Assembly: GCA_946537885.1 (NCBI GenBank)
Contig: CAMNGC010000006.1
Coordinates: 33,694 to 97,693, forward strand
Reading direction: 5' to 3'
Source of the DNA: an uncultured Clostridia bacterium
GTDB lineage: Bacteria; Bacillota; Clostridia; Saccharofermentanales; Saccharofermentanaceae
Length of the DNA stretch: 64,000 nucleotides
The notes under the pieces are model-generated. The model was not told the origin of the DNA and searched no databases. It saw only the letters and a list, made by a program, of their open reading frames with translations. The translations under genes were made by a program, and so were the position numbers. This document shows positions 1 to 64,000 of the stretch, piece after piece (position 1 is the stretch's first letter; the number at the start of each line of letters is the position of its first letter).

Positions 1-612
1 AATGCTCTCTTTGTGGCATCTTCATACGATGATGCCCTGGTGAATGACCGCTTTGCCGCAGACATCAAGAATGCATTCAACAGTTCCGGTATCTTCTTTA
101 AGAGCATGGATATTCTGGATGCAAGGACAGCAGGAATGAGCAAGGAAGAGATCTGTTCGCATAATCTCATCGTCCTGGCAGGCGGACATGTTCCTACACA
201 GAATGATTTCTTCAAAGCTATCAGACTGAGAGAGAAGCTTGAAGGCTATGACGGAACGATATTAGGTATCAGCGCCGGCTCCATGAACGCCGCCGAGGAG
301 GTTTATGTTTTGCCTGAAGAAGAGGGGGAAGCTGTGGATGAGAGCTTTGAGCGTTTCCGTCCCGGTCTGGGTCTCACCAAGATGCAGATCATCCCGCATT
401 ATGATGATACGATAAACATGACCGTTGACGGTTTATCCATCGCCGACCGGATCCGTTTTGACAGTAAGGATCGCAAGTTCTTAGGCCTTCCCGACGGCAG
501 TTACCTGATGAGTACAGAAGGACATGAGCTTATACACGGACCCTTCTACAAGGTTGATAACAGAAACTTTACTAAGGTCGAAGCAAGCTTTATGGCGAAG
601 TCTTTCGAATGA
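1..612 (+). CDS. Peptidase S51 / dipeptidase E-like protein, 5' end outside window
   Basis: The reading frame is open from base 1, so the gene starts upstream of the window; the ORF track's start at base 13 is only an internal GTG. The visible 203 residues look like a class-I glutamine-amidotransferase-like peptidase of family S51 (dipeptidase E/cyanophycinase type). There is a GGHVPTQN loop, then a nucleophile elbow GISAGSMN that would carry the catalytic serine, and a PHYDD segment further on. In this family the enzyme cleaves Asp-X dipeptides or related substrates in the cytoplasm; the exact substrate cannot be told here. The next gene starts 4 bases after the stop, suggesting cotranscription. 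Family call is fairly sure, substrate unknown. Confidence 0.75.
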   Translation, partial: NALFVASSYDDALVNDRFAADIKNAFNSSGIFFKSMDILDARTAGMSKEEICSHNLIVLAGGHVPTQNDFFKAIRLREKLEGYDGTILGISAGSMNAAEEVYVLPEEEGEAVDESFERFRPGLGLTKMQIIPHYDDTINMTVDGLSIADRIRFDSKDRKFLGLPDGSYLMSTEGHELIHGPFYKVDNRNFTKVEASFMAKSFE

Positions 613-616
613 GAAC

Positions 617-1465
617 ATGAAGAAAAGAATAACTATTATTATAATGGCGGCGATAATGACAGCTATCGCCGCCTGTTCTGTGAATACAGACAGGGAACAG
701 GAAGAGGAGCATAGAGAGCCTTTTGGCGTATTTCTTGGCGCGGACAGGGAAGATCTGGAAGTCCTAAAGTCTTATGATACAGTAGTGATCGAATCGGAGA
801 CCTTTTCGAGAGAGGATATTACGGAGCTTCATGACGCAGGCTGCTTTGTTTACGGCTACCTTGATATCGGAACACTCGAAGAATATCGGGATTACTATGA
901 TGAGTTCGAGGATATCGCACTGGATGTCTATGATGACTGGCCGGATGAGCGCTGGATTGATGCTTCTTCGCCAAGATGGCAGGAATATGTCGTGAATACT
1001 CTGGCACCCGCCTATCTGGATAAAGGTTTTGACGGTTTCTTTCTGGATAATTGTGATGTCTATTATTACTACCCTTCAGATGAGATGTTTGAAGGGCTTG
1101 TGGCGATCCTTCAAGGACTTAAGCTATATGACATCAGTCTGATGGTAAACGGCGGCAACGATTTTGTTATGAGGTGTGTGGATGAGGGCTTATCTGACGG
1201 CCTGATCGATGCCGTTAATCAAGAGACGGTCTTCACCTCTATTAATTTTGATGATGAGAGCTACGGTGTTCAGCCGGAAGCAGAGAATCTGTATTACCGC
1301 GAATATATTGAAGCAGCTGCGGCTTCGGGAATAGATGTCTTCGTAACCGAGTATTCTGCAGATGGTCAGACGAGCAGTATCGCAAGCGAATACTATGCTT
1401 CTCACGGCTTTACCTGGTACAATGCGCCGGATCTCTATCTGGACGTTGGAGAATATGGCGGCTGA
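617..1465 (+). CDS. GH114-like (TM1410-type) lipoprotein, putative endo-alpha-1,4-polygalactosaminidase
   Basis: I take the start at ATG 617, not the track's 524, because it begins a proper lipoprotein signal (MKKR, hydrophobic stretch, then AIAAC with the lipid-modified cysteine) and does not overlap the previous gene. The 282-residue protein has the TIM-barrel strand pattern of the TM1410/GH114 family: GVFLG, VVIES, VYGYLDIGT, GFDGFFLDN, LMVNGG, and VFVTEYS near the end. GH114 enzymes hydrolyse galactosaminogalactan, but many bacterial members are uncharacterised, so the activity is only a family-level guess. It would sit on the outer face of the membrane. Four-base gap from the S51 gene and 19-base gap to the methyltransferase suggest one transcript. 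Confidence 0.7.
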   Translation: MKKRITIIIMAAIMTAIAACSVNTDREQEEEHREPFGVFLGADREDLEVLKSYDTVVIESETFSREDITELHDAGCFVYGYLDIGTLEEYRDYYDEFEDIALDVYDDWPDERWIDASSPRWQEYVVNTLAPAYLDKGFDGFFLDNCDVYYYYPSDEMFEGLVAILQGLKLYDISLMVNGGNDFVMRCVDEGLSDGLIDAVNQETVFTSINFDDESYGVQPEAENLYYREYIEAAAASGIDVFVTEYSADGQTSSIASEYYASHGFTWYNAPDLYLDVGEYGG

Positions 1466-1484
1466 ACATGGTACAATCTGACAC

Positions 1485-2561
1485 ATGACTGATCTATGGA
1501 CATATCTTAGAAATACCGATAAAGCAATTGCGCTATACGGCGGCGGCAACGGGGCAGACAAGATCCTCGACAAGCTGATCGCCGACGGGAGCGCTTCAAA
1601 GGTCGCCTCGGTCTTTGCAAGTGACGGATTCGTCCGTTCCGGTAAATTCCGCGGTTTTACCGTGGAATCTTATAGCTCTGCGAAGGAGAGGTTGGGAGAT
1701 ATGATCGTACTGGTCTGCTTCGGAAGCGCGAGAGCTGATGTGCTCCGGAACATTGAGCGGATTGCTTCCGAGAATGAGCTTTACATACCGGATGTGCCTG
1801 TATATGGGGACAATATTTTCGATATGGATTTCTATAAGGAGCACGAAGCGGAAATCCTGACAGTAAAGAACAGGCTGGCAGATGAGCTGTCGGTCAGGAC
1901 CTGCGAGAAAATGACCGAATATAAATTGACAGGATCGCTTAAAGCCCTTCGTTCATGTGAGACCGAGGCGGATGAGGCGGACGGACTGTTTGACCTGCCG
2001 GATAAAAGTGTCTTTGTGGATCTGGGAGCATATACAGGAGATACTGTAAGAAGGTACCTGGAGCTTTTTCCTCAGATAGATGAGATCTATGCAGTGGAAC
2101 CTGATTCGCGTAATTATCGAAAACTTTGCGAGAATTGCAAAGAATTTCAAGCCGGAAGAAAGATGGAGCTTATAAGAGCTATGACCGGGGATAGGGTTGG
2201 GGAAGTAATGATGCCGAGAAACAGAGGCCGTGGCGTGTCAATTGATGCGAGGGCCGCATCCGTATCAGGCAATATGGGGAATATGGATATAGTTCCTGAA
2301 ATCACGATTGACTCTCTATTAAAAGGCGGCAAGGCTGACTTTATCAAATTCGATATCGAGGGAAGCGAGGCCAAGGCGATTGAAGGCGCAAGGGAGACAA
2401 TAATCCGCTATAAACCTCAAATGTTGATATCCTGCTATCACAGAAGTGAAGATATATTTGATCTTCCGCTTAGGATCTTTGATATAAGAGATGATTATCG
2501 CCTCTATATGAGACATCTTCCTTGCGTGCCCGGTTGGGATACGGCTTTTTATTTGATCTGA
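1485..2561 (+). CDS. FkbM family SAM-dependent methyltransferase
   Basis: The 358-residue protein has an N-terminal Rossmann-like part (residues 1-115, with YGGGNGA near 18) and a C-terminal FkbM methyltransferase domain. The SAM-binding motif VDLGAYTGDT lies near residues 178-187, followed by the acidic ribose-binding position in YAVEPD, and the family's late motif KFDIEGSEAKAIEGA near 285-300. FkbM proteins transfer a methyl group to hydroxyls, often on sugars or secondary metabolites. The N-terminal half resembles the sugar-nucleotide or nitrile-type Rossmann segments found fused to FkbM in glycan loci; that is inference. The substrate is not evident from the neighbours. Confidence 0.8.
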   Translation: MTDLWTYLRNTDKAIALYGGGNGADKILDKLIADGSASKVASVFASDGFVRSGKFRGFTVESYSSAKERLGDMIVLVCFGSARADVLRNIERIASENELYIPDVPVYGDNIFDMDFYKEHEAEILTVKNRLADELSVRTCEKMTEYKLTGSLKALRSCETEADEADGLFDLPDKSVFVDLGAYTGDTVRRYLELFPQIDEIYAVEPDSRNYRKLCENCKEFQAGRKMELIRAMTGDRVGEVMMPRNRGRGVSIDARAASVSGNMGNMDIVPEITIDSLLKGGKADFIKFDIEGSEAKAIEGARETIIRYKPQMLISCYHRSEDIFDLPLRIFDIRDDYRLYMRHLPCVPGWDTAFYLI

Positions 2562-2664
2562 TAGAGGACAGATGCATCTTTATAATTTCTTAATCTTTTG
2601 TTGATTCTATTTTTAACAACTATTGCTAATATCCCTAATGTAGGCTTAAGCAGGAGGGATAAAT

Positions 2665-3369
2665 ATGCTTACCGTAAATGGTGTAACTAAGAAGTATAAG
2701 AAGTTTTTGGCCAATGACAATCTGTCATTTCAGATAAACGATGGTGAGATCGGCGTATTGCTCGGACCTAACGGCGCCGGCAAATCCACTATCATCAAGT
2801 CTATCGCGGGACTGCTCAGATATTCAGGCGACATCGAGATCAACGGGCTTTCCAATAAGTCACTTGAGGCTAAGAGAATGCTCGGTTATATACCTGAGAT
2901 GCCTGCTCTCTACGACACACTTACTGTTGAAGAACATCTGGAGTTTATACGTCGTGCCTATAAAGTCGAGGATAAAGGGACAGTTGAAGGTCTTCTCGAG
3001 AGATTTGAACTGGCTGACAAGAGAAAGAAGATGGGTAAAGAATTATCTAAAGGTATGCAGCAGAAGGTATCTATCTGCTGTGCTCTGATCCATGACCCGT
3101 CTGTTGTGATCTTCGATGAGCCTATGGTAGGTCTCGATCCTCACGCCATCAAGGAGCTTAAGGTTGTTTTCCAGGAACTTAAGGCCGCCGGCAAGACAAT
3201 ACTTATCTCAACTCATATGATCGATACGATCGAGAATTATTGGGATGTAGCACATATCATGATGAACGGCAAGATCGCCGCAACGAAGCATAACAGGATC
3301 GACAGACCAGATGAGAAGAGTCTGGATACATTGTTCTTTGAGATCACTGAGGGTGCTAAGGGGGAGTAA
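2665..3369 (+). CDS. ABC transporter ATP-binding protein
   Basis: This 234-residue protein is a single nucleotide-binding domain. Walker A GPNGAGKST lies at residues 34-42, the signature LSKGMQQK near 127-134, Walker B VVIFDEP near 147-153, and the H-loop in ISTHM. The pattern (LSKGM instead of LSGGQ, short protein, no TM segments) is that of ABC-2 type exporters. It is preceded by a good ribosome binding site (AGGAGGG) and ends 3 bases before the permease gene, so the two form one exporter. The exported substrate is unknown. Confidence 0.9.
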   Translation: MLTVNGVTKKYKKFLANDNLSFQINDGEIGVLLGPNGAGKSTIIKSIAGLLRYSGDIEINGLSNKSLEAKRMLGYIPEMPALYDTLTVEEHLEFIRRAYKVEDKGTVEGLLERFELADKRKKMGKELSKGMQQKVSICCALIHDPSVVIFDEPMVGLDPHAIKELKVVFQELKAAGKTILISTHMIDTIENYWDVAHIMMNGKIAATKHNRIDRPDEKSLDTLFFEITEGAKGE

Positions 3370-3372
3370 ATC

Positions 3373-4962
3373 ATGCTGAATGCATTTTTGTACAGGACCA
3401 GAAGATCGCTGATCCACTCGCCGCTCAGCCTGGTCTTAACTATTCTGGGAATTGGTCTGAGCGTTCTGATGATACTCGTTCCCTGTATGGAGAGCGGTGA
3501 AGATGCTGTTGTTGTCAGCGAGACAATAAAGCTTGGCGCTATAAATATCTTTGTTGCCGCTATGGGCGTATTCATGTACTATACGGGCCTTTTCTCCGGC
3601 GTTGTGGGTTATTCATATTCGGATGTTAACTTTCAGTTGGCAGGCCCTTTTACGGAGAAGTTCAATCTTATTATTGCCGCTTTAGCATCCATTAAGATCA
3701 GCTTTCTCTTCCTTTTTGTGTTGAGTTGTCAATCGGCCGTTGTGTATATGGCTATAGGCGTCAGAGGCTGGTATTTTGTGCTGCTGCTGGTCGGCGCCTT
3801 CCTGGCAATGCTCCTGTCATATGTGTTCGGAGCCTTCCTCGGAGCCGTTACCTGTAACGACGCGAAAAAGCGCAGAACGGTAGCGATAGTATCAGGTGTG
3901 GTCATAGGTCTTATCGTTGTCGGAGCACTTGGAATGACCGTCTATAAGACAGGATCCGTATCTGATTTCTTAGAGCTTTCCAAGCGCGAGATGATAGGCA
4001 AAGTCGGGTCTAATGTTCTCTTTCAGATCATGCCTGTATCCGGCTGGGTTGCAATGATCTGTGACGGCATATTGATCAATGACATGATATTCATTCTTAT
4101 CGGTAGTCTCCTGTCAGCGGGAACAGTTGCAGTCCTGATCATGCTCTATGCCAACTATGATTTTGACTATTACGAGACAGCCATCGAAGGCGCTCAGCGT
4201 ATCCTTGACATGAAGGCCGCAAGAAGAGCCGGTGTGGATGTCGATACAACAAATCTTAATCGTAAGGTCAAGGTTGGCAAAGAGAATATCAAGTCAGGCT
4301 GGGGCGCATCTGCTTTCAGTGCCCGTCATCATCTTGAGAATGCCAGAAGTACAAGATTCTTTTTCGTTAATAAACTTGCGCTTCTTTACAGAGCAATGGC
4401 TTTGATCTATGCCATGATCATCGTAAAGGATTCTGAGAGCGTCAAAGAAGCCATGATCCCGCTCATGAGTATGAATCTGATGCTTGGACTCATCATCTAC
4501 GGCGGAGGCAAGACCGTGTTGGAGTTCAATAAGCCATATATCTTCATGGTGCCTGAACGCGATACAGCCAAGGTTATGGCTTGCGTTCTTGGGGATCTTC
4601 CGGAGATCATCTTCGACTCGATCATGTGCGCCGGTGTGATGACAGTTGCAGTAGGCATTGATATTCCTGTTCTGTTGGCAACCTTCGTATTCTCGATATT
4701 CGCTGCCCTTCTTTGTCAGCTCACTGCTCTGCTGTGTCTGTGCCTCTTCAAAAATCTTGGAAGATATCCGCTTATGGTAGTCAGATATTTCCTGATCATA
4801 GGAGCTCTTATTGTTACGATCGTTCCCGGAATCATTGTCGGCAATATCGTCGGAGGTGGTCCTGCAGCATTCCTGCTTTTCAGCGCAGCCTTTGAAGCAG
4901 GCGTATCGGCTCTTGTCCTGCTCCTTGTATGCAAGCTCGTATCGAGACTGGAATATAAATAA
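3373..4962 (+). CDS. ABC transporter permease, large multi-spanning membrane protein
   Basis: The 529-residue protein is mostly hydrophobic, with about ten or more likely membrane helices in two groups separated by a soluble stretch (about residues 255-325, rich in basic and polar residues such as KAARRAGVDVD). It follows its ATPase by 3 bases and is followed by a strong terminator, so these two genes are a complete transcription unit. It resembles the putative ABC exporter permeases of Clostridia rather than substrate-binding-protein-dependent importers; no binding protein is present. Substrate unknown. Confidence 0.8.
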   Translation: MLNAFLYRTRRSLIHSPLSLVLTILGIGLSVLMILVPCMESGEDAVVVSETIKLGAINIFVAAMGVFMYYTGLFSGVVGYSYSDVNFQLAGPFTEKFNLIIAALASIKISFLFLFVLSCQSAVVYMAIGVRGWYFVLLLVGAFLAMLLSYVFGAFLGAVTCNDAKKRRTVAIVSGVVIGLIVVGALGMTVYKTGSVSDFLELSKREMIGKVGSNVLFQIMPVSGWVAMICDGILINDMIFILIGSLLSAGTVAVLIMLYANYDFDYYETAIEGAQRILDMKAARRAGVDVDTTNLNRKVKVGKENIKSGWGASAFSARHHLENARSTRFFFVNKLALLYRAMALIYAMIIVKDSESVKEAMIPLMSMNLMLGLIIYGGGKTVLEFNKPYIFMVPERDTAKVMACVLGDLPEIIFDSIMCAGVMTVAVGIDIPVLLATFVFSIFAALLCQLTALLCLCLFKNLGRYPLMVVRYFLIIGALIVTIVPGIIVGNIVGGGPAAFLLFSAAFEAGVSALVLLLVCKLVSRLEYK

Positions 4963-4995
4963 GCCAATGTCACCGTTTTTACGGTACCCCAAAGC

Positions 4996-5029
4996 AAAAG
5001 AACCGTTCTCCCCTCGAACGGTTCTTTTA
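4996..5029 (+). terminator. Rho-independent terminator after the ABC exporter
   Basis: A perfect stem AAAAGAACCGTTC / GAACGGTTCTTTT with a seven-base loop ends in a run of T. It lies 33 bases after the permease stop. The symmetry with A's on the left and T's on the right means it could work in both directions. Confidence 0.9.
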
Positions 5030-5151
5030 TTATGGATCTTTACGGAATTATGGGATTATACGGAATCCTTGGTATTCTCCCCGACAGATTTGGCTGATCT
5101 GAGTTTTTGGACTCTGGGCTCCGTCTCGTGTACCGAAGCACATTGACCGCG

Positions 5152-5259
5152 TATAGGGAACAGTTTCGTGAAAACTGCCCATATTTCCCGGAGGACTTCC
5201 CTGTGTATAGGGAACAATTCCGAGAAACCTGCCCACATTTCCAGGAGGATTTCCCTGTG
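5152..5259 (-). repeat. Two tandem copies of a 54-bp repeat, same family as 42015-42239
   Basis: Units at 5152-5205 and 5206-5259 are exactly 54 bp apart and differ at scattered positions. Read on the minus strand each runs ACAGGGAA.TCCTCC.GGAAAT...GGGCAG.TTTC.CG.AA.TGTTCCCTA. The ends AGGGAA and TTCCCT are complementary, giving a hairpin-like unit. The same 54-bp unit, on the plus strand, recurs in the gap between the LacI gene and the mannan operon. Confidence 0.85.
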
Positions 5260-5263
5260 TATT

Positions 5264-5299
5264 GACCACAGAAAATGCGTTTTTGTGATTTCTGTGGTC
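5264..5299. repeat. Perfect 11-bp inverted repeat (hairpin 1 of a pair)
   Basis: GACCACAGAAA pairs exactly with TTTCTGTGGTC around a 14-base T-rich loop. It directly abuts the second 54-bp unit. A similar hairpin follows 17 bases later. It is not followed by a T run on either side, so it is not an obvious terminator. Confidence 0.8.
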
Positions 5300-5316
5300 G
5301 TGATAAACTAGCCATT

Positions 5317-5351
5317 ACCACAGAGATTCCGCTTTTTGATATCTCTGTGGT
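5317..5351. repeat. Perfect 11-bp inverted repeat (hairpin 2 of a pair)
   Basis: ACCACAGAGAT pairs exactly with ATCTCTGTGGT around a loop containing CGCTTTTTG. Stem base ACCACAGA and the CTTTTTG/GTTTTTG loop core are shared with hairpin 1, so the two are paralogous copies whose stem tips differ but have kept pairing, a sign of compensatory change. Confidence 0.8.
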
Positions 5352-5418
5352 CATTTGCTGCACTTTGCCGGCGCACGGCGTATATCATCCCCGGCTCGAC
5401 TGTTGTCTCATAATTAAA

Positions 5419-5455
5419 AGAACATATTTTCGAAATGCCTGTTCGGTGGTATAAT
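5419..5455 (+). promoter_or_regulatory. uvrB promoter with overlapping LexA/DinR-like SOS box
   Basis: AGAACATATTTTCG (5419-5432) matches the Gram-positive LexA box CGAACRNRYGTTYG at 12 of 14 positions. A consensus -10 TATAAT lies at 5450-5455; counting 17 bases back, the -35 hexamer (TTTTCG, 5427-5432) falls inside the box. A repressor here would block polymerase. uvrB is a classic SOS gene, which supports the reading, but binding is inferred. Confidence 0.6.
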
Positions 5456-5489
5456 AGTCTCAAATGATCAAACAGGGAATAAAGATTTT

Positions 5490-7484
5490 ATGTTTAAGTT
5501 AGTTTCGGATTATAAGCCGTCGGGAGATCAGCCCAAGGCGATTGCACAACTGGTAGAGGGGATAAAGCGTGGAGATCGCGCTCAGACTTTGCTTGGAGTA
5601 ACGGGTTCAGGTAAGACCTTTACCATGGCCAATGTTATCGAGCAGATTAATCGTCCAACATTGATCCTTGCTCATAATAAGACCCTGGCAGGACAGCTCT
5701 ATTCCGAGTTTAAGGAGCTCTTCCCGGAGAATGCCGTAGAATATTTTGTTTCTTATTATGATTATTATCAGCCTGAGGCCTATATCGCTTCCACGGATAC
5801 ATATATCGAGAAGGACAGTTCCATAAACGATGAGATCGACAGAATGCGCCATGCCGCTACAAGATCTCTTCTGACTCGCGATGATGTTATCGTTATTGCA
5901 TCCGTGTCCTGCATCTACGGAATAGGTGAGAAGGAAGATTATAAGTCGCTGGTCGTTGAACTTCATACAGGGCTTAATATCAGTCGTGATCAGGTGATGG
6001 CGGAGCTGATCAATATTCAGTATGAGAGGAATGATTTTGAACTTAAGAGGGGCACATTCAGGTGTCGTGGAGATGTCTTGGATATCTTTACTCCTGATTC
6101 GGATAACATAATAACCCGTATAACCTTCTGGGATGACGAGATCGAGAAGATCAGTTATGTGGATAATATAACCGGCAAGACAGAGTGGACCAAAAATTAT
6201 GCGGAGATCTTTCCTGCATCACACTATGCTACCGGTAAGGCTAAGCTTCAAAGAGCTCTCACGACGATCGAGGAGGAGCTCGAAGAACGAATTGCAGTGC
6301 TTAGGGATGAAGGGAAACTGATAGAGGCATACAGATTGGAGCAGAGGACGAGATATGATATCGAGTTGCTGAACGAGACCGGTTTCTGTAAAGGAATCGA
6401 GAATTACTCGAGACATATCTCGCAGAGAAAGGCCGGAGAGCCCCCCTGTACATTGATGGATTTCTTTCCGAAGGATTATCTGCTGTTTATCGATGAGTCA
6501 CATGTAACTGTTCCGCAGGTCGGTGCTATGTATAACGGAGACAGAGCTCGTAAGGATATGCTGGTTAAATACGGCTTCAGACTTCCTTCGGCATATGACA
6601 ACAGGCCTTTGAAGTTTGAAGAATTTGAGGAGCGTATGGGGCAGACTGTCTTTGTATCGGCCACACCGGCTGAGTATGAGAAGAAACATCAGACTCAGGT
6701 AGTCGAGCAGATAATAAGACCTACAGGACTTCTTGAGCCTGAGATTGCCATTCGTCCTGTTGAAGGACAGATAGAGGATATCTTGCAGGAGTTGTCTGAG
6801 AATAAGAAACGTGGTGAGAAGAGCCTTATTATGACGCTCACCAAGAAGATGGCAGAAGATCTGACAGATTTTCTCGGAAAGGAGAATATCAGGGTAGAAT
6901 ACCTGCATTCTGATGTTAAGACTGTCGAGAGGATGCAGATACTTAACCGCCTGAGAAGTGACGAGATCGATGTTATCGTCGGAATCAATTTGCTAAGGGA
7001 AGGCATTGATCTGCCGGAGGTATCACTCCTGATGATATTGGATGCTGATAAGGAGGGATTCCTAAGATCAGAAAGATCTTTGATCCAGATAATCGGACGT
7101 TGCGCTCGTAATGCCAACGGACGCGTAATTCTCTATGCAGATGAGGTAACGGATTCCATGATGAATGCAGTATCCGAGACTAACAGGAGAAGAGCTATTC
7201 AGATGGCTTATAATGAAGAGCATCATATTGTTCCGAAGACAATAAAGAAAGAGATCAGGGATATTTTCGACATGCTGTCCGAACCTTCCGGTTCTAAGTC
7301 GAAGCTTAAGAAGAAGGATGTTAAGGCTTTGATCGATGAAGGCAAGGCAACCGGCATCGGAGATGAAGACAGGCAAAAGATGATAGAACGCCTGACAAAC
7401 GAGATGAGGACTGCTGCCAAAGAACTTGATTTTGAGAGGGCAGCTGAACTCAGGGATATCATCATTACACTTAAGGGCAACTGA
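5490..7484 (+). CDS. uvrB: Excinuclease ABC subunit B
   Basis: UvrB is the damage-verifying helicase of nucleotide excision repair; it receives DNA from UvrA and recruits UvrC. The 664-residue length is usual. Walker A GVTGSGKT lies at residues 36-43, the beta-hairpin region [11 protein letters not shown] near 90-100 follows, then helicase motifs including FIDESH, VFVSATP and IIGRCARN, and a C-terminal UVR motif ([12 protein letters not shown]) that binds UvrC. Start ATG 5490 is preceded by an AGGGA-type ribosome binding site. uvrA and uvrC are not adjacent. A 34-base gap leads to dnaE, so both may share the SOS-regulated transcript. Confidence 0.97.
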
Positions 7485-7518
7485 AGCAGGCTTAAAGATA
7501 TAGTTTCAAGGAGAGAAG

Positions 7519-10500
7519 ATGGCCGATAAGGATTATGGCGGATTTGTACATCTGCATCTACATACCGAATACAGTCTTCTTGACGGTGCCATAAGGATCA
7601 AGGATCTTGGGGATCGTCTTTTGGATATGGGGATGAAGGCATGTGCCATTACGGATCACGGATCCATGTTTGGCGCTGTTGAATTCTATAAAGCCATGAC
7701 TGCCAAGGGGATTCATCCTATTATAGGCTGCGAAGTTTATGTAGCTCCCGGAAGCCGCTTTGATAAGAATAATATGAGGACCGGGACCGGCGCGATCTCT
7801 GATAAGGCATATAATCATCTGATACTTCTGGCAGCTGATAATGAAGGCCTTAAGAACTTGAACCGACTTGTTTCAGCCGGTTACACAGAAGGTTTTTACA
7901 GGAAGCCCAGGATAGATAAAGAGCTTCTTGAGAAGTGGCATGATGGTTTGATCTGTCTGTCCGGATGCCTGGCAGGCAGCATAGCCACTTTGATCAGAGA
8001 GGGAAAACTGTCTGACGCTGAGAGGGAGGCCTTATGGTTCGATAAGGTTTTCGGAAGGGATAATTATTATCTGGAGATACAGAGTAATACTCTGCCTGAT
8101 CAGGGGATCGTAAATGCTGCGTTGGTAAAAATATCAAACAAGACGGGCATTCCTCTTGTGGCGACTAACGATTGTCATTATCTCAAGAAAGAAGACAGCT
8201 CTGTTCATGATGTTCTTCTTTGCATGCAGACAGGCGCAAGACTTGAAGATCCTGACCGTATGAGAATGATGACTGATGATTTTTATGTTAAATCAGAGAC
8301 GGAGATGAGAAGATTCTTCTCGGAGTTGCCGGAAGCCATCGATAATACTGTCAAGATCGCTCAAAGATGCCATGCAGAGTATGATTTCTCTACGATCCAT
8401 CTGCCGGAATATGAGATACCGGAAGGCTTTAATGACAATAAGGAATATCTGTCTCATTTGACATATGAGGGGCTTAAGAAAAGATTTGAGATAGTAGGTC
8501 GTTTTGCTGACGAAGAAGATTATCTTAAACGCGCCGAGTATGAGTTGGGTGTTATAAACAGTATGGGATATACAGACTATTATCTGATAGTCTGGGACTT
8601 TATTGCTTATGCCAAGAATAATAAGATCATGGTCGGTCCCGGCAGAGGATCCGGCGCCGGATCACTTGTTGCATATGCTATCGGTATAACGAATATCGAT
8701 CCCTTGAGGTATAATCTTGTTTTCGAGAGATTCCTTAACAGTGAACGTGTGTCGATGCCTGATTTTGACGTGGATTTCTGTTACGAGAGACGTCAGGAGG
8801 TTATCGATTATGTAACACGGAAATATGGAAAGGAGAGGGTTGCTCAGGTCATCACCTTCGGCACACTCGCGGCAAGGCAGTGTATAAGAGATGTGGCAAG
8901 GGTTTTGGATACGCCTCATATTCTGGTGGATAAGATCGCAAAGATGATACCGGAAAACATCGGTATCACTATAGCGGCCGCACTTGAGATGAACGCCGAA
9001 CTGAAGAATGAGTATGATTCTTCTCCTGAAGTAAAAAAGATAATTGATATCGCCATGAAGTTGGAGGGAATGCCAAGGCATTCTTCGACACATGCAGCGG
9101 GTGTTATTATTTCCGGTAAACCGATCACGGATATCGCGCCTCTTGCTGTTAATGATGATAATCCTGTTGTCCAGTTTGCAAAGGCTGATATTGAGAGTGT
9201 AGGTCTTCTTAAGTTTGACTTCCTGGGACTTCGAACATTGACAGTGCTTAGAGATACCGCTGACATGGTAAGAGAGAATCACGGGATCGATATTGATTTT
9301 GACAGGATCGGCTTTGATGATCAGGAGATATATGCCATGATCGGCCGGGGAGATACAGTCGGTGTCTTCCAGCTTGAGAGTCGAGGCATGACTTCATTTA
9401 TGAAAGAGCTGAAGCCGACATCGCTTGAAGACATCATTGCCGGTATTTCACTTTACAGGCCGGGGCCCATGGATCAGATCCCTAAATATGTAGAGTGTAA
9501 GAATAATCCGGCGAAGATCAGTTATGATCATCCGCTTCTTGAACCGATCTTAAATGTCACATATGGTTGCATGGTCTATCAGGAACAGGTCATGCAGATC
9601 GTTCGTGATCTTGCCGGCTTTTCTATGGGACAGTCGGATAATATCAGGCGTGCCATGAGCAAAAAGAAGAAATCTCTGATGGAGAAGTACCGTCAGCTCT
9701 TTATACATGGCGGAACTGATGAGAACGGTAAAACAGTAGAGGGCGCCATTGCCCACGGTGTGCCTGAGACCATAGCCGATAAGATATATAACGATGTAAG
9801 CAATTTTGCCGGTTATGCATTTAACAAGTCGCATGCTGCCGCTTATGCAGTTGTTGGTTATTACACAGCTTATTTGAGGCATTATTATCCGACAGAGTTT
9901 ATGGCCGCGATGATGAACTCGTTCAGATTCAATATCGGTCAGGCGGCTTGGTATATCAGTTGCTGTGAACAGATGGGAATAAAGGTGCTGCCTCCGGATA
10001 TCAACAGAAGCAAAGCGAAATTCACTTCGGAAGAGGGGGCTATTAGGATTGGTTTGTCTCTTATCAAGAATGTTGGTGAAGGTGCAGTTAACCAGTTGAT
10101 CGAGGAGCGCAACAGAGGAGGCAATTTCTCGTCCTTCGAGGACTTTCTGATCAGATGTTCGGAGAGTGATATCAAGAAGAATATGGTAGAGTCACTTATC
10201 TACTCTTCAGCTCTTGATAGTTTTGGGCTTAATCGTGCCAGCATGATCGCCACGACACAGACAGAGTTGGATAGACTTAATAATGCTGCATCCAGGAGAA
10301 TGGAAGGGCAGCTGAGCCTTTTCGATATGGGTGATGAGTCATCGTCTATGGCAGGGGCTGAGCGTAAAGTTAATATTGCCATGGTAGAAGACTATCCTGA
10401 GGATGTGAAGCTCGCCATGGAGAAGGATGTAGTCGGAATCTATATCTCCGGTAATCCAATGAGTGCTTACAGTAGTTGCATCAAAAGGACAGTAACCTTC

Positions 10501-11190
10501 GATATGCTTATGTTTAAGGAGGCTGTGGACGCCGGAAGAACGGACGAGGTTACAAGCGATGAGCCCGTTATTATGTGTGGTATGGTCCAAAACAGAAAGG
10601 TTAGATATACAAAGTCGAAGACGGCGATGTGTCTTCTGACTGTGGAGGATCTATATGGACAATATGAGGCTGTGCTATTCGGCGGTGCTTTCGATCACTA
10701 TAGTGCAATGTTACAGCCCAACAGACCCTATCTGCTGATGGGCAAGAAGCGCGTCCGTGGAGATGAGTCTTTCTCACTGGCAGTGGATCGTGTGTTCGAG
10801 ATGCCTTTGGACGAAGCAGGAATTGAGGCATTATTGGATCAGAAGGCGGTTAAGTATGCTCTTGCAATTGCTAATCGGTCTAATCGTAATAATTATGTGA
10901 CCAGAAATACTGAACCCTATCGTAAAGCCCCTGTTCGCGACAGGACGACTGTTGAAAATGTTAAAGCATCTTCTGTTAAGATCCTCTTTGGCGGGAACAG
11001 CAATAGCCGGGAATATAACAGACTCTTGAATTTCCTGGTATATTTCCATGGGGAGATGCCTGTGACGGTCGAGTTCAAGGCTGACGGAAGTTCGATAAGG
11101 TTGGACGAGGTTTGTAATGTCAGTTCGTCGGTCAAGGTCATTGAACTTCTTAAGAAGCTTTGCGGCAGTGATAATGTAATCCTGATGTAA
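7519..11190 (+). CDS. dnaE: DNA polymerase III alpha subunit, DnaE type
   Basis: The 1223-residue protein has the standard DnaE order: an N-terminal PHP domain (HLHTEYSLLDGA at about 12-23, ITDHGS further on), the catalytic palm with PDFDVDF near 414-420, fingers and a tandem helix-hairpin-helix region, then an OB-fold (about 1000-1100) and a short C-terminal tail. It lacks the exonuclease insert of PolC, so it is DnaE, the polymerase that in low-GC Gram-positives extends primers or acts beside PolC. Start ATG 7519 has AAGGAGAG seven bases upstream. It lies just downstream of uvrB. Confidence 0.96.
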   Translation: MADKDYGGFVHLHLHTEYSLLDGAIRIKDLGDRLLDMGMKACAITDHGSMFGAVEFYKAMTAKGIHPIIGCEVYVAPGSRFDKNNMRTGTGAISDKAYNHLILLAADNEGLKNLNRLVSAGYTEGFYRKPRIDKELLEKWHDGLICLSGCLAGSIATLIREGKLSDAEREALWFDKVFGRDNYYLEIQSNTLPDQGIVNAALVKISNKTGIPLVATNDCHYLKKEDSSVHDVLLCMQTGARLEDPDRMRMMTDDFYVKSETEMRRFFSELPEAIDNTVKIAQRCHAEYDFSTIHLPEYEIPEGFNDNKEYLSHLTYEGLKKRFEIVGRFADEEDYLKRAEYELGVINSMGYTDYYLIVWDFIAYAKNNKIMVGPGRGSGAGSLVAYAIGITNIDPLRYNLVFERFLNSERVSMPDFDVDFCYERRQEVIDYVTRKYGKERVAQVITFGTLAARQCIRDVARVLDTPHILVDKIAKMIPENIGITIAAALEMNAELKNEYDSSPEVKKIIDIAMKLEGMPRHSSTHAAGVIISGKPITDIAPLAVNDDNPVVQFAKADIESVGLLKFDFLGLRTLTVLRDTADMVRENHGIDIDFDRIGFDDQEIYAMIGRGDTVGVFQLESRGMTSFMKELKPTSLEDIIAGISLYRPGPMDQIPKYVECKNNPAKISYDHPLLEPILNVTYGCMVYQEQVMQIVRDLAGFSMGQSDNIRRAMSKKKKSLMEKYRQLFIHGGTDENGKTVEGAIAHGVPETIADKIYNDVSNFAGYAFNKSHAAAYAVVGYYTAYLRHYYPTEFMAAMMNSFRFNIGQAAWYISCCEQMGIKVLPPDINRSKAKFTSEEGAIRIGLSLIKNVGEGAVNQLIEERNRGGNFSSFEDFLIRCSESDIKKNMVESLIYSSALDSFGLNRASMIATTQTELDRLNNAASRRMEGQLSLFDMGDESSSMAGAERKVNIAMVEDYPEDVKLAMEKDVVGIYISGNPMSAYSSCIKRTVTFDMLMFKEAVDAGRTDEVTSDEPVIMCGMVQNRKVRYTKSKTAMCLLTVEDLYGQYEAVLFGGAFDHYSAMLQPNRPYLLMGKKRVRGDESFSLAVDRVFEMPLDEAGIEALLDQKAVKYALAIANRSNRNNYVTRNTEPYRKAPVRDRTTVENVKASSVKILFGGNSNSREYNRLLNFLVYFHGEMPVTVEFKADGSSIRLDEVCNVSSSVKVIELLKKLCGSDNVILM

Positions 11191-11312
11191 ATGTAAGATG
11201 GATTGCTGCAGTTGACAGGCAAAACATATGATCCCACAAGTTCGTGAAGAATACTATTTTGTGGTATTATCTTTGGGCACGTCTTTGTGCGGAACAGTAA
11301 CTGAGGGGAAAT

Positions 11313-13217
11313 ATGCCTTTATTAAGCGTTGACAATATCTCAATGAGCTATGGTGACCGCCGTCTGTTAGACGGGGTCTCATTCAGGATCAATGAAGGAG
11401 ATAAGATCGCCTTTATAGGTTGTAACGGCGCCGGTAAATCTACTCTGTTTAAGATTATCAAGGGTGTGGAAAAAGCTGATGAAGGACGTGTCATCAGACA
11501 TGGCAATACGTTAGTCGGATTCCTTTCCCAGAATATGGATGAGCAGGACTTAAGTGATAATACCTTAAAACCTCGTGCTTTGATCGAGGCTGAGGAACGT
11601 AAGGCCATGCTCGAGAATGATATAGCATTGGCATCTTCCGATGAGTCCGCATTAAAAGCCTTGATGGATGAGTATGCAAAGGTCACGGCAGAATATGAGG
11701 CTTTGGGTGGTTACGATTATGATCACAGGATCATGGATGCCTTGTCCGGCCTGGGACTTAGCGGAATAGACGGCAGGACGGATCTTTCGACTCTGTCCGG
11801 TGGTGAGAAGATGCGTGTTTGTCTTGCGCGACTGATAGTCGAGAGACCTGACATTCTTCTGCTGGATGAGCCTACTAACCATTTGGACATTGATGCAGTA
11901 GAGTGGCTGGAAGCTTTCCTGGCTTCCTACGGCGGCGCTGTCTTTGTTATTTCACACGACCGTTATTTCATAGACAGGATCGCCAATCGGGTAATCGAAC
12001 TTCAAGACGGCCGTATTCGAGAATATAAGGGTAATTATGAGGCTTATAAGTTTCAGAAAGAAGAATTCCTCAAGACTCAAGAAGCAGTGGTTGCCAATCT
12101 TGAGAAAGAACTTGAACATCAGTTGGATGTGAAGCAGACGATGCTTTCTCATCGTAATATCAGCGGCTACCATCAGCGTGAGAAGATGGTAGACAAGCTG
12201 ACGGAGATCCTTGAACGGGAGAAGAGCCTGCTGCCTGGTAACCGTAACAGTATGAGCTTTACACCGGTTCCTGCCGACAGGAGCGGTGCTGAAGACAAGA
12301 TATTGCTTAAGGTCAAAGACGTGTCCAAGAATTTTGATGACGGGCCGTTTATTTTCGAGAAAATAAGCTTTGAACTGAAAGCTAATATGAAGCTGTTCCT
12401 GTGCGGCCCTAACGGTTGCGGCAAGACAACGCTTCTTACCATGCTTCTTGGGCGACAGGGAGGATTTGACGGAACTGTCTTTATCAGCTCTACAGCGACT
12501 GTGGGATATATGTCGCAGTTTGTTCCGTTCGATGATGAAGAACTAAGCTGTTTTGATGAGTTGATCGCGAGGTCGGATCTTACTAATACGGCGGCCAGGT
12601 CCATGCTGGCAAGGTTCGGATTCAGAGGTGAAGACGTGTTTAAGCAGATATCCGTTCTGTCGGGGGGCGAGAGGTCGAGACTTTATCTTTGCTGTCTTCT
12701 GCAGGAGAATCCGGATATATTATTTCTGGATGAGCCGACGAATCACCTGGATATTGAATCTCGTGAGATACTTGAGGATGCGCTTAAGGAGTATAACGGT
12801 GCCATTGTTTGTGTAAGTCATGACCGTTTCTTTATCGAAAAGTGTGCTGACAAGATCTTAGGATTCGCGGATAATACGGCGCAACTCTACGACCGTTACG
12901 AATATTACAGAAGGGCGGTGAATAATCGTCAGTCACCGCCTGCTCAAGAGACACTTAAAGCTGAGACTGATAAGACATCACGTGAGACTGAAGCTAAGAT
13001 CCAATCTCGTAATAAAGCCTCCGAGAGGCGCCAGTCGGCTCAGAAGCGCGAGCGTAAGGTCTTCTTGGAGAAGGAGATAGAGAGACTTGAAAATGAGCAG
13101 AAGGAACTCGAGGCGAGCTTTACTTCAGGCGCAGGCGCAGCAGAATACGAGAAATATGCTGCCAATTCCGCTAAGATCGAGAAAATGTACGAAGAGTACA
13201 TGACACTGGATGAATAA
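11313..13217 (+). CDS. ABC-F family ATPase (Uup/YdiF-like)
   Basis: A soluble protein of 634 residues with two ABC domains and no membrane segment. First Walker A GCNGAGKST (about 36-44) with LSGGEKMRV, second GPNGCGKTT (about 364-372) with LSGGERSRL; both Walker B motifs end in LLDEPTNHLD or LFLDEPTNHLD, typical of ABC-F. Between the domains is the charged linker (P-site tRNA-interaction motif) around 250-320, and the C-terminus is a charged coiled coil (about 560-630) as in Uup. ABC-F proteins act on ribosomes, as translation factors or antibiotic-protection factors. I cannot tell which; nothing nearby suggests resistance. Confidence 0.9.
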   Translation: MPLLSVDNISMSYGDRRLLDGVSFRINEGDKIAFIGCNGAGKSTLFKIIKGVEKADEGRVIRHGNTLVGFLSQNMDEQDLSDNTLKPRALIEAEERKAMLENDIALASSDESALKALMDEYAKVTAEYEALGGYDYDHRIMDALSGLGLSGIDGRTDLSTLSGGEKMRVCLARLIVERPDILLLDEPTNHLDIDAVEWLEAFLASYGGAVFVISHDRYFIDRIANRVIELQDGRIREYKGNYEAYKFQKEEFLKTQEAVVANLEKELEHQLDVKQTMLSHRNISGYHQREKMVDKLTEILEREKSLLPGNRNSMSFTPVPADRSGAEDKILLKVKDVSKNFDDGPFIFEKISFELKANMKLFLCGPNGCGKTTLLTMLLGRQGGFDGTVFISSTATVGYMSQFVPFDDEELSCFDELIARSDLTNTAARSMLARFGFRGEDVFKQISVLSGGERSRLYLCCLLQENPDILFLDEPTNHLDIESREILEDALKEYNGAIVCVSHDRFFIEKCADKILGFADNTAQLYDRYEYYRRAVNNRQSPPAQETLKAETDKTSRETEAKIQSRNKASERRQSAQKRERKVFLEKEIERLENEQKELEASFTSGAGAAEYEKYAANSAKIEKMYEEYMTLDE

Positions 13218-13389
13218 TATTTTCCGGAGCCTGTAAGCGTTGGAGAAGAAGGCTTTCTATAATGTAAACAAAGAGACTGAGTAAAGCTGATAATTGCAGG
13301 ATTCATTAAGGAAATCTTTCTATTCCGGTTTGAGCGGAAGGGTCTGTCATAGTAAAATGACCATATAAAATAAAAGGCAGGGTTGTCCT

Positions 13390-14670
13390 ATGGCTATGAC
13401 GATGACACAAAAAATCCTTGCAGCCCATGCGGGGCTGCCGAGTGTAAAAGCCGGTGATCTTATCGAGGCAGGACTTGACAAGGTGCTTGGCAACGACGTT
13501 ACAACACCGCCTGCGATCAAAGTTTTCGAGAAGATGGGAGTTGATCAGGTCTACGACAAGGATCGAATCTGTTTGGTACCGGATCATTTCACTCCCAATA
13601 AAGATATAAAGTCTGCGGAGCTCTCCAAATGCGTCAGGTGTTTTGCAGCAGAGCAAAAACTCAGCCACTATTATGAACTGGGCGAAAAGGGCATGGGCAT
13701 TGAGCATGTTATCTTGCCTGATAACGGAATCGTCTTTCCGGGGGATGTCGTGATAGGAGCAGATTCCCACACATGTACTTATGGTGCATTGGGAGCTTTC
13801 TCTACGGGTGTCGGCTCAACTGATCTGGCCTGTGCCATGGCAAGCGGGCAGACATGGTTCAAGGTTCCTGAGGCTATTCGGGTCAATCTGACGGGCAAGC
13901 CGGGAAGATATGTCACCGGTAAAGATATTATCCTGCATCTGATCGGCATGATCGGTGTTGACGGAGCTCTTTATAAGTCTCTGGAGTTCTGTGGGGACGG
14001 CATAAAGTATCTCTCAATGGATCAGAGGCTTACGATCTGTAATATGGCTATAGAATGCGGCGGTAAGAACGGGATCTTCCCTGTAGACGACATTACGATC
14101 GATTATATAAAGGGGACGAATCCCGAGAGATTTTCCGAGTCGGACTATAAGATCTACGAGGCTGATGATGATGCAGAATACATAAGGACCATTGATATCG
14201 ACCTGTCGGAGGTTCCTCTGACCCTTGCTCTCCCTCATCTTCCATCCAACACGAGAAGGGCGGAGGATGTTAAAGATATGCTGATCGATCAGGTCGTTAT
14301 CGGATCATGCACCAACGGAAGGTGGGAAGATATGGTCATGGCTGCCGACATCTTCAAGGGACATCATGTTCGAAAAGGGGTCCGTTGCATTGTGATCCCC
14401 GGATCAATGAAGGTTTATAGAAAGTGCCTGGATGAAGGGCTGCTTGCTATTTTTGACGATGCAGGCTGCATTATTTCCACTCCTACCTGCGGTCCCTGCC
14501 TTGGAGGTCATATGGGTATCCTGGCGGCAGGTGAGAGATGTGTCTCCACGACCAACAGGAATTTTGTCGGAAGAATGGGACATGTTGATTCAGAGGTAAT
14601 ACTTTCAGGGGTTCCCGTAGCCTGCGCATCGGCTATTATGGGACGCGTGGCAGTCCCTGAAGAGATCTGA
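13390..14670 (+). CDS. leuC: 3-isopropylmalate dehydratase large subunit
   Basis: LeuC with LeuD isomerises 2-isopropylmalate to 3-isopropylmalate in leucine synthesis. The 426-residue length and sequence match the shorter bacterial/archaeal-type (HacA-like) subunit. The three cysteines that bind the [4Fe-4S] cluster are visible in GSCTNGR and in [10 protein letters not shown], and the aconitase signature [16 protein letters not shown] is present. Start ATG 13390 follows an AGGG site. It opens the leuCDB operon; leuA is not in the window. The 172-base upstream gap shows no T-box or clear leader peptide. Confidence 0.96.
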
Positions 14671-14684
14671 CGGAGGTTTTTGAT

Positions 14685-15185
14685 ATGAAAGTTCAAGGCA
14701 AGGTTTTTAAGTACGGAAATAATGTCGATACTGATGTGATCATACCCGCCAGATATCTTAATTCAGCAGATCCTGAGCATCTTAAGCAACACTGTATGGA
14801 AGATATCGATCCTGCTTTTGCAGGAAATGTAAAGACGGGAGATATTATGGTCGCCGATAAGAATTTCGGTTGCGGCTCTTCCCGTGAACATGCACCTATA
14901 GCAATAAAAGCAAGTGGGATATCGCTTGTCATCGCCGCAGATTTTGCCAGGATCTTTTATCGTAACGCGATCAATATCGGTCTGCCGATAATGGAATGTC
15001 CGGAGGCTTCTGCCGCCATCAGATCTGGTGATCAGGTAGAGGCTGATTTTGACAGCGGAATAATCAGGAACCTGACTACAAACGAAGAATTCAAGGCCAA
15101 GCCTTTCCCGGAATTCATTAAGAGGATCATTGATGAGGGCGGACTTGTTAATTATACCAAGAGCAAATTGAAAGGCGGTATCTGA
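14685..15185 (+). CDS. leuD: 3-isopropylmalate dehydratase small subunit
   Basis: The 166-residue swivel-domain partner of LeuC. It has the family pattern [12 protein letters not shown] near the N-terminus and the substrate-binding loop [12 protein letters not shown] around residues 58-70. It starts 14 bases after leuC with a GGAGG-type ribosome binding site and ends one base before leuB, so the three are cotranscribed. Confidence 0.96.
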
Positions 15186-15186
15186 T

Positions 15187-16299
15187 ATGTCTTTAAGATA
15201 TAAGATCGCATATAAGATCGCAGTTATCGGAGGCGACGGTATAGGACCTGAGGTAACCTCTGCGGCAGTTGATGTTATGAAAGCTGCTGCTGATAAGTGT
15301 GGGTTTGAGCTTGAGTTTAAGTACCTGAAAGCCGGCGGCTGTTCCATAGATGAATTTGGTATTCCGCTTACTGAAGAGACACTGGAGGAGTGCCGTAATT
15401 CGGACGCAGTGTTGCTTGGTGCCGTCGGAGGCTATAAGTGGGATTCTGTTCCTGCCGACAAACGACCGGAGAGGGCGTTATTGGGACTTCGCGCAGGATT
15501 GGGCCTATATTCTAATCTGAGACCGGCGATCCTTTTCGATGAGCTGGCTGATGCATCCCCTATCAAAAACGCGAAAAACATTGATCTGTTGATTGTTCGT
15601 GAACTGACCGGAGGAATCTATTTCGGTGATCACGGAAGATATGAGTCGGACGAATGTTTATCCGACGGTTCTGAAAAGGGGATCGTGGCTTATGACACTG
15701 AGGCCTATTCAGAAGCTGAGATCAGCAGGATACTTCGTGAAGGCTTCAGATTTGCCATGGGAAGAAGACATAAACTTACGGTGGTCGATAAGGCGAATGT
15801 TCTGGAATCAAGTCGGCTGTGGCGTGAGATCGCGGCAAAGATCGCCCCGGAATTCCCCGAGGTAACAGTGGACTATCTTTATGTTGATAACTGCTCAATG
15901 CAGCTGATCAACAGACCTTCTGATTTTGATGTAATCGTAACATCCAATATGTTCGGCGATATCTTATCGGATGAAGCAGGTATGATCACCGGTTCCATAG
16001 GAATGTTGCCGTCTGCGTCTCTCGGTGCTCCCGGTAAGCCCGGCATGTATGAGCCTGTTCACGGCTCTGCGCCTGATATTGCCGGAAGCGGCAAAGCGAA
16101 TCCCATGGCTGCCATCTTATCCGCCGCCATGCTCTTTCGCTGGTCACTTGATCAGGCCGAGGCAGCTGATATGATCGAAAATGCCGTCCGTCAGGTCCTG
16201 AAGGCCGGTTACAGGACACCGGATATCATCTCTTCCGGCGAAGGGATCATAGAAGCAGACACAGATATGATCAGGGAAAATGTAATAAAATTACTTTGA
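15187..16299 (+). CDS. leuB: 3-isopropylmalate dehydrogenase
   Basis: LeuB oxidises and decarboxylates 3-isopropylmalate with NAD+. The 370 residues include the N-terminal IAVIGGDGIGPEV, RELTGGIYFGD, the metal-binding DILSDEAGM and the C-terminal nucleotide region HGSAPDIAGSG. The N-terminus is unusual: an exact 12-bp tandem duplication (15198-15221) gives YKIAYKIA just before the first beta strand, a recent slippage event or a start-site extension. It follows leuD by one base. Confidence 0.96.
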   Translation: MSLRYKIAYKIAVIGGDGIGPEVTSAAVDVMKAAADKCGFELEFKYLKAGGCSIDEFGIPLTEETLEECRNSDAVLLGAVGGYKWDSVPADKRPERALLGLRAGLGLYSNLRPAILFDELADASPIKNAKNIDLLIVRELTGGIYFGDHGRYESDECLSDGSEKGIVAYDTEAYSEAEISRILREGFRFAMGRRHKLTVVDKANVLESSRLWREIAAKIAPEFPEVTVDYLYVDNCSMQLINRPSDFDVIVTSNMFGDILSDEAGMITGSIGMLPSASLGAPGKPGMYEPVHGSAPDIAGSGKANPMAAILSAAMLFRWSLDQAEAADMIENAVRQVLKAGYRTPDIISSGEGIIEADTDMIRENVIKLL

Positions 16300-16353
16300 T
16301 TACTCTCTGTTATCTTTGACGAATAGCTGGTAAAATCTAACCGTGAGGTGGTT

Positions 16354-17397
16354 ATGACAGTTATTTGGCGGAAAATGGCGGCGCTGGTTGCGGCAGTGCT
16401 TTTATTGACCCTTTGCGGATGTTCCCGTAACCAAAGGGAAGAACACCATACTATTGTAGCGCCTGAATTTGTTCCTTTGACCACTATCAGGGAAGATCAG
16501 CCGAACATATATCTTATAGTAAAGAATCTCGACAGCAATTACTGGCAGGTAATAATTGATGCAGTGCGCGATACGGGATACGATCTGAATTGTAATGTTT
16601 TCTATAGCGGCACATACTCAGAGGTGGACTGGACAGAGCAATCCAAGCTCCTTGATGAGGCCAGAGACAGCGGGGCGGATGCCGTTATCATTTCTCCGGA
16701 TGATTCTGTGAATCTGGCCGGCAAGATCAGTGAGATCTATAGATGCGGTATCCCGGTCATACTTGTGGATACCATTGCAAATACGGAGGATTTCAGTATC
16801 TGCTATATGACGGACAACTATATGGCCGGACAGCAGGCAGCAGATGAGATGATCAGAAGCCTTTTCGAGAACGGATACGGAGATGCTGATAAAGTGCTGA
16901 TAGGCATCCAGGTAGGTTCAACCTCTTCTCAGACTATCAATGAGAGACTGGCGGGTTTCTATCAGGCCTGGTACGACAGTGCTCCCGATAGCTGGGAGAT
17001 ATGTAATGAGATCCTTTGTAATGACGGCGAGATCGGTATCGCGGAGGATTGCGCAGAAGAGCTCTTTGATAAGTACGATCTGACCGGTGTTTTCGCGCCT
17101 AATAACGGGTCGACGGTGGGTTTTGCCCGCGTTATCGAAGAACGGGAACTACACGATATGGTGCTGGTCGGATTTGATTATTCAGATGAAGTCAGACAGC
17201 TTGTGGAGTCAGATGAGTATATTGCATCGACCTTGCTCCAGCGTCAATATGATATGGGATCCCTGGCTCTTGAAAGTGCTTTGGAATTCATTGACGGAGA
17301 AGAGACTGAATTAAAGTTCGTGGACACGGGAGTGATCGTTGTTAACTCGAGCGATCTGAATTCACCGGAGGTGTGCGATGCTATCGCCAGGAATTGA
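16354..17397 (+). CDS. Sugar-type periplasmic-binding lipoprotein
   Basis: I choose ATG 16354 over the track's GTG 16348 because GAGGTGG just upstream would be the ribosome binding site. The product (about 347 residues) starts with a lipoprotein signal ending LTLCGC, then a type-I periplasmic-binding fold of the ribose/galactose group: NIYLIVKNLDSNYWQ, DAVIISPDDSVNL, IPVILVDT, and VFAPNNGSTVGFARV in the second lobe. It is anchored outside the membrane. No ABC transporter genes are beside it; instead a GGDEF membrane protein starts 12 bases later, so it more likely feeds a signal than a permease. That role is inference. Confidence 0.85.
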   Translation: MTVIWRKMAALVAAVLLLTLCGCSRNQREEHHTIVAPEFVPLTTIREDQPNIYLIVKNLDSNYWQVIIDAVRDTGYDLNCNVFYSGTYSEVDWTEQSKLLDEARDSGADAVIISPDDSVNLAGKISEIYRCGIPVILVDTIANTEDFSICYMTDNYMAGQQAADEMIRSLFENGYGDADKVLIGIQVGSTSSQTINERLAGFYQAWYDSAPDSWEICNEILCNDGEIGIAEDCAEELFDKYDLTGVFAPNNGSTVGFARVIEERELHDMVLVGFDYSDEVRQLVESDEYIASTLLQRQYDMGSLALESALEFIDGEETELKFVDTGVIVVNSSDLNSPEVCDAIARN

Positions 17398-17409
17398 TGA
17401 GGGCTGCCA

Positions 17410-18924
17410 ATGAGTCAGGTTAGAAACATTATGAGCGGAAAGGACATGATGGGACGCAGGTTCCATTTCGTTCGATTCATCGTCATATATCTCGTGTTGT
17501 GTATCGCGGGTATTGCTTTCCTTGCTTTCTATTTTAATGAACTGATCGTAACTCACGATGAAGAACTTACGACACAGATCGGAAGTCTGGTGGCAGAGAA
17601 AATGGATCATTCCATCAGATATATGTCGGATTCGGTAGAGAATATGGGGCAGGTCATCGATACACAGGATGTTATGGACACCCCCACGACATACGAAGAA
17701 TTGATAGGAAGTGTGGATGAAGCAACCTACGAGAGTCTTGGTCTTATAGCTCCTGACGGAACTGTTTATGCTACGGAAGCAGAGATCAATGAATTTGAGA
17801 AATGGGAACTGTTGGCAGTGGCAGAAGAGGCTCATGACGGCCAAGTTGCGATGTCGTCTCCCTATCGTTCCTCCATAACTGGTAAACAGGTCTTTACGCT
17901 CTTTACGAAGCTCGAAAAGAACGGTGAATATGCAGGCGTCCTGTTTGTGACTTATCCTCTTACCGAGATCGAGAGAATGGCGGACACCAGATCTCTTGAT
18001 AGCAATACTGAAATCTGGCTTATGAATGCTGCCGCAGGAAACATTATTAATTGCAGCGGACAGGAGGACTATCAGCTTGGGAGCTGGAGCAATATCCGTC
18101 TGGTATCCGGTGATATCAACCGCAGTGATATGGATGACTATGAAGAGTGGTTCGATAATATGCGAAAAGGGGACGATTACGGCGTCGTTTCCTTTAATAT
18201 AGGCAAGACAAGGTATACACAGGTCTTTACGAAGATCAATAGTATGGATGGCTGGTATATAGTTATCAGGATCCCGGGCAACTCCCTGTCCTCCGCTTCG
18301 CAGGACTACAGACGAGATGTAATGGTCTTTCTGCTGCTGATGACTCTCGCGACTTTTGCTCTTATGGTCTTCTTCTACAGAAGAAACCGGTTGGAAAACG
18401 AGCTGCTCCAGAATCTGTCGATCCATGACCCGTTAACTGATGTTCTTAACAGAAGAGCATTTGAGGTGAATGCCGACAAGTACATAAGACAGAGGCGAAG
18501 CTGTATCCTTATTTTCCTGGATGTTGATCACTTCAAGGATGTAAATGACAACTTCGGTCACAAGGCGGGAGACCGCGTGCTGATCTCCTTTGCATCTGCA
18601 CTCAAGACACTTTTCGCTGATGACGGTTTTGTCTCGCGATACGGCGGAGATGAATTTGAGGTGCTGGTCACAGGAAACCTTAAGCCCAAAGTCGTAGATA
18701 TGAAGCTTAAAAAGATCAAGCCTATGGTATCCGAGCTTCTTAACAGTTCGACGACTGAAGGGGACAGGAATGATGACTTTTCAGAATACAAGTTTACCTT
18801 CAGTGCCGGACTTGCGATATCTCCTGACAATGGTAAGACTTTACAGGAGTTAAGGCGTGCAGCCGATGAGTCGCTTTATAAGGTGAAGAACGAAGGCCGT
18901 GACGGATTCAGCTGGCATTCTTAA
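17410..18924 (+). CDS. Membrane GGDEF protein with extracytoplasmic sensor (diguanylate cyclase)
   Basis: The 504-residue protein has a membrane helix at about 22-42, a large outside domain (43-300) of Cache-like character, a second helix at about 304-325 (VMVFLLLMTLATFALMV), and a C-terminal GGDEF domain with an intact active-site motif YGGDEFEV at about 411-418. It should make cyclic di-GMP in response to an outside signal. The RxxD inhibitory site expected just upstream of GGDEF is absent (FADDGF there), so product inhibition may be missing. It is coupled to a sugar-binding lipoprotein gene 12 bases upstream, which may present the ligand. Confidence 0.88.
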   Translation: MSQVRNIMSGKDMMGRRFHFVRFIVIYLVLCIAGIAFLAFYFNELIVTHDEELTTQIGSLVAEKMDHSIRYMSDSVENMGQVIDTQDVMDTPTTYEELIGSVDEATYESLGLIAPDGTVYATEAEINEFEKWELLAVAEEAHDGQVAMSSPYRSSITGKQVFTLFTKLEKNGEYAGVLFVTYPLTEIERMADTRSLDSNTEIWLMNAAAGNIINCSGQEDYQLGSWSNIRLVSGDINRSDMDDYEEWFDNMRKGDDYGVVSFNIGKTRYTQVFTKINSMDGWYIVIRIPGNSLSSASQDYRRDVMVFLLLMTLATFALMVFFYRRNRLENELLQNLSIHDPLTDVLNRRAFEVNADKYIRQRRSCILIFLDVDHFKDVNDNFGHKAGDRVLISFASALKTLFADDGFVSRYGGDEFEVLVTGNLKPKVVDMKLKKIKPMVSELLNSSTTEGDRNDDFSEYKFTFSAGLAISPDNGKTLQELRRAADESLYKVKNEGRDGFSWHS

Positions 18925-18935
18925 CAGCTGTTTTT
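18909..18935 (+). terminator. Possible weak terminator overlapping the GGDEF stop codon
   Basis: CAGCTG and CAGCTG pair across a ten-base loop, immediately followed by TTTTT. The stem is only six pairs, so termination may be partial. Confidence 0.4.
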
Positions 18936-19078
18936 GAAAGTTCCGTGCAGGTTTTGTATCATTTTTTACTTTTTTCATTAAGATAGCTTTTGATGCTCGA
19001 AAAAATCTCACACACCAGTTTTTTTGGGGTATAATCGCTTGGAATTATGCATAAGAAAATACTTGAGGTGACTTATAT

Positions 19079-20116
19079 ATGGAAATGCAAATGGAATTCA
19101 TAAGGAAACTGCCGGTGCCCAAGGAACTTAAAGAGCAGTTTCCGCTGGATGAGAAGACAAAGCAGATCAAGGAAGAAAGAGATCGTGAGATCGCTGATAT
19201 CTTTACGGGTAAGGATGATCGTTTCCTCCTGATCATCGGACCTTGTTCCGCTGACCGTGAAGATGCCGTAATGGACTACATGTACCGTTTGGCCAAAGTT
19301 CAGGAACAGGTTAAGGATAAGATCTTTATTATCCCACGCGTATATACCAATAAGCCCAGGACGAAGGGCGTAGGTTATAAGGGAATGCTTCATCAGCCCA
19401 ATCCTGAGACAGATGAGGATATGCTGGCGGGTATCATTGCCATTCGTCAGATGCATACGAGGGTTGTAAAAGAGACAGGATTTACTTGCGCCGAGGAGAT
19501 GCTTTATCCGGCTAATCACCGCTATCTCTCCGATCTTTTAAGCTATGTCGCGGTTGGAGCCCGTTCCGTAGAGAACCAGGAGCACAGGATCGTCGCTTCG
19601 GGAATCGGTATACCTGCAGGCATGAAGAACCCCACTGCCGGTGATCTGTCAGTTATGATGAACTCCATCACAGCGGCTCAGAGCGCTCAGAAGTTTATCT
19701 ACAGAGGTTGGGAGGTCCGTACAAAGGGCAACCCGTTGGCTCATTCCATAATGCGCGGCTATGTTGATAAGTTCGGTCGCAGTCATCCTAACTACCACTA
19801 CGAGGATCTTCTTAATGTGCTGGAACTCTATAACAAGGATGAGTCTTTGGTGAATCCCGCGGTTATCGTTGATACGAATCACAATAATTCCGGCAAGAAG
19901 TATCTCGAACAGATCAGGATTTCCAAGGATGTGCTCTACAGCCGCCGGGTTAACCCTGATATTTCCAAGCTGGTTAAAGGTCTCATGATCGAGAGTTATC
20001 TTGAGGACGGGGCCCAAAAGATCGGGGAAGGATGTTATGGTAAGTCGATCACTGATCCCTGTCTCGGCTGGGAGAAGTCAGAGAAATTGATACTGGAGCT
20101 TGCGGATCTTCTGTAA
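19079..20116 (+). CDS. aroF: 3-deoxy-7-phosphoheptulonate (DAHP) synthase, class I
   Basis: This 345-residue enzyme joins phosphoenolpyruvate and erythrose 4-phosphate, the first step of aromatic amino acid synthesis. Family features: LLIIGPCSADRED near 50-62, PRVYTNKPRTKGVGYKG, GARSVENQEHR, and the metal-site VDTNHNNSGK. It matches the AroF/AroG/AroH type in length and has no fused chorismate mutase or ACT domain. The isozyme letter is a guess. A TATAAT at 19030-19035 precedes a GAGGTGA ribosome binding site, and a terminator follows, so it is transcribed alone. Confidence 0.94.
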   Translation: MEMQMEFIRKLPVPKELKEQFPLDEKTKQIKEERDREIADIFTGKDDRFLLIIGPCSADREDAVMDYMYRLAKVQEQVKDKIFIIPRVYTNKPRTKGVGYKGMLHQPNPETDEDMLAGIIAIRQMHTRVVKETGFTCAEEMLYPANHRYLSDLLSYVAVGARSVENQEHRIVASGIGIPAGMKNPTAGDLSVMMNSITAAQSAQKFIYRGWEVRTKGNPLAHSIMRGYVDKFGRSHPNYHYEDLLNVLELYNKDESLVNPAVIVDTNHNNSGKKYLEQIRISKDVLYSRRVNPDISKLVKGLMIESYLEDGAQKIGEGCYGKSITDPCLGWEKSEKLILELADLL

Positions 20117-20142
20117 GCTGATCTCACAATAGTAGTTAAATA

Positions 20143-20190
20143 GGACCGGCCCTTCCCGGAATGTTTGGCAGGAAGGCCGGGTTCTTTTTG
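20143..20190 (+). terminator. Rho-independent terminator after DAHP synthase
   Basis: GACCGGCCCTTCC pairs with GGAAGGCCGGGTT with one bulge, around a loop of about 14 bases, followed by CTTTTTG. Confidence 0.8.
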
Positions 20191-20278
20191 TTCGGATCTC
20201 ATTTTCGATCGGATCGGGCATGAGTTCGTTCTGCTACATGTCGCCATGTTGATCGCCTTATACTCGGATATATTTCAT

Positions 20279-20309
20279 ATGGCATAAGATGCCATCTTTA
20301 TTTTATAAT
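20279..20309 (+). promoter_or_regulatory. ppx-ppk promoter region with dyad operator candidate
   Basis: ATGGCAT-AAG-ATGCCAT (20279-20295) is a perfect 7-bp dyad ending nine bases before a consensus -10 TATAAT (20304-20309). The dyad covers the space between -35 and -10, where a repressor or a spacer-binding activator would act. Regulator unknown; it does not look like a Pho box. Confidence 0.5.
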
Positions 20310-20337
20310 TAAGACAGTTAAGATCCGGAGATGAGAT

Positions 20338-21876
20338 ATGTCCAAGAAAATCATAGCAGTTATAGATATCGGCTCTCTTACGGCCCGTATTAAGATATTT
20401 GAGATAGATTCAGGCGGCAGGCCCAAGACACTGGAGACAGTCAGGCTTCATACCATGGTGGGAACCAGAAGTTACAGGTCCGGCAATATAGATCCGGAGC
20501 TTTTGGATGAGATCTGCAGATGCCTGGTTAAGTTCGACTTGAAGTGCAGAGAATATAAGGTTTCCAGAGTATTCTGTGTCGCGACCAGTGCTTTCAGAGA
20601 TGCAGGAAACAAAGAAGTCATCATTGAGCAGATCAAGATCAGGACCGGTTTCAGGATCGAGGTTCTGGACAATTCTATGGAGCGTTTTTATCAGAATCTG
20701 GCAGTTAAGGAGAACATGCCTAATTTCAAGGAACTGGTCAGTAACGGTACCATGATCCTGGATATCGGTTCTGCTACAATGCAGGCGACTGTTTATGATA
20801 AATCCGAATTTATCTTTAGCCAGAATATGGTTCTCGGCTCACTAAGGATCTATGAGATGCTGAGCGATCTGCAGAATAGAACAACACATTATGAGGACGT
20901 TCTCGAAGAGTTTATCGCTCAGGATCTTGATGATTATCATGCGGTTGAGCCTAAAGGGATCATATATAAGAGTCTGATCGCTTTTGGCGGGGAGATGGGA
21001 TTTATCAAGATGCTGGCGGGGATCAACAGTGAAGAAAGTTGCATTATGTCCAAAGAGGCTTTCATGAAGGTTTACGAGTACCTGCTTAAGACAAGACCAT
21101 CCGATCTTACGCTCAAGCACAGTATCCCGTCGACGATCGCGCCCCTTCTTCTTCCATCTGCTCTTATTATCAGGAATATGACTGAGTATACGGGAGTAAA
21201 TGAGATCTATTTTCCGCATGTGTCACTGTCTGACGGCATTATTTATAATTATTGCAACAGGTATCTGGGCTATGAGCTGTCAGTCAATCCCGATGAGGAG
21301 CTGGTAAGGGCTGCCAAGAATGTTGCCAAGAGGTATAAGACCAGCCGCAAGCATATAGAATTTGTAGAGAAGGCAGCGCTGGATATTTTCGATGCGTCGG
21401 CAAAATTAAGCGGCATGAAGGAGCGCGACAGGCTTTTACTGAGACTGTCGGCTATACTTCACGAGGTTGGTAAATTTGTGCACGCCAAGGACCATAACAA
21501 TGCCGCATATGCCCTTATCAGGTACACTGATCTGATAGGACTTGACAGTGATGAGCTGGATATAATTGCTTTTGTAGTAAGGCTGTATCCTTCGTCTAAT
21601 CCTTATGATGATTATGAGTATAGCCACTTGCCGACAGCCAAAAAGGTCATGGTATCTAAGCTTACGGCTATGCTTCGGATTGCAGATGCTCTGGATGCTT
21701 CACACCGCGAGAAGGTGAAGAAGATGACTGTAACACTTCAGCCGGATAAGCTGCATATTTCTTGTGAGGCAGCGGCCGATATGTCCTTTGAAGAGTGGGC
21801 TTTTGAACACAGAAGCGGACTTTTCGAGGAGGTAATCGGTGTCAGACCTCAGTTGCGTATCAGGAGGCAATTATAA
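20338..21876 (+). CDS. ppx: Ppx/GppA family exopolyphosphatase
   Basis: The 512-residue protein has the ASKHA-type phosphatase fold: IAVIDIGSLTARIKIFE at the N-terminus (the usual DIGSNS is DIGSLT here), VATSAFRDAGN, and MILDIGSATMQATV around 140. The C-terminal part has an HD-type pattern (LSAILHEVGKFVHAKDHN). The family releases phosphate from polyphosphate or hydrolyses pppGpp. Its stop overlaps the start of ppk by one base (ATAATGG), so the polymer-building and polymer-cutting enzymes are translationally coupled. The LT in place of the usual NS/NT after DIGS is a deviation in the phosphate loop worth noting. Confidence 0.88.
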   Translation: MSKKIIAVIDIGSLTARIKIFEIDSGGRPKTLETVRLHTMVGTRSYRSGNIDPELLDEICRCLVKFDLKCREYKVSRVFCVATSAFRDAGNKEVIIEQIKIRTGFRIEVLDNSMERFYQNLAVKENMPNFKELVSNGTMILDIGSATMQATVYDKSEFIFSQNMVLGSLRIYEMLSDLQNRTTHYEDVLEEFIAQDLDDYHAVEPKGIIYKSLIAFGGEMGFIKMLAGINSEESCIMSKEAFMKVYEYLLKTRPSDLTLKHSIPSTIAPLLLPSALIIRNMTEYTGVNEIYFPHVSLSDGIIYNYCNRYLGYELSVNPDEELVRAAKNVAKRYKTSRKHIEFVEKAALDIFDASAKLSGMKERDRLLLRLSAILHEVGKFVHAKDHNNAAYALIRYTDLIGLDSDELDIIAFVVRLYPSSNPYDDYEYSHLPTAKKVMVSKLTAMLRIADALDASHREKVKKMTVTLQPDKLHISCEAAADMSFEEWAFEHRSGLFEEVIGVRPQLRIRRQL

Positions 21877-24194
21877 TGGCGGTAAAGAAGACAAAAAAGG
21901 ATGCTGTAAAGAATTCTCCCAAGGCGGCTCCGAAGAAGACCGGTAAGACGGCTTCAAAGACAACTGACAAGACAGGTAAGAAAAGCGGCAAGAACAGCAA
22001 ATCCGCTAAACCCGATAAGACAGCCGTTGTCGGTGAGTCGCGTTTTTATAATCGCGAATTGAGCTGGCTGGAGTTTAATGATCGTATTTTGCACGAAGCA
22101 AGAGATACAAAGAATCCTCTGTTGGAAAGACTTAACTTCCTGTCTATAACGGCTTCCAATCTGGATGAGTTCTATATCGTTCGCGTTGCTTCGCTGAGAG
22201 ATATGCAGAGTGTTAATTTCGAAGAAAAGGATATTGCCGGACTGACGGTAGGTGAGCAACTTGCCAGGATCGATGCCAAGACCAGAAAGTCAATGGCTCT
22301 GATGTACTCTACATATAACCGCTCGCTCTTGCCTGCATTGAAGCAGGAAAATATCCTGATCTGTGATTATGATGAACTGGATGACGAAGCAAAAGCTGTT
22401 GCCGATTCATACTTCAAGACGGTTCTCTATCCAATAGTAACCCCCATGGCTGTTGACGCTTCGAGGCCTTTTCCGCTTATCTATAACAGGATGCTTAACC
22501 TCTGTGTCATGCTTGAGGGAAGCGGTATCGTAAGCGGTCGGGAAGATGACAAGGCGACAGCCGGGACGGACAGTAAAGCAGACGACAGTGAGATCAACTA
22601 TGTGACTTTACAGATCCCGAATGTCGTTCCCAGGTTGTTTAAGATCAGGAGAGCGGAAGGCTTTGTATTCGTGCCTGTGGAACAGATAATCTCCGCCAAT
22701 CTCGATATGCTTTTCTTCGGTCAAAAAGTCCTTGCTTCTGCCTGTTACAGAGTTATGCGTAATGCGGATCTTGATATTGACGAAGACGAGGCTGAGGACC
22801 TCTTGAAGGAGATCGAGGAACAGGTCCGTAAGAGAAGGTTCGGCGAGATCATCAGGATCGAAGTTGAGGATGATATCGACGATGCTCTATTAGAGTTTAT
22901 TACAAGTGAGCTGGAGATCAATGATAAGGATATCTTCCGTGTAAACGGTCCTATCGACCTGACATTCCTGTCAAAGGTCGGCTCCATGGTGGGTAAGGAG
23001 AATTACGGGAATCTTCGCTATCCGGCTCACACTCCTGCGGCTCCCGCCATGTTCGGGGAATCGCTGGATAATATTTTCGATCAGATAAGAGAGAAGGATC
23101 GGATCGTTCATCATCCATACGAGAGCTTTGAGCCGGTACTCGAGTTCGTAAGACAGGCGGCGACGGATCCTAATGTGCTTGCCATCAAGCAGACGCTCTA
23201 TCGTGTGTCGAGCCAGTCGCCGATCATCGCATCTCTTCTCGAAGCGGCTAAGAACGGCAAACAGGTTATGGTATTAGTTGAGCTCAAGGCGCGATTTGAT
23301 GAGGAGAATAATATCAACTGGGCTAAGATGCTCGAAAAAGCCGGCTGTCATGTAATCTACGGCCTTGTCGGTCTAAAGACGCATTCCAAGATCACTTTGG
23401 TCGTTCGTCGCGAGGAAGACGGTATCAGGAGATATCTGCATCTGGCTACGGGTAACTACAACGATATAACCGCCAAGATCTATACGGATATCGGTCTGTT
23501 TACGGCATCAGAGAGCTTTGGTGAGGATGCTTCCGAGTTCTTTAATATGCTGTCGGGATATTCTATCCCTACAAGTTGGAGAAGACTTATTCCGGCGCCG
23601 ATCTGGATGAAGGATTATTTTGTAAGTAAGATCAGACGCGAAGCTGAGAATGCCCGGGCCGGAAAGGCTGCGAGGATCGTTGCCAAGATCAATTCACTCG
23701 TTGACGGTACGATCATCAAGGCGCTTTACGATGCATCTCAGGCGGGAGTTAAGATAGATCTGATCGTCAGGGGCATCTGTTGCTTAAGAGCCGCTGTCCC
23801 CGGTCTGTCCGAGAATATAACGGTTCGGTCCATTACAGGACGTTTCCTGGAGCATTCGAGGATTTTCTATTTCTATAATGAGGGGCATGAGGACCTTTTC
23901 CTGGCTTCTGCCGACTGGATGCCCCGTAATCTGAACCGAAGAGTCGAGTTGATGTTCCCTGTGGAGGATCGGGACTGCCGCGCGCGAGTCCTCGAGATCC
24001 TTGAGGTGGAATTAAATGACACGATACGTGCCCACTATCTCGAAGCTGACGGTACCTATCACAAGCTGGATCTTCGCGGTAAGATCAAGCTTGACAGCCA
24101 GGAAGAACTTATTAAACGTGCACAAGCGGCGGTAGCTGACAGGTATGTAGAGAATGAGACGATGTCTTTTGAGCCTGCAGCGCCCGTCGATTGA
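21876..24194 (+). CDS. ppk: Polyphosphate kinase 1 with lysine-rich N-terminal tail
   Basis: PPK1 builds polyphosphate from ATP. Of 772 residues, the core starts at about 52 with FYNRELSWLEFNDRIL. The autophosphorylated histidine lies in LKTHSKITLV, and the second histidine region in RFLEHSRIFYF; SADWMPRNLNRRVELM is the family's C-terminal motif. Before the core is an unusual tail of about 49 residues with 17 lysines plus alanine, serine, threonine and proline (KKTKKDAVK, APKKTGKTASK), resembling histone H1. GlgB and GlgA in this window carry similar tails. AGGAGG inside the end of ppx is the ribosome binding site. Confidence 0.95.
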   Translation: MAVKKTKKDAVKNSPKAAPKKTGKTASKTTDKTGKKSGKNSKSAKPDKTAVVGESRFYNRELSWLEFNDRILHEARDTKNPLLERLNFLSITASNLDEFYIVRVASLRDMQSVNFEEKDIAGLTVGEQLARIDAKTRKSMALMYSTYNRSLLPALKQENILICDYDELDDEAKAVADSYFKTVLYPIVTPMAVDASRPFPLIYNRMLNLCVMLEGSGIVSGREDDKATAGTDSKADDSEINYVTLQIPNVVPRLFKIRRAEGFVFVPVEQIISANLDMLFFGQKVLASACYRVMRNADLDIDEDEAEDLLKEIEEQVRKRRFGEIIRIEVEDDIDDALLEFITSELEINDKDIFRVNGPIDLTFLSKVGSMVGKENYGNLRYPAHTPAAPAMFGESLDNIFDQIREKDRIVHHPYESFEPVLEFVRQAATDPNVLAIKQTLYRVSSQSPIIASLLEAAKNGKQVMVLVELKARFDEENNINWAKMLEKAGCHVIYGLVGLKTHSKITLVVRREEDGIRRYLHLATGNYNDITAKIYTDIGLFTASESFGEDASEFFNMLSGYSIPTSWRRLIPAPIWMKDYFVSKIRREAENARAGKAARIVAKINSLVDGTIIKALYDASQAGVKIDLIVRGICCLRAAVPGLSENITVRSITGRFLEHSRIFYFYNEGHEDLFLASADWMPRNLNRRVELMFPVEDRDCRARVLEILEVELNDTIRAHYLEADGTYHKLDLRGKIKLDSQEELIKRAQAAVADRYVENETMSFEPAAPVD

Positions 24195-24217
24195 AATAAT
24201 AATCAGGAGAGCATTTT

Positions 24218-25330
24218 ATGAGCGTTATTATCAAAGATTACCCCTCGGCATCTCAGCCGGGTAAATACGATAAGCTGTCCAAGCAGTTTGTCATGACAAG
24301 TCCCAACGGATTAGAGGCATCGATCCTTACCTACGGTGCCTTGATCTCAAACCTTATGATACCTGACTCTAAGGGGAAGATAGCCGATGTAGTTCTGGGG
24401 CTTAAAGGCCTTGATGAGTATATGGCTTCCGGCGCCAATCACGGTTCCATAGTCGGAAGATCAGCTAACAGGATCTCGGGTGCGTCCTTTGAGATCAATG
24501 GTAACAAATATCAGATACCCGCTAATGACGGTCCCAATAATCTTCACAGCGGTAAGCCTGCCTATCAGAATGTCTTCTGGGATGGCAAGGTGATCTCGAG
24601 AGCCGGAGCGAACAAGATGGTGGAGGGATCCGGGATCAAAGGGATCGATGATGTTATCGACGATGCGGTGCTCCTAAGCTACACATCACCGGATGGAGCT
24701 TGCGGTTTCCCGGGCAATCTCGATACTCAGGTCCTCTACGCATGGACTGAGGATGACACCTTACTGATCCTTTATAGAGGTCTGTCGGACAAGGATACGA
24801 TTTTCGCTCCTACAAACCATGCATACTTCAATCTCGCTGGTCACAATTCCGGATCGGTTGCCGATCATCTGCTTATGATCGATGCGGATCAGGTTACTCT
24901 CAAGGATGAGTTTAATTGTCCTGACGGAAGATATATGGATGTAGAAGGGACGATCTTCGATTTCAGAAATGCCGATAAGGTGGCCAAAGTTCTTACTCGT
25001 GAACATCCTCAGACAGATGCTGCCATGGGTATAGACCAGAACTACTGTCTTAATATCGAACCCGGCAGATTCAGCTTCATCGCTTCGCTTGTTGAGCCTA
25101 AGAGCGGACGCGCAATGGAAGTCCTGACGGATCTTCCCGGTATGCAGATCTATGCAGGTAATCATCTTGGCGGCAATGATCAGAAGGGTGATATACCTTA
25201 TAAGCCATACGATGCAATCTGTCTTGAGGCCCAGATGTATCCGAATGCGATCAATATCCCTGAATTTGATTCCCCGGTGATCAAGGCCGGAGTAGCATCA
25301 TATCATGCATGTGGATATAGATTCGTCTGA
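24218..25330 (+). CDS. galM: Aldose 1-epimerase (galactose mutarotase)
   Basis: The 370-residue enzyme interconverts alpha and beta forms of galactose or glucose. Family marks: TYGALISNLMIPD near 36, GRSANRISGASFEING, the catalytic histidine in TNHAYFNLAGH, and the catalytic glutamate in AICLEAQMYPNAIN. No signal peptide, so cytoplasmic. It starts 23 bases after ppk with an AGGAGAG site, and the cellulase follows 24 bases later, so it may handle sugars released by that enzyme. Confidence 0.92.
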   Translation: MSVIIKDYPSASQPGKYDKLSKQFVMTSPNGLEASILTYGALISNLMIPDSKGKIADVVLGLKGLDEYMASGANHGSIVGRSANRISGASFEINGNKYQIPANDGPNNLHSGKPAYQNVFWDGKVISRAGANKMVEGSGIKGIDDVIDDAVLLSYTSPDGACGFPGNLDTQVLYAWTEDDTLLILYRGLSDKDTIFAPTNHAYFNLAGHNSGSVADHLLMIDADQVTLKDEFNCPDGRYMDVEGTIFDFRNADKVAKVLTREHPQTDAAMGIDQNYCLNIEPGRFSFIASLVEPKSGRAMEVLTDLPGMQIYAGNHLGGNDQKGDIPYKPYDAICLEAQMYPNAINIPEFDSPVIKAGVASYHACGYRFV

Positions 25331-25354
25331 TAAAGCTAATACGGAGAAATAACA

Positions 25355-28060
25355 ATGAAAAGATGCACGTCAGCATTTCTTGCCGCCACATTCCTTATGA
25401 CGGCACTCTTATCTTGCGGCTGTAATGCCAAGAATGATTCCGATGATAACGGAACGGCTGCGGAAACTGAAAATGCCGTAAATGGTCTATCGACAGAGGA
25501 GGACGGAGAGGAGTCGCAGACACAGGCCCTTCCCATGACGGATATTCCCCTTGATGATGCTGACGAAGTAGGTGAGACCTCTGCCGACGGAAGTCTCACT
25601 ATGATCGAAAATACCGGCAGCTTAAATGTAGGCAATCTTACCGAGACCGGGTCAGGTTATGAGGGCATAGAAGGGACCGGAGATTATAATTACGGAGAAG
25701 CACTTCAGAAATCCCTTCTTTTCTATGAGCTTCAGCGCTCCGGTGACCTGCCGGAAGAAGTAAGGTGTAACTGGCGCGGAGACAGCGGTCTTAGTGACGG
25801 TAGTGATGTCGGCCTTGATCTGACGGGAGGCTGGTACGATGCAGGCGACCATGTGAAGTTTAACCTGCCGATGGCTTATACGGCGGCGATGTTGGGCTGG
25901 TCCTTATATGTTGACAGAGACAGCTATGAGCAGAGCGGACAACTGGAATACATTCTGGGAGACATTAAGTGGGTCACAGATTATCTGATCAAGTGCCATC
26001 CTGAGGATGAAGTCTTCTACTATCAGGTCGGCGACGGCGCTAGCGACCATTCATGGTGGGGGCCGGCCGAGGTTATGAATATGAGGCGTCCGTCATATTG
26101 CGTTACGAGGTCGAATCCGGGTTCGGCTGTTTGCGCAGAGGCTGCGGCCGCCTTGGCTACTGCGGCGATAGCTTTCGAAGAAGTTGATCCTGATTACAGT
26201 GACAAGTGTCTGGAACATGCTCTATCCTTATACGAATTTGCCGATTCAACAAGGAGCGATGCCGGCTATACGGCGGCTGACGGCTTCTATAATTCATGGA
26301 GCGGTTATTACGATGAACTGGCATGGGCCGGCGCATGGCTGTATCTGGCAACGGAAGATGGCGATTATCTGGATAATGCGGAGGCATGTTTTACTCAGGC
26401 GAACGACGATTATGATTGGGCTATGTGCTGGGACGATGTTCATATCGGCGCGGCAGTTCTTCTGGCTCAGATAACCGAGGATGACAAGTATGCTGCCGCT
26501 GTCGAAAAACACCTCGACTATTGGTCTGCCGGCACAGAAGACGGAGAGAGGATCACCTATACTCCACAGGGACTTGCGTGGCTCGATTCATGGGGATCCC
26601 TAAGATACGCTACTACCACGGCCTTTATAGCTGCCGTCTACAGCAGATGGGAGGGCTGTCCTTCATCCAAGGCTGATGTTTATTGGGATTTTGCCTTATC
26701 TCAGGCGAATTACGCTCTGGGTTCTACCGGTTTCTCATATATGATCGGCTTTGGCGATTCCTATCCGGTACATCCTCATCACAGGACGGCACAGGGATCT
26801 TACTGCAACAATATGAACGAGCCTTCTGATTCTCGTCATACGCTTTACGGTGCGCTGGTAGGCGGTCCTGATGCGTCCGACGGCTATACCGACGAGGTAA
26901 GTAATTACAATACCAATGAGGTTGCCTGTGACTATAATGCCGGATTTACGGGGTTACTTGCGGCTCTTTGGTCAGAATATCACGGACAGACTCTTATTGA
27001 CTTCGGTGCAGTAGAGAATATTGATTCGATCGAGTATGGCATAGAGGCCGGAATAAATGTTGAAGGTCCTGATTTTACTGAGATCAAAGCTTATGTATAT
27101 AACATGACCGCATGGCCTGCGAGATCTTCAGACAGTCTTGAACTCAGGTATTTTGTAGACCTCACGGAAGTATATGCGGCAGGCGGAGACGCTTCTTCGA
27201 TCGAAGTTACAACTAACTATATGCAGCACGGCAGGAGCGACGGCTTGAAGGTGTGGGACGAAGATGCGCATTTATACTATCTGTCGGTTGTTTTCGATGA
27301 AGGAGAATTATATCCCGGCGGGCAGGAGAACTACAAGGCGGAGATCCAGGTCCGTCTGCGTAATCCGAACGGAGTCTGGGATGCGTCCAATGATCCTTCA
27401 GCTGTCGGCTTATCCTCAGGGACGATGATCGACGGAACGAACCTGGCGCTATATGATGAAGGGACTCTCGTTTACGGAACTGAGCCGGGTGAGGGGGGTG
27501 CTTCTTCAGGCAATTTGGTGCTTCCCGTTAGTAACTCCGAAACAGATGACGGCAATCCTTCAACTGATCCGAATAACGATCAGGGAACACCGGGAGGAAA
27601 CAGGACAGCGGCAAGTGACTCCCTGAGCCTTAGTATCAGATATGACAGTATGTCCTCCGACTGCAACAGCATCTCCGGCACGATCGAGATAACCAATATA
27701 TCAGATTCTGATATTGATCTTGACACTCTTGAGGTTGAGTACTATATGACAGGTGCTTCCGGTGAGTCGTTCGTTTTCGATTGCTATCACTCGGCAGTTA
27801 TGACGACCAGTGGCGGCTATACCGGGCTTAATTCCACAAGCGGGAGCTTTGGGGCTGCTGACGGAGAGGCGGATTATTGTCTGACGATAAGATTCGGTGA
27901 CAAGATAGCGGTAGCTGCCGGCGCGGTTATCACGGTGAATTTTGCAGTGCATCGTCCGGATTGGAGCAATTTTAATGCTGCTGACGATTATTCGGCACAG
28001 GATGCAGCTAATATCGTTGTTACTTCCGGAGGGGAAGTCGTGCTTGGGAGCAGGCCGTAG
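25355..28060 (+). CDS. GH9 cellulase with two CBM3-type modules, lipoprotein
   Basis: An endo-beta-1,4-glucanase of 901 residues. It starts with a lipoprotein signal (ALLSCGCN), then a low-complexity acidic linker (to about 108), a GH9 domain (about 109-545) with the catalytic aspartates in WYDAGDHVKF and the catalytic glutamate in TNEVACDYNAGF, a CBM3c-like module (about 555-705), a Gly/Asn/Asp/Thr linker (about 715-755) and a C-terminal CBM3-like module (about 757-901). This is the processive-endoglucanase layout of Clostridium Cel9I-type enzymes, but membrane-anchored instead of secreted or dockerin-bearing. It degrades cellulose at the cell surface. Confidence 0.93.
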   Translation: MKRCTSAFLAATFLMTALLSCGCNAKNDSDDNGTAAETENAVNGLSTEEDGEESQTQALPMTDIPLDDADEVGETSADGSLTMIENTGSLNVGNLTETGSGYEGIEGTGDYNYGEALQKSLLFYELQRSGDLPEEVRCNWRGDSGLSDGSDVGLDLTGGWYDAGDHVKFNLPMAYTAAMLGWSLYVDRDSYEQSGQLEYILGDIKWVTDYLIKCHPEDEVFYYQVGDGASDHSWWGPAEVMNMRRPSYCVTRSNPGSAVCAEAAAALATAAIAFEEVDPDYSDKCLEHALSLYEFADSTRSDAGYTAADGFYNSWSGYYDELAWAGAWLYLATEDGDYLDNAEACFTQANDDYDWAMCWDDVHIGAAVLLAQITEDDKYAAAVEKHLDYWSAGTEDGERITYTPQGLAWLDSWGSLRYATTTAFIAAVYSRWEGCPSSKADVYWDFALSQANYALGSTGFSYMIGFGDSYPVHPHHRTAQGSYCNNMNEPSDSRHTLYGALVGGPDASDGYTDEVSNYNTNEVACDYNAGFTGLLAALWSEYHGQTLIDFGAVENIDSIEYGIEAGINVEGPDFTEIKAYVYNMTAWPARSSDSLELRYFVDLTEVYAAGGDASSIEVTTNYMQHGRSDGLKVWDEDAHLYYLSVVFDEGELYPGGQENYKAEIQVRLRNPNGVWDASNDPSAVGLSSGTMIDGTNLALYDEGTLVYGTEPGEGGASSGNLVLPVSNSETDDGNPSTDPNNDQGTPGGNRTAASDSLSLSIRYDSMSSDCNSISGTIEITNISDSDIDLDTLEVEYYMTGASGESFVFDCYHSAVMTTSGGYTGLNSTSGSFGAADGEADYCLTIRFGDKIAVAAGAVITVNFAVHRPDWSNFNAADDYSAQDAANIVVTSGGEVVLGSRP

Positions 28061-28112
28061 GAGAGCGGGTATATTCGATTCTTCACGAAAAGCTTGGGAT
28101 ACAGCGTGAATG

Positions 28113-28145
28113 CTTTAAGCAAAGGCATAAGCATGTTGCTTAAGG
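28113..28145 (+). terminator. Inverted repeat after the cellulase gene, possible terminator
   Basis: CTTTAAGCAA pairs with TTGCTTAAGG around a 13-base loop in the gap between the convergent cellulase and AraC genes. No T run follows, so terminator function is uncertain. Confidence 0.35.
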
Positions 28146-28161
28146 ATCTGCTTAAATTCAT

Positions 28162-28188
28162 GACCACAGAGATAGCAAATCTGTTGTC
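28162..28188. repeat. Hairpin with the ACCACAGA arm, related to 5264-5351
   Basis: GACCACAGA pairs with TCTGTTGTC, one mismatch, around a nine-base loop. Its arm GACCACAGAGAT is nearly the same as in the twin hairpins upstream of uvrB. It lies at the end of the convergent AraC gene. Confidence 0.45.
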
Positions 28189-28198
28189 GCGCCGCATC

Positions 28199-29101
28199 TT
28201 AAAGCTTATTCGAATTGCTCCTGAACTGTTTTGGCGTGATCCCGTATGTTTTCTTGAAGAAACGGATAAGGTGGCTTGAATCGGAGAAACCAGTCTCCTG
28301 GCTGATCCTTGATATATCCATATCCGTGAATCGCAGAAGATGCTCAGCTTTATTGATCCGAACCTTTTCGATATAATCCTTGCAGGACTGTCCGTATATC
28401 TCGCGGAAGGACTTGGCAAAATACGAATAGCTCATATTGCAACGGGCGGCCAGCTCGACTATCTGCAGTTTCTCTCCTGAATGCTCGTCGATATAAGTCA
28501 GGATGTCTGTAATGGAATATTGAGTTGAGCTGTTTCTGTCGATATTTCCCGGCTCTACGCCACGGTTTTTGAATTCGCGGATAAGAAGGGTGACGAAACG
28601 CCCCACGAGTGAATAGATAATGGAATCATAGCCGTATGACTTAAGTGCATATTCTTTCAATAGCTCATCGAAAAAGACTCTTGTCCCCAGTTCCTCAGCC
28701 TGCTTGGATTCAAAGTGCAGATCCACGGACCTGTTCTTCACGAGGTTCATAAAATAATGATCAGGGTGCGGTATATACTCACCGTTGATATATATCCTTG
28801 CCGGGTTGATCTTGAGCCCTAAGAATACAGGTTGTGACTCGTCTTTGTCGGGGACTTTGCCGATATATTCAATAGAGTGGATGGTCTGTGGAGGGATGAC
28901 GATAAAGTCCCCTTCTTTTAGATCGTATTTCTGATCTGCCACGGTAACGCGGATCGGTCCTTTTTTCGCGAAAAGAAACTCGAGATAATAATGCCAATGG
29001 GAAAGCACCGGAAAGGGTTTGACGCGACTTGTGTCAAATTCAAAGATCTCGAATGGAGAATTAAGAAGATCGCTGTATTCATAGAGACTGTTGTTGATCA
29101 T
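28199..29101 (-). CDS. AraC family transcriptional regulator
   Basis: The 300-residue protein has an N-terminal cupin-type sensing domain (HWHYYLEFLFAKKG near 36-49, DFIVIPPQTIHSIEY near 65-80) and a C-terminal double helix-turn-helix (about 200-300) with LQIVELAARCNMSYSYFAKSF and the second helix pair ending GFSDSSHLIRFFKKTYGITPKQFR, the AraC signature. Such proteins respond to sugars in fibre degraders. It is divergent from the epimerase gene and convergent with the cellulase; either could be its target. Confidence 0.92.
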   Translation of the reverse strand: MINNSLYEYSDLLNSPFEIFEFDTSRVKPFPVLSHWHYYLEFLFAKKGPIRVTVADQKYDLKEGDFIVIPPQTIHSIEYIGKVPDKDESQPVFLGLKINPARIYINGEYIPHPDHYFMNLVKNRSVDLHFESKQAEELGTRVFFDELLKEYALKSYGYDSIIYSLVGRFVTLLIREFKNRGVEPGNIDRNSSTQYSITDILTYIDEHSGEKLQIVELAARCNMSYSYFAKSFREIYGQSCKDYIEKVRINKAEHLLRFTDMDISRISQETGFSDSSHLIRFFKKTYGITPKQFRSNSNKL

Positions 29102-29264
29102 AGACCGCCCCTCGTGCCCAATAATAGATTTGTTCTATTTCGATGTTCCTTTGTTATTTTAATGGAAAAGCGTGCCAATGTATACTCATATCAGTGTCAT
29201 CTGAGGATGTGGCGGCAATCCTTAACATAGCGGCGAAGGCAACGGTATAAGGGAGGATCAAACT

Positions 29265-30281
29265 ATGAAGATATTGATGATTGGCGGTACGGGAACCATA
29301 AGCATGGCCATTACGAAGCTTCTGGCGCAGACGGACCATGAAGTTATACTTCTTAACAGAGGTAACAGAAGCAGCGAGCTTCCCGAGGGGATAAAGGTCA
29401 TCAATGCCGATATCAACAACGAGGAGGAGGCGGCGGCCGCAATTGAAGGAATGTCATTTGATTGTGTCTGCGAGTTTATCGGCTTTGTTCCCTCTCAGGT
29501 GGAGCGTGACTGGCGGCTCTTCAGAGGCAGGACCAAGCAGTATATCTATATCAGCTCCGCTTCGGCTTACCATAAACCTTCTGCTTCATATATCATCAAT
29601 GAAGGAACGACTTTGGCTAATCCCTACTGGCAGTATTCACGTGACAAGATCGCCTGCGAGGAATTTCTTCTCGAAAAGTATCGAACGGAAGGCTTCCCCG
29701 TGACCATCGTCCGTCCCAGCCACACCTATGATGAGCGTTCGGTGCCCCTCGGAGTACACGGCAATAAGGGCAGCTGGCAGGTCGTGGCGCGTATGCTGGC
29801 CGGCAAACCGGTCATTATTCACGGTGACGGAACATCGCTTTGGACCATGACTCACAACAGCGATTTCGCGCGTGGTTTTGTAGGCTTGATAGGCAATCGT
29901 TATGCCATTGGCGAGGCTTTCCAGATCACTTCCGACGAGACGCTGACCTGGAATATGATCTACAAATATATAGCCGATGCATTAGGAGTTGAACTCAAGG
30001 CTGTTCACGTATCTTCCGAATTCTTGACGGCGGCGGGAGACTATGATTATGAGGGCAGTCTTACGGGTGATAAGGCTGAGTCGGTCGTTTTCGATAATAA
30101 TAAACTTAAGCGTGCCGTGCCTGATTTCTGTACGAAGATGAGTTTTGAAGAAGGGATCAGGCGTACTATCGCGAATGTTCTGGCTCATCCCGAGCTTCAG
30201 ATCCCCGATCCCGAGTTTGACGATTGGTGTGACCGCGTCATAGAGGCATTAGACGAGGCGGCGGCCAAGGTTAGAGGTTGA
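29265..30281 (+). CDS. NAD-dependent epimerase/dehydratase (SDR family)
   Basis: The 338-residue protein has the nucleotide-binding loop MIGGTGTISMAITKLL at the N-terminus and the catalytic pair in YSRDK (YxxxK) near residue 125. The extended SDR fold fits sugar-nucleotide epimerases or reductases, and a C-terminal half with FQITSDETLTWNMIYKYI is typical of the plant CSP41-like subgroup common in Clostridia. Substrate unknown. GGGAGGA gives a strong ribosome binding site. Divergent AraC gene upstream suggests regulation by it. Confidence 0.83.
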   Translation: MKILMIGGTGTISMAITKLLAQTDHEVILLNRGNRSSELPEGIKVINADINNEEEAAAAIEGMSFDCVCEFIGFVPSQVERDWRLFRGRTKQYIYISSASAYHKPSASYIINEGTTLANPYWQYSRDKIACEEFLLEKYRTEGFPVTIVRPSHTYDERSVPLGVHGNKGSWQVVARMLAGKPVIIHGDGTSLWTMTHNSDFARGFVGLIGNRYAIGEAFQITSDETLTWNMIYKYIADALGVELKAVHVSSEFLTAAGDYDYEGSLTGDKAESVVFDNNKLKRAVPDFCTKMSFEEGIRRTIANVLAHPELQIPDPEFDDWCDRVIEALDEAAAKVRG

Positions 30282-30364
30282 TAAGTTTTTGCTAACTCGC
30301 TCTGTTATCGGGCTCGGGTTTGTTTTATAATCCGTGTGGAACAAAAACACGGAGTGCTTAAGTT

Positions 30365-31963
30365 ATGAATAATATATATGTTGTGGGACACAAGAACCCG
30401 GATACAGATGCCATAGTCTCTGCCATGGCATACGCTGCTCTGCGTAATGCCGCGGGAGATCGTGAGTACGAAGCTGCAAGGCTCGATCACTGTAATGATG
30501 AGACCAAACGCGTCCTCAAGCGATTCGGCTTTAATCAGCCTACCAGGATCAAGGATGTTCGCGCTCAGGTAAGAGATATAGATTACGATACACCGGCCAC
30601 CTTGACTCCGTCAGTAACTCTTCATACTGCATGGAATAAGATGCGTGAAGGAAACAGCAATACGATCCCGGTAGTCAATCCCGACGGCACTCTTTACGGC
30701 ACCTTGTCTGCCAGTGACATAGCGAACTATTATATGAACACGATAGAGAATACGACTATCACGAGTCTGCCTCTGTTTAATCTCATAGGTGTTATCGAGG
30801 GACGAATTATTAATGAAGGTTCCAATACTACAGGTGAGCTGTCCGGGGATGTTACCGTAGCTCTGCCTGGAACTGCCATAACAAAGGATTCCATCGTCCT
30901 TTGTGGGGATCAGCCTGAATTGATCAAGGAGGCACTCGATAAGAAAGCCAGCGCCCTGATCATCTGCGGTATCAATACTGATCTGTCTGCCGCAAGAGAT
31001 GCAGGGGACACGGTTGTCATCTATTCGCCCCTGGACTGCGCAGGTGTATTAAAGCTTATATATCAGGCTATGCCCATCTCCGTCAACTGCAGCACCGGGG
31101 ATCTTGTCTGCTTCCATTTGGATGACTATGTGGATGATGTTCGCGAAAAGATCCTTAAGAGCCGCTACAGAAGCTATCCGATCTTGGATGCGGAAGAAAA
31201 GGTAGTCGGCACTTTGTCTCGTTATCATCTCCTGCGTCCTCACCATAAGAGAGTAGTCCTGGTGGATCATAACGAGTCTGCCCAGGCCGTAAACGGACTT
31301 GATCAGGCTGAGATCCTGGAGATCATTGACCATCACAGACTGGCGGATATCCAGACGACGCAGCCGATCCATATGCGTAATGAACCTGTAGGAAGCACGA
31401 CGACTATAGTAGCTGAGATGTATCAGGAGAACGGCGTGATGCCTTCTTCGGATATGGCCGGACTTATGGTGGCGGCTATCCTGTCTGATACGGTTATGTT
31501 CAAGTCGCCGACATGCACCAAGCGCGACATCGCCATGGCGGAGCGTCTGGCTCGTGTGGCGGGACTGACTGTAGAGGAGATCGGGAAGGAGCTTTTCGCT
31601 ACATCGGGATCGTCCACAAAGACAGCGGAGGAGCTGATAAAGAGCGATTTCAAGGAATTCCATATCGCGGAGCAGAAGCTGGGCGTCGGTCAGATCACTT
31701 GTGTCGATTCCGAGTCTTTTATGCAGCGTAAGGATGAGTTCCTCGACACGATGAAAGACATTGCCAGACGTAACGGTTATGACTTTATGATGCTGATGAT
31801 CACGGATGTCCTTATTGAGGGATCATATCTTCTGTATCTTGGTAATGACGATACTATTCGCTATGCCTTCTCCGTGGATCCCAAGGATAACGAGGTCTTC
31901 CTGCCGGGCGTTATGTCGCGCAAGAAGCAGATAATCCCAATGATGACGGCTCTGTGGGGCTGA
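30365..31963 (+). CDS. ppaC: Manganese-dependent inorganic pyrophosphatase with CBS/DRTGG insert
   Basis: A family II pyrophosphatase of 532 residues that splits pyrophosphate to phosphate. N-terminal GHKNPDTDAIVSA carries metal ligands, and IIDHHRLADI is the DHH motif; the DHHA2 domain is at the C-terminus ending VMSRKKQIIP. Between the first DHH part and the rest (about 65-300) lie two CBS domains (MREGNSNTIPVV, LKSRYRSYPIL) with a DRTGG-like domain between them, so the enzyme is of the adenine-nucleotide-regulated type. TATAAT at 30326-30331 is its probable -10. Confidence 0.94.
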   Translation: MNNIYVVGHKNPDTDAIVSAMAYAALRNAAGDREYEAARLDHCNDETKRVLKRFGFNQPTRIKDVRAQVRDIDYDTPATLTPSVTLHTAWNKMREGNSNTIPVVNPDGTLYGTLSASDIANYYMNTIENTTITSLPLFNLIGVIEGRIINEGSNTTGELSGDVTVALPGTAITKDSIVLCGDQPELIKEALDKKASALIICGINTDLSAARDAGDTVVIYSPLDCAGVLKLIYQAMPISVNCSTGDLVCFHLDDYVDDVREKILKSRYRSYPILDAEEKVVGTLSRYHLLRPHHKRVVLVDHNESAQAVNGLDQAEILEIIDHHRLADIQTTQPIHMRNEPVGSTTTIVAEMYQENGVMPSSDMAGLMVAAILSDTVMFKSPTCTKRDIAMAERLARVAGLTVEEIGKELFATSGSSTKTAEELIKSDFKEFHIAEQKLGVGQITCVDSESFMQRKDEFLDTMKDIARRNGYDFMMLMITDVLIEGSYLLYLGNDDTIRYAFSVDPKDNEVFLPGVMSRKKQIIPMMTALWG

Positions 31964-31970
31964 TGCTATC

Positions 31971-32246
31971 ATGCAGGCGATGAGTTGGTGGACATATGTC
32001 CTTCTTGCATCTCCCGGGATATTTATCTTCATGATGAATTGGTCGATCTTTATCCACAATATGCGAGGCGGCAAGTTCGTATCCGGAATCCCCTTGATCG
32101 GAGGGCTCTGGATAGCTGTCGCATGCCTTATATCGCCATGGAAATGGCTGGCTCTTATTGGCTTTGCTGACACCGGAGTCTGGATGCTGATCGCAGCGCT
32201 ATTTCTGGAGTTCTTTCCATGGAGGAAGAAGGATTCAGAAGAGTGA
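31971..32246 (+). CDS. Small membrane protein, unknown function
   Basis: Ninety-one residues, starting seven bases after ppaC. It has a hydrophobic N-terminal segment (TYVLLASPGIFIFMMNW), a short loop with RGGKFVSG, then two further hydrophobic stretches (PLIGGLWIAVACLI and WLALIGFADTGVWMLIAALF) and a charged tail WRKKDSEE. Probably two to three membrane helices. I do not recognise a family. The tight spacing suggests cotranscription with the pyrophosphatase. Confidence 0.6.
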   Translation: MQAMSWWTYVLLASPGIFIFMMNWSIFIHNMRGGKFVSGIPLIGGLWIAVACLISPWKWLALIGFADTGVWMLIAALFLEFFPWRKKDSEE

Positions 32247-32490
32247 GTCGGAAAATCGGTAAAACCTGAGCTTTTGATTTTGTCCCTAATCGTACAATAA
32301 TCTGATCCAAGGAATAATACGGTTTACGCCGTAGTCTTGCTCGCAATGGCAATTATGATTGGCGCGTGGTCTTGGTTCAGAAGAATAAAGGAGGAGGAGT
32401 AATTCTAATCCACTTGCAGATAAGACTGCGAGATCAGTGTCGTAAATCGACCATATAATTACAACTTATCCCCAACAAGATAAGCAAATG

Positions 32491-32527
32491 AAGGCGGAAT
32501 CAAATTCTTGGTTCCGTCTTTATTGCT
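32491..32527 (+). terminator. Probable terminator downstream of ppaC unit
   Basis: GGCGGAATCAA pairs with TTGGTTCCGTC through G-U pairs across a short loop, followed by TTTATTGCTTT. It lies about 240 bases after the small membrane protein. Confidence 0.5.
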
Positions 32528-32643
32528 TTGGGGGAGTTTTAAGAAAAGACGGGAAAGCCGGGAATGCTCAGTTTAAAAGATTCACCGCCGGATTAATGCT
32601 TCCACATAAAGACAGGCGCGATATCGAAGAGGCTCGAAAAGCG

Positions 32644-32694
32644 CTGTTATACTACGCATAACAGATTTTGCACGCCTTCACAAGGCGTGCAAAA
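32644..32694. promoter_or_regulatory. Two adjacent inverted repeats upstream of the LRR protein
   Basis: CTGTTAT/ATAACAG (32644-32664) is followed directly by the strong stem TTTTGCACGCCTT/AAGGCGTGCAAAA (32666-32694). The second ends 37 bases before the start codon and has no T run, so it may be a leader hairpin or a protein-binding site, or a terminator from upstream. Confidence 0.5.
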
Positions 32695-32731
32695 TGTTCC
32701 TTATCTCTTAATATGACGAGGAGGTATGTGT

Positions 32732-34759
32732 ATGAAACGTTTTACAAGAACGGTCTGTGTTTTTCTAGCAGCTTTATTGATATGTCAGTTGTTGCCGATG
32801 GTGCCTAGAGAAAAGTGGGTAGATGTAGTTCGAGCGGATATTGCTGGTGGTGATACGGCAAGTGAAGTTGTCGCGTCCGGTGTATGTGGAGAGAGTATTA
32901 CATGGTCTTTGGACAACAACGGGGTTTTGACTATAATGGGAACCGGTGATATGACAAACTATAAAGTAGCTAATGTTCCTTGGGCAGCATGCAAAGAACA
33001 GATTAAGTCAGTTGTTTTTGAAGGTGATATTACATCAATTGGTAGAGCAGCTTTCAATGGTTGCTCAGGTATAACAAGTATAATTATTCCAGACAGCGTT
33101 ACTTCTATAGAGACTTGGGCGTTTGGTAGAAATCCTAACTTGACTGATATTATTATTCCAGAGGGTATTACCCAAATTGCCGATTGCTGTTTCTATGAGT
33201 GTACGGGGTTAAAAAATATAACTATTCCAAGTAGTGTTACTTCGATTGGTGATTGTGCTTTTTTGAAATGCTCTGAAATAACAAATATTAAACTTCCAGA
33301 TAATATTACTTCAATTGGAAGAGAAGCTTTTTCTGGTTGTACAGGTCTCAGTACTATTATCATACCTGAGAGTGTTACAACTATTGGCAAAGGTGCTTTT
33401 GAAAACTGTAATTTGTCAACAGTTATAGTGGATGAGAATAGTTACAGCCAAGATGCATTTCCAGACACACATATTGATAATATTATTTACTATTACGAAG
33501 TAAACTACATCAGTGAAGGCAACGGAACAGTCTTTGGTCCTTCAAAATCGTATCCCAATGAAACTATTGAAATCATAGTGTCACCTGTTGATGATTTCCT
33601 AACAGAAAAAGTTAGCATTACTTACGGGGATACCAATATTGAAATCAAACCGGATTCTGACGGAAAGTACTACTATACCATGCCTGACTCTGAAGAATCT
33701 GTTGCTATAAAGGCTTCTTTCATTAATAGTGACACGGAGCCTTCAGGAACTCCAAGTACAGCTCCAACAGGAAATCCTACTCCTGTGCCAACCGAGATTG
33801 TTCCTTCGGTTGCGCCCACACAGTCTGCTACTCCTGTACCTACAGGAGCTACTTCAACACCTTCTCCGACAGTTCCTAATGGTACTACACGAAAGCCAAA
33901 TATGCCGACTAATACACCTCGTCCCACTTCAGCGAGTGCACCTACTAGCAAGCCTACAGCGACTCCGACAGCTACACCGACTGTTAAGCCAACGGCAATA
34001 CCTACTGAGGTGCCTGATGAGGGCGGAGTAGCCGGATTTGTAGAACGTCTGTATTCTGTAGCACTTGGCAGACCATCGGATCCGGGCGGAAAGGCTGATT
34101 GGATCCAAAGAATATCCAGTGGTGAGATCACCGGCGGTGAGGCTGCCAGAGGGTACTTCCTGAGTGACGAGTTTATCAATATGAACCTGTCAAATCACGA
34201 GTTTGTTAACCGCCTTTATCATACTTTTTTCGATCGTGATCCCGATGAGGGAGGTTATAACGGCTGGATGACTCAGCTCTCTAACGGCGCATCGCGTGAA
34301 AACGTTTTGGACGGCTTCATCAATTCTACTGAGTGGGCGAACCTGTGCCTGCGTTACGGAATAGCGTCCGGAGGTAATGGCGTGCCTAACATAACGATAG
34401 AACCCAATCAGCAGATCATTGATTTTGCTACAAGGCTATATACGACCTGCCTTGGAAGACCAGCTGATCAAGGTGGTCTCGAAGATTGGTCAAGGCAGCT
34501 TGCCAACATGCAGATCTCAGGTTCTGATGCTGCTCATGGATTCTTCTTCAGTAACGAATTTATGACGGCAGGCTACAGTGATGCAGAATACGTGACAAGG
34601 CTTTATAGGACATTTATGAACCGTGAGCCTGATCTTGGAGGCTTTGCAGACTGGATTGGCCGCCTGTCAGCAGGCGCCAGCAGAGAAGAAGTATTTCAGG
34701 GCTTTGCCGGCTCAGCCGAATGGGCCGGGATATGCGCTGAATATGGAATATTAAAATAA
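32732..34759 (+). CDS. Secreted LRR (BspA-like) surface protein with two DUF4214 domains
   Basis: ATG 32732 is chosen over 32726 because GAGGAGG is then seven bases upstream. Product about 675 residues: signal peptide (MKRFTRTVCVFLAALLICQ), then about five LRR_5 repeats of 23 residues with the pattern ITSIGxxAFxGCxxLTxIxIPxSV (about 95-235), an all-beta section, a threonine/proline-rich stalk (about 333-428, many TPT and PTA units), and two DUF4214 domains (about 435-540 and 565-675) each with RLYxxxLGRPxDxGGxxDW. BspA-type LRRs bind host or plant surfaces. The LRR part is visibly more AT-rich than the flanking genes, which hints at transfer. Confidence 0.85.
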   Translation: MKRFTRTVCVFLAALLICQLLPMVPREKWVDVVRADIAGGDTASEVVASGVCGESITWSLDNNGVLTIMGTGDMTNYKVANVPWAACKEQIKSVVFEGDITSIGRAAFNGCSGITSIIIPDSVTSIETWAFGRNPNLTDIIIPEGITQIADCCFYECTGLKNITIPSSVTSIGDCAFLKCSEITNIKLPDNITSIGREAFSGCTGLSTIIIPESVTTIGKGAFENCNLSTVIVDENSYSQDAFPDTHIDNIIYYYEVNYISEGNGTVFGPSKSYPNETIEIIVSPVDDFLTEKVSITYGDTNIEIKPDSDGKYYYTMPDSEESVAIKASFINSDTEPSGTPSTAPTGNPTPVPTEIVPSVAPTQSATPVPTGATSTPSPTVPNGTTRKPNMPTNTPRPTSASAPTSKPTATPTATPTVKPTAIPTEVPDEGGVAGFVERLYSVALGRPSDPGGKADWIQRISSGEITGGEAARGYFLSDEFINMNLSNHEFVNRLYHTFFDRDPDEGGYNGWMTQLSNGASRENVLDGFINSTEWANLCLRYGIASGGNGVPNITIEPNQQIIDFATRLYTTCLGRPADQGGLEDWSRQLANMQISGSDAAHGFFFSNEFMTAGYSDAEYVTRLYRTFMNREPDLGGFADWIGRLSAGASREEVFQGFAGSAEWAGICAEYGILK

Positions 34760-34775
34760 ATAGGAGGAAACAGGT

Positions 34776-35246
34776 ATGGATACTGTTACAGTTGGAAATG
34801 CAGGTGAATGCTTTGTTGCGGGAGAGTTGATGCGAAGAGGCTTTACAGTTGGTTTTACACTAACCAATACCCCGGATTATGATATTTTGGCTATAGATAA
34901 AACTGATCCGAAGAGACAATTGGCTATTCAGGTTAAAACATCCAACGACACATATCTAACTGATGGTGGAAAAGAAAAGAAACTTCATAAGTGGAGATTG
35001 ACTAAGAAAGCAGAATCTTTGCAATCCGATAATATGTATTATGTTTTTGTTATACTTAACGGTCTTGATATGCCACAGTATTACATAGTTCCAAGCAAGA
35101 TTGTTGCTGAGACAGTGAAAAAAGAATACGAAGAGTGGTTGAAACAACCGGGAGCAAAAGGGCAACCGCATAAGGATAATAGTGTCCGCAATTTCATTTT
35201 ATATAATGATGAATACAAGGATAATTGGAACGTTCTTAAACAATAA
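34776..35246 (+). CDS. PD-(D/E)XK nuclease-like protein of unknown function
   Basis: A 156-residue soluble protein. Residues fitting a PD-(D/E)XK core: a glutamate in GNAGECFVAGELMRRG, an aspartate in TPDYDILAID near 45-52, and QVK in LAIQVKTS near 66-72. Such small domains occur in restriction, recombination and repair proteins, and in many uncharacterised stand-alone genes. Activity is not shown. It starts 16 bases after the LRR gene with AGGAGG, shares its AT-rich composition, and ends at a strong terminator. Confidence 0.6.
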   Translation: MDTVTVGNAGECFVAGELMRRGFTVGFTLTNTPDYDILAIDKTDPKRQLAIQVKTSNDTYLTDGGKEKKLHKWRLTKKAESLQSDNMYYVFVILNGLDMPQYYIVPSKIVAETVKKEYEEWLKQPGAKGQPHKDNSVRNFILYNDEYKDNWNVLKQ

Positions 35247-35274
35247 GGTTATTGTGTTAATGTTTTAAAAACCA

Positions 35275-35303
35275 AAAAGGCCGGCTCACTCTGAGCCGGC
35301 CTT
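35275..35303. terminator. Bidirectional terminator between convergent genes
   Basis: AAGGCCGGCTCA / TGAGCCGGCCTT is a perfect 12-bp stem with a short loop, with A's before and CTT/TTTT after. It serves the plus-strand nuclease-like gene and the minus-strand glnS. Confidence 0.9.
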
Positions 35304-35322
35304 CTGTACTTTTCGAATCTGT

Positions 35323-36987
35323 TTAAGCCTGCGGCTTATAGCTGTCCTTCAGCGATACTGCGCGGTTGAATACCAGGTGTCCCGGCTTGGAGTCCTTGTT
35401 GTCGGCGCAGAAGTAGCCGACTCTTAAGAACTGGAATCTTTCCTCGGGCTTGGTATCTGCAAGGCTTGCTTCGACCTTGGCGCCTGTTACGACTGTAAGC
35501 GAGTCGGGATTGATGTAATCCAGATAGTTTACGTCAGCCAGGTCAGGGGCTTCGATGGTGAAGAGGCGGTCGTAAAGACGGATCTCCGCATCAACGGCTG
35601 TTGCCGAATCTACCCAGTGGATGGTTGCCTTGATCTTACGGCCGTCAGCGGTGTTGCCGCCGCGGCTGTCGACGTCATACTCTGCGTGAACTGCAGTGAT
35701 GTTGCCGTCTGCATCCTTGTCGCAGCCTGTGCACTTGATGACATAAGCGGACTTCAGGCGGACTTCGTTACCGGGGAAGAGGCGGAAATACTTCTTGGCC
35801 GGTTCTTCCATAAAGTCATCACGGTCGATCCACAACTCACGAGTGAAAGTTACTTCGCGTGTGCCGTCCTCGGGGCGCTCGGGATTGTTCTCTACCGTGA
35901 AGGACTCTGACTGACCTTCGGGATAGTTATCGATTATCAGCTTAACCGGATTTATGACCGCCATTGCTCTCTTGGCTGTCTTATTGAGATCTTCTCTTAG
36001 GCAGTACTCCAGGAAGGCGTACTCAACGACGGAATTGACCTTGGATACGCCGTTGCGCTCGTGGAAATCACGGATGGATTGAGGTGTATAGCCACGCCTC
36101 CTTAAGCCGCAGAGGGTGGGCATACGGGGATCGTCCCAACCGGATACCAGGCCGTTCTCGACCAGATTACGGAGCTTACGCTTGGACAGGACCGTATGTG
36201 TTATACCGAGACGTGCGAACTCAATCTGACGGGGCTTGGTCTCAACAGAGATATTGTTTACGACCCAGTCGTAGAGAGGGCGGTGATTCTCGAACTCAAG
36301 TGAACAGAGGGAGTGGGTGATGCCTTCCAATGCATCCTCAATGGGGTGAGCAAAGTCATACATCGGGTAGATGCACCACTCGGTACCTGTTCTGTGGTGG
36401 GGGAGACGATTGATACGATAGATGACCGGGTCTCTCATGTTAAAGTTGCCGGATGCCAGATCGATCTTGGCGCGCAGTGTCATCTTGCCGTCTTCGATCT
36501 CGCCGGCTCTCATCTTGGCGAAGAGTTCCAGTGACTCCTCGATTGGACGGTCACGGTAAGGGCTTGTGGCAGGTGTATTTATATCGCCTCGCATGTCTTT
36601 CATCTGTTCGGGTGTCAGCTCACATACATAAGCCAGGCCCTTCTTGATAAGTTCTACGGCAAATCCGTACATCTTTTCGAAATAATCAGATGCATAGAAG
36701 AAGCGGTCACCCCAGTCGTGACCGAGCCAGTGGATATCTTCCTTGATAGCCTCGACGTACTCTTCGTCTTCCTTGGTCGGATTCGTGTCATCCATACGCA
36801 GGTTGCACATGCCGCCGTAAAGCTCGGCCGTACCGAAGTCTATCTCGAGGGCCTTGGCGTGACCGATGTGCAGGTAGCCGTTCGGCTCAGGAGGGAAGCG
36901 CGTATGGACGGTCTTGCCGTAACAACGTCCGCCTTCCTTGAGCTCCTCGTCAATGATCTCATGAATAAAATGTTTGCTTTCAGCCAT
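35323..36987 (-). CDS. glnS: Glutaminyl-tRNA synthetase
   Basis: A class-Ic synthetase of 554 residues that charges tRNA-Gln. FPPEPNGYLHIGHAKAL is the HIGH motif (about 31-47) in the GlnRS-specific form, and VLSKRKL is the KMSKS-like motif (near 265). The C-terminal half has the two beta-barrel anticodon-binding domain of GlnRS. Most Gram-positives lack GlnRS and make Gln-tRNA by amidation of Glu-tRNA, so its presence next to gltX is notable. It lies 46 bases downstream of gltX on the same strand. Confidence 0.96.
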   Translation of the reverse strand: MAESKHFIHEIIDEELKEGGRCYGKTVHTRFPPEPNGYLHIGHAKALEIDFGTAELYGGMCNLRMDDTNPTKEDEEYVEAIKEDIHWLGHDWGDRFFYASDYFEKMYGFAVELIKKGLAYVCELTPEQMKDMRGDINTPATSPYRDRPIEESLELFAKMRAGEIEDGKMTLRAKIDLASGNFNMRDPVIYRINRLPHHRTGTEWCIYPMYDFAHPIEDALEGITHSLCSLEFENHRPLYDWVVNNISVETKPRQIEFARLGITHTVLSKRKLRNLVENGLVSGWDDPRMPTLCGLRRRGYTPQSIRDFHERNGVSKVNSVVEYAFLEYCLREDLNKTAKRAMAVINPVKLIIDNYPEGQSESFTVENNPERPEDGTREVTFTRELWIDRDDFMEEPAKKYFRLFPGNEVRLKSAYVIKCTGCDKDADGNITAVHAEYDVDSRGGNTADGRKIKATIHWVDSATAVDAEIRLYDRLFTIEAPDLADVNYLDYINPDSLTVVTGAKVEASLADTKPEERFQFLRVGYFCADNKDSKPGHLVFNRAVSLKDSYKPQA

Positions 36988-37033
36988 TTTTTTATCTCCC
37001 GTAAAATGATTTGTTATAGGATGCCTTCGCTAC

Positions 37034-38497
37034 TTAGGCCTGGAGCTTTTCGAGACCTATCTTAAGCCTTCTCAAAGCTTCGTCCTTACCAAGAAGGATC
37101 AGGACTTCTGAACAGCCGCCGGGCGTTACTGCGACACCTGCCGCAGCGATCCTGACAGGCCACATGATAATGGCGTTCTTGACCTCTTTTGAAGCAGCCA
37201 GGTTCATAAGAAGCTCGGTTATAGCGTCACGCTCCCAATTGCATTCTTCCAGAAGCGGAATAGCCGCTGTCAGAGCATCAATGGATGTCTCTCTTGTGGA
37301 CTTGCTCTTCTTGTGCTCATAAAGGCTTATATCGTAGTCTGCCAGGCTCTTTAAGAACTCAAGCTTTTCTTCGATCTGTGTGAACCGTGTGATCCTGGGC
37401 TTGAGCATTTCTTCCAAGAGAGCGTAATGCTCTTCCTTGATGCCGAGCCTATCGTAATAGGGCTTGGCATTCTCATTGAACTCTTCGGACGACATTGCCT
37501 TGATATATTCGGCATTCATCCATTCGAGCTTATCATAGTCGAAAACACTCGGCGACTTGCTGATCCCGTTTATATCAAATGCTTCGATCAGCTCGTCCAT
37601 ACTGAAGATCTCCCTCGTATCGGCAGGAGCCCAACCGAGAAGCGCAATATAGTTAATGATAGCCTCAGGCAGGAAACCCTCTTCGATCAGATCGAAAAAT
37701 CCCGTTGACCCGTGGCGCTTTGAAAGCTTGGAAACAACAGTCTCGCCGTTCTCATCCACGCTCTTACCCATAATGAGAGGCAGGTGGATATAAGTAGGGA
37801 TCTCCCAGCCGAAGGCCTCGTAGAGCGCGTTGTACTTGGGCGTGGAAGAGAGATACTCGGATCCTCTTACAACATGTGTGATGCCCATCGTATGGTCATC
37901 GATTACATTAGCGAAATTATAAGTGGGGTAGCCGTCCGCTTTGATGAGGATCTGATCGTCCAGTTCCTCATTGGGAATTGTTATATCGCCATATACGCAG
38001 TCGTGGTATGTAGATTCGCCGGTAAGGGGGGACTTCTGTCTGATGACGTAGGGAACGCCTGCGGCAAGTTTTGCCTCGATCTCCTCTTCGGGCAGGTCGC
38101 GGCAGTGTCTGTCATAACCGATGACTTCGCCTTCCTTGGCGCTGCTTCTTAAGGCTTCAAGCCTCTCCTTGGAGCAGAAACAACGATATGCTTTGCCTTC
38201 CTTAACGAGCTGCTCGGCGTAGGGCTTATAAAGTCCAAGTCTCTCGCTTTGGACATAAGGTCCGTAATCTCCGCCTACATCAGGACCTTCGTCGTGGCTG
38301 ATGCCTGCTGTCTCCAGTGTCTTATATATGATATCCGTAGCTCCCTCGACGTATCTCTCGCGGTCGGTATCTTCGATCCTTAAGATAAAACTGCCGCCTC
38401 CGTGTCTGGCCGTCAGGTACTCATAAAGAGCTGTTCTTAAGTTGCCCACATGCATAAATCCGGTGGGGCTGGGTGCAAATCTTGTTCTGATCTTCAT
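37034..38497 (-). CDS. gltX: Glutamyl-tRNA synthetase
   Basis: A 487-residue class-Ic synthetase. HIGH-type motif APSPTGFMHVGNLRTAL (about 7-23), KMSKS-type motif VSKLSKRHGS (near 250), and an alpha-helical C-terminal anticodon domain, as usual in bacterial GluRS. With GlnRS beside it, this enzyme may be specific for tRNA-Glu (discriminating). Upstream on the minus strand TATAAT (38530-38535) may be its -10. Confidence 0.96.
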   Translation of the reverse strand: MKIRTRFAPSPTGFMHVGNLRTALYEYLTARHGGGSFILRIEDTDRERYVEGATDIIYKTLETAGISHDEGPDVGGDYGPYVQSERLGLYKPYAEQLVKEGKAYRCFCSKERLEALRSSAKEGEVIGYDRHCRDLPEEEIEAKLAAGVPYVIRQKSPLTGESTYHDCVYGDITIPNEELDDQILIKADGYPTYNFANVIDDHTMGITHVVRGSEYLSSTPKYNALYEAFGWEIPTYIHLPLIMGKSVDENGETVVSKLSKRHGSTGFFDLIEEGFLPEAIINYIALLGWAPADTREIFSMDELIEAFDINGISKSPSVFDYDKLEWMNAEYIKAMSSEEFNENAKPYYDRLGIKEEHYALLEEMLKPRITRFTQIEEKLEFLKSLADYDISLYEHKKSKSTRETSIDALTAAIPLLEECNWERDAITELLMNLAASKEVKNAIIMWPVRIAAAGVAVTPGGCSEVLILLGKDEALRRLKIGLEKLQA

Positions 38498-38615
38498 AGT
38501 GTCAGGTCATCCGTCCTTTTGGGTTAATTATTATAATAACGGGAGTATTGTACCACTTTTGACGGATAAAGTGATATGATACAACAGTAAATATGAATCG
38601 GAGCGAGAATCCTTT

Positions 38616-39668
38616 ATGGACAAACTGACGACTAACCGTAAATACGATGCTTACTGCGGCAAGGATATAGCCTTTGATTTTGCTGCATCCTATATTCTTG
38701 AGCACACTTCGGGAGAGGGAGCGTCTGCTCCCAAAGTTGCGGTCGTATCAGACAGGATAGTCAGTGGTTATTACTATAATCGATTTGAGAATCAGTTTAT
38801 CGAGAGAGGGATAAAACCCGTATTGGTACCGGTTGAGTGCAAGGAGTCCGGTAAGAGCCTTAGCGCTGTAGAGACGGTCTTCAGGTATATAAATGACGGA
38901 GATTACGGGCGCGACGATTGGATAATTGCCTTAGGCGGCGGAGGAGTCGGTGATGTGGCGGCTTTCGTTGCGGGTACTATAGACAGTGGAATTCGGCTTA
39001 TGTCAGTTCCCACGACTTTATGCGGCATGACAGAGGTTTGCGTATCCGGTAAGGCCTTCCTTAATTGTGGCAGCCGTAAGGATCAGATCTCGGTCAGGAC
39101 AGAGCCGGATGTGGTGCTTGCTGATCCGTCTTTCTTATCTAATCTTCCTCAAGCGGTTAAGTTTAACGGTTATGCCTCGGTTATCAGATATTCTATCCTC
39201 GAAGATATTAATCTGATGCTTAAGCTGTCGGACCCGGGTAATCTCAGGGAATACTTAAATGACATATATGCGGCGAGGACTGAGATAGAGAAAAAGAATC
39301 CGCTACTTTTGACTCTCGGTAACGAGATCGCAGCGGCTATTGAAGGTTATTTCAGATTCATGAACTACAGCGAGGGTGAAGCCCTTGCCTTGTCGCTTTT
39401 GGCATCCGTTGATGAGAGACGCCGCACACCCATGAAGCGCATATATGAAGCCTTGGGATTACCGGTAATGCTTCAGGGAGTATCCGGAAAGATGATAATG
39501 AAGAATCTGCGAGAGCAGATAGGAAGAATGGGACAGAGGATGGAGATAGTGGATTTCATCGAGTCTGACGGAGGCTTGTGGGAGGTTCGCGAAGTGGACA
39601 GACAGGAGGCTCTTGAGATCCTCGGCAAGAGATTGTCCGTAATAAGTGATTGGGAGAATAATACATAA
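38616..39668 (+). CDS. 3-dehydroquinate-synthase-like protein lacking metal ligands
   Basis: A 350-residue protein of the DHQ synthase/glycerol dehydrogenase fold. Kept: NAD-binding IIALGGGGVGDVAAFVAG, VPTTL, SGKAFLN in place of GGKTAVN, and the ESGKSL segment. Lost: the zinc-binding glutamate (GLAEVIKYG is GYASVIRYS), and both zinc histidines (LGHTFGHAIE is LGNEIAAAIE, and HGEA is EGEA). The active-site lysine of EVIKY is arginine. A catalytic AroB should not tolerate this, so I call it a paralog with another function or a pseudoenzyme. The M28-like gene starts 2 bases later. Confidence 0.75.
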   Translation: MDKLTTNRKYDAYCGKDIAFDFAASYILEHTSGEGASAPKVAVVSDRIVSGYYYNRFENQFIERGIKPVLVPVECKESGKSLSAVETVFRYINDGDYGRDDWIIALGGGGVGDVAAFVAGTIDSGIRLMSVPTTLCGMTEVCVSGKAFLNCGSRKDQISVRTEPDVVLADPSFLSNLPQAVKFNGYASVIRYSILEDINLMLKLSDPGNLREYLNDIYAARTEIEKKNPLLLTLGNEIAAAIEGYFRFMNYSEGEALALSLLASVDERRRTPMKRIYEALGLPVMLQGVSGKMIMKNLREQIGRMGQRMEIVDFIESDGGLWEVREVDRQEALEILGKRLSVISDWENNT

Positions 39669-39670
39669 GA

Positions 39671-40915
39671 ATGATTATTTTTAATAACAAAGGGATCATA
39701 AAAAGAGCTTTTACAGCTGTTTTGGCGGCAATTGTTTTCTGTATGCCTTTGGCAGCGTGCGGTTCTTCCGAAGAAGAGAAGAGGACATCGGAATATGGCA
39801 GTTACGGTGCTGATTTTGCCCGCCAACTGGCAAGTTCATATCCTCACAGAGCTGCTTACTCTGTAGGAGAGAGCGGAGCAGGCGAGATGATCAGGTCGGA
39901 ATTCGAGAATCTGGGCTATGAGGTTGAGACTCAGGAGTTTAAGAGTATCGGAGGCGCTACATCCCATAATTACATCATCAGGATCGACGGCAAAGGCTTT
40001 GTCGGGGATCTTGATGAGAACGGCTCATATGAAGATACAAGACGTACCGCTGTTATCGGAGCTCATTATGATACTCCGCTTAATTCGGGAGCTGACTATG
40101 ACGGTATCTCCGGAAATGCATCGGGGGTGGCCTGCCTCATGACGGCCGCGGCGCAGATTAAAGAATACACAAATGTGGGTTTTGATGTCGTGATCGTGGC
40201 TTTTGGTGCCGGCGGAGATAATTATGCGGGTGCCAGAGCTTTCTATGATTCACTTACAGATGAACAAAAGCAGGCTATCGAGGTCATGTATTGTGTCGAC
40301 AGTATCTACGGAGGGGATAAGATATATGCTTCTTCGGGATATAATTCACTGATAACAGATCAGAAGTATGCCATGAGACGTAAGCTCTACCAGGTCTACG
40401 ATGTGGCTTACGATAATATGCTGTCCTCCAATTACGGCTTTAACCTGCTTTATAACGAGTCGAACTATCAGACGGATCTTAACGGTGACGGCAAGACGGA
40501 TCTTTATCGTGAAGTATCGGCAAATCCCTCAGATTATGTTGTTTTCGATAAGCCGGGAACAGAAATAGTATTTTTCGATAGTTTTGATTATAACTATGAG
40601 AAGCTCGAAGAGACGAAAGAGACAAAGAACCTTACACTTCAGGCATATGGCGGCATGATCCGCGGAACCCAGCTTGATTCCATGAAGGTTTTGGATGAGA
40701 TATATCGCACCGAGGAAGAGGATCGCCTTGAGATCCGAGTCAATAATGTTACCTTCTGTATCCTTGAGTCACTGCTTAAAGGCTCGGATGTAGCCATGAC
40801 CTATTCTGAATATGAAGAGTTTCTGGAGGAGCAGGCTGAGGAACAGGAAGAAGCTGCGGAGACAAGCGAGAGCGAGACAAGTCAGACTCAGATCGCTCCG
40901 GTTATTGCGGGCTGA
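39671..40915 (+). CDS. M28-family peptidase-like lipoprotein, active site altered
   Basis: A 414-residue protein with a lipoprotein signal ending PLAACGSS and an M28 aminopeptidase-type domain. AVIGAHYDTP has the first metal histidine and aspartate, and GNASGVACL matches the DNASGVA segment, though Gly stands at the bridging-Asp position. The Glu-Glu pair carrying the general base and a zinc ligand (usually AEExGLxGS) reads AGGDNYAGA, so both glutamates are missing. CVDS keeps the next metal aspartate. The C-terminus is an acidic, Glu-rich coiled stretch. It may bind rather than cut peptides or sugars. It is coupled with the DHQ-synthase-like gene. Confidence 0.65.
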   Translation: MIIFNNKGIIKRAFTAVLAAIVFCMPLAACGSSEEEKRTSEYGSYGADFARQLASSYPHRAAYSVGESGAGEMIRSEFENLGYEVETQEFKSIGGATSHNYIIRIDGKGFVGDLDENGSYEDTRRTAVIGAHYDTPLNSGADYDGISGNASGVACLMTAAAQIKEYTNVGFDVVIVAFGAGGDNYAGARAFYDSLTDEQKQAIEVMYCVDSIYGGDKIYASSGYNSLITDQKYAMRRKLYQVYDVAYDNMLSSNYGFNLLYNESNYQTDLNGDGKTDLYREVSANPSDYVVFDKPGTEIVFFDSFDYNYEKLEETKETKNLTLQAYGGMIRGTQLDSMKVLDEIYRTEEEDRLEIRVNNVTFCILESLLKGSDVAMTYSEYEEFLEEQAEEQEEAAETSESETSQTQIAPVIAG

Positions 40916-40928
40916 TCATAGTTCACGA

Positions 40929-40972
40929 TTGACCTTTTTGTTTTTCTTTGGTTAAATGAAGCTAAATTTAGC
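40929..40972 (+). promoter_or_regulatory. Promoter of the LacI gene with palindromic operator
   Basis: TTGACC (40929-40934), 17-bp spacer, TTAAAT (40952-40957). The perfect 12-bp palindrome GCTAAATTTAGC (40961-40972) covers the expected transcription start, so the repressor probably controls its own gene. A related sequence lies in the mannan operon promoter. Confidence 0.65.
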
Positions 40973-40995
40973 TAATTTTAATCGAGGGATCTATC

Positions 40996-42012
40996 ATGTC
41001 GAAAACAGTCAAACTGGCAGATATCGCGGAGCGTGCAGGAGTCAGCATAGTATCAGTATCCAAAGCGCTCGCCGGCAAAAAAGGCGTCAGCGAAGAGATG
41101 CGCCGCCGTATAAGAGACATAGCTGACGAGTTGGGCTATAAGCAGCCCTCCGCCATTGCCGGGGTAACGGCTTTTGAGGGTTACAGCCTGGGGGTTCTGA
41201 TACATGACATGTATCTGGGCAAGTACGATTCCTTCTACCTGCATATGTATCAGGTCCTGTCGACCCGGGCTACTTCTCGTGGAGCAGTTACTATGCTTGA
41301 GACTATCAACGACGGTATGATAGAAGCATCGGTATTGCCGAAGATCGTCGAGGACGGTCGTGCTTCCGGCATAATCATTATAGGCAAGACAGATCCTGAC
41401 TATATCGAGAAGATCAGAGAAAGGGCGCATGTGCCTCTTTTATTTCTGGATTTCTGTACTGACAACAGTGAGGCGGATGCTGTTATATCGGATGGCTTTT
41501 ACGGAGCTTATTACATGACTAATTATCTTTGGGACATGGGCCACAGAGATATAGCTTTTGTAGGCAGCATAAATGCAAACGGTTCTATTATGGACCGATA
41601 TCTGGGATATCTTAAATCTATGAGTGAACATGGCGCAGATACGAGTAGGCTTAAGCGTTACGAGGATCGAACTTCAGACGGTGTAGTATCGGATTCTGTC
41701 ATGAAGCTTAAGAAAAATAACTTGCCGACCGCTTTCTTTTGCAATTGTGATCTGACGGCGGCATGCCTGATCCGTAAACTTGAGGGTATGGGGTATAAGA
41801 TCCCGGAAGATATCTCCGTTGCGGGTTTTGATAATTATCTGGCACCGGGCAGCTGCGATGTGGCAGTTACCTCCTACGAGATAGATGTGCGCGGAATGGC
41901 GGATCGTGCAGTGGATACAATAATAAGTAAGATCAAGGGCGAGCCTTATGCGGGCGGAGTCCATTCAATCAGCGGACATATGGTCATCAAGGATAGCGTA
42001 GCTGAGCTCTAA
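40996..42012 (+). CDS. LacI family transcriptional regulator
   Basis: A 338-residue repressor: helix-turn-helix at the N-terminus (KLADIAERAGVSIVSVSKAL, then hinge) and a periplasmic-binding-like sugar sensor with FAGFDN-type loop (VAGFDNYLAPG). It lies just before the mannooligosaccharide operon, separated by 351 bp that hold the repeat array and promoter; it very probably regulates that operon. The inducer would be a mannoside or mannosyl-glucose, which is inference from context. Confidence 0.92.
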   Translation: MSKTVKLADIAERAGVSIVSVSKALAGKKGVSEEMRRRIRDIADELGYKQPSAIAGVTAFEGYSLGVLIHDMYLGKYDSFYLHMYQVLSTRATSRGAVTMLETINDGMIEASVLPKIVEDGRASGIIIIGKTDPDYIEKIRERAHVPLLFLDFCTDNSEADAVISDGFYGAYYMTNYLWDMGHRDIAFVGSINANGSIMDRYLGYLKSMSEHGADTSRLKRYEDRTSDGVVSDSVMKLKKNNLPTAFFCNCDLTAACLIRKLEGMGYKIPEDISVAGFDNYLAPGSCDVAVTSYEIDVRGMADRAVDTIISKIKGEPYAGGVHSISGHMVIKDSVAEL

Positions 42013-42014
42013 GT

Positions 42015-42239
42015 TTGTTGGTCAGTTGTTCTCGGCAGACTTTCCGGTGGATGGGGAAGCCTGCCGGGAATTTTTGTTGGTTTTTCCCGGAACTATTCCC
42101 TATAGATAGGGAAGTCTGCCGGGAAATCTGTTGGTTTTTCCCGGAGCTGTTCCCTATGGACAGGGAAGTCTACCGGGAAATTTATTGCTTTTTCCCGGAA
42201 CTATTCCCTATGGACAGGGAAGTCTGCCGGGAAAAGCAG
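42015..42239 (+). repeat. 54-bp nested-palindrome tandem repeat array
   Basis: Full units at 42053-42106, 42107-42160 and 42161-42214, a partial fourth at 42215-42239, and a degenerate half unit before (42015-42052). Each unit has an outer arm pair AGGGAA/TTCCCT and an inner arm pair CCGGGAAA/TTTCCCGG, so one unit folds into a long stem-loop. It is the same repeat, in reverse orientation, as at 5152-5259. Confidence 0.9.
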
Positions 42240-42287
42240 AGGGTTTTCGAGAAAAGTAAATTATCCAAATTAAATTAACTTAAACTA

Positions 42288-42316
42288 TTGACTAAATTTA
42301 ATCGACGCGATAATAT
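42288..42316 (+). promoter_or_regulatory. Promoter of the mannooligosaccharide operon with operator-like site
   Basis: TTGACT (42288-42293), 17-bp spacer, TAATAT (42311-42316). The spacer begins with AAATTTAATCGA, shared with the lacI leader (GCTAAATTTAGC followed by TTTTAATCGA), so ACTAAATTTAAT is a candidate LacI-family operator placed between -35 and -10. Confidence 0.7.
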
Positions 42317-42363
42317 TCGGGTAGATGGCAAATGACTTGCGGTAAGACTACGGAGGTAAGCTT

Positions 42364-43617
42364 ATGAAGAACCCGATCTATCCCAATGAGACCTATAAGA
42401 TGAGAGGTGAGATCAAGGAGCACCTGCTTAGAGATATAATCCCTTTCTGGCTTGCTCTTAAGGACGTTGACAATGGCGGTTTTTACGGCTATGTCGGCTA
42501 TGGACGCGATGTGGATAAGCAGGCTGAGAAGGGGTGTATCTTAAACAGCCGCATACTCTGGTTCTTCTCGAATTGCTATCTGTTGTATAAGGATGGTCTG
42601 CTGACGGATGCTGATCTGGCGGCAGAAGATCTTAAGGCAGCTCAGATCCTGGCAGCCGCAGATCACGCTTTTGATTTTATGAGATCGGCGTTCCTCGATA
42701 AGATAAATGGCGGAGTCCTTTGGTCGGTCAGCTTTGACGGCAAAGCCCTGGACACGACCAAACATACTTATAATCAAGCATTTGCAGTCTACTCATTGGC
42801 GTCTTATTATCGTGCTTCGGGCAATAAAGAGGCCTTAGGAACAGCATGTATGATCTACGATATTATCGAGAGCCGCTGCAAGGATGACAAGGGCTATCTC
42901 GAAGCCTTCAATATTGATTTTACGCCCGCCGGCAACGACAAGCTCAGCGAGAACGGGGTTATGGCGGATAAGACCATGAATACGCTGCTGCATGTCATGG
43001 AGGCCTATACGGAGCTGTATAAGGCGACGGAAGATGTGGGGATAAGAGGGCAGATGATACGTGTTATGGAGATCTTTAAGAACAAGATCTATAACCCGCG
43101 ACTTAGAAGGCAGGAGGTCTTTTTCGATGAGGATTATAATTCCATAATCGATCTTCATTCCTATGGGCATGATATAGAGACCTCTTGGCTTCTGGACAGG
43201 ACATTGGAGGTAATAGGTGATCCGTCTCTTACGCGAATGATGGAGCAGATCTCCGACGCTCTGTCGGAAAACATTTACGAGACTGCTTTCGACGGCAGAT
43301 CGCTTGCCAATGAGTGCGACAAAGGTGTCGTCAACAATAAAAGAGTCTGGTGGGTACAGGCTGAGACTGTTATCGGATTCTTGAACGCTTATGCTAAACA
43401 TCCTGATGAGAAGAAATATATCGATGCTGTTTTGAGGGAATGGGAGTTTATCAGAGATTTTCAGATAGATCACAGAGGTCATCCGGCTGAATGGTACGGG
43501 GAGATCGGAGCAGACGGAAGGCCGGATCCGACCCAGCCTCTGGCAGATCCATGGAAGTGCCCATATCACAACGGCAGAATGTGTATCGAGGTCATAAGAA
43601 GGCTGGAGGACATCTGA
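42364..43617 (+). CDS. Cellobiose 2-epimerase (AGE superfamily)
   Basis: The 417-residue protein belongs to the N-acylglucosamine 2-epimerase fold, an (alpha/alpha)6 barrel. Motifs: [14 protein letters not shown] near 36-50, [11 protein letters not shown], and [16 protein letters not shown], typical of cellobiose 2-epimerases. The enzyme turns mannobiose into mannosyl-glucose, the substrate for the next gene. No signal peptide. GGAGG lies seven bases before the start. One-base gap to the GH130 gene. The context makes cellobiose/mannobiose epimerase more likely than GlcNAc epimerase. Confidence 0.88.
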
Positions 43618-43618
43618 T

Positions 43619-44800
43619 ATGGCTATCTGCGATCAATACTTTAGCGAGCTTAAAAAGCAGGAAGAGCTTTTGGGACGCAAGAACGAGCCGACCGGAGAAT
43701 ATAACGGTATATATAGCCGTTACAAGTATCCGGTGCTTACAAGGGAACATGTTCCGCTTATCTGGAGGTACGATCTCGACAGCAAGACTAATCCCTTCTT
43801 TATCGAGCGGCTGGGAGTTAATGCCGTTTTTAATTCCGGTGCCATTTATCTGAACGGCAAGTATTGTCTGGCAGCCAGAGTCGAAGGTAATGATCGAAAA
43901 TCCTTTTTTGCCATAGCCGAGAGTGACAACGGCATAGATAATTTTCGCTTTACAGACCATCCGGTCTTGATTCCTGACACATATTCTGAAGAGACAAACG
44001 TTTATGATATGAGGCTTACGGCTCATGAGGACGGCTGGATCTACGGTATCTTCTGCTCCGAGAGAAAGGATCGGGATTCTGATGATCTGTCGGCGGCGAT
44101 CGCTTGCGCGGGAATAGTCAGGACCAAGGATCTCAGGACATGGGAAAGACTTGATGACCTTGTTACTCTTAATTCCCCTCAACAGCGAAATGTCGTACTG
44201 CATCCGGAATTCGTAGAAGGAAAATATGCTTTCTATACCAGACCTATGGATGGGTTTATCGATACCGGTAAAGGAAGCGGGATCGGTTTTGGTCTCTGTG
44301 ACGATATCACACACGCAGTGATCGATGAAGAGAAGATGACGAGTCTTCGTAAATATCACACTATAACGGAAGCAAAGAACGGTGCCGGAGCTGTGCCGAT
44401 CAAAACAGAGCGCGGCTGGATACATATCGCTCACGGTGTAAGAAATACAGCTGCCGGTCTGCGTTATGTCCTATATTGTTTTGCGACCTCCTTAGCTGAT
44501 CCCTCCAAGGTTATCGCGGAGCCCTCGGGCATGTTATTGGGGCCTCGCGGGGAGGAGAGAAGCGGCGACGTATCAAACGTAGTCTTCTGTAACGGCGCCA
44601 TAGTCAACGAGAAGGGAGAGGTCTTCATATATTACGCCTCTTCCGACACAAGGCTTCATGTGGCGACATCAACGATAGAGCGCCTTACGGACTACGTTTT
44701 TGCTACGCCGTCAGATCCCGGACGGTCAAGCCTTTGTGTCAAGCAGAGGACGGAGATGATAGATCGTAATCTTGAATTATTAAAGGAGGCGGGTTTATGA
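43619..44800 (+). CDS. GH130 4-O-beta-mannosyl-glucose phosphorylase
   Basis: A five-bladed propeller enzyme (393 residues) that splits mannosyl-beta-1,4-glucose with phosphate to mannose 1-phosphate and glucose. The catalytic acid is in [13 protein letters not shown], with [12 protein letters not shown] and NVVLHPEF as other family segments. Its sequence fits the GH130_1 subgroup ([19 protein letters not shown]), and the upstream epimerase supplies its substrate. The next gene overlaps it by 4 bases (ATGA). Cytoplasmic. Confidence 0.9.
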
Positions 44801-45822
44801 GTAAATACAAGATCTTTTCTTCTGAAGTAGCCAATATGCCTTGGCAGGATAAGCCGGCGGACCACAAGGGGCACGCTCCCATCTGGCGTTATTCGGGGAA
44901 CCCGATAATCGGAAGAAACCCGGTAAAGGGCGTGGCCAGGATCTTTAATAGCGCTGTAATTCCGTATGACGGAGCTTTTATCGGCGTCTTCCGCGGAGAG
45001 CAGGTAGACGGCATCCCTCATATCTATCTCGGCAGATCTTGCGATGGAATTAACTGGGATATTGATGAGGAGAAGATAAGGTTTATCGACAGGGACGGCA
45101 AAGAATTCATGCCGAGGTATGCTTATGATCCGCGACTGGTGAAGGTTGATTTTACTTATTATCTGATCTGGTGTCAGGATTTCTACGGGGCGGCGATCGG
45201 AATTGCCGAGACAAGAGATTTTAAGACATTTACCCGTCTCGAGAACCCCTTTATTCCGTTTAACCGTAATGCTGTGCTCTTTCCGCGTAAGGTCGGCGGC
45301 AATTATCTGATGCTCTCAAGACCGTCGGACAGCGGGCATACCCCCTTCGGTGATATATTCCTAAGCGAGAGCCCGGATATGGAATTCTGGGGCAGACACC
45401 GTCATGTTATGAGTCGCGGGGAGAACTGGTGGGAAAGCGTTAAGATCGGCGGAGGTGCTGCTCCCATCGAGACCGATGAGGGCTGGCTTCTTTTCTATCA
45501 CGGAGTCAGCAGTACCTGTAACGGCTTTGTCTATTCCGTTGGGGGTGCAATCCTCGATCTTGATAATCCCTCCATTGTCAAATATCGCTGTGCCAATTAT
45601 CTACTGACACCCGAAGAATGGTATGAGGAGAAGGGATTTGTTCCCAATGTATGTTTTCCCTGTGCCACAATACACGATCCCGTCACCGGCAGGATAGCGC
45701 TTTATTATGGCGCTGCGGACAGCTATGTGGGGCTTGCTTTCACGACGGTTGATGAGATAATCGACTACATAAAAGAGAATAGTAAGACTGAGCTGTCAGA
45801 TACAGAGATCGGGAGACGCTAA
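44797..45822 (+). CDS. GH130 beta-1,4-mannooligosaccharide phosphorylase
   Basis: A second GH130 propeller, 341 residues, of the GH130_2 subgroup that removes mannose 1-phosphate from longer mannooligosaccharides. Key segments: [19 protein letters not shown] near the N-terminus, catalytic acid in YAYDPRL, and [17 protein letters not shown] with phosphate-binding residues. It overlaps the previous gene by 4 bases, so translation is coupled. The pair matches the two-phosphorylase mannan pathway known from Ruminococcus albus. Confidence 0.88.
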
Positions 45823-45824
45823 AT

Positions 45825-46880
45825 ATGATAATCGAGGCATCGGACAACAGGCTTTTATATTCAGGCAGAATAGGAAAAACAAAGGAAGGCTTACCTCTGT
45901 TTGTCTATCCGGCGACTTCCGTAACTGTCAGATTCAAGGCTCGTAAGATCACTGCCGTGATCAGGGCAAGATGCGAATATTGGGATGCTTATATCGGATA
46001 TATCATAGACGGAGTTCACGGCAAGCTTAAGATCAATGAGGGTGTAAACAGCCTGCTGCTGGCGGAATTCCCCGGAGACAGCACACATGAGCTTATGCTC
46101 TATAAACGGCAGGATTCCTGTAACCGGATCGTTTTCGAAAAGTTTGTTATTGAAGGAGATGAGCCGGAGATCATTGAGGGACTTAAAGCTCCGGTAAGAC
46201 GGATCGAAGTTTACGGTGACAGCGTGTCGGCCGGAGAGGTATCTGAGGCGATCGAATATACGGGAAAAACAGATCCTATGCATAACGGAGAGTTTTCCGA
46301 TGCCTATTATTCATTTGCGTGGATGACTGCAAGGCAACTGAATGCCCGGATCCATGATATTGCTCAGGGAGGTATTGCGTTAGATCACGGCACCGGCTGG
46401 TTTCATGAAGGTGACAAGGGCGGCGCCATCGGAATGTGGGATATCTATGACAAGATCAGCTATGACCCTTTCTATGGTGAAATAAGCTACTGGGACTTTG
46501 GACAATATATCCCGCATGTGGTGCTGCTGGCAATAGGTCAGAATGATGCACATCCCTACGATTTTATGGCGGATGATTATGACGGGAACAGGGCAGATGC
46601 CTGGCGCCGATCTTACGGGGCTTTCCTTGCAAGGTTAAGAGAGATCTATCCTGAGGCTCTGATAATAAGCATGACGACGCTTCTTGATCATGATGAAGCC
46701 TGGGACAGGGCGATAAGAGAGGTAAGCATGAATCTGAGTGATCCTAAGATTGTAAACTACCGTTTTGAACGCAATGGCAAGGCTACGCCCGGGCATCTGA
46801 GGATAAGCGAGGCAAAGGAAATGGCCGATGAACTGAGTTCTTTTATTGATTCCTTCGGTCCTTCAGTGTGGGAGAGTTAA
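45825..46880 (+). CDS. CE2-type SGNH acetylesterase, intracellular
   Basis: A two-domain carbohydrate esterase of 351 residues: N-terminal jelly-roll-like part (about 1-120) and SGNH domain with GDSVSAG (catalytic Ser), AQGGIAL, and IGQNDAHPYD, ending with a histidine in TPGHLRISEA. This is the CE2 layout. There is no signal peptide, so it would deacetylate acetylated mannooligosaccharides in the cytoplasm so the phosphorylases can work. Two-base gap from the GH130 gene. Confidence 0.82.
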   Translation: MIIEASDNRLLYSGRIGKTKEGLPLFVYPATSVTVRFKARKITAVIRARCEYWDAYIGYIIDGVHGKLKINEGVNSLLLAEFPGDSTHELMLYKRQDSCNRIVFEKFVIEGDEPEIIEGLKAPVRRIEVYGDSVSAGEVSEAIEYTGKTDPMHNGEFSDAYYSFAWMTARQLNARIHDIAQGGIALDHGTGWFHEGDKGGAIGMWDIYDKISYDPFYGEISYWDFGQYIPHVVLLAIGQNDAHPYDFMADDYDGNRADAWRRSYGAFLARLREIYPEALIISMTTLLDHDEAWDRAIREVSMNLSDPKIVNYRFERNGKATPGHLRISEAKEMADELSSFIDSFGPSVWES

Positions 46881-46881
46881 G

Positions 46882-47868
46882 ATGGAAAAGAATACGATCC
46901 TCTTTATGCGTCCGGTCCTTAAGGAGAAGATATGGGGCGGTAACCGCTTGAGCCGGGATTTCGGCTATGATGTCGGCGAAGACTCCAGAATAGGCGAGTG
47001 CTGGGGGATCAGCGCTGTTCCCGGTTCGGAGACATGCGTCGCGGAAGGCCCCTTTGAGGGGAAGACTTTGGCGCAGCTCTGGAGTGAGGACAGGGAGCTT
47101 TTCGGCGGGCTGAATTACGAGCAGTTTCCTTTAATGGTCAAGATCATCGATGCAGCCGGAGATTTGAGTATTCAGGTGCATCCGGATGACAGTTATGCCC
47201 GCAGGGTGGAGGGCAAGCCTTTTGGTAAGACAGAATGCTGGTATATCCTGGACTGCGACAGGACTGCCTCCATAATCTACGGTCACAATGCAAGAACCGA
47301 GGAAGAATTGAAGACTATGATCTCGGAGGGCAGATGGGATGATCTTCTCTGCGAGATACCGGTTAAGTCCGGAGACTTCCTGCAGATCAACCCCGGTACC
47401 ATACATGCCATAAAGGCGGGCACGATGATCCTGGAGACTCAGCAGAGCAGTGATCTTACTTATCGCCTTTATGATTACGACAGAGTCGATAAAGACGGAA
47501 ATAAGCGAGAGCTTCATATAGACAAATGTATCGACAACATCAGAGTGCCGGCTGAGCGCCCCCGTAAGCCTTCGACCTTATCTGCAGCTGCAGATATAAG
47601 AAATCTCATGGGCGACGGACGACTTGGCGAGAGTTTTGTCTTGGAACTCTTTGCCTGCCGTTGTTATACGGTCTTCGAGATCAGGGTGGGAGGGAGTCTC
47701 AGACTCAAGCAGCCATTTCCATTCCTTAACATGAGTGTTGTAGACGGCTTCGGTGAGATAAATGAGCATCCGATATCCAAGGGCGATCACTTTATCGTTC
47801 CCTGTGACTTCGGGAATATAAGCCTTACAGGCAATCTTAAACTGGTGGCATCGACAGTAATGTATTAA
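46882..47868 (+). CDS. manA: Mannose-6-phosphate isomerase, class I
   Basis: The track starts upstream at 46846; ATG 46882 is chosen because it is one base after the esterase stop and follows GGGAGAG. The 328-residue zinc enzyme has the metal ligands in IQVHPDDSY (Gln and His), KTECWYIL (Glu) and INPGTIHAIKAG (His). It converts mannose 6-phosphate to fructose 6-phosphate, the exit of the mannan pathway. A phosphomannomutase to make mannose 6-phosphate from mannose 1-phosphate is not in the window, and neither is a transporter. Confidence 0.93.
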   Translation: MEKNTILFMRPVLKEKIWGGNRLSRDFGYDVGEDSRIGECWGISAVPGSETCVAEGPFEGKTLAQLWSEDRELFGGLNYEQFPLMVKIIDAAGDLSIQVHPDDSYARRVEGKPFGKTECWYILDCDRTASIIYGHNARTEEELKTMISEGRWDDLLCEIPVKSGDFLQINPGTIHAIKAGTMILETQQSSDLTYRLYDYDRVDKDGNKRELHIDKCIDNIRVPAERPRKPSTLSAAADIRNLMGDGRLGESFVLELFACRCYTVFEIRVGGSLRLKQPFPFLNMSVVDGFGEINEHPISKGDHFIVPCDFGNISLTGNLKLVASTVMY

Positions 47869-47920
47869 GCCTTAAGACTTGTGTCTATCTCTTACGGCAA
47901 AATTGTTCTATAATCAATGC

Positions 47921-49399
47921 ATGCTTTTTAATTCATTGAGTTTCCTGGTCTTCTTCCCGGTGTGCGTTCTCGTATATTACGCCATCCCGAAGAAGGATCA
48001 ATATATCTGGCTCTTGGCGTCAAGTTACTATTTCTATATGAAATGGAACCCCGCCTATCTTTTGTTACTGCTATTCTCAACGGCAATAACTTATACGGGC
48101 GGACGGCTGATAGAAGGAGCGGAACACAAACAGATCAAAGACCCCCTAAGCTACAAGAAGCTTTGTGTTGCGGGAAGTTTTATCTTGAACCTGAGCGTGC
48201 TCTTTATCTTCAAATATCTTAATATGACGATCGATCTGACGGAAAGATTAATGGATCTTGCGGGAAACAGCGTCAGCCTCGGTCGAAGCGATTTGATCCT
48301 GCCGGTTGGCATATCTTTCTACACTTTCCAGGCCTTAAGCTACACTATGGATGTCTATAGGGGAGAGATAAAGGCGGAGAGGAATTTCCTTAAATATGCT
48401 CTCTTTGTGTCTTTCTTTCCGCAGCTTGTAGCGGGGCCTATAGAGAGAAGTAAGAATCTTCTTCCTCAGGTGAATCAGGAGCATTCTTTTGATTATGAGA
48501 GAGCAAGAGACGGTCTTTATCTTATGCTTTGGGGCTACTTTCTCAAGGTAGTACTGGCAGACAGGATCGCTATAGCAGTTGATTCGGTATATAACGATTA
48601 CACTTCTCACAGCGGCCTCATGATCATCCTTGCGACAGTGCTGTTCGCTTTTCAGATCTATTGTGATTTTGCAGGTTATTCCATCATCGCCATCGGTGCC
48701 GCAAAGATCCTCGGATTCAAGTTGATGGAGAATTTCAATTCCCCTTATCTTGCCGGATCATCTGCCGACTTCTGGAGAAGGTGGCATATTTCTCTGTCAT
48801 CATGGTTCAGGGATTATCTGTACATCCCCTTAGGCGGCAATCGCAAAGGCCGTTATCGAAAATACTTAAATCTCATGATCGTCTTCTGGGTCAGCGGACT
48901 CTGGCACGGCGCAGCATGGCATTTTGTTGTTTGGGGCGGTCTGTGCGGTTTGTATCAGGTCCTGGGAGACATATTAAAGCCTGCAAGAGACAAGGCCTGC
49001 GCGGTGCTTAAGATAGGGGGGCGTTTACGCTGTGTTCTTTCCGTGATCGTGACCTTTATCCTGACTGATCTGGCCTGGCTCTTCTTCAGAGCAAACGGAT
49101 TTAAGGCGGCGGTTAAGATGATCTCACGGATCTTTACGCATACGACAAGCGGCAATGAGAGCGTAAGCGATGCTTTATCCATGAATACAGCTAACATAAT
49201 CGTTATGCTGATGGGGATCCTGCTGCTTATGACAGCAGATATGATCAAATTGCGCGGAGGAGAGATCAGAGGAAAGCTTCTGGCTTTGCCGATGCTGCCG
49301 AGATGCATGCTGACGGCAGCGATCGTTACTTTGATCCTTGTTATCGGTATATGGGGTGTGGGCTTTGATGCATCCGCATTCATCTATTTCCAGTTTTGA
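47921..49399 (+). CDS. MBOAT family membrane-bound O-acyltransferase
   Basis: Start ATG 47921 fits the family N-terminus MLFNSLSFLVFFPVCVLVYY; the upstream part of the track ORF is not coding-like. The 492-residue protein has about ten membrane helices and the MBOAT segment SADFWRRWHISLSSWFRDYLYIPLGGN with the catalytic histidine in LWHGAAWHFVVWG. It transfers acetyl groups across the membrane to surface polymers (AlgI/DltB type). TATAAT ends only six bases before the ATG, so the mRNA might be nearly leaderless. Its partner SGNH protein follows. Confidence 0.9.
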   Translation: MLFNSLSFLVFFPVCVLVYYAIPKKDQYIWLLASSYYFYMKWNPAYLLLLLFSTAITYTGGRLIEGAEHKQIKDPLSYKKLCVAGSFILNLSVLFIFKYLNMTIDLTERLMDLAGNSVSLGRSDLILPVGISFYTFQALSYTMDVYRGEIKAERNFLKYALFVSFFPQLVAGPIERSKNLLPQVNQEHSFDYERARDGLYLMLWGYFLKVVLADRIAIAVDSVYNDYTSHSGLMIILATVLFAFQIYCDFAGYSIIAIGAAKILGFKLMENFNSPYLAGSSADFWRRWHISLSSWFRDYLYIPLGGNRKGRYRKYLNLMIVFWVSGLWHGAAWHFVVWGGLCGLYQVLGDILKPARDKACAVLKIGGRLRCVLSVIVTFILTDLAWLFFRANGFKAAVKMISRIFTHTTSGNESVSDALSMNTANIIVMLMGILLLMTADMIKLRGGEIRGKLLALPMLPRCMLTAAIVTLILVIGIWGVGFDASAFIYFQF

Positions 49400-49419
49400 C
49401 GAAAGGAGCAGTGACAGTT

Positions 49420-50805
49420 ATGACTAAGCTTAACAAGATAATGTCCGTATTACTGACTCTTGTCTTTACGTTGCTCTTTGTATCCGGCGCAGCATATGTA
49501 TTGCGTGATAAGTCCGGAGAAGCAAAGCTTGGTGATTTCTATGACGATCCTTCCGATTACGATGTATATATCTTCGGCAGCAGCCACGCCGTTATGGGGC
49601 TTCTGCCGCTTGAATTATGGCAGGCAGAGGGGATCAGCTCCTATAATTTTGCAAACTTCGGACAGGCTATCCCTGTTGATTATTGGGTGCTTCGGAATGC
49701 TGCATCCGTCCATAAGCCGGAACTGGCGCTGATCGATGTATATACGGTATTTTTCGATGAGAAATATTCACATTTCCATATGGGATATCTGCACCAGAGC
49801 CTTGATACCATGCCCTGGTCAGCTACAAAGCTTAGGGCTCTAAAAGACCTTTTGGATGACGGTGAGAATCAAATGGAAATGTATATGCCTTTCTCATATT
49901 ATCATTCTCGTTGGGACAGCCTGTCAGTCGATGATCTTAAGCCTGTTGAACATCAGCTTCAGTTCGGTGCGGATGTCAACCAACAACTTATGGCACAGAT
50001 CGACGGAAGTGAGGTGGAGCCTGAGAAGCTTGAGAGACTTACTTTTCCTTTTGACAGTTATGATCTTTTGCCCGAGGATGATAAGTCTATGCCGCCGGAG
50101 ATCAGCGTGGAATATATCCGGAAGATGATCGAATTCTGTCAGGAAGAGGGGATAGAGGTAGTTCTTATCTCGTCGCCTCTTTATCTCACACAGGAGCAGC
50201 AAAGATATCTTAACTGGATAAATGATCTGGCAACTGAATACCATGTCCCTTTCATTAACGGTGTCAGATGCGATGTAGTGGACTACCGTACCGACATGTT
50301 GGACAGCGGTCACTTGAATTCAGCCGGAGCTCATAAATGGAGCAGTTATGTGGCATCTTATCTAATGGAGAATTATGGCTTGACAGATCACCGGGGAGAC
50401 CCGGATTATGAGCTTTTTGACGAGAATCTTGAAGCTCAGGGGAGAGTTCATGATGAACAGTTGATTGCCAACAGTTCTCTTTACGGCTGCCTGGTGCTTG
50501 CAGCTGATACACGCTATGATGTAGCGATATCGATCGCATCCGGATCTGCTGTTTATGATGACGATGAGATCAGGTTTCTGATAAACAATATCGTCGGTCT
50601 TGATATATCCGAAAATGAGTGGGAAAATGAAGGCGAGATAAACATAGCTAGTGATGCGGATTCTGTTTTGCCTGATGTGCGGGAGCTCGAGGATTACGAT
50701 ATCATCATCAGAGTTACAGACGCAGAGGGCCGGTTGATAACGGAATGTTCTTTCGTTTCTGATTACAACGGAATGGATGGCTTTACAAGGATATTCGGAC
50801 AGTGA
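49420..50805 (+). CDS. Membrane-anchored SGNH/DltD-like acyltransferase partner
   Basis: ATG 49420 follows AAAGGAG; the track's TTG 49396 overlaps the MBOAT end. The 461-residue protein has one N-terminal membrane helix (IMSVLLTLVFTLLFVSGAAYV), then an outside SGNH-like domain with the serine in IFGSSHAVMGLLP and the Asp-His pair in DSGHLNSAGAHKW. Such proteins receive the acetyl group from the MBOAT and put it on surface glycans or teichoic acid. The last 110 residues are a beta-rich domain of unknown role. Confidence 0.8.
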   Translation: MTKLNKIMSVLLTLVFTLLFVSGAAYVLRDKSGEAKLGDFYDDPSDYDVYIFGSSHAVMGLLPLELWQAEGISSYNFANFGQAIPVDYWVLRNAASVHKPELALIDVYTVFFDEKYSHFHMGYLHQSLDTMPWSATKLRALKDLLDDGENQMEMYMPFSYYHSRWDSLSVDDLKPVEHQLQFGADVNQQLMAQIDGSEVEPEKLERLTFPFDSYDLLPEDDKSMPPEISVEYIRKMIEFCQEEGIEVVLISSPLYLTQEQQRYLNWINDLATEYHVPFINGVRCDVVDYRTDMLDSGHLNSAGAHKWSSYVASYLMENYGLTDHRGDPDYELFDENLEAQGRVHDEQLIANSSLYGCLVLAADTRYDVAISIASGSAVYDDDEIRFLINNIVGLDISENEWENEGEINIASDADSVLPDVRELEDYDIIIRVTDAEGRLITECSFVSDYNGMDGFTRIFGQ

Positions 50806-50884
50806 ATATGACGATTAAGGCACTGTCCTCTTGTTATTGTGCACAAAAATGAACTTAAAATATCACGCTTTTTTGTAATTTTAG

Positions 50885-50974
50885 TTGGTATTTGTGGTCT
50901 CTTTATTATATAATCAGATGTGAGAAAAGTTGTTGCGCTCCCCGAAGGGGGATCGCAGCGACCTGTTGTAAGTG
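50885..50974 (+). promoter_or_regulatory. glg operon promoter and structured leader
   Basis: TTGGTA (50885-50890), 18-bp spacer, TATAAT (50909-50914). The roughly 65-base leader holds a GC-rich hairpin: GTTGCG with CGCAGC outside and CCCC-GAA-GGGG inside (about 50930-50962). No T run follows, so it is not an intrinsic terminator by itself; it might stabilise the mRNA or be bound by a regulator. Confidence 0.6.
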
Positions 50975-50984
50975 GAGGAAAGTA

Positions 50985-53057
50985 ATGGACCACGCATACT
51001 TATTTAACCGTGGAGAGGATTATATGAGCTATAATTTCCTCGGTTCACATCCGCATACGGATGACAGCGGTAACTCCGGATTCATCTTCAGAGTTTGGGC
51101 GCCCAAGGCTCATGCTGTCAGTGTTATCGGTGATTTCAATGATTGGGAGCCGGATGCTTCGCAGATGTTCCGTCTTGGCGATACAGGTATATGGGAGATC
51201 TTTATTCCCGGAGCCAGACAGTGGGACAGATATAAGTACAGAGTAGTCGGTGCAGACAATCGCATATATGACAAGGGCGATCCTTATGCCAGACACTTCG
51301 AGACAAGACCCAATAATGCCTCGATCCTTTATTCGGACGATTATGTATGGGGTGACGGAGACTTCAGAAAGAATAAGAAGGATGCTCTGGCTCCCCAGCC
51401 GATCAATATCTATGAGATCCATCTGGGATCCTGGAGAAGACATCCCGACGGCAATTTCTTTACCTATAGAGAACTTGCTCTGGATCTTATTGATTACTGC
51501 AAGAAGATGAACTATACACATATCGAGTTGATGCCTGTTTTGGAGCACCCTCTTGATGCTTCTTGGGGTTATCAGGTAACCGGTTATTACGCTGTAACCA
51601 GTCGCTTCGGTACGCCTGAGGACTTTAAGTATTTTGTTGATGTCCTGCACCAGAACGGTATATCCATCATTCTTGACTGGGTACCGGCTCACTTCCCGAA
51701 GAATCTGGAAGGTCTGGTAAGATTCGACGGCACTCCCTGCTACGAGTATTCGGATCCAAGGATCGGAGAACATCGTGAGTGGGGCACATATGTTTTCGAT
51801 TATTCGAAGAATGAAGTCGTATCTTTCCTGATTTCCAATGCCATTTTCTGGATTGATGAGTATCATATCGACGGACTGAGAGTCGATGCGGTCAGCAGCA
51901 TGCTCTACAGGGATTATGGAAGAACATCATATATCCCCAATAAATATGGCGGTAATGAGAATCTTGAGGCTATAGAGTTCTTTAAGAAGCTTAATGGCAC
52001 GATAAGACGTGAGTATCCTTCGGTCATGATGGTGGCTGAGGAGTCCACGGCTTGGCCTAAGGTATCTCATCCCGTTGAGGAAGGCGGCCTCGGTTTTACT
52101 CATAAGTGGAATATGGGCTGGATGCATGACACGCTGGATTATTTCTCGACTGACTCTTACGCGAGAGGCTGGCATCATGATCAGTTCTGCTTCTCTATGA
52201 TGTATGCTTTCTCGGAGAATTATGTTCTGAGCCTGTCACACGATGAGGTCGTTCACGGCAAGTATTCCATGATAGACAAGATGCCCGGTGATGTGTGGCG
52301 TAAATTCGCCTCTCTTAGGACTCTTTTCCTCTACCAGATGAGTCATCCCGGTGCCAAGCTTAACTTTATGGGATCCGAGTTTGGTCAGTTCATAGAGTGG
52401 AGATACTATGAGCAGCTTGAGTGGTTCATGCTCGATTATGAATCGCATCGTCTGCTTCAGGACTTTAATTCAAAGCTTAACCGATTCTATATCGATCATC
52501 CTCAGCTCTGGGAAGACGATCATACCTGGGCAGGCTTTGAATGGATCGATGCGTCCGATACAAAGAATAATGTATTCATATATAAGAGATCATGTCCTGA
52601 GCCTGAATATAAGGATGTATATGTTGCTCTTAACATGGTTCCTCAGCCCTTGGAGGAATACAAGATCCCTGTATATGAGCTTGGCACATATAAGATCGTT
52701 CTCAATACCGATGATATGTCCTTCGGAGGAAGCGGTTATCCCACTGCCACCGATGTCAACGGTTGCGTAGAAGCTGTCGATGAGGAGTATAACGGTAAGC
52801 CTTATTACATCAAGCTTAATCTTCCGCCTCTCGCGGGTATCTACTTCATGAAGGTAGCGGAGCCTAAGAAGCCTGAGAAGAAAGCTAAGAAGATCGAAAA
52901 GAAGATCGAGAAGAAAGCTGCTTCCAAGCCCGACGCTAAGACTGCAAAGAAGACTGCAAAGTCGGCCGCTAAGAAGAGTGAGAAGAAGCCTGCTGAAGTT
53001 AAGACAACTGAAACAAAGACAGCAGGGGATAAGGCAAAAGCCGATAAGCCGAAGTAG
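50985..53057 (+). CDS. glgB: 1,4-alpha-glucan branching enzyme with lysine-rich C-terminal tail
   Basis: The track's start at 50892 lies upstream of the ribosome binding site; ATG 50985 follows GGAGGAAAG. The 690-residue GH13 enzyme makes alpha-1,6 branches in glycogen. CBM48 at the N-terminus (FRVWAPKAHAVSVIGDFNDW), catalytic nucleophile in GLRVDAVSSML, acid in MVAEEST, third acidic residue in SLSHDEVVHGK. After the normal C-terminal domain (about 622) comes a tail of about 68 residues made mainly of lysine, alanine, glutamate (KKAKKIEKKIEKKAASK) that other GlgBs lack. Confidence 0.95.
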   Translation: MDHAYLFNRGEDYMSYNFLGSHPHTDDSGNSGFIFRVWAPKAHAVSVIGDFNDWEPDASQMFRLGDTGIWEIFIPGARQWDRYKYRVVGADNRIYDKGDPYARHFETRPNNASILYSDDYVWGDGDFRKNKKDALAPQPINIYEIHLGSWRRHPDGNFFTYRELALDLIDYCKKMNYTHIELMPVLEHPLDASWGYQVTGYYAVTSRFGTPEDFKYFVDVLHQNGISIILDWVPAHFPKNLEGLVRFDGTPCYEYSDPRIGEHREWGTYVFDYSKNEVVSFLISNAIFWIDEYHIDGLRVDAVSSMLYRDYGRTSYIPNKYGGNENLEAIEFFKKLNGTIRREYPSVMMVAEESTAWPKVSHPVEEGGLGFTHKWNMGWMHDTLDYFSTDSYARGWHHDQFCFSMMYAFSENYVLSLSHDEVVHGKYSMIDKMPGDVWRKFASLRTLFLYQMSHPGAKLNFMGSEFGQFIEWRYYEQLEWFMLDYESHRLLQDFNSKLNRFYIDHPQLWEDDHTWAGFEWIDASDTKNNVFIYKRSCPEPEYKDVYVALNMVPQPLEEYKIPVYELGTYKIVLNTDDMSFGGSGYPTATDVNGCVEAVDEEYNGKPYYIKLNLPPLAGIYFMKVAEPKKPEKKAKKIEKKIEKKAASKPDAKTAKKTAKSAAKKSEKKPAEVKTTETKTAGDKAKADKPK

Positions 53058-53113
53058 TAGGAACTAAGGCTTAGGGAGTATAACGAAGTATTATTATTTG
53101 GAGGTAACAATAT

Positions 53114-54373
53114 ATGGGTAGAACTGATGTCGTTGCGATGATACTGGCAGGAGGTCAGGGTGCAAGACTCGGTGTACTGACAAAGAGGATTGCAAAGCCG
53201 GCGGTTCCTTTCGGAAGCCGTTACAGGATCATTGATTTTCCTTTGTCAAACTGTGTTAATTCAGGGATCGAGATCGTAGGCGTTCTGTCTCAGTACCAGC
53301 CTCTGGCTCTGAACACATACGTAGGTAACGGACATCCTTGGGATCTGGACCGTAATAATGCTGGCGCTTATATCCTTCCGCCTTACCAGAGATCAGGTAA
53401 GAGTGACTGGTATAAGGGTACGGCTAATGCGATCTATCAGAACAAGGATTTTATCGATGATAATAATCCCAAATATGTAGTTATCCTGTCAGGTGACCAT
53501 ATATACAAGATGGATTACGCAGCTATGCTTAAGCAGCATATTGCTAAGGGGGCAGACGCTACAGTAGCTGTTTATGAAGTACCGTGGGAGGAGGCTCCGA
53601 GATTCGGTATACTTAATACTGAAGGCGACGATTCCATCTATGAGTTTGAAGAGAAACCTGCTGAGCCTAAGAGTAATCTCGCTTCCATGGGTGTCTACAT
53701 CTTCACCTGGGATGTTTTAAGGGCTGCGCTCATCAAGGATGAGGCTGATCCTAATTCCAACAACGACTTCGGTAAGAATATCATCCCCATGCTCTTGAGT
53801 GAGGGCAAGAAGCTTTTCGCTTACAGGTTCTCAGGATATTGGAAGGATGTAGGAACTATTTCTTCCTTGTGGGAGACGAATATGGATATCCTTGATAAAC
53901 CTGAGGAGATCAATCTCGTTGACCGTTCATGGAAGATCTTCAGCCGTAACCCCGTAAAGCCTTCGCACTTCATCGGAAAGGACGGAAGGGTTAAGAGTTC
54001 TGCTCTGACTGATGGTTGCAGGATCCACGGAGATGTTGAGCATTCGGTTCTCTCGGAGTCAGTTATCGTAGAGAAGGGGGCAGTTGTCAAAGACTGTGTC
54101 CTGCTCCCGGGCGTAGTCGTTAAGGAAGGCGCTCATATCGAGAGATGTATTGTCGATTTTGGAACTGTCATCGGCAAGAATGTCAAGGCGGGACCCAATG
54201 TGGAAGGCGAGTGTGCATACACGAACCATAAGATCTGTTCTCAGGGTATCACGGTCTTCGAGCGTGGTCTGATCATCAAGGATAACGCGGTTATTCCTGC
54301 TAACAGCATGATCGATTCGGATATTGAAGTATCCGATGAAGAGAGTGTTATCCAGAGTACATTCAGAGTTTAA
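53114..54373 (+). CDS. glgC: Glucose-1-phosphate adenylyltransferase, catalytic subunit
   Basis: GlgC makes ADP-glucose for glycogen. The 419 residues start with the nucleotidyltransferase loop [21 protein letters not shown], then [30 protein letters not shown], and a C-terminal left-handed beta-helix (about 295-400). It follows glgB by 56 bases (ribosome binding site GGAGG) and is paired with glgD. Confidence 0.96.
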
Positions 54374-54392
54374 TTCACGGAGGGAACGATAA

Positions 54393-55502
54393 ATGTTTAA
54401 TAATGCGATGGGCCTGATACTGGCCGACAATAAGAAGATCACTCTCGGAGAGTTATCCGGTCCGAGAGCTTTGTCCGCGGTTCCTTTCGCCGGACGTTAC
54501 AGAATAATCGACTTTATGCTTTCCAATATGGTCAATTCCGGGATCAAGAATGTCGGTGTTCTGACATACAACAAGTATAAGTCGCTGATGGATCACCTTG
54601 GAACAGGTGCTGCATGGTCTCTGGACCGTAAGAATGACGGTCTTCATATCCTGCCGCCTTATGTTAATTCCGAGGCTACCAATATCAACGGCGACGAGGA
54701 ATTGGCAGGTGTGCTTGATTTCTTGAGAACATCAAGAACTACATTCGTTATCGTAGCCAACAGTAATGTTGTACTGAATACTACTTTCGATGATATGATC
54801 GAAGCTCATGAGAAGAGCGGTGCAGACCTTACGGTTATGTATAATCGTGATGCTACCAAGTTCGGAAGCCCCAGTTACATCCTTGATGTAGATGAAGATG
54901 GTTTTGTTAAGGATATGCTGTATAATCCTCAGAAGGCGGCTTCCAACAAGAGTTCTCTGGGTATTATCTGTCTGAGAAGAGATATGCTGGTTGATATAAT
55001 CTCAAAGCAGATGTCTCACGGTATTACTCACTTCGGTATCCATTCGATGGTTAAGATGTTTGACGAGCTTAAAGTATATGCTTACGAATACGCCGGGGTC
55101 GCACTCAGGATCAACAGTGTTCAGACATATTTCAATGCTTCCATGAACCTGCTGAATGAATCCGTAAGAGACGACCTTTTCTGGAGCGGTGAGCCTATCT
55201 ACACGAAGGTTAAGGATGAGGCTCCTACACTTTATTTCGAGACGTCGGATGTTAAGAATTCCATCCTCTCCGACGGTTGTCGAATCTATGGAAATGTAGA
55301 AGATTCCATTATCTTCAGAAGTGTAACCGTTTCCAAGAATACTACCATCAAGAATTGTGTGGTCATGCAGGATGCCCACATTTCCGAGAATTGCCATCTT
55401 GAGAATGTAATTCTCGACAAGAATGCATTCGTCAGACCGGGTGTCAGACTTGTAGGTCATCACGACTATCCTGTAGTAATTGGCAAGGGGGCTGGTATTT
55501 AA
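54393..55502 (+). CDS. glgD: ADP-glucose pyrophosphorylase regulatory subunit GlgD
   Basis: A 369-residue paralog of GlgC. It keeps VPFAGRYRIIDFMLSNMVNSG but the first loop lacks the GGxGxRL active-site signature (LADNKKITLGELSGPRAL), as expected for the regulatory subunit of the Gram-positive GlgC/GlgD enzyme. The C-terminal beta-helix is complete (SDGCRIYGNVEDS). It ends one base before the glgA start (shared TAATG). Confidence 0.95.
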   Translation: MFNNAMGLILADNKKITLGELSGPRALSAVPFAGRYRIIDFMLSNMVNSGIKNVGVLTYNKYKSLMDHLGTGAAWSLDRKNDGLHILPPYVNSEATNINGDEELAGVLDFLRTSRTTFVIVANSNVVLNTTFDDMIEAHEKSGADLTVMYNRDATKFGSPSYILDVDEDGFVKDMLYNPQKAASNKSSLGIICLRRDMLVDIISKQMSHGITHFGIHSMVKMFDELKVYAYEYAGVALRINSVQTYFNASMNLLNESVRDDLFWSGEPIYTKVKDEAPTLYFETSDVKNSILSDGCRIYGNVEDSIIFRSVTVSKNTTIKNCVVMQDAHISENCHLENVILDKNAFVRPGVRLVGHHDYPVVIGKGAGI

Positions 55503-57214
55503 TGGAAAAGATCAAAGTATTATTCGCTTCTTCGGAGGTTAGTCCCTTCGTAAAGGTTGGAGGTTTGGCAGATGTTGTCGGAGCTTTGCCCGTAGAATTG
55601 AACAAGCACGGGATAGACGCGCGCGTTATCCTGCCGCTGTATCGTAAGATCAAGATCAAGTACCAGGACGAGTTGAATTTCTTGGGTTGGAAGATGGTGC
55701 ATATGGGTTGGAGATCTCTTTATGCAGGACTCTTCTCCATGGAAAAGAACGGAACCATCTTCTACTTCATCGATAATGAGTACTATTTCAATTTTGATCA
55801 GGTCTATGTCGAGTATGTTTTCGATATAGAGAGATATTGCTTCTATCAAAGAGCAGTACTTGATTTCATGGGCGACTTCATGAATTTCGAGCCTAATGTT
55901 CTGCATTGTAACGACTGGCAGACCGGTATGATGCCGATGCTCCTTGATGCTCATTTCAAGAAACATGGTTACCATACGAATGTTCAGACTGTCTTTACGA
56001 TCCACAATCTTAAATATCAGGGCGTTCATTCTATCGATGTGGTAAGAGAAATGCTCGATCTGCCTGATGAATATTTACGGGACGAGTTCTGTATCAAGGA
56101 TCGTGCCATCAACTTCATGAAGGCCGGTATCGTATATTCCAACTCGGTTACTACAGTATCTCCCACATATGCTTATGAGATAATGACCGACTATTACGGA
56201 GAAGGTCTTAATTACACATTGCAGAGATATGCATATAAGGTATCCGGTATTCTTAACGGGATCAACGATATGGAATACAATCCTTCTACTGATGATAAGA
56301 TCCCGATGAAGTATGACATCACTAATTATAAGGAGGGCAAGGCAGCCTGCAAAAAGTCACTTCAGGAACAGTTACAGCTTGAGATCAACCCCGGTGCTCC
56401 TCTATGCGTAATGATCTCCCGCCTCGTAGATCAGAAAGGTCTCGATCTCCTGCTCTATGTATTGGATGAGATGCTCTATGACGGAATGCAGATCGTAGTC
56501 CTCGGCACAGGTGATCCTTACTACGAGAGAGCCCTGGCTGATACAGCTGCCCGTAACCCAGGTAAGATGTGCGCTTGCATTGATTTTGATTCAGGTCTTG
56601 CACATACGATGTATGCTGCGGCAGATATCTTCCTGATGCCTTCGCTGTTTGAACCCTGTGGCCTTTCTCAGTTGGTATCCATGGCATATGGTACTGTTCC
56701 GGTAGTAAGAGAGACAGGCGGACTTAAGGATACAGTTATTCCTTATAACGAGTTTACAGGTGAAGGCAACGGATTCTCTTTTGCTAATATCAATGCGCAT
56801 GAATTCCTCTTCATCACGAAGTATGCATGTGATCTTTACAGACATCATAAGGATGTTTGGGATAATATCATCAAGGCTGGCATGAAGGGCGATTATTCCT
56901 GGAAGAAGAGCGCCAAAGAGTATGCAGGTCTTTATTCCTTGATCACAGGTATCGAGTATAAGAGCGAGACTGAGACTGCTGTTGAGAGCAAGGAAGAAGT
57001 TAAGATCGAGCCTGAGATCAAAGAGGAGCCTTCTAAGGCTGAAACTGTGGTAAAGAAAGCTCCTGCCAAGAAGACTTCTGCTGCAAAGAAAGCTCCGGTC
57101 AAGAAGGCAGCCGCAAAGAAACCTGCAGCCAAGAAGACGACGACAGCTAAGAAGCCTGCTGCCAAGAAGACTGCTGCTTCCAAGGGCGAGAAGAAAGACG
57201 AGGAGAAGGTATAA
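55502..57214 (+). CDS. glgA: Glycogen synthase with acidic-then-lysine-rich C-terminal tail
   Basis: GlgA (GT5) adds glucose from ADP-glucose. KVGGLADVVGALP (about 18-30) binds ADP-glucose and FLMPSLFEPCGLSQL carries the second-domain site. The catalytic part ends near residue 485. Then comes an acidic linker (VESKEEVKIEPEIKEE) and a basic tail (about 517-570) with repeats of AKK, PAAKK, TAAKK-type units, like histone H1 tails. Total 570 residues, about 85 longer than usual. The start overlaps glgD by one base. Confidence 0.95.
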   Translation: MEKIKVLFASSEVSPFVKVGGLADVVGALPVELNKHGIDARVILPLYRKIKIKYQDELNFLGWKMVHMGWRSLYAGLFSMEKNGTIFYFIDNEYYFNFDQVYVEYVFDIERYCFYQRAVLDFMGDFMNFEPNVLHCNDWQTGMMPMLLDAHFKKHGYHTNVQTVFTIHNLKYQGVHSIDVVREMLDLPDEYLRDEFCIKDRAINFMKAGIVYSNSVTTVSPTYAYEIMTDYYGEGLNYTLQRYAYKVSGILNGINDMEYNPSTDDKIPMKYDITNYKEGKAACKKSLQEQLQLEINPGAPLCVMISRLVDQKGLDLLLYVLDEMLYDGMQIVVLGTGDPYYERALADTAARNPGKMCACIDFDSGLAHTMYAAADIFLMPSLFEPCGLSQLVSMAYGTVPVVRETGGLKDTVIPYNEFTGEGNGFSFANINAHEFLFITKYACDLYRHHKDVWDNIIKAGMKGDYSWKKSAKEYAGLYSLITGIEYKSETETAVESKEEVKIEPEIKEEPSKAETVVKKAPAKKTSAAKKAPVKKAAAKKPAAKKTTTAKKPAAKKTAASKGEKKDEEKV

Positions 57215-57219
57215 TCCCG

Positions 57220-59253
57220 ATGGCTTTCAGACACGCATCCAGAAGAAGTGAGTACAGAACGCCCTTTGGGGCAATGCCTACAGACGGCAGAGTATTGCTG
57301 TATCTGGATACGGATAAGGAAGCTGATAATGTAACCTTATGTTATACATATGGTCTCTATGATTTCTCATATCAGGAAGAGCCCATGTGTCATGTTAAAG
57401 ATTATGAAGACCGTAAGCGATATGAGGTAAGGCTTGCCCTGCCTCATGAGCCCGGTCTTCTTTTTTACTGGTTCAAGTTCAATATGCCCTCCGAGTCCGG
57501 ATCCGTCACGCGCTTTTATGTGGCTGAGGGCGATACTCCGGACGGCAGCGGAAGACTGTCGGAAGAACCGCCGAGGGTAGGCCCCGAGGAGGATAAGTAT
57601 CCCTACGCTTTCCAGATTACCGTATATCAAAGGGGCTATAGGACGCCCGATCATATGAAGGGAGCCATGATCTATCAGATCTTCCCGGACAGGTTCGCCC
57701 GTGACTCGGAGTTCTCCTTCAAAGAGCTGATAAATGCCTCCCCCAGGGAGGAGAGGATCTACCACGAGGATTGGTATGAGGATGTAGATATCAAAGGCAA
57801 ACCTTCAACCGGCTATCTTGCTTGTGATTTCTTCGGCGGATCTCTCAGAGGTATTACTGAGCATTTGGATTACATAAAGTCTTTGGGTATAGATATTATC
57901 TATTTGAATCCTATTTTCGAGGCAAGATCCAGTCATCGTTACGATACTGCCGATTATTTGAATGTTGATCCGATACTTGGCGGTAACGAAGCTTTCGATG
58001 AGCTTTCTCGAAAAGCATCTGAACTTGGCATAAAGCTGATCATCGACGGAGTCTTCAGTCACACCGGAGCAGACAGCAGATATTTTAATAAGTTTGATCG
58101 ATATAGCGGTGTGGGAGCTTACCGTTCGTATAAAACAGGTGAGGAGAGCAAGTTCCGCTCATGGTATTCATTCTATAGGGATGATGAAGGCAACATCTCC
58201 TATGAATCCTGGTGGGGCTTCCCGGATCTGCCTAATGTTGACGAGAATAATCTCTCATATCGTAATTTTATCTTCGGAGAAGGTGGCGTAGTCGATACAT
58301 GGACTTCCAGAGGCGCAGCGGGTATCCGACTTGATGTTTCCGATGAATTGCCGGACAGTTTTATAAGGCAGATGAGAGATACACTTAAAGCGAAGACTGA
58401 TGGTCAGGGCATGCTTGTCGGCGAAGTCTGGGAGGATGCCAGCAATAAGTGCAGCTACGGTTCATATAGAGATTTTCTTTTCGGAAGGACCCATGATTCC
58501 GTAATGGGCTATACATTCAGAAGTACAGTTCTTGATTTCCTGTGCGGTTATATAGATGCCTCGGTATTTAACAGTCGCCTTGAAGGCTATAGAGAACGAT
58601 ATCCTGCAGAAAGCTATTATTGCATCATGAATCTTATCTCATCTCACGATGTCCCTCGCGCCATGACCTTGTTGGCCCTTCCGGAAGTTGGCGAAGAACG
58701 GGAGGAACAGCAGAAGTTAAAGGTTCCGGAGGAGCTTGTTGATGATTGTGCCAGACTCATGCAGATGGCTTATGCCATTCAGATCGGATATATCGGTGCA
58801 TGTTGTGTTTATTATGGCGATGAGGTTCTGATGGAGGGCTATAAGGACCCTTTCAACAGAAGGACATATCCATGGGGAAGACTTAACGGCAGGCAGGAGG
58901 AGAACCTTGAGCTGGTAAGGAGACTTGCGGCTCTCCGTAGTGAGAATGATGTATTAAAGACCGGTTTTTATGAGACTTTGTATGCCGAGGGGCAGGCAAT
59001 GGCTTTCAGAAGATTTGCTGATAGCTGCGGCAAGGACTTTTTCGATAATAAGATCGAGAATGGAAGTTCGAATATTCTTCTGCTGTTAAATAGAAGCGCC
59101 GATATCCTTTATTTTGATGTTAAGGACGGTAAGCAGGTCAGTCTGTCGGAGAACGGAGATGTGCCGTTGGCAGTAGAGCCGGTAACAAAGGCGGTGCCCG
59201 GGGCGATGCAGATAGGTTTGCCGCCGTCATCTTTTATTTTTGTAGTTTATTAA
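57220..59253 (+). CDS. GH13 alpha-amylase family enzyme (neopullulanase-like)
   Basis: A 677-residue intracellular GH13 enzyme (no signal peptide). An N-terminal beta domain (about 1-130, CBM34-like), then MIYQIFPDRFARD, DIIYLNPIFEARSSHRYDT, IDGVFSHTG, nucleophile in GIRLDVSDEL, acid in LVGEVWED and the third acid in SSHDVPRA. Maltogenic amylase, neopullulanase and cyclomaltodextrinase are all possible. Five bases after glgA, so it belongs to the glycogen operon and probably trims or degrades glycogen. No GlgP is in the operon. Confidence 0.88.
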   Translation: MAFRHASRRSEYRTPFGAMPTDGRVLLYLDTDKEADNVTLCYTYGLYDFSYQEEPMCHVKDYEDRKRYEVRLALPHEPGLLFYWFKFNMPSESGSVTRFYVAEGDTPDGSGRLSEEPPRVGPEEDKYPYAFQITVYQRGYRTPDHMKGAMIYQIFPDRFARDSEFSFKELINASPREERIYHEDWYEDVDIKGKPSTGYLACDFFGGSLRGITEHLDYIKSLGIDIIYLNPIFEARSSHRYDTADYLNVDPILGGNEAFDELSRKASELGIKLIIDGVFSHTGADSRYFNKFDRYSGVGAYRSYKTGEESKFRSWYSFYRDDEGNISYESWWGFPDLPNVDENNLSYRNFIFGEGGVVDTWTSRGAAGIRLDVSDELPDSFIRQMRDTLKAKTDGQGMLVGEVWEDASNKCSYGSYRDFLFGRTHDSVMGYTFRSTVLDFLCGYIDASVFNSRLEGYRERYPAESYYCIMNLISSHDVPRAMTLLALPEVGEEREEQQKLKVPEELVDDCARLMQMAYAIQIGYIGACCVYYGDEVLMEGYKDPFNRRTYPWGRLNGRQEENLELVRRLAALRSENDVLKTGFYETLYAEGQAMAFRRFADSCGKDFFDNKIENGSSNILLLLNRSADILYFDVKDGKQVSLSENGDVPLAVEPVTKAVPGAMQIGLPPSSFIFVVY

Positions 59254-59289
59254 TTATAATCGTTAATATGTGATTAGGAGGATAGAACT

Positions 59290-60375
59290 ATGAGTGATAA
59301 TGAAGAATTAGAGATAATAAGCTCAACAACTGAAGACATTACCGATAAGAAGTGCCCGAGTTGTGGAGCAACCTTGCAGTACGATCCTGATATAAAGAAG
59401 ATGGCGTGTCCTTATTGTGGTTTCTCAAGGGAGATTCCCGAAGAGATGTCTTCTGACAGCGTAAAGGAACAGGATTTTGAATCAGCCAAGCTTCGTGCCA
59501 GTCAGAACTGGGGAACGAAGAAGAAGAGTATTGTTTGTAAGCAGTGCGGAGGAGAGACGGTCTACGATGAGGCGGAGACTGCGGCCAGCTGCCCTTTCTG
59601 TGGATCCAACAACATTATGCCTGTTGATGATGATGAGGATATCATGGCCCCCGGCGGTGTTGTTCCTTTTGAGATTTCCCAGGAGAAGGCTTCCGAGCTG
59701 TTCAAAAAATGGCTGGGAGGGAAGCTCTTTGCACCTAATGCGGCAAAGCAGGCTTGTGTAGCAAAGGACTTTAACGGCATTTATCTTCCTTACTGGACAT
59801 ACGATGCCGAGACAGCATCGACATATAGTGTAAGTCTCGGTTTCGACTACAAGGACGGAGATGAGACTAAGACTCGTTGGAGAAATTACAGCGGCAATTA
59901 TGCTGAGTTCATCGACGATGAGATCGTATATGCCAGCAAGAAAACAAACGATCCCTATATCAAGAGAGTATCTGTATTTGATTTCACAAGACTTCGTCCC
60001 TATTCTCCTGAGTTCATCGCGGGCTTTGCCGCAGAGCGCTATACGGTAGGTCTCGACGAGGGATGGGGCCAGGCTAAGGTCGCTATCGATTCTAAGCTTC
60101 GCAGTCATCTCAGCAGCGAGCTGCGTTCGAGATATAATGCGGATCATGTTCGTAACCTTGTTCTGAATACGGATTATTCTGATATTACTTTTAAGTACCT
60201 TCTTGCGCCTATTTGGCTGTCGAACTTTAAATTCAACGGTACTGTTTACAAATTTGTCGTAAACGGACAGACCGGCAAGATCGCGGGAAAGTCGCCCATA
60301 TCGCCTATCAAGGTTGCGATTGCCGTTGTCATCGCCATTGCAGTCCTTATTCTTTTGGCTTATCTGTTCGGGTGA
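59290..60375 (+). CDS. Zinc-ribbon protein with C-terminal membrane anchor
   Basis: A 361-residue protein with two CxxC pairs near the N-terminus (KCPSCGATL then CPYCGFS) and two more (VCKQCGGET then CPFCGSNN), i.e. two zinc ribbons. The middle (about 130-320) is a conserved soluble domain with YLPYWTYDAETASTYS, and the last 20 residues are one hydrophobic helix (VAIAVVIAIAVLILLAYLFG), so it is tail-anchored facing the cytoplasm. It is a common Firmicute family of unknown function, sometimes labelled TFIIB-type zinc ribbon protein. Confidence 0.75.
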   Translation: MSDNEELEIISSTTEDITDKKCPSCGATLQYDPDIKKMACPYCGFSREIPEEMSSDSVKEQDFESAKLRASQNWGTKKKSIVCKQCGGETVYDEAETAASCPFCGSNNIMPVDDDEDIMAPGGVVPFEISQEKASELFKKWLGGKLFAPNAAKQACVAKDFNGIYLPYWTYDAETASTYSVSLGFDYKDGDETKTRWRNYSGNYAEFIDDEIVYASKKTNDPYIKRVSVFDFTRLRPYSPEFIAGFAAERYTVGLDEGWGQAKVAIDSKLRSHLSSELRSRYNADHVRNLVLNTDYSDITFKYLLAPIWLSNFKFNGTVYKFVVNGQTGKIAGKSPISPIKVAIAVVIAIAVLILLAYLFG

Positions 60376-60402
60376 TATATTGTCACATAAGCTTTGATAC
60401 TG

Positions 60403-60431
60403 ACGCGCTGTCCGATGGGCGGCGCGTTTTT
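60403..60431 (+). terminator. Terminator after the zinc-ribbon gene
   Basis: ACGCGCTGTCC pairs with GGGCGGCGCGT (two G-U pairs) across a short loop, followed by TTTTTA. Confidence 0.75.
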
Positions 60432-60621
60432 ATAGTATTACAAACATCCTGCTGTGATAGGGTACATAATGCGGTTATTCCTTTTCGAGAAATAGCTTTC
60501 GAAAAATGATCTCCTGTAGATTGCAAGATTATTTTATGTCTTATCCTCGAACTATAACAGTCATTACAACATAATATTGACAAAATTGTGAAGAAAATAG
60601 CAAAAAAGTATTAAATTCTTC

Positions 60622-60650
60622 TTGAAAAATAATGGTTACGACTGTAAGAT
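60622..60650 (+). promoter_or_regulatory. Promoter of the surface-protein gene
   Basis: TTGAAA (60622-60627), exactly 17 bp, TAAGAT (60645-60650), giving a start near 60657 and a leader of about 46 bases before the ATG. Confidence 0.65.
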
Positions 60651-60702
60651 GATTGTGAGAACCTTTATCGAAAGAGATCTAAGGGAAAACCTGTGGGGGG
60701 TA

Positions 60703-63700
60703 ATGTCTATGACTTTTAAGAAGAAAAGAAGAGCTTTAGTTGGTGCTTTCAGCGCGATCCTTGCGGCAACTGTCATCATCCCTAATGTGATGAATATCAA
60801 ATCAAATGCTGTTGATCAAAGTGCTGCGGCAGCAGGTAAAGATGTACCGGAAGTGCTTGAAGCTGCCAGTTCTGTCAACTATGCGACCATACTGAACAGA
60901 GCAGTCGATTATGGTATTGTTGCTCGCAACTTTATTCAGAATAGCCATATGGAATCAACTTTTGCTGTTGATACATACAAGAGAACTACCGGAGACGCTA
61001 ATGAAGTCGATTATCTTGACAGTGATCATACTGCACAGTTTATTATCGCTCACGTTGAGGGTGATCGTCCCGTATTCTGGGGTGAAAAACAGACGGCAGG
61101 ATATTACAACGTTGAGATAGGTCCGGAAGTTGCATATACCACCCCCAATAATGCGAATTCTGCATCTAGAGCAGATGGAGATCTATTCTTCTCGAATGCT
61201 CTGGACAGTAACCCCGATAGAGTAGGCATACATTCAAATTTCCGAGATACGATCCAAGCAAATATCGATTCTATTATAGAGAATGGAATAGAGAATTCAG
61301 AGGTGTTGACAATTAACGCCAATGATGGTAAGCATGCTATTGACCTTTCCCAGTATTCTTCTATAGAAGGTGGTGGGGCTCACTTCAATATTAATCTTAA
61401 TTATGACGAATTTGAAAATAGAGTTGTATATATCAATGTTGATGGCGATTTCCTTAACTATATCGGACAATCCGGTAAAGTACAGATCACAAAGCCGGAT
61501 TCTACTATTATAGTTTTCGATATAGAAAAAGCTAATGCCGACGGTATTGTTGCGATCAAGCAGTTTACGGTCAATGGTGTGAGCTCTGCATCTCCTTCTA
61601 TGGGTAACGATACAGATCTCGCTGCTCTTATTGATTCTACTATCAATCAGAAGATCATATGGAATATAAATGTTCCCAAGGTTGCTGTAGAACTCGGAAA
61701 TGCAGGAGGCACATTCCTTTTGCCTCATGCTGATAATAATGTTGGTCTTTCTGACGCATGTACAGGATGGATTGTTACCAACGGTACATTCAAGTTGGAT
61801 AAAGAATGGCACTATGTTTATAATGGCGGAAGTCAGGAATACTCATCTGACGGACACAATCAGTTCCACTTTGCACTCAATAAGGGTCTTACAGAAGAAT
61901 TGTCATCTGCTCCGAGTGAAGTAACTACGATCCTTACAAAAGCTGATGATTTCAAATTTCAGCTTTATGAATATACCGGATCTTTTGATATTACCACCGC
62001 GACAGCCATTGGCCAGCCGGTAGGTAATGCGGCGAGCAGCAAGGTTACATTTGATACACTTACATTTGATCCTGACGATGTAACTAACGGAGAAGTGCAT
62101 CAGTATAGGATCTACGAGGTTAGTACAAGTACTATAATCAGAGACAGTTATAAGATCTTCCCTAATCCGGACAGCTATATTGATATCAAGATAACCGTAA
62201 AAAAAGATGCTAATGATGAACTGACATTTGTCGTAGATCATATGACCGTCTTCGATAACGGAACAGACCAATATACATACAAGAACAAAACAGGCGTTAA
62301 TCTCAGTGGTGTAGAGTTTGGTTTGGGCAAGTTCTTCAATACTGTCCAGAAGACCGGATCTATAAAGATCGATAAATTCATATCTAACAGTAGTGTTTAT
62401 CTTCCGGGTGCAACATTTACGCTGACATCTGACATGGAGCTTACCGATGCAAAGGTGACAGGTGCGGATTACGAGTTGAGCGCGGATAACAAGATGATCA
62501 CGCTTGTAACTACAGGTAAACGTATAGAAATCGATGCTCTTCCTGATGGTACATATGTGTTGGCAGAGACCGCGTCAGCTGACAATTATTCGATGGAAGG
62601 AAAGACATCAACTGTAGGATTTACAATTGATAATTCTGAAGTTAGTGTATCAACCTCTATACCGGCTGAAAGCAGTGATGATACTTCATTCAATAATGGT
62701 ATCTTCTCATTCTGTAATGATGCTACAGTCGGATCGATCATCGTTACTAAGACTGTAGAGGGAGATAATGAATCTGCAAAAAATCAAGACTATACTTTCT
62801 ATGTAGAGGCATATCAGGGCAGCAATCTTGCAGGTTATGTACAGGCAGATGGTTCTGTAGCAGATTCCAAACAGCTATTTACTGTTAATTCAGCTGCTGG
62901 TGAAAGCACGATAATTGAAAATCTTGATTTTGACTACACCTATACTGTTGTTGAGGATGAGGACAGCGCGAAGGCATATGAGAATTCATCATATGAATTT
63001 GAATCTGTATCATATAATGGTGCAGAGAATATAAGTCTCAGTTCCGCATCTCCTGTTGCCGAAGCAGAGATCATAAATACTTATGTCAATAAGTATGAAT
63101 ATAGCTTCTCGATCAGCAAGTTGGTTAGTGGTGTTACGATGAATGGAAATGGTGGGACATTTGCCATAACCGTTTCCTATGTTGAAGATGGTATTACATA
63201 TTATCTTAAGTTGAATAATGGTGTAGTAAGCCCTGAAGGTAATCAGTGGCACACACCTGATCCTCAGGATTGCGCAATAGAAGTGCCTGCTAACGGAAGT
63301 CCTATTGTTTTAGAGGGCGAATATATAAAGCCGGGTGTAGAGTATACGATTACTGAGTTAATGGGCGGAAGTAATGGTGCTGATGTTAGAGCAAATGATA
63401 GTTGGCGTTTTGCTGGTGATAGCAATAGCACACACGAATTGTCAAGGACGACATATGAAACAGCTGATTCTACATCTCCTGTTGTCGGCAATGTAGCCAA
63501 TATTACTCTCAGTGATGACCATAAGACAGATGCTGTCAATTTTGTTAATTACTACGATCAGCATGGCGCCGAGATAACTATAGTTAAGCAGGATGCAGAC
63601 GATCCTTCCATTGAGCATCTGGGTGGAGCGACATTCGTTCTGGTTGGAACTACGCTTGATGGTGAGGGACCTGTTGAACTCAGTGAATGCGAGATTACAG

Positions 63701-64000
63701 GCGCAACCAGTGACAGCACGGTTTCAGAGTTTACAACAACAGATTCTGCTGATGTTGTTATTACCGGTCTGCCGGATGGTAATTATTCGATCCAAGAAGT
63801 AACTGCTCCTGAAGGATATGAGGATAATAGCGCTACAATTTATGAGTTCTCAATTGAGAACGGTGTTGTAAGTGATAAGTCCATTGTTGATAACGGTGGT
63901 TCTTTCAGCGACGGAACGATTACTATTAAGAATGACAAGACTGAAACCTACGGTTACATTAAGGTAGTAAAGACTCTGACAGGTATCGACCTTGCACTGG
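60703..64000 (+). CDS. Large secreted surface protein with SpaA/Cna-B-type domains, 3' end outside window
   Basis: This frame is open from ATG 60703 to the window end (1099 codons) and is missing from the ORF track because it has no stop here. ATG 60709 is an alternative start, being nine bases from GGGGGG. A signal peptide (KKKRRALVGAFSAILAATVII) is followed by a domain (about 45-500) like the choice-of-anchor A or pilin-tip type (VNYATILNRAVDYGIVARNF). Then come several SpaA/Cna-B-like units: GSIKIDKFISNSSVYLPGATFTL (about 548), TVEGDNESAKNQDYTFYVEAY (about 685), ITIVKQDADD (about 957), and IKVVKTLTGIDLA at the very end. Probable adhesin or pilus backbone, anchored by sortase further downstream. 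Isopeptide bonds are expected. Confidence 0.78.
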   Translation, partial: MSMTFKKKRRALVGAFSAILAATVIIPNVMNIKSNAVDQSAAAAGKDVPEVLEAASSVNYATILNRAVDYGIVARNFIQNSHMESTFAVDTYKRTTGDANEVDYLDSDHTAQFIIAHVEGDRPVFWGEKQTAGYYNVEIGPEVAYTTPNNANSASRADGDLFFSNALDSNPDRVGIHSNFRDTIQANIDSIIENGIENSEVLTINANDGKHAIDLSQYSSIEGGGAHFNINLNYDEFENRVVYINVDGDFLNYIGQSGKVQITKPDSTIIVFDIEKANADGIVAIKQFTVNGVSSASPSMGNDTDLAALIDSTINQKIIWNINVPKVAVELGNAGGTFLLPHADNNVGLSDACTGWIVTNGTFKLDKEWHYVYNGGSQEYSSDGHNQFHFALNKGLTEELSSAPSEVTTILTKADDFKFQLYEYTGSFDITTATAIGQPVGNAASSKVTFDTLTFDPDDVTNGEVHQYRIYEVSTSTIIRDSYKIFPNPDSYIDIKITVKKDANDELTFVVDHMTVFDNGTDQYTYKNKTGVNLSGVEFGLGKFFNTVQKTGSIKIDKFISNSSVYLPGATFTLTSDMELTDAKVTGADYELSADNKMITLVTTGKRIEIDALPDGTYVLAETASADNYSMEGKTSTVGFTIDNSEVSVSTSIPAESSDDTSFNNGIFSFCNDATVGSIIVTKTVEGDNESAKNQDYTFYVEAYQGSNLAGYVQADGSVADSKQLFTVNSAAGESTIIENLDFDYTYTVVEDEDSAKAYENSSYEFESVSYNGAENISLSSASPVAEAEIINTYVNKYEYSFSISKLVSGVTMNGNGGTFAITVSYVEDGITYYLKLNNGVVSPEGNQWHTPDPQDCAIEVPANGSPIVLEGEYIKPGVEYTITELMGGSNGADVRANDSWRFAGDSNSTHELSRTTYETADSTSPVVGNVANITLSDDHKTDAVNFVNYYDQHGAEITIVKQDADDPSIEHLGGATFVLVGTTLDGEGPVELSECEITGATSDSTVSEFTTTDSADVVITGLPDGNYSIQEVTAPEGYEDNSATIYEFSIENGVVSDKSIVDNGGSFSDGTITIKNDKTETYGYIKVVKTLTGIDLAL

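Follow-up and report, generated by a model that had tools for sequence, protein, structure and literature searches.

In a 64,000-nucleotide stretch of DNA from an uncultured Clostridia bacterium (the whole stretch is called the window below), we analyzed a gene whose product, P0001, has the fold of a dehydroquinate synthase (DHQS; AroB) and lacks all three metal ligands of this enzyme. P0001 represents a new, metal-site-less DHQS-like clade of a known fold family, which is found in one order as far as sampled and is genetically bound to a second apparent pseudoenzyme. We exclude with high confidence that P0001 catalyzes the AroB reaction. With moderate confidence, we regard it as an NAD(H)-binding pseudoenzyme whose role would lie in sensing or regulation and would be linked to the M28-like lipoprotein encoded directly downstream. 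The two genes are the following:

38616..39668, + strand: gene of P0001, a DHQS-fold, AroB-like protein without metal site (350 aa; open reading frame without internal stops)
39671..40915, + strand: gene of the partner, an M28-peptidase-like lipoprotein (414 aa; lipobox LAAC), 2 bp downstream of the P0001 gene

The genome is a 2.07 Mb assembly of 36 contigs that is 88% complete. P0001 matches the Pfam family DHQ_synthase (PF01761) with 79.5 bits at a gathering cut-off of 24.2 (E 1.9e-22). It reaches only 104.2 bits with the NCBIfam aroB equivalog TIGR01357 (cut-off 305), 76.5 bits with TIGR04425, the AroB-related putative sugar phosphate phospholyases (cut-off 400), and 20.2 bits with the Fe-ADH family PF00465, which includes maleylacetate reductase (cut-off 31.3). 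The related PF13685 is only just passed (32 versus 28). In sequence searches, the nearest solved proteins are mostly DHQS, with 5eks at the top (5e-22). An AlphaFold model of P0001, built from 24 family members, has a mean pLDDT of 89.7, and Foldseek also gave the AroB structure 5eks as the best match of this model (E 2.7e-22, TM 0.80). The DHQS fold and the NAD glycine loop, both of which the preliminary description of this DNA had read as kept, are thus borne out by Pfam, by the predicted structure, and by the alignment with AroBs. Around the gene, no RNA element reached the Rfam gathering thresholds, and a promoter scan of positions 38300-41200 gave a result no better than shuffled sequences.

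The functional sites were compared in an alignment of P0001 and 24 canonical AroBs, which come from its own order and class. Site counts refer to 74 distinct members from the genus or to the whole family set of 94 members; nine class-level matches that had passed the score filter were canonical AroBs and were excluded before the final counts. The metal-ligand positions, which we take from established DHQS structures (A. nidulans E194, H271, and H287), were matched here by alignment only. The relevant positions in P0001 are:

39177..39179, + strand: Ser188, at the position of the AroB metal-ligand Glu (Glu in 24/24 AroBs)
39321..39323, + strand: Asn236, at the position of the first AroB metal-ligand His (His in 24/24 AroBs)
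39372..39374, + strand: Glu253, at the position of the second AroB metal-ligand His (His in 24/24 AroBs)
39333..39335, + strand: Ala240, in place of the second, catalytic His of HxxxH
39186..39188, + strand: Arg191, in place of the EVIKY Lys (all 74 genus members have Arg here)
39354..39356, + strand: Arg247, invariant in 94/94 family members and not conserved in AroB

None of the 74 genus members has the AroB residue at any of the three metal-ligand positions. The former Glu position is occupied by Q, P, A, S, D, or T, the first His position mostly by N, S, or D, and the second His position by E in 65 members and otherwise by D, S, or Y. The exchanges of the zinc Glu to Ser and of the zinc His residues to Asn and Glu, as described before, could hence be confirmed against the 24 AroBs, and the same applies to the Arg at the EVIKY Lys position and to the Ala in place of the second HxxxH His. 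This latter residue, however, is the catalytic His of DHQS and not a metal ligand (PMC7144000). Its position varies in the genus, with His still present in 10 of the 74 members. The former Glu, first-His, and HxxxH-second-His positions lie at the 72nd, 66th, and 94th entropy percentiles, respectively, and thus have at least average variability, and the positions equivalent to K152 and H275 are likewise variable. Moreover, P0001 is six residues shorter than AroB in the stretch preceding the first ligand His. There are also new invariant polar residues, namely R247, E237, Y245, and R211, to which R191 is added genus-wide. Two former Lys positions are now occupied by Arg, R191 in all 74 and R221 in 71 of the 74 genus members; R191 is not kept outside the genus.

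The NAD pocket behaves in the opposite way. Its most characteristic element is the glycine loop:

38934..38954, + strand: NAD glycine loop and Asp, G107-G108-G109 ... D113 (invariant in 94/94 members)

P0001 has kept the pocket positions GGG107-109, D113, PT132-133, K80, K155, and D170. In the genus, D46, K80, G107-109, D113, T133, K155, and D170 are invariant in 74 of 74 members and T134 is nearly so, which means that nine of the ten residues that we take to form the DHQS NAD pocket do not vary at all. With an invariant NAD pocket on the one hand and variable old catalytic positions on the other, the cofactor site appears to be frozen while most of the catalytic center is drifting.

A normal aroB was sought elsewhere in the genome and is present on contig 16 (L001), where the second PF01761 match encodes a protein with the motifs GEVIKY, GHTVGH, and LAHG. 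This gene adjoins DAHP-synthase-like and prephenate-dehydrogenase-like genes (both named from reading of the sequence), and the aromatic pathway therefore need not rely on P0001. Next to the P0001 gene itself there are no aro genes, in agreement with the preliminary description; its neighbors are divergent glnS- and gltX-type genes and the M28-like lipoprotein gene. Aromatic biosynthesis genes were also not seen beside the DHQS-like gene in any of the loci compared. In a maximum-likelihood tree, 28 DHQS-like proteins and 25 AroBs were split across one branch with a support of 100/100. The variant is thus a real separate clade, and the same split rules out that P0001 is a recent duplicate of the genome's own aroB. 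The earlier interpretation was right in that P0001 cannot be a normal AroB, as the ligands are gone and a canonical aroB exists separately, and in that it stands apart from the AroBs; it had missed the linked lipoprotein, which looks catalytically dead, and the stepwise intermediates described below.

When 58 relatives and the genome itself were searched, full-length proteins related to P0001 (45-58% identity) were found in 31 of the 34 other genomes from the genus; the three genomes without one are 64-88% complete. With a median dN/dS of 0.06 (162 pairs with 80-98.5% identity), the DHQS-like gene is under strong purifying selection. Decay or a sequencing artefact, which we had considered, can be rejected on the basis of this selection and the presence in 31 of the 34 relatives. 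DHQS-like members occur in every sampled genus of the family-level group f1, to which this genome belongs, and in the genera g3, g16, g28, and g29 of f3, and the protein is confined to two of the four families of the order, as sampled. Nothing scored above canonical AroBs in samples of 391 genomes of the class and 399 genomes of the phylum outside the order, and the idea of a wide spread through Firmicutes was rejected on this basis. When public genomes were scanned, 58 loci were found, with the titles Saccharofermentans, Mageeibacillus, Ruminococcaceae, Oscillospiraceae, or Clostridiales/Clostridia, and many of these come from rumen and gut.

Relatives within the order show graded states of the metal site. 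All three ligands are kept in L143 (f3, genus g29; L143:4936-5976; motifs SEIAKF, GHAVGH, and LHGEA), which already has the HFRFLRF motif of the DHQS-like family. It is the sole family member seen with a full set of metal ligands. L137 (f1, g18) has kept both His residues and lost the Glu, L091-L094, L145, L146, and L144 (f3) have only the last His, and in the genera g1, g17, g19, and g20 no ligand is left. L143 and L144 are the most divergent members and join near the branch between DHQS-like proteins and AroBs, with the branch of L144 being long and its position uncertain. Judged from the tree and the ligand states, this suggests that the Glu was probably lost early and that the first His may have been lost more than once.

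The gene that accompanies P0001 encodes a protein of the M28 fold, as indicated by a Pfam M28 score of 42.3 bits (cut-off 21.3) and by a model with a pLDDT of 77.7 that matches 9oqa in Foldseek (2.4e-16). The residues that an active M28 peptidase requires are replaced by Gly:

40211..40216, + strand: Gly181-Gly182 of the partner, at the positions of the catalytic Glu and a zinc Glu of active M28 peptidases
40664..40666, + strand: Gly332 of the partner, at the position of the second-zinc His of active M28 peptidases

The catalytic Glu and the zinc Glu of the FGAEE motif and the second-zinc His are therefore all absent from the partner. The 107 partner proteins compared have retained the HxD motif, whereas a Glu is found in only one protein at the catalytic-Glu position and in two at the zinc-Glu position, and the second-zinc His is replaced nearly always. 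By comparison, the three ordinary M28 proteins aligned with them have the HxD motif, the catalytic Glu, the zinc Glu, and the second-zinc His. Due to the loss of the catalytic Glu and the second-zinc ligands, the partner is a predicted pseudo-peptidase.

The pairing of the two genes is conserved. In each of the 64 loci tested, the lipoprotein gene comes directly after the DHQS-like gene; in further genera, the two genes adjoin each other, or a partial copy of the lipoprotein gene is present where the contig ends. The single rearranged pair is that of L143, with a convergent lipoprotein gene and an alanyl-tRNA-editing-like gene in between. The pair is kept while the upstream genes change, from gltX/glnS-type genes in f1 to an Rrf2 regulator and a PLP enzyme of Cys/Met metabolism in f3. 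In the window, the upstream block consists of:

37034..38497, - strand: glutamyl-tRNA synthetase-type gene, the divergent neighbor throughout the family-level group f1
35323..36987, - strand: glutaminyl-tRNA synthetase-type gene, in the same block

In seven genus members, no lipoprotein gene was found (G014, G016, G024, G106, G114, G129, and G143; 64-88% complete), and these are the same genomes in which no DHQS-like gene was found, as would be expected if one contig bearing both genes were missing from these incomplete assemblies. The lipoprotein itself is more widespread. Of the 188 genomes from the order, 178 have it, including 105 of 106 high-quality genomes, and it is present in all 30 sampled genera. 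These include f2, f4, and the f3 genus g6, where the examined loci have the lipoprotein gene and no adjacent DHQS-like gene. As the lipoprotein is found order-wide, including at such loci, it looks like the older element, and the DHQS-like protein appears to be a later companion.

Several side aspects of the loci may be mentioned. In relatives from f2, f3, and f4, NfeD and/or SPFH/Band-7 genes often follow the M28-like gene (L193:3612-6403, L092:5352-8103, L234:991-3440), and this block also has hemW-, hrcA-, grpE-, and dnaK-type genes, the latter four being named from sequence reading. A small protein of about 142 aa, c3 (L148:7166-7594), has a weak match to a GH127 middle domain (E 0.007) and is encoded beside the gene pair in several genera. 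It was considered as a third permanent partner and rejected as not belonging to the core, being found in 32 of 115 family genomes and not in this genome. Elsewhere in the window, a LacI-type regulator gene (40996-42012) precedes a likely cluster for the use of manno-oligosaccharides (42364-47868), with a GlcNAc 2-epimerase-type epimerase, two GH130 phosphorylases, a CE2-type esterase, and a phosphomannose isomerase. The product of positions 32726-34759 is predicted to be secreted and combines BspA-type leucine-rich repeats with a Pro/Thr-rich linker and DUF4214 repeats.

P0001 may act as a sensor, as a regulator, or as a metal-free enzyme, and the evidence leans toward a non-catalytic NAD-binding role, as the NAD pocket is invariant while the old catalytic positions differ between species. 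The protein would descend from a metal-dependent enzyme of the sugar phosphate cyclase type that lost its catalytic metal site step by step. It would still bind NAD(H), perhaps together with a small anionic ligand on the conserved Arg/Lys cluster R191, R221, K155, and R247, and this binding, rather than any turnover, would have a regulating or supporting part in a process for which the M28-like lipoprotein is required too. The lipoprotein, for its part, would be a peptidase fold that is predicted to be inactive and lies at the outer side of the membrane. A precedent for the loss of metal ligands with a kept structural role is the PHP domain of E. coli DNA polymerase III (PMC3666897). The partner has a signal sequence and P0001 has none, so that the membrane lies between them, and their coupling would thus have to be indirect or to involve a membrane protein, which is the weakest step of this proposal. 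For the pair, we infer NAD binding in vitro, absence of catalysis by P0001, a regulatory role, and coupling between cytosolic and extracytoplasmic sides. It is conceivable, though rather unlikely in this specific form, that the two linked pseudoenzymes are a lineage-specific device in which the cytosolic DHQS-fold protein reads NAD+/NADH or an NAD-bound metabolite and the surface-anchored M28-fold lipoprotein, itself without peptidase activity, acts at the membrane, so that the redox or metabolite state is coupled to the cell envelope; in relatives, SPFH and NfeD membrane genes lie next to the lipoprotein gene.

In the main competing explanation, P0001 is catalytically active as a metal-free oxidoreductase (or lyase) that depends on NAD(P). 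The Arg/Lys cluster would hold a small anionic substrate for hydride transfer with NAD(H), in the manner of maleylacetate reductases, and we consider this a serious possibility, albeit one with less than an even chance of being correct. It would account for the invariant NAD pocket, for the invariant R247, E237, Y245, and R211 and the genus-wide R191, and for the strong purifying selection. The good conservation of Glu253 (65/74), R191 (74/74), and R221 (71/74) fits a remodeled active site as well and therefore also speaks against a pseudoenzyme, as does the fact that cytosolic and extracytoplasmic partners cannot touch without a membrane link. In addition, metal-free enzymes exist in the same superfamily: maleylacetate reductases of the neighboring Fe-ADH family are active without metal after ligand loss (PMC5125639), and zinc is not used in the second, reductive half-reaction of DHQS (PMC5760197). 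However, the former metal-Glu, first-His, and proton-transfer positions differ between species, R191 is restricted to the genus, and the only linked gene is that of the lipoprotein and not a metabolic one.

Two further explanations have much lower probabilities. A purely structural or assembly subunit, for example paired with the canonical AroB or another protein, with NAD only stabilizing the fold, would agree with the kept NAD pocket in a mostly drifting active center, but in every lineage examined the genetic tie is to the M28-like gene and not to aroB, and we judge this improbable. It is more improbable still that P0001 has remained a dehydroquinate synthase or sugar phosphate cyclase and that other residues now bind the metal. 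The fold and NAD site are as in DHQS and one distant relative, L143, has all ligands, but in the genus at large the three ligands, the catalytic His, and the substrate residues (K152 and N268 positions) are replaced, the stretch before the first ligand His is shortened, and the same genome encodes a canonical AroB. An NAD(H)-binding pseudoenzyme linked to the lipoprotein is thus the reading that we prefer.

Within a single bacterial order, this family provides a natural series in which the number of metal ligands falls from three to zero while the NAD pocket, under strong selection, does not change, and it is therefore a concrete system for studying how an enzyme turns non-catalytic or shifts to metal-free chemistry. 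As the partner occurs in every sampled genus of the order, the pair also gives access to a core function, so far unexplained, of Saccharofermentans-type clostridia from rumen and gut. For annotation, genes like that of P0001 should not be named aroB.

In the open-access literature, we found no paper on a metal-site-less DHQS pseudoenzyme, and metal-dependent chemistry is, to our knowledge, a hallmark of dehydroquinate synthases and the other known sugar phosphate cyclases. With AroB (TIGR01357; PDB 5eks, 3okf, and 1dqs), P0001 has in common the two-domain DHQS fold over the full length and the K80, GGG, D113, T133, K155, and D170 positions, whereas it lacks the three metal ligands and the catalytic His, has the N268 position replaced, and contains Arg for the EVIKY Lys. 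The sugar phosphate cyclases EEVS/ValA (4p53), DOIS (2gru), and TIGR04425 share the fold and the NAD site, but the 4p53 and 2gru structures carry Zn or Co, the ligands of which P0001 does not have. Maleylacetate reductase, from the metal-free Fe-ADH branch (cd08177), belongs to the same superfamily and is active without metal following ligand loss (PMC5125639). It differs from P0001 in its sequence family, as the PF00465 score mentioned above indicates, and no aromatic-degradation genes are found near the P0001 gene. The nearest solved relative of the partner is the M28 domain of the autotransporter AaaA (9oqa). Nicastrin and the transferrin receptor are M28-fold proteins without peptidase activity, and nicalin (7tm3) likewise has the M28 fold and no peptidase activity, which resembles the partner with its lost catalytic and zinc residues. 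In contrast to nicalin-type proteins, however, the partner is a bacterial lipoprotein, and it is paired with a DHQS-fold gene.
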